29,145 bases of DNA from Priapulus caudatus. Taxonomy: Eukaryota; Priapulida; Priapulimorpha; Priapulimorphida; Priapulidae. The stretch is taken from positions 38,318 through 67,462 of the forward strand of contig NW_014578540.1 of assembly GCF_000485595.1 (NCBI RefSeq), written 5' to 3'. The position numbers and the translations under genes are program-made. Position 1 is the stretch's first letter. Each line of letters starts with the position of its first letter. The notes below the pieces were generated by a model. The model searched no databases and had not been told where the DNA came from. It saw nothing but the letters and a program-made list of their open reading frames with translations. Positions 1 through 29,145 of the stretch are shown in pieces.

Positions 1-426
1 GAATACGTCACCCTGTTGCGTCTTCCAATTGCTCCCATGTCCATCGCCCGCGCCTCCTTTCTTCTTCTACCCCCTCGGCTATCTTCCATGCCCTATTTTC
101 TTAGTCTCCCACCCCTCACTTTCTCAGCAAGCTATATTATTCAGTTATTATTCAGTTCATATTATATGCCTAAAACGGTGCTCGCGCATGCGCAATAACT
201 ACCAAAAGAAATATTATTTTGCAAAAATTATGCGTTTAATATGAAGAGGAGGTATTCTAGCATAGATTTATATGATAAAATTCCATCAGTAGAATTATAT
301 AAAGAAATAGAAAGACAATCGTGCATGTAAGGTGCGCGCAGCCTATACCAGTGAGTATATAATCTATATATATGTGTACTATATATTATGTATATATTAC
401 TGTATATATGTGTACTATATAATATA
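1..426. other. AT-rich non-coding stretch
   Basis: I see no supported gene here. The first 130 bases are pyrimidine-rich and the last 90 are TA/TG-rich alternating sequence. A GCGCATGCGC-like motif (NRF-1-type) lies near 186-193. Short open frames have no recognisable domain. Confidence 0.5.
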
Positions 427-506
427 TATATTACTATACCAGTGAGTAATTTATGGAGCACATGTTGAGGTCGATGGAGCACATCTCCAAGGCGATGTAC
501 ACATAT

Positions 507-1067
507 GAGGCACTCAGGTACATAGTGGAACATCCCGCTTTTTTCACTTTTCGATTTTATTATTTGAATAGGTGGCGTAATTGTAAAGTATAATTTTGTG
601 GCAGAATGGACCTAAACCGTTAGGGTCGCATGTCCTCACTAATGTTACATATATTCCACTCTGCTTCTCAACGTTGCGAATAAAAACCATACGATGCAAA
701 TTGTGGACTTTCCCATAACAAAAATGGCGGCTAGATATTTCTCAGTTGCAGAAATTGCGAGAAATTAATTGCAGGGAAAACAGTGACCTTGATGCTTTCT
801 GATGACCCCAAAATTACCATCAAGTATGTTACTGGGATGAAGTAAAGTCCAACAGACACTGACAGAGTGACAGTTGACACAGATTCTACAGATGCATTGA
901 GGGTAACGTTTGAAAACTTGTAATATTTTTGATGGTGGTCGTTGGTCATTTTTGTTCACTGAAGGGTCGTAAAAAAATGTTAAAAATGTCGTTAAAACTT
1001 TAACATCCAATTTGCTCAAAATGGAAAAAAGCGGGATGTTTCCGCGGTATGGAAGCCTGAGGGGCTC
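507..1067. mobile_element. 561-bp non-autonomous inverted-repeat element nested in the repeat array
   Basis: The left end (507 onward, starting GAGGCACTCAGG) and the reverse complement of the right end (ending at 1067, starting GAGCCCCTCAGG) match over about 45 bases, including an exact 16-base core AACATCCCGCTTTTTT at 529-544 and its complement at 1025-1040. The flanks are the two halves of one unit of the surrounding array, and ATAT occurs at both junctions (503-506 and 1068-1071), a possible target-site duplication. No transposase frame is visible, so this is a MITE-like, non-autonomous DNA transposon. The superfamily is not assignable from what I see. Confidence 0.7.
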
Positions 1068-2838
1068 ATATTACTGAACATAATGATTAACATGTTCTGA
1101 AATAAATATTGTTAACATCCAATGCTTTCTCTGAGGAGTTTATTTGGTGCGATTTACCAGATGAAATTTATACACGTGACGCAGAATATAATTGAGCAAA
1201 ATATACATATATTATCAAGTGTAATTTTTGGATGCAACATGTGAGGTCGATGGAGCACATCTCCAAGGCGATGTACACATATACTGACACTAATGATTAC
1301 ATGAGTGCAGAAATAAATATGTAACATCAAATGCTTTCATATAGTAGCATATTATACATTTATAGACATTATCGTCATTATAGAAACCTTGGAGGGTGTG
1401 ACCCAAAAGAGATCATATATTTCTGACTCATGTTAATTCATTTATGTGTCATAATCATGTGTACATCGCCTTGGAAGATGTGGCTCCATGCGACCTCAAC
1501 ATGTGCTCTATAAATTACCACTTGATAATATATGTATATTTTCTCAACTTATATTCGCGTCATTGTATAAATTTCATCTGTAATCGCACCAAAATAACTC
1601 CTCAGAGAAAGCATGATGTTACATATTTATTTCTGACTACTCATTTAATCATTATGTGTCAGTAGGGCCTATATGTGTACATCGCCTTGGAGATGTGCTC
1701 CATCGACCTCAACATGTGCTCCATAAATTACACTTGATAATATATGTATATGTACAACATGACGCGAATATAATTGAGAAATATACATATATTATCAAGT
1801 GTAATTTATGGAGCACATGTTGAGGTCGAATGGAGCACATCTCCAAGGCAATGTTACACATATACTACACATAATGATTAACATGAGTCTCAGAAATAAA
1901 TATGTAACATTCAATGCTGTTCTCTGAGGAGTTATTTTTGGTGCGATTACAGATTGAAATTTATACACATGACGCGATATAATTGAGAAAAATATACATA
2001 TATTATCAAGTGTAATTTATGGAGCACGTGTTGAGGTCGATGGAGCACATTCTCAAGGCGATGTACACATATACTACACATAATGATTAACATGAGTCAG
2101 AAATAAATATGTAACATCAATGCTTCATATAGTAGCATATATATATATATATATATGTATATGGTAGGCTATAATGTTAGGCGTATGCTAGGCGTATAAT
2201 GTTACGCTATGCGATGTGCAATAGCCTTTGCATTGCACGTATTAGTGGTAGCCATAATGTAAGCGGCGCCTCGCCTGGCCTGATTGTGACGCTTGCGTGA
2301 CGGTCATTATAGAAACCTGGAGGTGTGACCCAAAGAGATATTTATTTCTGACTTATGTTAAATTCATTATGTGTCAGTATATGTGTACACTCGGCCTTGG
2401 AGATGTGCTCCATCGACCTCACATGTGCTCCATAAATTACACTTGATAATATATGTATATTTCTCCAATTATATTCGCGTCATTGGTACATATACATATA
2501 TTTCAGTGGACAATTTATGGAGCACATGTTGAAGTCGATGGAGCACATCTCCAAGCGATGTACACAATATACTGACACATAATGATTAACATGAGTCAAA
2601 ATAAATATGTAACATCAATGCTTTTCGCTGAGGAGTTATTTTTTGGTGCGATTACGATGAAATTTATACACATGACGCGAATATAATTGAGAAAATATAC
2701 ATATATTATCAAGTGTAATTTATGGAGCACATGTTGAGGTCGATGGAGCACATCTCCAAGGCGATGTACACATATACTGACACATAATGATTAACATGAG
2801 TCAGAAATAAATATGTAACATCAATGCTTCATATAGTA

Positions 2839-2840
2839 GC

Positions 2841-2877
<37 letters not shown>

Positions 2878-2903
2878 TATAATATATATATATATTTTAT
2901 ATG
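2839..2903. repeat. (TA)n microsatellite
   Basis: Nearly pure alternating TA with a few interruptions, located at the end of an array unit. A shorter TA run occurs at the equivalent place in another unit near 2138-2158. Confidence 0.85.
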
Positions 2904-2982
2904 GTAGCTATATGTAGGCGTATGCTTATGCGTATAATGTTTTTAACGCTATGCGATGTGCAATAGCCTTTGCATTGCACGT

Positions 2983-3170
2983 AGTTCGATTTTGTGGAAC
3001 CGGTTCGACAGAATTGAGTTTTGTGTTTACAAAATTGAGTTTTGTGGAACCGGTTCGACAGAATTGAGTTTTGTGTTTACAAAATTGAGTTTTGTGGAAC
3101 CGGTTCGACAGAATTGAGTTTTGTGTTTACAAAATTAAGTTCTGTGGAACCGGTTCGACAGAATTGAGCC
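2983..3170. repeat. 50-bp tandem repeat, about four copies
   Basis: The segment CGGTTCGACAGAATTGAG recurs at 3001, 3051, 3101 and 3151, an exact 50-base spacing. Each unit also contains TTTTGTGTTTACAAAATTGA. The middle copies are almost identical, and the last carries substitutions, as expected at the edge of an array. Confidence 0.93.
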
Positions 3171-3387
3171 CTGTCCTGCATGGCGCCCCGTAAGTTCACA
3201 GTTCGTTTTTGTTTAAGAGGGTGAGATAAAGGTCATGTTTGCTATTAATTATTTTCTCATAGCGGGTTAAAGTACAAGCACTATGTCAAACCAGCTGATT
3301 AAATTATAAGTTTGCTTTATTAGCTCATAGTAAAGAATTACGTGCGGATTGTGACTGGGTACACTTGGCTTAGTTCCAGGCAATAAC

Positions 3388-3442
3388 CACGTGTCTGGTT
3401 CACATATAAAAGTCAGCTTGACATGCCGCGTACAATCATTCT
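3388..3442 (+). promoter_or_regulatory. Candidate core promoter: E-box, TATA box, initiator
   Basis: A CACGTG E-box (3388-3393) lies 11 bases upstream of TATAAAAG (3405-3412). An initiator-like TCATTCT is centred on the A at 3438, which puts the TATA box at -33 to -28. This spacing is typical of RNA polymerase II TATA promoters. No conserved gene product is attached to it, so this is a prediction from motif spacing. A solo LTR promoter is an alternative. Confidence 0.4.
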
Positions 3443-3616
3443 GTTAGATTTTGTCTCACCTCGGAGTTTCTACACAAGCACTCTGTGTGATAAAGTATTC
3501 GTTCCTTCTTTTAGAAGCTGCCCTACTGGCACCATCGGCTGACATTTAAATATTCCGAAAACGGTAACACTATGTTGCTGTCTCTTTGTTTCTAACCTTT
3601 GAAAACCTCGTTGCAG
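3438..3616 (+). other. Possible non-coding first exon
   Basis: From the predicted initiator the transcript would run to a good splice donor, CAG|GTAAGC, at 3616/3617. Only a very short upstream frame (ATGTTGCTG near 3570) lies inside it. It could be a 5' UTR exon of a downstream plus-strand gene such as the LRAT-domain exon at 6410, but no sequence here proves the connection. Confidence 0.25.
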
Positions 3617-4532
3617 GTAAGCAAAATTTCTCGAATATAAATATTTTTCCTGGTAGTTGCTGAATATTCCAAAAACTGTCAAGAAGAATTGTTAATTTTC
3701 AGTGTTTACCTATCATGCATTGTAGTTTTACCAAACATAGACAGTATTACACTAATGATGCTAAATATACTTCTCTCACTTTATTTGTTTTCCATGTGGC
3801 AGATGTGGTGTTGTAATACTTTCTCTGATAATCTCAGCACATAAGCTTGTAACAGCATGACGATATTGAGTCTATAGGCAGAAATGTTAAGTTGTTAACG
3901 TTCAAATTGTGGTCAACCACGTGGTGCGTTGCTCTTGCAATTCTGCAGACATTTATTTGTTTATGTAGTCTATGACCATGAACCTTGTATCGGATTATGA
4001 CCACAAGCATTCTTCAGTGCTGGAGCAGTTGTACAGTAGTTACCTAACTTTCAGACTACTGTCTTGCAATCATGCTGTCCTTGTAATCACCCTTGGTGAT
4101 TTCCCAGGTGTGAATTTCATGGATTGATATATGCTTTAAGTATGACGATAGTAAAACCCACAAAGAGTGCAAAGTCATACAGGAAATTTCAGCCACTTGC
4201 GACCCATTCGCTGATATCAAATTTGTTTGGAAGCGAGCGTCAGGGATTCGGACACCATGTTTCTGCGCAAACTATACTTGTATCGTTCGCCGACCATGCA
4301 ACTACTAGTATAGTGTTGGTTTAGCAAACAAGTGTGGGGGGAATTGTGGTTCGGTGGCGCGCGAATCCTGTTGATAGAAAAATGTACACGTGTTTCTGTA
4401 AAGTAAGATAAGGTTTTTATAAATAACATGTTGGCGGCGTTACAATGTGTATGGTTGGCGGAAAATACGGTGTGTGTATGTAAACTGACATATGGTTGGA
4501 CTAAATTGGCAAACCGTACACCATACGTAGGC
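3617..4532. other. Unannotated non-coding stretch
   Basis: No domain, tandem repeat or RNA gene recognised. Open frames on either strand (for example 4217-4624 minus) have no family resemblance, and the latter runs into the neighbouring foldback element. Confidence 0.45.
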
Positions 4533-4540
4533 GCCGTTAT

Positions 4541-5497
4541 CACAGGCACTTGAAGCGTTTCAACTGTAAACACACGCCGCCGCCATTGCGCGCACACTGA
4601 CACATAAATATATATATATATCAAGAGCTAATAATACCTAGAGTGTACAACGGAAAAACGGGAAAATAGTGCTATTTCACGACAACATTATTTTACTTTG
4701 CCTGCGAGTCTATAATAATTTCATGGTATTGCATTAAGCAGAATTCTTTGCTCTCTAAAACAAGACCAACCGCTTGTCATACGATACTCCTAGGCGGAGA
4801 TATCGGCTCTAACCTCCCCTCCCAACATGCCAAAACCGCCGCCTCGAATCTACTTCTGTCCCCATCCTTCACGCGCTAAGCGTTGCTTCGTGAGAGTTCG
4901 GTTTTCCGCCATAATTTTATGAATGATTTTCGGGTGCAGGTGCAGGGTGGAGGTGACTTTCGGGGCATCGCCTATGCCTTATCTCCCATTATCTTTCCTA
5001 GCACGGTTAATGCGCCGTCATGATGGAGCCGGCAATGTTTTTTTTAATTAAGTCTCTACAAAGCAGCTAGTAAGAGTACCAAATTTGGGCATATGGACAC
5101 TCAATTATCAGCGCTCTCACAGCGTGACGGAAACCGATAGCCGAAATGCTTAGACGCGTGAAGGATGGGGACAGAAGTGGATTCGAGGCGGCGTTTTGCA
5201 TGTGGAGGGGAGGTTTAGGAGCCGATAATCTCCGCCTAGGAGTATCGTATTGACATAGCGGTTGGTCTTGCTTTTAGAGAGCAAAGAATTCTGCTTAATG
5301 CAATACATGAAATTATTATACACTCGCAGGCAAAGTAGAATAATGTTGTCGTGAAATAGCACTATTTTCCCGTTTTTCCGTTGTACACTCTAGGTATTAT
5401 TAGCTCTTGATATATATGTTATATATATATTTATGTGTCAGAGTGCGCGCAATGGCGGCGGCTTATGTTTACAGTTGAAACGCTTCAAGTGCCTGTG
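4541..5497. mobile_element. 957-bp foldback DNA element with ~340-bp terminal inverted repeats
   Basis: The left arm (about 4541-4880) and right arm (about 5153-5497) are reverse complements with scattered differences, separated by about 270 bases. The ends read CACAGGCACTTGAAGCG and its complement. The flanks carry an exact 8-base direct repeat GCCGTTAT at 4533-4540 and 5498-5505. An 8-bp duplication with CA...TG ends is known for hAT and P-like DNA transposons, so hAT-like is the leading inference. The 270-base centre has no transposase frame, making it non-autonomous. A relative sharing the same ends lies at 19514-19897. Confidence 0.88.
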
Positions 5498-5505
5498 GCC
5501 GTTAT

Positions 5506-6409
5506 ATTATAATCATAAATAAGCGATTCTTCCCCGCGCTAGGTTCAGGTATAAACCTACCAGCCCTCATCGCCCTGCGTTTGTCTGTTTCTCCCAGATC
5601 TACTGCTGTTGGTGATAAGGAGCGCAGTGTACCTATACACAGCTACCGGAGTATTGCTTAAACTTAGGCAGGGCTTCTATACAAAGCTAACTAAACACCG
5701 GTGAGTTATTGTGATTATTTATATTCTCAAACAACATTCTTTCTGTAAGGACACGCTTTTTCGTCATCACTCCCAACTTTCTCGTTTTCCTTTTTCAACT
5801 TCTGGATGTCTGTCGCTCCACGTCTTTCTAACAGTAAGTACAGTACGTAACAGTAACTCGTGGCTATACCTCTTCGCTCGTCTCTTTGGCTTTAGCTTTT
5901 CCTCTCATCGGCGTCTCCATCCCTCATCTCATACGTACGTCCTACCTTATATACTCTCTTTATATACTCTTTCTTTCATACGTCCCATCTCCTACCTTTT
6001 CGTGCCATCCTTTTCGACACCCTGTCACTCTGTCAACCCAAAGCGTCATCACTATCTACGTGGTAATTTACTGCTGGATCACTTGATCAGCCCAACAATA
6101 TTTCAGTTGTCCCAGATTTAAAGACATGCTTAGGATCATGACACAACAGAATCTCATAGCCAACCTTGACCGAGTAGCTAGCATAATCCCAACCTAATCC
6201 TTAAACCCTGCATTAAATTCCCGGGTGCTAGTGTAACTGGGGTTGAACGCATATCATCTCACTGTTGAAGTAATGGGAATTGGAGACGAGGCATTATATC
6301 TTCGAGGCATTAACAAACTGACATTCTATCGTCAGATGTTTACACGTCCTATCTCTCACACACTCAACCACTATGTGGAGCCGCTGACTGTTTGCTGTAT
6401 GTTGTATAG
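5506..6409. other. Pyrimidine-rich stretch upstream of the LRAT exon
   Basis: Positions 5700-6010 are T/C-rich on the plus strand and open in one frame, but the translation is low-complexity Ser/Phe/Leu/His with no known domain. Upstream untranslated or intronic sequence of the LRAT-domain gene is possible but unproven. Confidence 0.35.
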
Positions 6410-6967
6410 ATGCTGCTGTCTCATGACATCAGTAAAGACGAGTTGAGGAGAGGCGACCACATCTACGTGTGGCGGTCCGTCTACCGTCACCATGGCATCT
6501 GGGACGGCAGAAAAGTCATCCACTTCAGTGGCGCAAAATCTGGCGACAAATCCAACGCGACAATAGGCAGAGATACCCTCGACGTATTCCTAGATGGTGG
6601 TAATCTTAAGATCTACCGTTACGGTATGAGCACGTGGAATACAAAGTCATGGTACGAGTTTGCTGGCGCGTCTACAACGGCTGAGAGCGACCCGCCGGAT
6701 ACGGTGATGAATCGAACAGAGAGCCGAATCGGAGATGCCGATTACAACCAGCTTTATACCAACTGCCTACATTTCGCGCTCTGGTGCAAGTTGGGAGGAC
6801 GCGGCGGCAATGTGCGTATGCAAACAACCCCAGCTAAAGAGTTTTTTGTAACGTTAATGTGTAGGATTGTTGTAAAAACGTTTTTATCATCAACGTCAGC
6901 AAGCTATCGCGCATGCGCGCCGGTAAGCGGACTACCGCGTATTCTTCTCTTATCGCTAGTAACTTGA
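6410..6967 (+). CDS. LRAT/H-REV107-family domain protein (exon or single-exon frame)
   Basis: The frame encodes an LRAT domain (NlpC/P60-like thiol fold; acyltransferases and phospholipases acting on membrane lipids). Visible in order: an acidic/basic start followed by RRGDHIYVWR, the catalytic-type histidine segment YRHHGIWDG (about residues 25-33), VIHFSG (about 36-41), the spacer segment SDPPDTVMNR, and the cysteine segment NCLHFALWCKLG (about 119-130). The His-His-Cys layout and the roughly 120-residue span fit the family. Translation starts at the ATG at 6410, directly after a TATAG that could instead be a splice acceptor, so the true start may lie in an upstream exon. The last ~40 residues do not look like the usual family C-terminus, and a good donor CCG|GTAAGC lies at 6922/6923, so the real exon may end there. 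The exact substrate cannot be inferred. Confidence 0.72.
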   Translation: MLLSHDISKDELRRGDHIYVWRSVYRHHGIWDGRKVIHFSGAKSGDKSNATIGRDTLDVFLDGGNLKIYRYGMSTWNTKSWYEFAGASTTAESDPPDTVMNRTESRIGDADYNQLYTNCLHFALWCKLGGRGGNVRMQTTPAKEFFVTLMCRIVVKTFLSSTSASYRACAPVSGLPRILLLSLVT

Positions 6968-7150
6968 CCACTGAATTATAACACTATATGTTATTGTTCA
7001 GTGAACGTGACACACATTTATCAGTATTAGTAACTACAGTGACATAGTTAGATAAATCCTTCCCCCGCCTATATGGCGCATAGGGCAGTGCCTAGCTCTA
7101 GGCTAACGCTCTATTATAAGCTTTCCCAACTTTAAAGTCATTAATATCGT

Positions 7151-7266
7151 AATATAAAAGAGATATCAATGGGGCGGATTGATATAAAAGAGATATCGAG
7201 GGGGTGGTTCGATATTAAATAGATATAAAGGGGGGGTTAGATATAAAATAGATATCAATGGGATAT
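7151..7266. repeat. ~30-bp tandem repeat, four degenerate copies
   Basis: Copies begin near 7151, 7181, 7211 and 7240, each with GATATAAAAGAGATAT followed by a G-rich run. It lies immediately before the 60-bp minisatellite. Confidence 0.85.
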
Positions 7267-7329
7267 GGAAGTCGGCGCTTCATTTGAGTCTGATCAAAGC
7301 GAGCTTGAAAGGAAGGCGTTGCTTTTCCA

Positions 7330-8285
7330 AGTAAAATGTTTGCTTCGTTTCGCTTGCCTTTGCTGCTCGAGCAAGCGAAATGCAGAGTGGGGGCATGTTC
7401 GCTTCGTTTCGCTCCCCTTTGCTGCTCGAGCAAGCAAAATACAGAGCAGGGGCATGTTCGCTCGCCTTCGTTGCGCGACCAAGTGAAATAGAGAGCAGGG
7501 CATCTTCGCTTCGTTTCGCTCGCCTTTGCTCCTCGAGCAAGCAAAATGCATAGCCGGGCATCTGCGCTTCGTTTCGCTCGCCTTTGTTACGCGAGCAAGC
7601 AAAATACAAAGCGGGGCATCTTTGCTTCGTTTCGCTCGCCTTTGCTGCTCGACCAAGCAAAATGCAGAGTGCGGGCATGTTCGCTTCACTCGCCTTTGCT
7701 GCTCGAGCCGGAAAAATACAGCGCGAGGCATCTTCACTTCGTTTCGCTCCTCTTCGCTGCTCGAGCAAGCAAAATACAGAGCGGGGCCATGTTCGCTTCG
7801 TTTCGCTCGACTTCATTGCGCGAGCAAGTGAAATACAGAGCGGGGGCATGTTCGTTTCGCTTCGCTCGACTTCGTTGCGCGAGCAAGCGAAATACAGAGC
7901 AGGGGCATGTTCGCTTCGTTTCGCTTGCCTTCGCTATGCAAGCAAACGAAATACAGAGCGGAGGCATCTTCGCTTTGTTTCGCTTGCCTTCACTACGCGA
8001 GCAAGCAAAATACAGAGCGGGGCATCTTCGCTTCGTTTCGCTTACCTTCACTGCTTGAGCAAGCAAAATATAGAGCGGGGGCATGTTTGCTTTGTTTCGC
8101 TTGCCTTTGCTACGCAAGCAAACGAAATACAGAGTGGGGGCATGTTCGCTTTGTTTCGCTCATTCTTCGCTGCTTGAGCAAGCAAAATACAGAGCGGGGG
8201 CATGTTCGCTTCGCTCGCCTTCGTTACGCGAGCAAGCGAAATGCATAGCCGGGCATCTTTGCTTTGTTTTGCTCGCCTTCGCTAC
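7330..8285. repeat. ~60-bp self-complementary minisatellite, array 1 (about 16 copies)
   Basis: The unit contains GCTTCGTTTCGCTCGCCTTT, GCTGCTCGAGCAAGCAAAAT and ACAGAGCGGGGGCATGTTC, with 59-60-base spacing. The middle of each unit is an imperfect palindrome around CTCGAG or its variants (ACGCGA, TATGCA), so each can form a small hairpin. Changes are often paired across the palindrome (for example GCTGCTCGAGC versus GTTACGCGAGC). Because the period is near a multiple of three, open frames appear in many frames on both strands. These are artefacts of the repeat, not proteins. Confidence 0.95.
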
Positions 8286-10749
8286 GGCGAAAACGCAACT
8301 GAGAACCAGCCCAGCCTTAGCTACACCACTCCCAAGCGCCCAAACAAGGTGAGGTAGTATTATCAGAAAACACCCCGGAAGAGGAGAACACACCGGATGA
8401 CAACACTATCCCCCTGTCGGCATGTCTCACACAACCACGCCGAGATAGTAACTCCGAGAACTACAGACTGCATGGAATCGTTACCAACCATGGCAAGCGA
8501 ATAGACTGCCGACAACCAAACACAAATTAGCTACCAATCAATGGCTTGCTCTCCACGAACCAACAGTCACTCCTCGGTCTGACAACACAACTACGGGGAC
8601 GCCTAACCGTAGTGACACGGAGCTTTCACTAATCTTCTGCCCGGTGTGCGCAGCACCGGGTTAGAGAACTCAAAACCACCCAAACGGTCCCTCGATTGCC
8701 CAGCTACCTGTGGCCCAGAACCTACCAGAACCTCCTCAGAATTAGCCTGAGGGCCAACCACTTGCTGCAACTTAACCGCTTGTGTCTTGAGGCTAGAACG
8801 AGAAAATCCTGAGCCAATAAACTCGTTCGACTCTGTGTCATCCTTCACCTGGGAATCCGTGCCCAGCAGATCAACCGCGAATTGACCCGCCACGTTCCCC
8901 GGACTACCAGACTCCACCAACACCTGCGTCAACACAAAATGCCCCATCTCCCAATCAGGAGAGAGGCGCACTCACACCACCGTAGACTTATAGGTTATCC
9001 ACGGCTACACCTCTCACTACACTATCAGGGGAAGCCTGAATCCCTCAGTCTTGCCCATCATCTGACACCAACAGCAGACGTAGGCAACCCACCCTCACGA
9101 TGGGAAAACAATGCATCACCTTCACGGTGAGAAAATACTGGGTCGCCTTCATGGTGACCCACTCCCAGCAGATTATCCGCTCGCCTCACACGAGTAGAAT
9201 ATGGACTCTCCTCGGCCTAACCAGGCACAAACCTGACACGTGGCGCAGGGCTGACTCTAGCCCGAGCCACCGACGGCGATTACGCATAACTCACTGCCGC
9301 TGTCCTGTCGAGCGGTGCATACCATGCGACCGTCTCTCGTTGACGTGGGCGAGTCCTCATCAACTCTTTGTGTGGAGTCAAACTACCACCAGTCCACCGC
9401 CTCGTGTCCGTACACCGACCCTATAAAAATCAAGGTCTGGTGCAATTACCACGCCTAGATGCCGCCTCCCGCGAGCACCCTTAAACGGCATCGTACTCCG
9501 CCCTCTCGGCAAACGTCGACTAACAAAATCACACTACTACTAACGCGCAACCGGCAGGTCTACGGCACCAGTTGTAGCGTTTCGTGTTTATCCGCGACAC
9601 CCGAGGGCGCCACCAATCGACACGTAGTGACTATCAATAACCTTAGGTAAGAACATTCACCCCGTAGGTCCGGATACATTGAAATGGCCGTATCGTCGCC
9701 AGCCAAACTCCGCTAGCCACCAGAGCACCTCAGTGCTACTGCGCTCTCTTAGGACACGTTCACTCCAGCGTTCGTTCCGGCTCCGGTGCGATAGCGTGGT
9801 TAGTCAACAATGCCACACCACAAATATGACAACAGGGCACCTCACCCTGCTCTGCTGGCCTTACGTTACGTCTTATAATAAATGTCAACTCGGTGTATGA
9901 ACAAAGACTATACAGATATAGGCGTAGCCAGACAAAGGGCTAAATAACCGGCAGGCTCTCTACTGCACTGCTGCTCACAGCATAGGCCAGTTTCTATCCT
10001 GCACGTGAAGCGTTGGCACTCCCCTTTCTGTACTATTTTGGGAGTCCATTTAATACTCTACTCACTGTATTATTTACTTGCCCCACAAAAACAGGACAAT
10101 ACAACGGTGCCTACTCACCAACCAAAGCTCTTAATTGCGGCCGACTCTTTGCGGGGTCTCACCCACAAACCACGTTGACAATGGTGAACCGTATGGTACT
10201 GTACCAGTAACGTACCCTAGCTGTCGTCACCATACTCTCCAGCCTCCGCACACCACTCAGCCGGTCTCTTCACTCTATGCTCATACAGAGTGATACATGC
10301 TGCGGGGTCTACCTCACTCGACTCCCGCCACGAACCCGAGTGTTATCTCTCTAGACGCCCGAGACGAACTCGAGTGCTACCTCTTTTAACGCCCGAGACG
10401 AACTCCACTGTTAACTCGGCCAACTCCTGGGACAAAGCTCAACCGTGTCACTCCCGCCTCACACACCGAGTCAGCTGTTCGTTTCTCCCGCGCCACTTTC
10501 CGCCGCTAGAGGGGGTGGCTAACCAACCCAACATGGCTGCCCCATGTAGGGACTCGACTATCCACAACAACAATTGGTGAGCAGGCAAAACACCACGAAA
10601 ACGCACACTAATAGACATTAGACACCAGACATCACAAATAATTATACATTCACAAATACGGAACATTAACCCATACCCTGCCCGTGGTTTCCAATGAGCT
10701 ACCTCACAATTACCTAGCTGGAAACCGTGGTGACCGGTGCAACCGCCAC
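8286..10749. other. ~2.46-kb non-coding insert splitting the minisatellite
   Basis: At 8285 the minisatellite stops inside its palindrome and at about 10750 it resumes at nearly the same point of the unit, so this segment looks inserted. It is strongly A+C-rich on the plus strand and has no domain I recognise in any frame. The longest frames are under 180 residues and lack family features. Small paired hairpins occur at 9113-9163 (ATCACC-TTCA-CGGTGA type), and a short tandem repeat containing CGCCCGAGACGAACTC lies at 10350-10400. It may be a decayed retroelement read from the minus strand, but I cannot show this. Confidence 0.5.
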
Positions 10750-11390
10750 ACAAGCAAGCAAAATATAAAGCAGGCCATCTTTGCTTCGTTTTGCTCGCCT
10801 TTGCTGCTCAAACAAGCAAAATGCATAGCCGAGCATCTTCGCTTTGTTTCACTTGCCTTTGCTACGCGAGCAAGCAAAATACAGAGCGGGGCATCTTCGC
10901 TTCGTTTTGCTCACCTTCGCTGCTCGAGCAAGCAAAATGCAGAGCGGCGGCATGTTCGCTTCACTTCGCTCGCCTTTATTGCGCAAGCAAGCGAAATAGA
11001 GAGCGGGGCATCTTCGCTTCATTTCACTCGCCTTTGCTGCTCGAGCAAACGAAATACAGAGTGGGGCATGTTTGCTTCGTTTCGCTCGCCTTCGCTGCTC
11101 GAGCAAGCGAAATACAGAGCGCTGGCATGTTCGCTTCGTTTTGCTTGCCTTCACTACGCGAGCAAACGACATACAGAGCGGGCCATCTTCACTTTGTTTC
11201 GCTCACCTTCGCTGGACTAAGCTGGTCGAGCAAGCAAAATTGAGACTGGGGCATGTTCGCTTCATTGCGCTGGACTTCGCTGGAATTCGCTGGTCAAGCA
11301 AGCAAAATTGAGACCGGGGTATGTTCGATTCGTTGCGCTGGAGTTCGCTGGACTTCGCTGGTCGAGCAAGCAAAATTCCCCCCACCCCCG
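10750..11390. repeat. ~60-bp self-complementary minisatellite, array 2
   Basis: Same unit as the 7330-8285 array, about ten copies. Towards the right end (11205-11380) units change to a variant with added CTGGACTTCGCTGGTCGAGC and GAGACTGGGGCATGTTCG. That variant is shared with single copies near 12050-12105 and with the inverted array at 20150-20480. Confidence 0.93.
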
Positions 11391-11716
11391 TAACGAAAGA
11401 GTCAATGTGTGTGCGTGGGCGTGCGGTTAATTGTTATACCGTATACTGACGGCGGCCGGTTTTAGTGTGGCCAATTTCCCGGATCTAAACAAATGACAGC
11501 CAAGAAACGCATGTAACACTTGTCCGTCTTACGTACCGTCACGATAACCGTCTTAAATAACAATGAAATAGGTAAGGTCGTTAGGAAGATATATGAGTTA
11601 TATAGTCAGTTACTTTAGCGTGCATCAGCTGCGTATATAACGCATAATAGATACACAAAACATACACGCACGCACGCACGCACGAACGCACACATACACA
11701 GACACAGACAGGGGAT
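11351..11716 (+). repeat. Direct duplication, left copy
   Basis: The sequence from the last minisatellite unit through GTAACGAAAGAGTCAATGTG, GACGGCGGCCGGTTTTAGTG, CACGATAACCGTCTTAAAT and a (CGCA)n/ACACA tract is repeated almost identically at 12058-12455, about 710-740 bases away. No coding capacity. The pair could be LTR-like, but no TG...CA ends or primer-binding site are seen. Confidence 0.88.
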
Positions 11717-12057
11717 AGGTCTAGTATTAGTAACTATAGAGGGTTCCGCGACTTGCACTAAAAATAGCAATACCACCTACAATCCCGTGCCGCCGGCCAT
11801 ACTGGTAGTCAGAATTGTGAACACGTGTTACCGATATTCGCAATCTAGCAATTTTACATCGATAGATTGTACATACGATAGTGTTATTATAGTAATCGAT
11901 ATTAGCAGTAAGTGGATCCCGGTTTTGCAGACAGGTTTACCAGCGCGTGTTAGGCGCTAAAGTTCGATATGATTGTGCAGACCCGGTTTTACAGGGTGTT
12001 GCAGGCAGGGTTATCAGCGTGAGTTGGGGTGCTCCGCTAGAGTTGTGATTGGGGCAT

Positions 12058-12455
12058 GTTCGCTTCATTGCGCTGGACTTCGCTGGACTTCGCTGGTCGA
12101 GCAAGCAAAATTCCCTCCCCCCGTAACGAAAGAATCAATGTGTGTGCGTGTGCGTGCGGCTAATTGTTATACCGTATACTGACGGCGGCCGGTTTTAGTG
12201 TGGCAAATTTCCCGGATCTAAACAAATGGCAGCCGAGAAACGCATGTAACACTTGTCCGTCTTACGTACCGTCACGATAACCGTCTTAAATGAAAATGAA
12301 ATAGATAAGGTTGTTAGGAAGATATATGCGTTATAATATAGTAAGTTACTTTAGCGTGCATCAGCTGCATATATAACGCATAATAGATACACAATACACA
12401 CACGCACGCACGAACGCACGCACGCACGCACACATACACAGACACACACAGGAGG
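12058..12455 (+). repeat. Direct duplication, right copy
   Basis: Right copy of the 11351-11716 segment, differing by scattered substitutions and small indels and by length of the CGCA/CA-rich tail. The 341-base spacer between the copies includes short GGTTTTGCAGACAGG-like motifs repeated near 11925, 11980 and 12000. A MITE has inserted exactly at the end of this copy. Confidence 0.88.
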
Positions 12456-12644
12456 TAGCCCGACCAGGCTGTGTGACTAACGTCAATATACACATAACGT
12501 CAATATAATATACTGGTCTTCTAACCAGTAACCCTAGCAAAGACCGTTTCTTTGAGCTAACACAAGAGTAGCTCCAAGAAACGGCATTGCTAGGGTTAGA
12601 AGACCATCGGTATAGAGAATCAGTCGCACAACCTGGTCGGGCTA
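12456..12644. mobile_element. 189-bp palindromic MITE with 10-bp target-site duplication
   Basis: The ends read TAGCCCGACCAGG and its complement, and the inverted match continues inward through TGTGTGACT and GGTCTTCTAACC...CCTAGCAA...GAAACG towards the centre, so nearly the whole element can fold. The exact direct repeat ACACAGGAGG flanks it at 12446-12455 and 12645-12654. Nine- to eleven-base duplications are typical of the Mutator superfamily, so MULE-derived is a reasonable inference. No transposase. Confidence 0.88.
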
Positions 12645-12744
12645 ACACAGGAGGTAAAGTAATGTTAAAATAACGCAGTGGCTACGCGTCCGGAACCGGT
12701 CGCCTTGCTATGCAAGCTAGGATTGCAATAATTGCGGCCCGGTA

Positions 12745-13120
12745 TCTGAGTCCTGGCTAGATGATTCTGTTGATAACTCTGAAATTAAAACTGAAAATTA
12801 TAGTGTAGAAAGGCAGTTGTGGCTTATAGTGTAGGATCGAGATGGATCAGGTGGTGGGGTGTGTATTTTCATCAGAAATGATTTAGCATATAACATAAGA
12901 ACTGATATGGATATAGTGGGGCTAGAAGCTATATAAGATGATAGCTTACTACCAAGATCAAAACCAATATTGACCGGGGTATGCTATCGACCACCAAAAC
13001 AAGGCAACTTCTTTGAACTATTGGAAAATATTAATATATATGCTGACAGGTTCAATGAGCAGGAAATTATTATATCCGGGATTTCAATGTTAACGTTCTA
13101 GAAAAATCCTGCTTCATAAG
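12745..13120 (+). pseudogene. LINE APE-type endonuclease remnant
   Basis: Conceptual translation shows SESWLDDSVDNSEI, then DRDGSGGGVCIFIRNDL, then ILTGVCYRPP, and after a one-base frameshift GDFNVNV, the Asp/Asn motif of APE endonucleases. In-frame stops fall before DRDGSG and after VGLEAI. The frameshift lies within the GDFNVN motif near 13078-13084. The remaining endonuclease and the start of the reverse transcriptase are deleted soon after. Confidence 0.85.
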
Positions 13121-13139
13121 AGGAGTAAAGATGAAATTA

Positions 13140-15024
13140 CGTACAAGGATTTTAAATTGCTTATAGAAACAAAGTTCAAAATAAAATCAAGCAAAGGCTA
13201 ATTACTATACGGAAAAGGTTGAGGACCACAAAAATGACCCTAAAAAATTATGGCCAACTTTAAAGAGTATGGGGATGAAAAATAAGGGAGCCAGTGACTT
13301 GGGCGGGGTAGGACTAAAAATTGGATGAAATATATGTTTTGAGAAAGCAATTGTTGCAAATAATTTTAATAAATATTTCACAAGTGTGGCCTCAAACTTG
13401 GTGAACGATCTACCACAAAAGAAAGGGACGCATAATGAGATTAGTCTTCAAAATTATTATAGGGACAAAGGTGTAGTAAAAAAGTCATTTACTTTTACAG
13501 CGGTTGGAGAGGAAGAGGTACTACGGGTGCTGAAAAACATTAAGACAGGTAAGGCTATTGGGTTAGATAATATTCCCGCAAAATTTATAAAAGATGGATC
13601 AAACGTTATTTGCTCAGCTCTTACACATGTAATAAACATGTCATTTATCCAAGGAAAAATTCCTGATGACATGAAGGCAGCAAGGATCATTCCGATACAT
13701 GAAAAGAATAGCAAAACAGAACCCGGAAACTATAGGCCTAGGTTTTGGAGCGAATAGCCTATAACCAAGTAGAGAAATATTTAATAAAAAATTCCTTACT
13801 TTACGAGTTCCAATCTGGCTTTAGATCAAATTTCTCTCCTGACACAAGTTTAATCCATCTAAATGATATTATTCGTAATGTGTCGGACAAAGGCAATCTA
13901 GCTGGTATGGTTTTATTAGATCTTCAAAAAGCTTTTGATACCGTTGACCATAAATTTCTACTAGTCAAGCTAAAAACTATCGGAATGGATATTAGGACTG
14001 TGAAATGGTTCGGTGCTTATCTCTCTGGTAAAAGCCAAATAACTGATGTAGGAGGTACCTTCTCTAATAAGAACCCTATTGCATGTGGAGTACCACAAGG
14101 TTCGATTTTGGGTCCTCTGTTATTTCTGATTTATGTTAATGACATGGCAAAGGCAGTTAACGTCAAGCTTTTATTATATGCTGACGATTCGGCCTTAGTA
14201 GTTTTAGGGACAGAAGTACAGGCTATACAGAAAGAATTAAGTAGAGAACTGCATTCCATTAATAAATGGCTCAATGTTAATAATTTATCCTTGCATCTTA
14301 GAAAAACAGAAAGTATTATTTTTGGAACTAAACACAAACTCAGGGATAATCCAAAACTGGACATCAGAAGTAATTGGGTGGCAATTGCACATAAAAATAC
14401 AGTTAAGTATCTAGGAATAGACTTGGAAGACTCCATGAGTGGTGAGGTAACGGGAATTAAGGTTGTAAAAAAGGTTAACAATAGACTGAAATTTCTTTCC
14501 AGAAAAGCTAAGTATTTAAACAGCGGCATGTAAAAGATTACTAGTTTCTGCCCTAATTCAATGTCATTTTGACTATGCAAGCAGTATATGGTACAGCAGT
14601 CTTACAAAGCGCACAAGGTAAGCTGCAAATGTGTCAAAATAAAGCCATTAGATGTGTTCTCACCCTAGGTACTAGAGCACACATAGGTGCTAGAGAGTTC
14701 AAGGCTGTAAATTGGGTACCTGTAGCGTTCAGGGTAATGCAACTGAACGTCAATAGGGTTTTTCAAATATTACATAATCTCGGCCCACAGTATATGACAG
14801 AAGGTTTCATGTTAACGTCAGAAGTCCATAGTTTCAATACAAGGGAAGGTGAGATTTCTATTTTTAAACAGAGGGTGGGAGGGAAGCCGTGGGAAAAACT
14901 TTTTTACTTATACTGCAATTGAAGCTTAAAACTCTCTAGCACAGCAAGCTAAGACAAATTCTGTTTATTCTAGTTTTAAGTATAGTGTTAAGAAATGTCT
15001 GATGGAAAAGATAAAAACATTATA
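13140..15024 (+). pseudogene. LINE reverse transcriptase remnant
   Basis: Fragments in order: KKLWPTLKSMG, NNFNKYFTSVA, GLDNIPAKFIKDG, IPIHEKNSKTEPGNYRP, then a small out-of-frame deletion near 13740 removing the segment between NYRP and VLERIAYNQ. Next come FQSGFRSNFS, LLDLQKAFDTVDH (first catalytic Asp), CGVPQGSILGPLLFLIYVND and LLLYADDSALVV (catalytic Asp pair). The frame is interrupted by a stop at 14531-14533 and shifts again around 14620. It resumes at KLQMCQNKAIRCVL and continues, with further stops and shifts, to about 15024. The longest intact piece is 13745-14533. Confidence 0.92.
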
Positions 15025-15363
15025 GGCAGAGGAGTATGGTTTTCGCTAAAAGAATTCGGTTGAAATTAGGCATAAGAAAAGTTTGTATCGTCGTATGAGA
15101 ATGTACCATTGTATAACCGGTTAAAACTACAAATTGTATATTTCAATAGTTAGTGCTAATAGTATTGGTAGTGTAATTGTTAGATTCAAGGCATAGCAAA
15201 ACAAGGACCACAATGTAAATACGTGTGCTAGTCATGCTTTTAGTGTATATATCCTTGGTAGTTATCCAATTTTATAAATTCAGAATTTTATTGTAAAAGT
15301 ATGCTATGTATTGTATATGATGAATAATTGCCTAAATAAATAAATAAAAATAAAATAGCCTCC

Positions 15364-15739
15364 AGGCTACGCATCCGGACATCCACTCACACAGTGATCG
15401 CGCGACTCGCGTACACGCGTGATTGCACGACGCGAACGGGACACTCTGCTGATTGCCGAAAATATACAATATATGCTCTGCTGCTGTCTATCCTTTCATC
15501 CGTCCTCTCTCGCTCGCTCTCTCTCTTTCGGACACACACACACACGCACATCTCTATCTCTCTCACACACACCTCTAGCTCTCTCTCTCACGCATACACA
15601 CACACATACACATTTCCTCTCATTCTCTCTCACGCCCACACACACACACACTCGGCAATCAGCAGAGCGTACCGTTGCGCAATTATGCGTGTACGTGTCG
15701 CAAGATCACTGTGTGATATGGATGTCCGGACGCGTAGCC
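15364..15739. mobile_element. ~376-bp inverted-repeat element adjoining the LINE tail
   Basis: The left arm (15364-15470, AGGCTACGCATCCGGACATCC...) matches the reverse complement of the right arm (15649-15739) over about 100 bases, with an inner match CTGCTGATTGCCGA. The centre (15505-15650) is TC- and CA-rich microsatellite. No transposase and no clear target-site duplication. A GTGGCTACGCG motif also occurs at 12679 and, inverted, near 15768, hinting at a larger disrupted element around the LINE. Confidence 0.72.
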
Positions 15740-16112
15740 TAGCGGCTCCTTGTCCGAAACCAGTCGCGTAGCCACGGCCTTAAAATAAACGTGTGTATCA
15801 TTAGCCATCAATCAGAGATGTGAACGGAAGTATGAATAGGTGGCTTCGTTTGCTATAGATTAGCAGTTGTAAGAAGAAAGACTCAGAGACACAGATTATA
15901 CTTCTCTGAGCGTGCGTGTGTACACGCACACACACGACACAGTGTAACGTTAGTCTTTACGTTACTATGTTATTGTATATTATAATGTTATGTTTAGCCA
16001 AAAGACATAGATAAGACGAAGTCAGAGGATAAATACCATGACTGGACGTTTAATGAAGGTTAACACTGAGTACTGTTACAGAAGCTGTTGTTGCGGTTGT
16101 GCCTGGGTGCGG
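15740..16112. other. Unannotated stretch
   Basis: No gene recognised. It contains a short CACACA tract near 15925-15940 and AT-rich sequence to 16010. Confidence 0.4.
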
Positions 16113-16350
16113 AGAAGTTCTCCTAATCTCCTCCTCCTCATCGTCCGACTCTTGCGTTTGGACGAGGAGCAGCAGTTCTGTTGTTGCAGCAGCAGCAGCA
16201 GCAGCAGCAGTCGTCGGGAGATTCTCCTTCTCCTCCTCGTCCGACCCTTACGTGCGGACGAGGAGCAGCAGTTCCGTCTGCCGGGAGGTTCTCCTATCTC
16301 CTCCTTGTCCGACCCCTTCGTTCGGACGAGGAGCAGCAGTTCTGTCGGGA
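16113..16350. repeat. ~65-bp tandem repeat with internal hairpins, three copies
   Basis: Each unit has a CTCCT-rich run, GTCCGAC...GGACGAGGAGCAGCAGTTC and ends in GGGAGATTC-like sequence. CGTCCGA and its complement within each unit can pair. The first copy carries an extra (CAG)n run of about eight triplets (16186-16210). The units read openly on both strands, but the Ser/Arg-rich translations look like repeat artefacts. Confidence 0.87.
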
Positions 16351-16401
16351 GATTCCTTGATTTTCCCCGGGTCCTTGGCTTTATAGCCGCAGGCACGCCC
16401 G

Positions 16402-16426
16402 CGGCGCATGCGTCACGCATGCGCCG
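16402..16426. promoter_or_regulatory. Perfect palindrome with paired NRF-1-like motifs
   Basis: Arms CGGCGCATGCGT and ACGCATGCGCCG flank one C. Each arm contains GCGCATGCG, the core of the known NRF-1 binding consensus, and a further CGCGCATGCGG lies near 16457. The surroundings (16380-16580) are GC- and CpG-rich. A CpG-type promoter is possible, but no downstream gene is recognised. Confidence 0.4.
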
Positions 16427-16480
16427 TGCACACCAATGCCAGCGTCGCAGACACTCGCGCATGCGGGGTTTCACCACAAT

Positions 16481-16562
16481 TGCCCTGGGCGGTGGTGACA
16501 CCCAGCGGCAAGACGCGTTATTCCGCATCACCATGCCCTGGGCGCTGGCGACCCCCAGCGGC
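16481..16562. repeat. Two-copy GC-rich hairpin repeat
   Basis: GCCCTGGGCGGTGGTGACAC followed by CCAGCGGC recurs 51 bases later as GCCCTGGGCGCTGGCGACCC followed by CCAGCGGC. Each can fold through CTGGG/CCCAG pairing. Confidence 0.7.
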
Positions 16563-16824
16563 GCGGGCGCGCTGCGAACACTTAACGTGGTCCCCTAGCA
16601 TTGGTGCTGATTGGCTTCACGCCTGATTTGCGGCATCTAAGCCTTTTGGGCTAAATTACACGGAGCACTGCACATTAGTGTCACTTCACGTTATCGTCGT
16701 AACATAGACAATGCCTTAGCCCTATGTCAACACCATGTTGCAGTCACGTCACGCACGCGCCGACTGATTAGTTCTTCCGCTTAATTCCTTGGCGTGCTCG
16801 CGCGAGACTGTCGACGGTGTGATT

Positions 16825-16972
16825 GCGCCGGTGGGGGAAAAGATAGTAGCTCTATTGATTGTAACGCCGTGCGCGCCGGTGGGGGGAGATAGTAGCTCTA
16901 TTAATTGTGGTCGCGCGCGCCGGTGGGGGGGGGGAGATCGTAACTCTATTGATTGTAGCGCTGTGCTGCAGC
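16825..16972 (+). repeat. ~48-bp tandem repeat, three copies
   Basis: Each copy begins GCGCCGGTGGGGG, has GATAGTAGCTCTATTGATTG or a close variant, and ends in a GCGC/GTGC segment. The G-run length varies between copies (up to ten G). Confidence 0.88.
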
Positions 16973-16997
16973 GTTACACTTCTCTCCCCACTAAACC

Positions 16998-17040
16998 GAT
17001 GTCCATCCTCGTGGACATCGACCACCAGCCTTCTGGCTGG
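16998..17040. other. Two adjacent perfect hairpins
   Basis: GATGTCCA (16998-17005) pairs with TGGACATC (17012-17019) over a 6-base loop, and five bases later CCAGCC (17025-17030) pairs with GGCTGG (17035-17040) over TTCT. It could be a structured RNA element or part of an LTR. Nothing else supports either reading. Confidence 0.35.
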
Positions 17041-17220
17041 CCTTACGCGTCATGGTATTAGATAGCGACATAGCTACCATCAATACAATAAATACATAAT
17101 ACACTATACATAATAATGATACATTATTGTCTACTGGTGTGGGCCTCGACCACGCGACCGCACACCGTACAAAACTACTAGGGAATATTCGCGGTTCCGC
17201 AAAGTGAAGCCAAGTGAAGT

Positions 17221-17469
17221 TCAGTGGTCGACGTCCTCTTCATAGCCGTTGGGGAATGGTGGCGGTTCCAACATGGCAGTCATAATAGCTGCCGCGGCGA
17301 GTGCTCGTGCCATTTTGCTGATGTGTTGAAGGTTGAATGTCGTGTGCTCGGGGGCGTCTGAATTTGAAACTCGTACATAATTGGGTCGTCGGCGGTGCCT
17401 GACCCGGTGAATGATCCGATAATTTCCACTTCCGGGAATGGCCGTGGGCAGTAGTGCTCCCAGACCCAA
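17221..17469 (-). pseudogene. Possible Ty3/Gypsy gag-like fragment
   Basis: Minus-strand translation ends ISKMARALAAAA...MLEPPPFPNGYEEDVDH. A hydrophobic/Ala-rich helix followed by LEPPPF-x-G-x-EDVDxW resembles the start of Gypsy-type gag proteins, but similarity is by eye only and the frame ends at a stop right after it. An overlapping minus frame (17280-17558) and a plus frame (17454-17813) are also open, with no recognisable domain. It lies downstream of the pol-like fragment at 17950-18295 in the minus reading direction, so the two are not one intact element. Confidence 0.28.
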
Positions 17470-17949
17470 GAGTCGTCGTTCGAATCAGGGCTGGTGGGGC
17501 ACCACCGTGCCGAGAAAGCGGTTCCCCAGCGGGGCGGGAGCTCGTGTTCTTCTCGCACTGCGGCGCTTGCGCCCTCCGGCAGCAGGGACGATGGCGGCGG
17601 TGGCTGCTGTTTCTCGGGTTGTTTCCCGTTCTCGTCGTTGTTGGAAGGGTGCTGACAATGTCAAGTGGTGGACGAATGAGTATGTGGGCAGAAGATTACT
17701 CACATGTACATCGCGAGTACGTGTTTGGCCTTGCGCCTTACTACAAAGTGGCAGTGGAGAAAGTTTCTCGACCACGGTATAGTAAGGCTGCAAACGTGGG
17801 GTTAAAAAATTAGACGGGGTTTCCTATGTCAAAGGATTGAGCCCTCTCTCGCGCGCCTGCCATAAAGGCGTTTATTATGCGCATGTGCCACTTTAGTGAT
17901 ACGCTGCATCGCAACGAATGCCCGGTGCAAGCGTTCAGTAGCGTGATTT

Positions 17950-18295
17950 ACTGGGTCATCAGCGTATGCCAATCGTCATACCATCTGTGCGTCTCTACCA
18001 TTTGCGTGTAAATTGCTCTGACGTCGTAGCCGGAAGCGTCGCAGGGTAGCTAATGGAAAACTTCCATCAAATAATGCTAAAATGGGAGCCTCTGTGAGAC
18101 ACCTACAAAGAGACTGAAACGCAGTCGGTGCGTCGTCTGACCACACAAAGGTTTTGTCCTTGTGGGTGTGGTCGTGCATTAGGATGAGGAGGGTCGTGAT
18201 GATACGTAATGGGACCTACTCGGCGTGAGGGTCGTGAGGCCTCAGCGTCAGGCGAAGGCAGTACCACTTGGCACTTGGTGTATGGGTTTTGAGGC
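17950..18295 (-). pseudogene. Fossil Ty3/Gypsy-like reverse transcriptase/RNase H fragment
   Basis: On the minus strand the segment KDKTFVWSDDAPTAFQSL followed by LTEAPILALFDGSFPL matches the join between the reverse transcriptase thumb and RNase H of Ty3/Gypsy elements. After a frameshift it continues as DASGYDVRAIYTQ, the first catalytic Asp region of that RNase H. Upstream, a GLKTHTPSAKWYC segment before a stop resembles the reverse transcriptase end. The element is clearly dead. No LTRs could be matched nearby. Confidence 0.72.
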
Positions 18296-18588
18296 CATAC
18301 CGCCGAGCGGTGATGAGGTGATGGGTATGATTGATGGTGGGTCTTGGGGTGGCATATGCGCAGACGCTTCGGGTGGCAAATAAGATAGCGCGTCCGCTTG
18401 GACGTTTGAAACGCGTCGCGCTTGCTTGAAACAGCTGGCAAATACGCCTGATTACGAACAGGTGGACGCCGGTCGCGTCCTGTAATGGGGGGTCGCCATG
18501 GGTGCGATCGTAGCGGGGCTTCATGGGGTTTCATAGGGCCTCATTGTAAACGTTGTAGGCGCGGGGGTTGTCGTGTTATGTCTCGAGA

Positions 18589-18867
18589 TTACTGATTCAT
18601 CGAGGGCGACGAGACCTGTGGCCCTGACTGTGTAATTAACGTACGGAAACTGCGCACTTCTCTAATGAGGTCGGATGGGGTAGGGCGTTGTATCGTAGTG
18701 ACGTCAATAGGTTCGGTCATGTCATAGGGGTCAGTTAACACGTGACCAGGGTTTTGTCGTACAAACTTCTCATGATAGTTCACACACACGTCGCATGTCA
18801 TCATTTTCTTATCTTTATCATAAAATATTATAACAGCCAATCTCTTCCTATCGCTTTCCCACACCAT
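18589..18867 (-). CDS. Hypothetical 92-residue frame with a CxxC...H segment
   Basis: Begins MVWESDRKR and contains MMTCDVCVNYHEKF, a CxxC plus nearby His that recalls the short zinc fingers of some transposon-derived proteins. The rest (QNPGHVLTDPYD..., ending SSPSMNQ) is not recognised. No promoter, partner exon or second half of a zinc finger is visible, so it may be a chance frame or a transposon remnant. Confidence 0.22.
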   Translation of the reverse strand: MVWESDRKRLAVIIFYDKDKKMMTCDVCVNYHEKFVRQNPGHVLTDPYDMTEPIDVTTIQRPTPSDLIREVRSFRTLITQSGPQVSSPSMNQ

Positions 18868-18930
18868 AGATTAATTTTGTACTAAGACACGCGTATATAA
18901 GATAGCCGAGTCGGTTTAGAGTTAGTGTTA

Positions 18931-18985
18931 CGGTTAGGGTAACTTAGGTTAAGTTAGGTTAACTGTTAACTGGTAACTTAGGTTA
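18931..18985. repeat. Short GTTAGG/AACTTAGGTTA-type degenerate repeat
   Basis: Several imperfect TTAGGTTAA/GTTAACTG units in tandem. Resemblance to telomeric repeats is superficial (see rejected list). Confidence 0.6.
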
Positions 18986-19304
18986 ACTGTTTGTACTTGT
19001 GTGTATATTTTGCTCGGAGGAATATCCACGTCCTTAGTTTTAGGGTCGCAAGGCACCATAAAACAGCGTTACGCACTAGTGGTACGTAACAAAATAGACG
19101 CGGCCTGGACCCGCAGTCTGAGCCGGCAGTGAAAGGGTTTTAATAATTAGAATTAGCAAGAGCTGGGATTCGGGCTGAATCGTCCCCCTCCCCCGCACAA
19201 CAACAGCTTTCAGGCCCGTCGAACCAGTTTCTTTTTCTCTTTTCTTTCCTTTAAAAAAATCATATATGGGGCAACCGCCCCCCCGCCCCCCTTATGATCC
19301 CGAA

Positions 19305-20102
19305 GGAGAGAGCGATGGAGGGAAAGAGGTCGAGTGAAAGAAAATGAGAGAACCTGCCCCACGTGACGCCGCGCCCGTATATATATATATATATATATAT
19401 TAGAGACAATCTTTAAAAGTCCAAAGAACCAAGCCAGAGACGGAGAGAGAGAGAGAGACAACGACAATTCTCTTTTTAGTATATCTATTCTACGTGTAAG
19501 CAAGGTTTAAGCCCACAGGCACTTGGAGCGTTTTAATAAAATATAATGCTAAATAAATACGAAATCAATTTACTACCAAAGTTTTAATGTGTCTGTACTC
19601 TCTTTCACTTATTCTTGCCGACAATTTCCTGTAAATGCCGTCAACAAACGCTCAACAAATTTCTTCAACAAACGCTGGCTGCCGCCATTGCTGCCGCTGC
19701 ACACTAACAGATAAATATATACACATATATATTTATGTGTTAGTGTGCAGCGGCAGCAATCTGTTGACGGCATTTACAGGAAATCCTCGGCAAGAATAAG
19801 TGAAATACAGTATAGAAACATTAAAACTTTGGTAGTAAATAGATTTCGAATTTATTTAGCATTATATTATTTTATCGAAACGCTCCAAGTGCCTGTGGGC
19901 TTAGACCTTGCTTACACGTAAAATAGATCTACTAAAAAGAGAATTGTCGTTGTCTCTCTCACTCCGTCTCTGGCTTGGTTCTTTGGACTTTTAAAGATTG
20001 TCTCTAATATATATATATATATATATATACGGGCGCGGCGTCACGTGGGGCAGGTTCTCTCATTTTCTTTCACTCGACCTCTTTCCCTCCATCGCTCTCT
20101 CC
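19305..20102. repeat. ~800-bp near-perfect palindrome
   Basis: The left arm runs from GGAGAGAGCGATGGAGGG at 19305 through CCACGTGACGCCGCGCCCG, a (TA)n tract, CTTTAAAAGTCCAAAGAACC, GACAACGACAATTCTC and GTAAGCAAGG to the centre near 19700-19740. The right arm to 20102 is its reverse complement in the same order. The left arm carries about 45 extra bases near 19645-19690. Outer segments match almost base for base, so the arms are recent or still subject to gene conversion. The whole segment could form a large cruciform. Confidence 0.9.
19514..19897. mobile_element. 384-bp MITE related to the 4541-5497 foldback element
   Basis: The ends read CACAGGCACTTGGAGCG and complement, differing at one base from the element at 4541-5497. 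Both also share an inner CCGCCATTG and CACACTRACASATAAATATAT-type segment. Unlike that element, its flanks are inverted (TTTAAGCC versus GGCTTAGA) rather than direct repeats, because it sits at the centre of the larger palindrome. The central stem is GTGCAGCGGCAGCAAT and complement. Confidence 0.8.
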
Positions 20103-20149
20103 TCTCCCTCTCTCTCGTTCTTCCTCTCTCTTCCTCGCAAGGAAGCGAG

Positions 20150-20480
20150 CATACCCCTTGTCTCTATTTTGCTGGCTCGACCAGCGAAGTCTAGCGCAAC
20201 GAAGCGAACATATTCGTCGTCTCGATTTCGCTTGCCGGAGCAACGAAGTCCAGCGAAGTCCAGCGCAACGAAGCGAACATATCCCAGTCTTAATTTTGCT
20301 TGCTCGACCAGCGAAGTCCAGCGAAGTCCAGCAAAGTCCAGCGAAGTCCAGCGCAACAAAGTGAACATACCCCACTCTCTATGTTGCTTGCTTGACCAGC
20401 GAAATCCAGCGAAGTCCAGTGAAACGAAGCGAACATGCCTCCGCTTTGTATTTCGTGTGCTTGACCAGCGAAGTCTCTCG
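20150..20480 (-). repeat. Inverted array of the ~60-bp minisatellite family
   Basis: Units contain GCTCGACCAGCGAAGTCCAG and GCAACGAAGCGAACATA, the reverse complement of the variant at 11205-11380. The GCGAAGTCCA sub-unit (10 bases) is itself repeated two to four times per copy. About five units. Frames open on both strands are artefacts. Confidence 0.9.
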
Positions 20481-20901
20481 ATGCACTAGCAGATGGTGAT
20501 CTGATGTGGAAACGATGCAGAGACATATAGATGCAGGATAATATTATAACTCAAATAGCCTACATTTAATGTAGACTCAATTAGTCTGCATTTGTGTTTT
20601 TATTCGTTGACACATCGCCGTGTATGGCTGTGTAGGATTCGCGTATTACTCCTACATGAAAAACCGGCCATCGCACGAGTTGAACACTGTAGTATTCTGC
20701 TATTACACGATGACTGCTCTCATTGTTATGTTCAACAGTTGGATGGGCTCTTGGAATAAACATGGCTGACCAGCAAGATTAAGAAATATATTTTGTCGTG
20801 TATATTTCCTAAGTGGTTAAATCCATAATCATCATGAGTTATTACAAACACAGTCGCCACTCTGCTTCACGATGACAGTTCACTTGTTTGCGCACTTGCA
20901 G

Positions 20902-20995
20902 CAACGGCATTTGCAGCAAAGCGGCCAACAGGGGGAGCGACCGCGGCCGGCGAAGGATAGTAGCGAGAAGTACCGCGAGGAGGCGATGGGAACAG
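20902..20995 (+). CDS. WASF: WAVE/SCAR exon (basic region after the WAVE homology domain)
   Basis: Bounded by the acceptor CTTGCAG (AG at 20900-20901) and a consensus donor ACAG|GTAAGG at 20995/20996. It reads in frame from its first base for 31 codons, ending KYREEAMGT, and leaves one base (phase 1). Joined to the next exon this gives REEAMGTEFINN. Known WAVE proteins have a Lys/Glu-rich segment followed by an MGxEF motif at the equivalent place, just after the WAVE homology domain. The first part (Gln/Gly/Arg-rich) is not conserved. The exons encoding the WAVE homology domain are not visible upstream in the window. Assignment rests on the matching phase, splice signals and position, so it is moderate. 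Confidence 0.6.
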
Positions 20996-21522
20996 GTAAG
21001 GGACAGACGAAAATGTGATGATAATGACGGATTCGGTTTTCCCGATACTGTAAAATCCTTTTTTTTCGTGGGGTTCTAATTTTCGTGGATTTCGTGGGTC
21101 CACGAATCCACGAATTTATGTACCCAACGAAATATTATATGTACGTCAATTGCCGGTTCCGGAGTGGAGATTATAAACAATGGTCTAGATTTGTAATGAT
21201 GATTATGTATGACTTGAGAGATGCGTAATGATTTAAAACCTTTTGGTGAATAAATGAACGAGTAAATAAGAGAACACACCCTCTCTCTGTGTGTGCCTTG
21301 TGCAGTTTATTAGTAATACGCCATATTTTTCGCGTACATATATTTTCGCGAATTCAGACATGTCGGACAATTTCGCGAGTGGTTTATTTCGCGGTCGGTA
21401 AATTATGAATTATTCGGTATTATTCGGTATGAATTATTCGCGTGTTGTTATTTTCGCGGTCGGTGATGCATTCGCGAAATTTGCGAAAATTAAACCACCA
21501 CGAAATATACAGTTATACAGTA

Positions 21523-21940
<418 letters not shown>

Positions 21941-22076
21941 AGTTCATCAATAATTATGCAGCGAGTAATGTGGTCGTGAGTCCGGGCCACGCCCCGCCCG
22001 CCTACGAACCACACAAGCAGCGGCCCAACAGCCTAGAGCTGGACAACCACGGTGGACCCTACTCCACCTACCCAGG
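21941..22076 (+). CDS. WASF: WAVE/SCAR exon (linker before the proline-rich region)
   Basis: The acceptor TTTCAG ends at 21940 and the donor GG|GTGAGT is at 22076/22077. The exon starts with AG, which completes the phase-1 codon of the preceding exon to give Glu. It reads EFINNYAASNVVVSPGHAPP, continues through a KQRPNSLEL segment and ends in GPYSTYP plus two bases (phase 2). The MGxEF join and a VVSPxHxPP-like segment recall the WAVE linker before the proline-rich stretch. Its last ~55 bases plus the donor are the founder of the tandem repeat at 22021-22620. The exon joined next is unknown because the following module lacks a clear acceptor. Confidence 0.6.
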
Positions 22077-22620
22077 GTGAGTGTGAGATAAGGAGGAAGG
22101 GAAGGAGGGAGGGAGGGGAGGAGGTAGGGAGATAGGGAGGGAGGGCAGGAGCGAGTGGCTCAACAGCCTAGAGCTGGACAACCACGGTGGACCCTACTCC
22201 ACCTACCCAGGGTGAGTGTGAGGGAACCAGGAAGGGAAGGGAGGAGGGGAGAAGGGAGGGAGGGATGGAGGGAGGGGAGGAGCGAGTAGCCCAACAGCCT
22301 AGAGCTAGACAACTACGATGGACCCTACTCCATCTACCCAGGGTGAGTGATGGAGCAAGGGGAGGGAATGGAAGGAGGGAGGGGAAGTAGGGATGAAGGG
22401 AGGGGAGGAGGAGAAGAGCGAGTAGCCCAACAGCCTAGAACTAGACCACTACGGTGGACCCTACTCCACCTACCCAGGGTGAGTGTGAGGGAAGGAGGGA
22501 GGGAGGGAGGAGGGGAAGAGGGAGGGAGGGATGGAGGGAGGGGAGGAGCGAGTGGCCCAACAGCTTAGAGCTGGACAGCCACGGTGGACCCTACTCCACC
22601 TACCCATGCGTGAGTGCGTG
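22021..22620 (+). repeat. ~133-bp tandem repeat of an exon 3' end, splice donor and purine-rich intron start
   Basis: The segment CAACAGCCTAGAGCTGGACA...ACCTACCCAG|GGTGAGTG followed by GGGA/GGA-rich sequence starts at 22026, 22161, 22292, 22428 and 22558 (spacing 135, 131, 136, 130). Copies 2-5 keep a GTGAGT donor (copy 5 altered to CCATGCGTGAGT) but have no pyrimidine-rich acceptor before them, so only copy 1 is a normal exon end. The GA-rich portions contain GGGAGGGAGGGAGGGG runs with G-quadruplex potential. Confidence 0.93.
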
Positions 22621-22745
22621 CCTGTGTGTGTGTGAGTGCGTGCGTGAGTGCGTGCGTGTTCGACTGAGTGAGTGCCTGTGTGACTGAGTGAGTGCGTGTA
22701 TGACTGAGTGAGTGTGTGTATGACTGAGTGAGCGAGTGAGCTCTC
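22607..22745 (+). repeat. GTGAGTGCGTGTG-type short tandem repeat
   Basis: Degenerate units such as GACTGAGTGAGTGCGTGT repeated through an intron, beginning right after the fifth copy of the donor-containing repeat. Confidence 0.85.
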
Positions 22746-23013
22746 GTGTCATTGTTGCGCGTGGGTTTCGCGCGTCTATAAGGCCACAATTAAAAAAAAT
22801 CTTTGTTTGCCCTCACCCGACCCAGGCTGAAAAGTTTGGGTAGGTAGGTCGGTTTTTTTAGGGCGGGGGTCTTTTTTTATAAATTCAGCATGGAGTCTAC
22901 ATGCTCGGGTGTGCTGGTGTGGAGATACCTTTCATATTGAATGTTTGTTTTGCTTGGTACATGTAATGTATTGCCTACAGATTTATATAATGTACAGTGA
23001 TACAATTTGTTAA

Positions 23014-23161
23014 AAAAGAAGAAAAAGAGAAATATCAATACCCGCTGCCAAAACGCCGAACCGAGCTGAGGACCCGAAGGCAGGGCATTCGGCCGAGAAG
23101 AAGCCGGTGGCGCCACCTGTGTCGGATCCGGGAAGAGACCTGATGCATGCGATCCGATCAG
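23014..23161 (+). pseudogene. WASF: 5'-truncated WH2/linker exon copy (module 0)
   Basis: From 23041 the sequence matches the 3' third of the exon copies downstream: PAAKTPNRAEDPKAGHSAEK, then PVAPPVSDPGRDLMHAIRSG, the first half of a WH2 motif, and a donor CAG|GTGAAT at 23161/23162 in phase 1. Upstream of 23041 homology stops abruptly. The frame runs back only to a stop at 23011 and no convincing acceptor is present. It may be a truncated copy that is spliced poorly, or the edge of a rearrangement or assembly join. If included, its WH2 half would join the following exon in frame. Confidence 0.6.
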
Positions 23162-23165
23162 GTGA

Positions 23166-23710
23166 ATGATGGAGAGGGAGGGGGAGGGGAGGGTGGGAGG
23201 GAGAGAGGGAGGGGTAAAGTGTGGGAGAGGGAGAGGGAGGGGGAGGAGGAGTGTAGGAGGAAAGGGGGGAGGGAGAGAGGGAGAGGGAAGGGGAAAAGCA
23301 GTGGGAGAGGGAGAGGGATGGGTAGAGCGTAGGAGAGCGGAGGAGGGAGAGGGAGAGCGAGATGAGAGAGGGAGAGGGAGAGGGAGAGGGAGAGAGAATG
23401 GAGGGGTTAAAGTGTGGGAGAGGGAGAGGGAGGGAGAGGGAGGGAGAGAGGGAGAGGGACGGGGAGAGCGAGGAAGGGGTAAAGCGTGGAGAGCAGAGAG
23501 GAAGCAGGGTACGGAGAGCGGCGAGGGAAGGAGAGAAGGAGGGGGTAAAGTGTGGAGAGCGGATGAGCCGTTGGGGAGAGAGCAGGGGCGAGGGGAGGGG
23601 GGGCGAGATAGAGAGAAAGGGGGAGAGAGGGGTAAAAGCGTGGAGAGAGAGGCGCAGGGGAGAGGGAAAGGGGCAGAGCGTGCGGAGGGGCAGGGAAAGA
23701 CAGGGCGTGC
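23166..23710 (+). repeat. GA-rich polypurine tract at an intron start
   Basis: About 540 nearly pure purines on the plus strand, made of GGGAGAGGGAGAGG-type units. The same kind of tract opens the introns at 24417-24640 and 26236-26400 and fills 25062-25290. It can form triplex or G-quadruplex structures and is complementary to the pyrimidine tract at 21523-21940. Confidence 0.92.
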
Positions 23711-24035
23711 GCATGTTGAAATTATAAATACCAAAAAGGAAACATTTCGCATACGATAGCTTTTGCTTATCGAAACCACTAACTTCTTTAAATTTTAATG
23801 CCCTCCGGGAAGGAGACCGCAATAATTTTAAGATTTATTTTCAGTTTGTTACAATCGTTGCAATTTGCTATAGTTATATACTCAGCCTTTGGAATGCGCA
23901 CGTGTACATATTTGCATGTAACTTGTAACTAATATTTTTTTACAAGTTATTAATATTTTTATTTTTAATATTTTATACTTTCGCAGTGTAAATTAATAAA
24001 TATTATTGTTATTAATTGAATTGTTATTGTTGCAG

Positions 24036-24416
24036 GCATTCAGCTGAAGAAGACAGAGGATAAGGGAGTGAAGGAGGCTGAGAAGAACCTTGGAGGGTAC
24101 GCTCCCGCGGTCTCGCCACCAGCGCTCGCCACCGTCCGACCGACCCACGCCGTGCTGCCCACGCGACCCGCCGCCGCGGCGGCCCCCGATCGTCGCCGAA
24201 GTGCCCCCGCCCGCCGCGTGCGCCCTCCCGCCCCCTCCCCCGCCCCCAGAGCGAAACCTGCGGGTTCCCCGGGGTTTCCTCCGCCACCGCTGCCTCCCGC
24301 TGTCGATACGCCGAAGGAAGCTGAGGCACCGAAGGCGGGGCACTCGGCCAAGAAGAAGCCGGCAGCGCCACCTGTGTCGGATCCGAGAAGTGACCTGGTG
24401 CATGCGATCCGATTCG
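24036..24416 (+). CDS. WASF: WAVE/SCAR WH2-linker-WH2 exon, module 1
   Basis: Acceptor GTTGCAG ends at 24035; donor CG|GTGAGT at 24416/24417. Length 381 (127 codons), phase 1 at both ends, so it can be added or lost without a frameshift. It starts with GIQLKKTEDKG, the C-terminal half of a WH2 motif with the classic LKKT actin-binding core. Next come KEAEKNLGG, a Pro/Ala/Arg-rich linker and a short polyproline stretch (FPPPPLPP). It ends with KPAAPPVSDPRSDLVHAIRF, the N-terminal WH2 helix as in the WAVE SDARSxLLxAIRxG motif. Part of the linker (about 24175-24240) is read in a different frame from module 3. Predicted role: binding actin monomers within the VCA region of the WAVE regulatory complex at the membrane. 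Confidence 0.85.
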
Positions 24417-24640
24417 GTGAGTGACGGGGGAGGGAAGGGGAGGGGAGAGTGGAAGGGAAGGGCGGAAGAAGAGAGGGACAGGGCGGGGTAAAGCGTGTGA
24501 GAGGGAGAGGGAGGGGAAGAGGGAGAGGGAGGGGGAGAGGAAGAGGGAGAGGGAGGGGGAGAGGAAGAGGGAGAGGGAGGGAGAGAGGGTGAGAAGGAGG
24601 GAGGAAAGGGGAGAACGTGGAAGGGAGGGAAGAAGGGCGT
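24417..24640 (+). repeat. GA-rich polypurine tract at the start of the module 1 intron
   Basis: GGGAGAGGGAGAGGAAGAGG-type sequence follows the donor directly. The intron then continues with a conserved segment (AGCTTTTGCTTATCGAAACC, GCCCTCCGGGAAGGAGACCG, CAGCCTTTGGAATGCGCACG) shared with the other module introns. It has an N at 24725. Confidence 0.9.
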
Positions 24641-24959
24641 GCGCATGTTGGAATTACAAGTACCAAAAAAGCAACAATTTCAGATACGATAGCTTTTGCT
24701 TATCGAAACCACACAAAAAAAATCNTTTTTTTAACTTCAATGCCCTCCGGGAAGGAGACCGCAATAATATTAGGGTCTATTTTACAGTGTTGCAATTTGC
24801 TATAGTTATATACTCAGCCTTTGGAATGCGCACGTGTACATATTTGCATGTAACTTCAGTATTTTTATGTACTTTAATATTTTTATTTTTAATATTTTAT
24901 ACTTTCGCAGTATAAATTAATAAATATTATTGTTATTAATTGAATTGTTGTTGTTGCAG

Positions 24960-25058
24960 GTATTCAGCTGAAGAAGACGGGGGATAAGAGAGTGAAGGAG
25001 GCTGAGAAGAACCTGGGAGGGTCCGCTCCCGCGGTCTCGCCACCAGCGCTCGCGACCA
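24960..25058 (+). CDS. WASF: WAVE/SCAR WH2-linker exon, module 2, cut off by an assembly gap
   Basis: The acceptor TTGCAG ends at 24959. The exon starts GIQLKKTGDKRVKEAEKNLG, continues GSAPAVSPPALA and matches modules 1 and 3 closely up to 25058. The N at 25059 is followed directly by intron-type GA-rich sequence, so the proline-rich linker, the next WH2 N-terminal half and the donor are absent. The simplest explanation is a gap placed where two similar repeats were joined. A true deletion is the alternative, in which case the exon would have no donor and would run into a stop (TAA immediately after the N in one frame). Confidence 0.75.
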
Positions 25059-25061
25059 NTA

Positions 25062-25290
25062 AAGTGTGGGAGAGGGAGAGGGAGGGGGAGAGTGAGGGGA
25101 GGGGAGAGGGGAGGTAGAAAGGGAGAGGGAGGGGGAGGGAGGGGTAAAGCGTGGGAGAGGGAGAGGGAGGGGAGAGAGGGAGAGGGAGGGAGAGAGGGAG
25201 GGGTAAAGTGTGGGAGAGGGAGAGGGAGAGGGAGGGGGAGAGGGAGAGGAAGGGCGAGGGAGAGAGGGAGAGGGAGGGGTGTGGGAGAGG
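25062..25290 (+). repeat. GA-rich polypurine tract after the assembly gap
   Basis: GGGAGAGGGAGAGGGAGGGG units as in the other module introns, here joined directly to a coding fragment by the N at 25059. Confidence 0.9.
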
Positions 25291-25668
25291 GAGAGACTTG
25301 TAATTTCAACATGCGCACGCCCTTGTTCGCTCCCTCCCACGCTCTCCCCTTTCCTACCTCCTTCCCACTACCAAAAAGGCAACATTTCGCATACGATAGC
25401 TTTTGCTTTTCGAAACCCACAAAACAAAAGAACTTCAATGGCCTCCGGGACGGAGACCGCAATAATTTTAGGATGTATTTTACAGTGTTGCAATCTGCTA
25501 TTGTTATACTCAGCCTTTGGAATGCGCATGTATACATATTTGAAAGTAACTTCAGTATTTTTATGTACTTTTTTATAATTTATTGATATTTTTATTTTTA
25601 ATATTTTATACTTTCGCAGTATAAATTAATAAATATTATTGTTATTAATTGAATTGTTGTTGTTGCAG

Positions 25669-26235
25669 GCATTCAGCTGAAGAAGACGGGGTATAAGGGA
25701 GCGAAGGAGACTGAGAAGAACCTGGGAGGGCCCGCTTCCGGGGTCTCGCCACCAGCGCTCGCCACCGTCCGACCGACCCACGCTGTGCTGCTCACCCGAC
25801 CCGCCGCGGCGGCGGCCCAGCAGCGACCCGCCCCCGCGGTCAAACCGCCCGTGCTCGCCACCGGGGGGCGTCGCGAGACGCCGACGCCAGATAGCACGGG
25901 TAGCAGCGTGAAGCTGCCGCCGCCGACCCCGCCGCCGGAGAAGCAGGACGCGCCCGAAAACGACAAGATGTCGTCGTACTCGCCGACCCAGCCCCCGATC
26001 GTCGCCGACGTGCCCCCGCTCCCCGCGTGCAACCCTCCATCAACGCCCCCGCCCCCGCCCCCGCCCCCGCCGCTCCCCGGTGCAAAACCTGCGGGTTCTT
26101 CGGGGCTTCCTCCGCCGCCGCCTCCCGCTGTCGATACGCCGAAGAGAACTGAGGCGCCGAAGGCGCCCGAGAAGAAGCCGGCAGCGCCACCTGTGTCGGC
26201 TCCGAGAAGTGACCTACTGCATGCGATTCGATTAG
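25669..26235 (+). CDS. WASF: WAVE/SCAR WH2-linker-WH2 exon, module 3
   Basis: Acceptor GTTGCAG ends at 25668; donor TTAG|GTGAGT at 26235/26236. Length 567 (189 codons), phase 1 at both ends. It begins GIQLKKTGYKGAKETEKNLG. The proline-rich linker is longest here: KLPPPTPPPEKQDAPENDK, YSPTQPPIVADVPPLPA, an (P)9 run before LPGAKPAGSS and a second PPPPPP run, the profilin- and SH3-binding type of sequence known in WAVE proteins. It ends KKPAAPPVSAPRSDLLHAIR, giving the closest match to the WAVE WH2 helix. This is probably the ancestral-type exon, since it is the longest and keeps a consistent linker frame. It splices in frame to the terminal CA exon. Confidence 0.88.
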
Positions 26236-26400
26236 GTGAGTGACGGGCAGGGAGGGGGAGGGAAGGGTGGGAGGGAAGGGGGGAGGGAGAGAGGGAGGGG
26301 GAGAGAGTGAGGGGTAAAGCGTGGGAGAGGGAGTGGGAGAGGGAGAGGGAGGGAGAGAGGGTGGGAAGGAGGGAGGAAAGGGGAGAGCGTGGAAGGGATG
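26236..26400 (+). repeat. GA-rich polypurine tract at the start of the last intron
   Basis: Same GGGAGAGGGAG composition as the other module introns. The intron is only about 300 bases long and has an N at 26437, after which the conserved intron middle seen in sister copies is missing. Confidence 0.9.
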
Positions 26401-26538
26401 TAAGAAAGATGTGTGCATGTTGAAATTACAAGTACCNTTTTATATACTTTTATTAATATTTTTATTTTTAATATTTTATACTTTCGCAGTATAAATCAAT
26501 AAATATTATTGTTAATAATTGAATTGTCATTGTTGCAG

Positions 26539-26738
26539 GCATTCAGCTGAAGAAGACGGGAGATAAGGGAGTGAAGGAGACTGAGAAGAACCTGGGAGGC
26601 TCCATTGACGTCACGTCGATCCTTGCCCGCCGCATCGCAGTCGAGTATTCCGACTCCGACTCCGACTCCGACTCCGACTCCAGCGAGAGCGAGTACGACG
26701 ACAACGAGTGGGACGACAACGGCGACGACGACAAGTGA
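26539..26738 (+). CDS. WASF: WAVE/SCAR terminal exon: WH2 end plus central and acidic (CA) domain
   Basis: The acceptor GTTGCAG ends at 26538, and the stop TGA is at 26736-26738. It reads GIQLKKTGDKGVKETEKNLG, then SIDVTSILARRIAVEYSDSD, a (SD)n run, then SSESEYDDNEWDDNGDDDK. The central segment closely matches the vertebrate WAVE consensus DVATILSRRIAVEYSDSE, and the acidic tail with its single Trp is the known Arp2/3 contact. This identifies the gene family with high confidence. Together with the preceding WH2 halves it forms the VCA module that activates Arp2/3. The tail after the Trp is longer than in vertebrate WAVE proteins (NGDDDK), and the (SD)n run is expanded by a GACTCC repeat. Confidence 0.95.
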
Positions 26739-26742
26739 ACGC

Positions 26743-26859
26743 CTCGCTCGTCGCATCGCTGTGGAGTATTCCGACTCCGACTCCGACTCCGACTCCGACT
26801 CCAGCGAGAGCGAGTACGATGACAGCGAGTGGGACGACGACGGCGACGACGACAAGTGA
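26743..26859 (+). pseudogene. WASF: Second copy of the CA-domain coding segment after the stop codon
   Basis: Starting five bases after the terminal stop, the sequence again encodes LARRIAVEYSDSD, the (SD)n run and SESEYDDSEWDDDGDDDK plus a TGA at the end, but in a frame shifted by one relative to the gene. It lacks the WH2 part and an acceptor. The conserved Arg-Arg-Ile-Ala-Val-Glu-Tyr and Trp codons are intact, so the duplication is recent or constrained. As it stands it is 3' UTR sequence. Confidence 0.85.
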
Positions 26860-27435
26860 ACGCTTGTGCGAATACGACGATGACGGCGACGACGACAAGT
26901 GAACGCTGGAGCGAATACGACGATGAGGGCGACGACAAGTGAACGCTGGCGTGAGTACGACGATGACGGCGACGACGACAAGTGAACGCTGGATCGAATA
27001 CGACGATGACGGCGACGACAAGTGAACGCTGGAGTGAGTACGACGATGACGGCGACGACGACAAGTGAACGCTGGATCGAATACGACGATGACGGCGACG
27101 ACAAGTGAACGCTGGAGTGAGTACGACGATGACGGCGACAATGACGGCGACGATGACGGCAACGATGACGGCAACGATGACAAGTGCACGCTGGGGCGAA
27201 TACGACGATGACGGCGACGGTGACGGCGACGATGACGGCACCGATGACAAGTGAACGCTGGAACGAATACGACGACGACGGCGACGCCGACAAGTGAACG
27301 CTGGTGCAAGTACGACGACGGCAACGACAAGTGAACGCTGGTGCAAGTACGACGACGACGACGGCAACGACAAGTGAACGCCACTTGCTGATTCCAATAT
27401 GACGACAGCAAGTGGAACGACAATGACGAGTGTTT
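26860..27435 (+). repeat. Minisatellite grown from the acidic-tail/stop-codon sequence
   Basis: About a dozen units of 36-42 bases of the type GAATACGACGATGACGGCGA followed by CGACAAGTGAACGCTGG. In one frame each encodes EYDDDGDDDK then a stop, the end of the WAVE acidic tail. Around 27125-27260 the GACGGCGACGAT sub-unit is expanded. The array ends in a more diverged YDDSKWNDNDE-encoding copy at 27398-27430, in the third forward frame. Confidence 0.92.
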
Positions 27436-27776
27436 GAGCGCCATCTGCTGGCACACATGGGTGGTGGCGCCACCCATGCAACGACGACGCGCGTCTTTTA
27501 CTCGATCGACTTCATTAACCGCGTGATCGACGATCGTAATTAAAGGAATTAATTTTTTATTAATGAAATAACCATCGTTTAGAGTGGAGTATAATTAGTG
27601 GTTAACGAGCGGTGTATGATGGGTGGATTGAGGATGCGTGGTGGGGAGTGAGAGGGTAGTGATTAGGTCAAAGGTTCGTGATTTACATCGTTAAGGCCGT
27701 TCATCGTTAATTTATTTAATCTTGTTAGGATCCGCTTTTTAATCGTCTGCATACGAGGGTAAAAATTAAAATATTT

Positions 27777-27838
27777 AATAAACCTTTTTTTTTAAATATA
27801 ATTGTGCAAGTCGTCCCAAAATTCGGTTGTGAAATAAA
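27777..27838 (+). other. Candidate polyadenylation signals of the WAVE gene
   Basis: AATAAA occurs at 27777-27782 and again at 27833-27838. The second is followed within 30 bases by the T-rich GTTTTTGTTTTGC (27866 onward), as expected for a cleavage site. This would give a 3' UTR of about 1.1 kb containing the post-stop repeats. Confidence 0.5.
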
Positions 27839-27927
27839 GAACAGTTGACCTATGCGTAAAATCGCGTTTTTGTTTTGCTTTATTTTTCTTTAGACTAGTA
27901 ATTGTAGACAACTGCTCGCTATAAGGT

Positions 27928-28285
27928 CGGCCGAAGATCTTGGCTCGCAACGGGAACCAGCGACGCGAGCGCCACATGCAAAATTAGTATGTGAGAAGTT
28001 GACGGGATGCTGCAACCAAAGTAAAGTTTTACGTCAGATGATTAAATAATTTCATCGGATCTCTTAATCTAATCGGACTTATTAGCATCAATTTAAGTCG
28101 GGTTTTATCATGATCATCTCTCGCGGCAAAGTACCCTTCCCCATTTTAAGAGTGTACTATCGTCCGAAGAAACTTATCTTGGCTAGCAGAAGCAACCAGC
28201 GACGCCCACTCTATTCCATGTACGTTTGCATAGGTGGAGAATTGTGGCGGGATGCTGCAGCGAAAGTTAATCTTTTAGATAAAAT
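27928..28285 (+). repeat. Diverged direct duplication of ~120 bp
   Basis: Segments beginning CCGAAG...CTTGGCT near 27928 and 28161 share AACCAGCGACGC, a CATG segment and GCGGGATGCTGCAGCGAAAG-like sequence in the same order, with many differences and indels. No coding potential is evident. Confidence 0.65.
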
Positions 28286-29145
28286 TTGATTAGGTAGATT
28301 ACATGAGCACGAGCACATTATTACGTGAGCAAAATAATTGTGTGCTGTCCAGTGGCACCTGCTTTGAAAATTTTGGGGTTAGACCCGGTGTGGGTTAAAA
28401 GAGGCCTATTGCTTTATATCTTATTATGCTGTTCTTATATACTGTTGTTATTATATTATCGTTAATTAATTAATTGTGCAATTAAAAACAGTTTGGCGCC
28501 AGTACACCATACAGTACAGTACAGTACCACCAGTACAGCCTTGAGTCCAAAGAAGAAAGAACTGCTTGTGAGAAGAGAACGTCGATGATTTCTGCCAGTT
28601 AATTACCATAATATGCAATACAAATATTGTACGATTTCCGACGATAGATGGCGCTGCTTGTTGCATGGTGCATCTGTTATATAGGTATTATCGTTTCGGT
28701 TCGGTTCGTGCTGTGGTTAGCTTGAAGGCAACGTCAGACTTGTCTCTGCCTCTCGTGCGATGTAAGAAGTTGACGATGGAGATCACAGAAACGCTAACAC
28801 GTATTTATGGTAACAGATGAGATGATTTTCTTCTACTCAGAGATCGACTAATGCAGACTAGTTTAGTACTGCCTGATACACTGTAAAACTTCCTAAAACT
28901 TGTAAGACTTTGAAAAACTTTGTAAGAACTTCGTAAGTACCTCATAAGAACCTCCTCTCTGACGCTCTGCATGCTATTTTATACTACCCCAAATAAATGA
29001 GTCCCTCCCCATGCCTGACCATTGGTCAGACACTTGATTTCTTCTGTTCGTTTATTTGTTAACTAAATTATTTCTACATGGTACACTATGACGTAGATTA
29101 TGGTGTACTGGACTGTGCTGCCATAATGGCGACTAGTGGAATTCT
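28286..29145. other. Unannotated stretch to the window end
   Basis: No gene recognised. Contains small repeats (CAGTACAGTACAGTACC near 28510-28530; ACTT(T)GTAAGA units near 28896-28950) and an AATAAA at about 28992. An LTR-like or 3' UTR origin is possible but unsupported. Confidence 0.4.

Follow-up and report, generated by a model that had tools for sequence, protein, structure and literature searches.

Tandem linker exons in a diverged WAVE-family gene of Priapulus caudatus may encode several WH2 motifs

Introduction

WAVE proteins with two WH2 motifs are reported, in passages of PMC3298513, for Ectocarpus siliculosus and for three of the 11 WAVEs of Trichomonas vaginalis, which corrects the premise of an earlier, sequence-only reading of the present locus that WAVE is known with a single WH2 only. 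The same passages describe the WASP of Aplysia, in which exons 11A and 11B, covering the C-half of the second WH2 and the C domain, are mutually exclusive. In terms of function, passages of PMC5753033 present WAVE1 as a distributive polymerase through the joint action of its proline-rich and WH2 parts, while those of PMC4506460 treat actin nucleation by the WH2 repeats of Spire and Cordon-bleu. Beyond PMC3298513, neither a multi-WH2 WAVE nor an exon duplication was found among the titles and abstract openings listed in literature searches, a scope that is not proof of absence.

In the window, i.e., the whole 29,145-base stretch of DNA analysed, a WAVE-family gene, here WAVE-B, has its 3' end at 23,041-26,738 on the forward strand, where the C-half of WH2 is visible four times and the N-half three times. 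As predicted from its genomic junctions, WAVE-B may encode a WAVE protein in which WH2 occurs three or four times.

Organisation of the locus

The features are listed below in window positions.

20917..20995, + strand: E4, basic-region exon (QSGQQGERPRPAKDSSEKYREEAMGT); open frame, AG to GTAAGG
21941..22076, + strand: E5, exon after E4 (EFINNYAASNVVVSPG...PYSTYPG); pyrimidine-rich acceptor, phase 2 donor GG|GTGAGT, E4-E5 in frame
22160..22640, + strand: E5 3' end and donor repeated four more times in tandem; units of 130-136 nt, repeat family D10
23042..23161, + strand: E0, first WH2 N-half (DLMHAIRS G), by alignment to M1 and M3; 5' part of exon absent
24036..24416, + strand: M1, linker exon of WH2 C-half, 112-residue linker and WH2 N-half; phase 1-1, 381 nt
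24725, no strand: one N in intron 2, either an ambiguous base or an assembly join
24960..25058, + strand: M2, linker exon visible for its first 99 nt, up to an N; N-half and donor outside the sequence
25059, no strand: single N within exon M2
25463..25552, no strand: dispersed repeat in the intron preceding M3; homologous stretches also precede M1 and M2
25669..26235, + strand: M3, linker exon of WH2 C-half, 174-residue proline-rich linker and WH2 N-half; phase 1-1, 567 nt
26437, no strand: single N in the last intron; by alignment, about 200 nt of the other units are absent here
26539..26738, + strand: last exon, with WH2 C-half, central helix (IDVTSILARRIAVEYSD), acidic tail with W, and stop; WASF profile and PDB WAVE1 matches
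26742..26862, + strand: tandem copy (121 nt) of the last-exon 3' end, after the stop and out of frame; repeat family D16, 93%

The tandem E5-end units start at 22025 (inside E5), 22160, 22291, 22427 and 22557, and the 121-nt copy of the last-exon end differs at 8 of 118 positions. In alignment, M1, M2 and M3 match the start of the last exon up to GAACCT[TG]GGAGG and are proline-rich from there; judged in this way, the linker exons are chimeras, in which the last-exon start is fused in frame to a proline-rich exon. Proline makes up 27% of M3, with runs of nine and six, and 21% of M1, with a run of four. M1 lacks 176 and 22 nt found in M3, the two together being frame-neutral.

The four exons at 24036, 24960, 25669 and 26539 begin at acceptors that are nearly identical (TTGTTGCAG|G[CT]ATTCAGCTGAAGAAGAC, or, ahead of GCAG, TTATTG/TCATTG variants), and three donors, after CATGCGAT[CT]CGAT.., lie at 23161, 24416 and 26235; where visible, these module splice sites are of standard form. 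The junctions read AIRSG|IQLKKT (23161 to 24036), AIRFG|IQLKKT (24416 to 24960) and AIRLG|IQLKKT (26235 to 26539), each with the Gly codon split in phase 1, so that the tandem phase 1-1 exons and three in-frame junctions claimed by the sequence-only reading are borne out. The lengths of M1 and M3 are both multiples of three, each visible module is phase 1-1, and the frame is kept for every visible donor with any of the four acceptors; the symmetric phases do, as had been noted, permit a splice choice of WH2 number. A fourth junction had been expected if M2 is complete, for which the M2 acceptor and first 99 nt are present; because its donor and WH2 N-half lie outside the sequence (N at 25059), the fourth WH2 is implied only.

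The predicted splice chain E4-E5-E0-M1-M3-last exon, with E0 opened at 23019 and M3 entered twice in the model run, is in frame and stop-free. Homology of E0 to the other copies starts at about 23042 and its frame is open from 23014 only, while its candidate acceptors at 23019, 23022 and 23028 are weak (pyrimidines 0.41, 0.35 and 0.18, compared with 0.59 for the modules, 0.94 for E5 and 0.47 for E4, which is taken as real). Since the E5 donor is of phase 2, splicing it directly to M1, M2, M3 or the last exon would put the reading out of frame, and E5 reaches the phase 1 modules in frame solely through E0. No WHD exon was found in the readable part of C1461, the window's contig, of which 25,820 bases (1-22060 and 34558-38317) are N. 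An LRAT-domain open frame lies at 6410-6859, upstream of E4 and on the same strand, and a WHD further upstream would therefore need an intron spanning it.

WAVE identity and a second WAVE in the genome

A WASF profile, made of the 120 listed WASF hits of the protein search, was compared with 909 stretches from a six-frame translation of the window, giving 6.8e-14 for the last exon and 1.7e-6, 8.3e-4 and 0.0012 for the N-half ends M3, E0 and M1. N-half hits stop at profile position 451 and C-half hits start at 448-450. The short C-halves alone score weakly (M2 0.15, M1 2.2, M3 outside the best 30 rows), among chance rows of 0.16-0.9 from elsewhere in the window. Against the PDB, the M3 end spliced to the last exon matched WAVE1 at 8.1e-8 and N-WASP at 0.017. 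The WH2 and last-exon matches are not due to chance, and the C-terminal central-acidic segment is of WAVE type by both its WAVE1 and WASF profile values, on which the WAVE-family assignment made earlier stands. The WH2 ahead of this segment falls within the WAVE1 alignment. With Pfam WH2, the spliced junctions scored 23.9, 17.2 and 22.3 bits, the last being M3 joined to the last exon, so that one of three exceeds the cut-off of 23.1; reference scores were 28.2 for the C299 WAVE introduced below and 35 for two vertebrate fragments. Unspliced, the best Pfam match is a weak WH2 of 11.5 bits in M3, and Rfam gave zero matches at gathering scores in the window. A basic region followed by a proline-rich region is also present: E4 is homologous to the C299 basic exon, with which it shares 15 of 33 residues when the two sequences are compared directly (E 4e-7), and M3 and M1 are proline-rich.

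In the protein search with the spliced model, 796 of 7992 scored candidates reached E <= 0.001; the best 120 of these are vertebrate by name, and 120 of 120 have one WH2 by motif pattern. The E4-E5 part alone gave four candidates, none at E <= 1, and the linker part gave none at E <= 0.1 among 7988 scored. Limits on shared words, number and length applied to the candidates, and multi-WH2 WAVEs in relatives could escape such a search. Contig scans (M3 against genome contigs, the last exon against viral contigs) returned no relative.

A canonical WAVE is found on contig C299, having one WH2 that is intron-split at the site and phase of WAVE-B (DLLNSIIKG|IKLKKV); a phase 1 intron within WH2 is thus common to both. 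The only WHD exon in the readable assembly is also located there (residues 138-177), and WHD query residues 1-137 matched nowhere in the assembly, C299 included. Because this canonical single-WH2 WAVE with its WHD exon sits on C299, WAVE-B is taken as a diverged paralog; the locus, formerly read as a WAVE/SCAR gene, does belong to the family but is not the canonical WAVE of the genome. The Arp2/3-binding helix of WAVE-B is conserved by codon comparison with C299 (pS 0.62, pN 0.08; 12 differences), and none of 5000 random placements of 12 differences gave so few amino-acid changes. The WH2 halves, on the other hand, are not conserved relative to C299, with 7-9 amino-acid changing differences per 10-11 codons. 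A WASP-like VCA on contig C109 has two WH2 stretches. The coding parts of the last exon and M3 have no match beyond C1461 in the readable assembly; the one hit that the last-exon query gave on another contig (C227; query 3-45) is intronic, and in the other scan all 35 matches on other contigs are to 25463-25552 or to 25615-25651.

Origin of the array and competing explanations

The preferred explanation, held at somewhat less than an even chance, is that the locus represents the 3' half of a diverged second WAVE gene with tandem-duplicated chimeric linker exons and, if spliced, a monomer-feeding product with three or four WH2 motifs. The unit duplicated head to tail would have started within a proline-rich exon, crossed the phase 1 intron and ended inside the last exon; a dispersed element at the matching place in three introns is what duplication after insertion of the element predicts. 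With E0 spliced in, the transcript would encode three WH2 motifs, and a complete M2 would bring the number to four. The multi-WH2 protein predicted by the earlier reading has the in-frame junctions on its side and, against it, the shortened E0, the phase 2 of E5, the lack of a visible WHD and the Ns in the array, all of which that reading had overlooked, as well as weak WH2 scores and weak constraint on the repeats; of that reading, the observation is confirmed and the interpretation partly supported.

That repeat or allelic contigs were mis-chained into one scaffold is quite unlikely, although all three Ns of the window fall within the array (24725-26437), the units are joined by exact matches of 68 and 84 bases, the 74 intron bases preceding the acceptors show 0-4 differences between copies, M2 is seen only in a 333-base piece bounded by two Ns, and the upstream side of E0 is possibly a chimeric join. 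The units differ by 6-12% in acceptor-side alignment, with indels, which is above expectation for alleles, and N-free stretches span E0, intron 1 and all of M1 in one case and all of M3 in another. No second allelic locus was found in the readable assembly, a search that alleles chained within the array would escape. Less probable again is a splicing cassette on the model of the exclusive exons of Aplysia WASP (passages of PMC3298513), with modules selected such that a single WH2 remains in most transcripts. The freely combinable phases would suit it, whereas exclusive choice would change little between copies whose core motif is near-invariant, and the frame does not need it, both WH2 halves being present on each linker exon.

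The array may also be real and lie in a 5'-truncated or decaying paralog, with no multi-WH2 WAVE made and the repeats drifting unselected, which is somewhat unlikely. The WHD exon visible only on C299, the LRAT frame lying between E4 and any further-upstream WHD, the shortened E0 with weak acceptors and the duplication of adjoining exon ends (E5 end, last-exon end) all favour it. Pooled dN/dS between copies is 1.20 over the N-half stretch (few sites) and 0.55 over the C-half plus linker start (M1-M3 1.50, M2-M3 2.71; few sites). That M1 and M3 are open counts for little, because under simulated random substitution of 12% their frames stay open in 0.40 and 0.21 of simulations, respectively. Unselected drift is nevertheless opposed by the strong conservation of the C-helix, by IQLKKT, unchanged in four of four copies, by a C-half dN/dS of 0.36 and by the standard form of the visible module splice sites.

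Functional implications

In the favoured case of a second WAVE gene with duplicated linker exons, the WH2 motifs would be separated by long linkers ahead of a single central-acidic segment. The repeated proline-rich/WH2 units would most likely take up several actin monomers, profilin-actin binding the proline runs and actin the WH2s, and pass them on to barbed ends in the vicinity, with the Arp2/3 complex engaged by the one central-acidic segment; module skipping would leave WH2 intact and change only its number. A further-reaching proposal, which is rather unlikely, is that the animal lineage retains its single-WH2 WAVE and has evolved another WAVE-type activator, in which three or four proline-rich/WH2 modules precede one central-acidic segment. 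Such a protein, which might lack the WHD and for that reason stand apart from the WAVE regulatory complex, would have its module number set by splicing and be a tunable actin-feeding Arp2/3 activator. If expressed, WAVE-B would offer a natural test of WH2 number in a WAVE-type activator, the animal having a single-WH2 paralog for comparison. Its structure also suggests a simple route from one WH2 to several, namely tandem duplication, with both ends exonic, around the phase 1 intron that splits WH2.

Comparison with known systems

Canonical WAVE/SCAR proteins (WASF1-3 and C299) share with WAVE-B the basic-region exon, the proline-rich region, the central helix SILARRIAVEYSDSD and the acidic tail with W, as well as, in the case of C299, a WH2 interrupted by a phase 1 intron. 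They differ in that the C299 WAVE has one WH2 and a WHD, whereas WAVE-B has three visible or four implied WH2 motifs and its WHD is not visible. The WAVEs of Ectocarpus and Trichomonas resemble WAVE-B in having more than one WH2, but these are non-animal proteins with two rather than three or four, and linker-exon arrays are not described for them in the passages of PMC3298513. Aplysia WASP, as presented in the same passages, is alike in its exon duplication with a boundary within WH2; it differs in being a WASP, in exclusive exons that include the C domain and in a constant WH2 number. N-WASP and other two-WH2 WASPs also carry tandem WH2 motifs ahead of one central-acidic segment, with different N-terminal domains. 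In these, the WH2s lie close together.

Spire and Cordon-bleu likewise have several WH2 motifs per chain, with shorter linkers and no known Arp2/3-activating central-acidic segment. WH2 repeats in Spire-type arrays are closely spaced, a spacing (taken from general background) that WAVE-B, with linkers of 112 residues in M1 and 174 in M3, does not have. Linear nucleation, which the sequence-only reading had raised as a possibility, found no direct support and was set aside as the leading reading given linkers of such length. By analogy, the repeated proline-rich and WH2 units would fit a distributive polymerase action like that of WAVE1 better than linear nucleation.

Structure of the exon array

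The sequence-only reading had claimed that a WAVE gene ends in repeated exons, each joining the end of one WH2 to the start of the following one through a proline-rich linker, and such exons are indeed present. The visible part of this WAVE-type gene (20917-26738, + strand) comprises successive exons E4, E5, E0, M1, M2, M3 and a last exon, with E0 holding the first WH2 N-half, M1 to M3 the linker exons, and the last exon a WH2 C-half, the central helix and the acidic tail.

Splice sites of the tandem WH2 modules
23161, 24416 and 26235, +, donors ending E0, M1 and M3, one common donor type
24036, +, M1 acceptor, one common acceptor type
24960, +, M2 acceptor, same acceptor type
25669, +, M3 acceptor, same acceptor type
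26539, +, last-exon acceptor, same acceptor type

The in-frame junctions proposed in that reading hold as well, splicing giving AIRSG|IQLKKT, AIRFG|IQLKKT and AIRLG|IQLKKT, all in phase 1. M1 measures 381 nt and M3 567 nt; in their alignment 176 and 22 nt are absent from M1, and about 20 codons are frame-shifted before the frame is restored. An N at 25059 cuts M2 off after 99 visible nt, so that neither the N-half nor the donor of this exon can be seen and a fourth WH2 is implied only. With a Pfam WH2 cut-off of 23.1, consecutive joins score 23.9 (E0 to M1), 17.2 (M1 to M2) and 22.3 (M3 to last exon), skipping joins score 16.8 (M1 to M3) and 19.8 (E0 to last exon), and comparison proteins reach 35.0 and 35.1 (two vertebrate fragments) and 31.5 (whole pig protein).

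E5 ends in phase 2 while the modules and the last exon start in phase 1, and therefore E5 requires E0. The E0 frame opens at 23014, with homology to the other copies beginning only at about 23042. Pyrimidines at -20 to -4 amount to 41%, 35% and 18% for the candidate E0 acceptors 23019, 23022 and 23028, compared with 59% for the modules, 94% for E5 and 47% for E4; as E4 is taken as real, this measure alone cannot discard 23019, through which the joined model is in frame to the end.

Family identity and the canonical WAVE gene

Against PDB, the M3 end with the last exon matched WAVE1 chains with E values of 8.1e-8 to 2.9e-7, compared with 0.017 for N-WASP. A profile of the best 120 listed WASF proteins, run on 909 six-frame stretches of the window, gave 6.8e-14 for the last exon and, for the N-half ends, 1.7e-6 (M3), 8.3e-4 (E0) and 0.0012 (M1), and found no stretch of the N-terminal WAVE homology domain (WHD). 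C-halves alone scored weakly (M2 0.15, M1 2.2, that of M3 absent among the best 30 rows listed), chance rows being equally good at 0.16-0.9. The C-halves are identified by their DNA match to the last exon. Elsewhere in the window are apparent retroelement pieces (13329-14922; reverse transcriptase domain 13742-14530, Pfam RVT_1 1.2e-26) and long inverted repeats at 4541-5497 and 19304-20103, with five arm pairs of 78-151 nt that are 91-99% complementary.

A search of the assembly (385 Mb, 2952 contigs) with frog WASF2 protein (P0032) located a second WAVE locus, on contig C299, the last exon of the window gene being the fourth match (7.2e-5).

Matches of C299 to frog WASF2
Last exon, E 3.3e-8
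WHD part, residues 138-177, E 2.0e-6
Proline-rich part, E 2.2e-5

Residues 1-137 of the frog protein had no match in the assembly, C299 included, and 113334-124000 of the fetched C299 stretch is N. The readable part of this canonical gene contains one WH2, DLLNSIIKG|IKLKKV (28.2 bits in Pfam WH2), with a phase 1 intron at the same site as in the window gene, and its basic exon is homologous to E4 (15/33 residues, E 4e-7). The C299 WHD exon matched solely itself in the assembly. The contig holding the window (C1461, with the window at 38318-67462) is N at 1-22060 and 34558-38317, so the window gene may lack a WHD or have one concealed there; an LRAT-domain ORF (window 6410-6859, +, Pfam 3.8e-19) is positioned between these N stretches and the WAVE exons. 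Another contig, C109, encodes a WASP-like VCA terminus containing two WH2 stretches (L035:3329-3961, Pfam 43.8 bits).

Origin and reliability of the array

In alignment, M1, M2 and M3 start like the last exon (IQLKKT...EKNLGG) and continue as proline-rich sequence, whereas the last exon passes at the same point, after the EKNLGG region, into the central helix. Each linker exon is thus a fusion of the last exon start with the proline-rich exon, as would be expected if a tandem duplication had one breakpoint inside the proline-rich exon and the other inside the last exon. A dispersed repeat with at least 35 matches on other contigs occupies array introns up to near the acceptor (25463-25552 and 25615-25651) and, since it is found 5' of M1, M2 and M3 alike, was probably in place before the duplication. 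Further tandem copying affects the E5 3' end and donor (22025-22640, five copies in units of 130-136 nt, the donor of copy 5 altered) as well as the last exon, whose 3' part recurs behind the stop codon as a 121-nt copy. This copy is followed by repeats of about 40 nt that resemble the final codons of the last exon, the copy and the repeats together spanning 26742-27387. The canonical gene likewise has a tandem proline-rich exon end with donor, CCTCCCCCACCCCCTCCACCAG|GTATGTG, of about 50 nt per unit (C299:111881-112231, L032:7881-8231, - strand).

All three Ns of the window lie inside the array, and runs of 68 and 84 identical bases are shared between array pieces, so the unit order is insecure. 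A plain assembly artefact is opposed by the 6-12% divergence between copies on the acceptor side, although the 74 intron bases preceding the acceptors show only 0-4 differences, and by the search of the readable assembly, in which neither the last exon nor the M3 coding part has a further copy. This result rules out a separate allelic contig in the readable assembly, but alleles may still be chained into the window scaffold.

Age and constraint

Along the central helix (18 codons) the window gene and C299 are separated by 12 base differences, nine silent and three non-silent (pS 0.62, pN 0.08), and none of 5000 random placements of these differences gave so few amino-acid changes, draws meeting a stop being scored as not reaching the observed count. 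By this codon comparison the window gene is an old WAVE paralog that has kept its Arp2/3-binding helix. The WH2 halves show no comparable constraint relative to C299, with 7-9 changing differences per 10-11 codons. Among copies, pooled dN/dS is 0.36 for the 20-codon C-half (6 pairs, one without silent change), 0.55 for the C-half with the linker start and 1.20 for a 40-codon N-half stretch (3 pairs). Under 12% random substitution (5000 runs) the frame stayed open in 0.21 for M3 and 0.40 for M1, so open frames alone are little evidence.

Function and precedent

Actin nucleation by WH2 repeats is reported for Spire and Cordon-bleu (PMC4506460), and the proline-rich and WH2 parts of WAVE1 jointly accelerate elongation from profilin-actin (PMC5753033). 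Because the window gene repeats this latter pair, most plainly in M3, which has two proline runs (9 and 6), and less so in M1, which has one (4), the favoured prediction is that it would feed monomers at barbed ends, together with Arp2/3 activation by its single central-acidic segment, rather than nucleate as Spire does. No report of an animal WAVE paralog with three or four WH2 was found among the literature matches listed. Duplicated exons with a boundary inside a WH2 are described for Aplysia WASP, and two WH2 for the Ectocarpus WAVE and 3/11 Trichomonas WAVE homologs (PMC3298513). Multi-WH2 WAVE proteins are thus already known with two such motifs, and three or four are predicted for the protein of the window gene.
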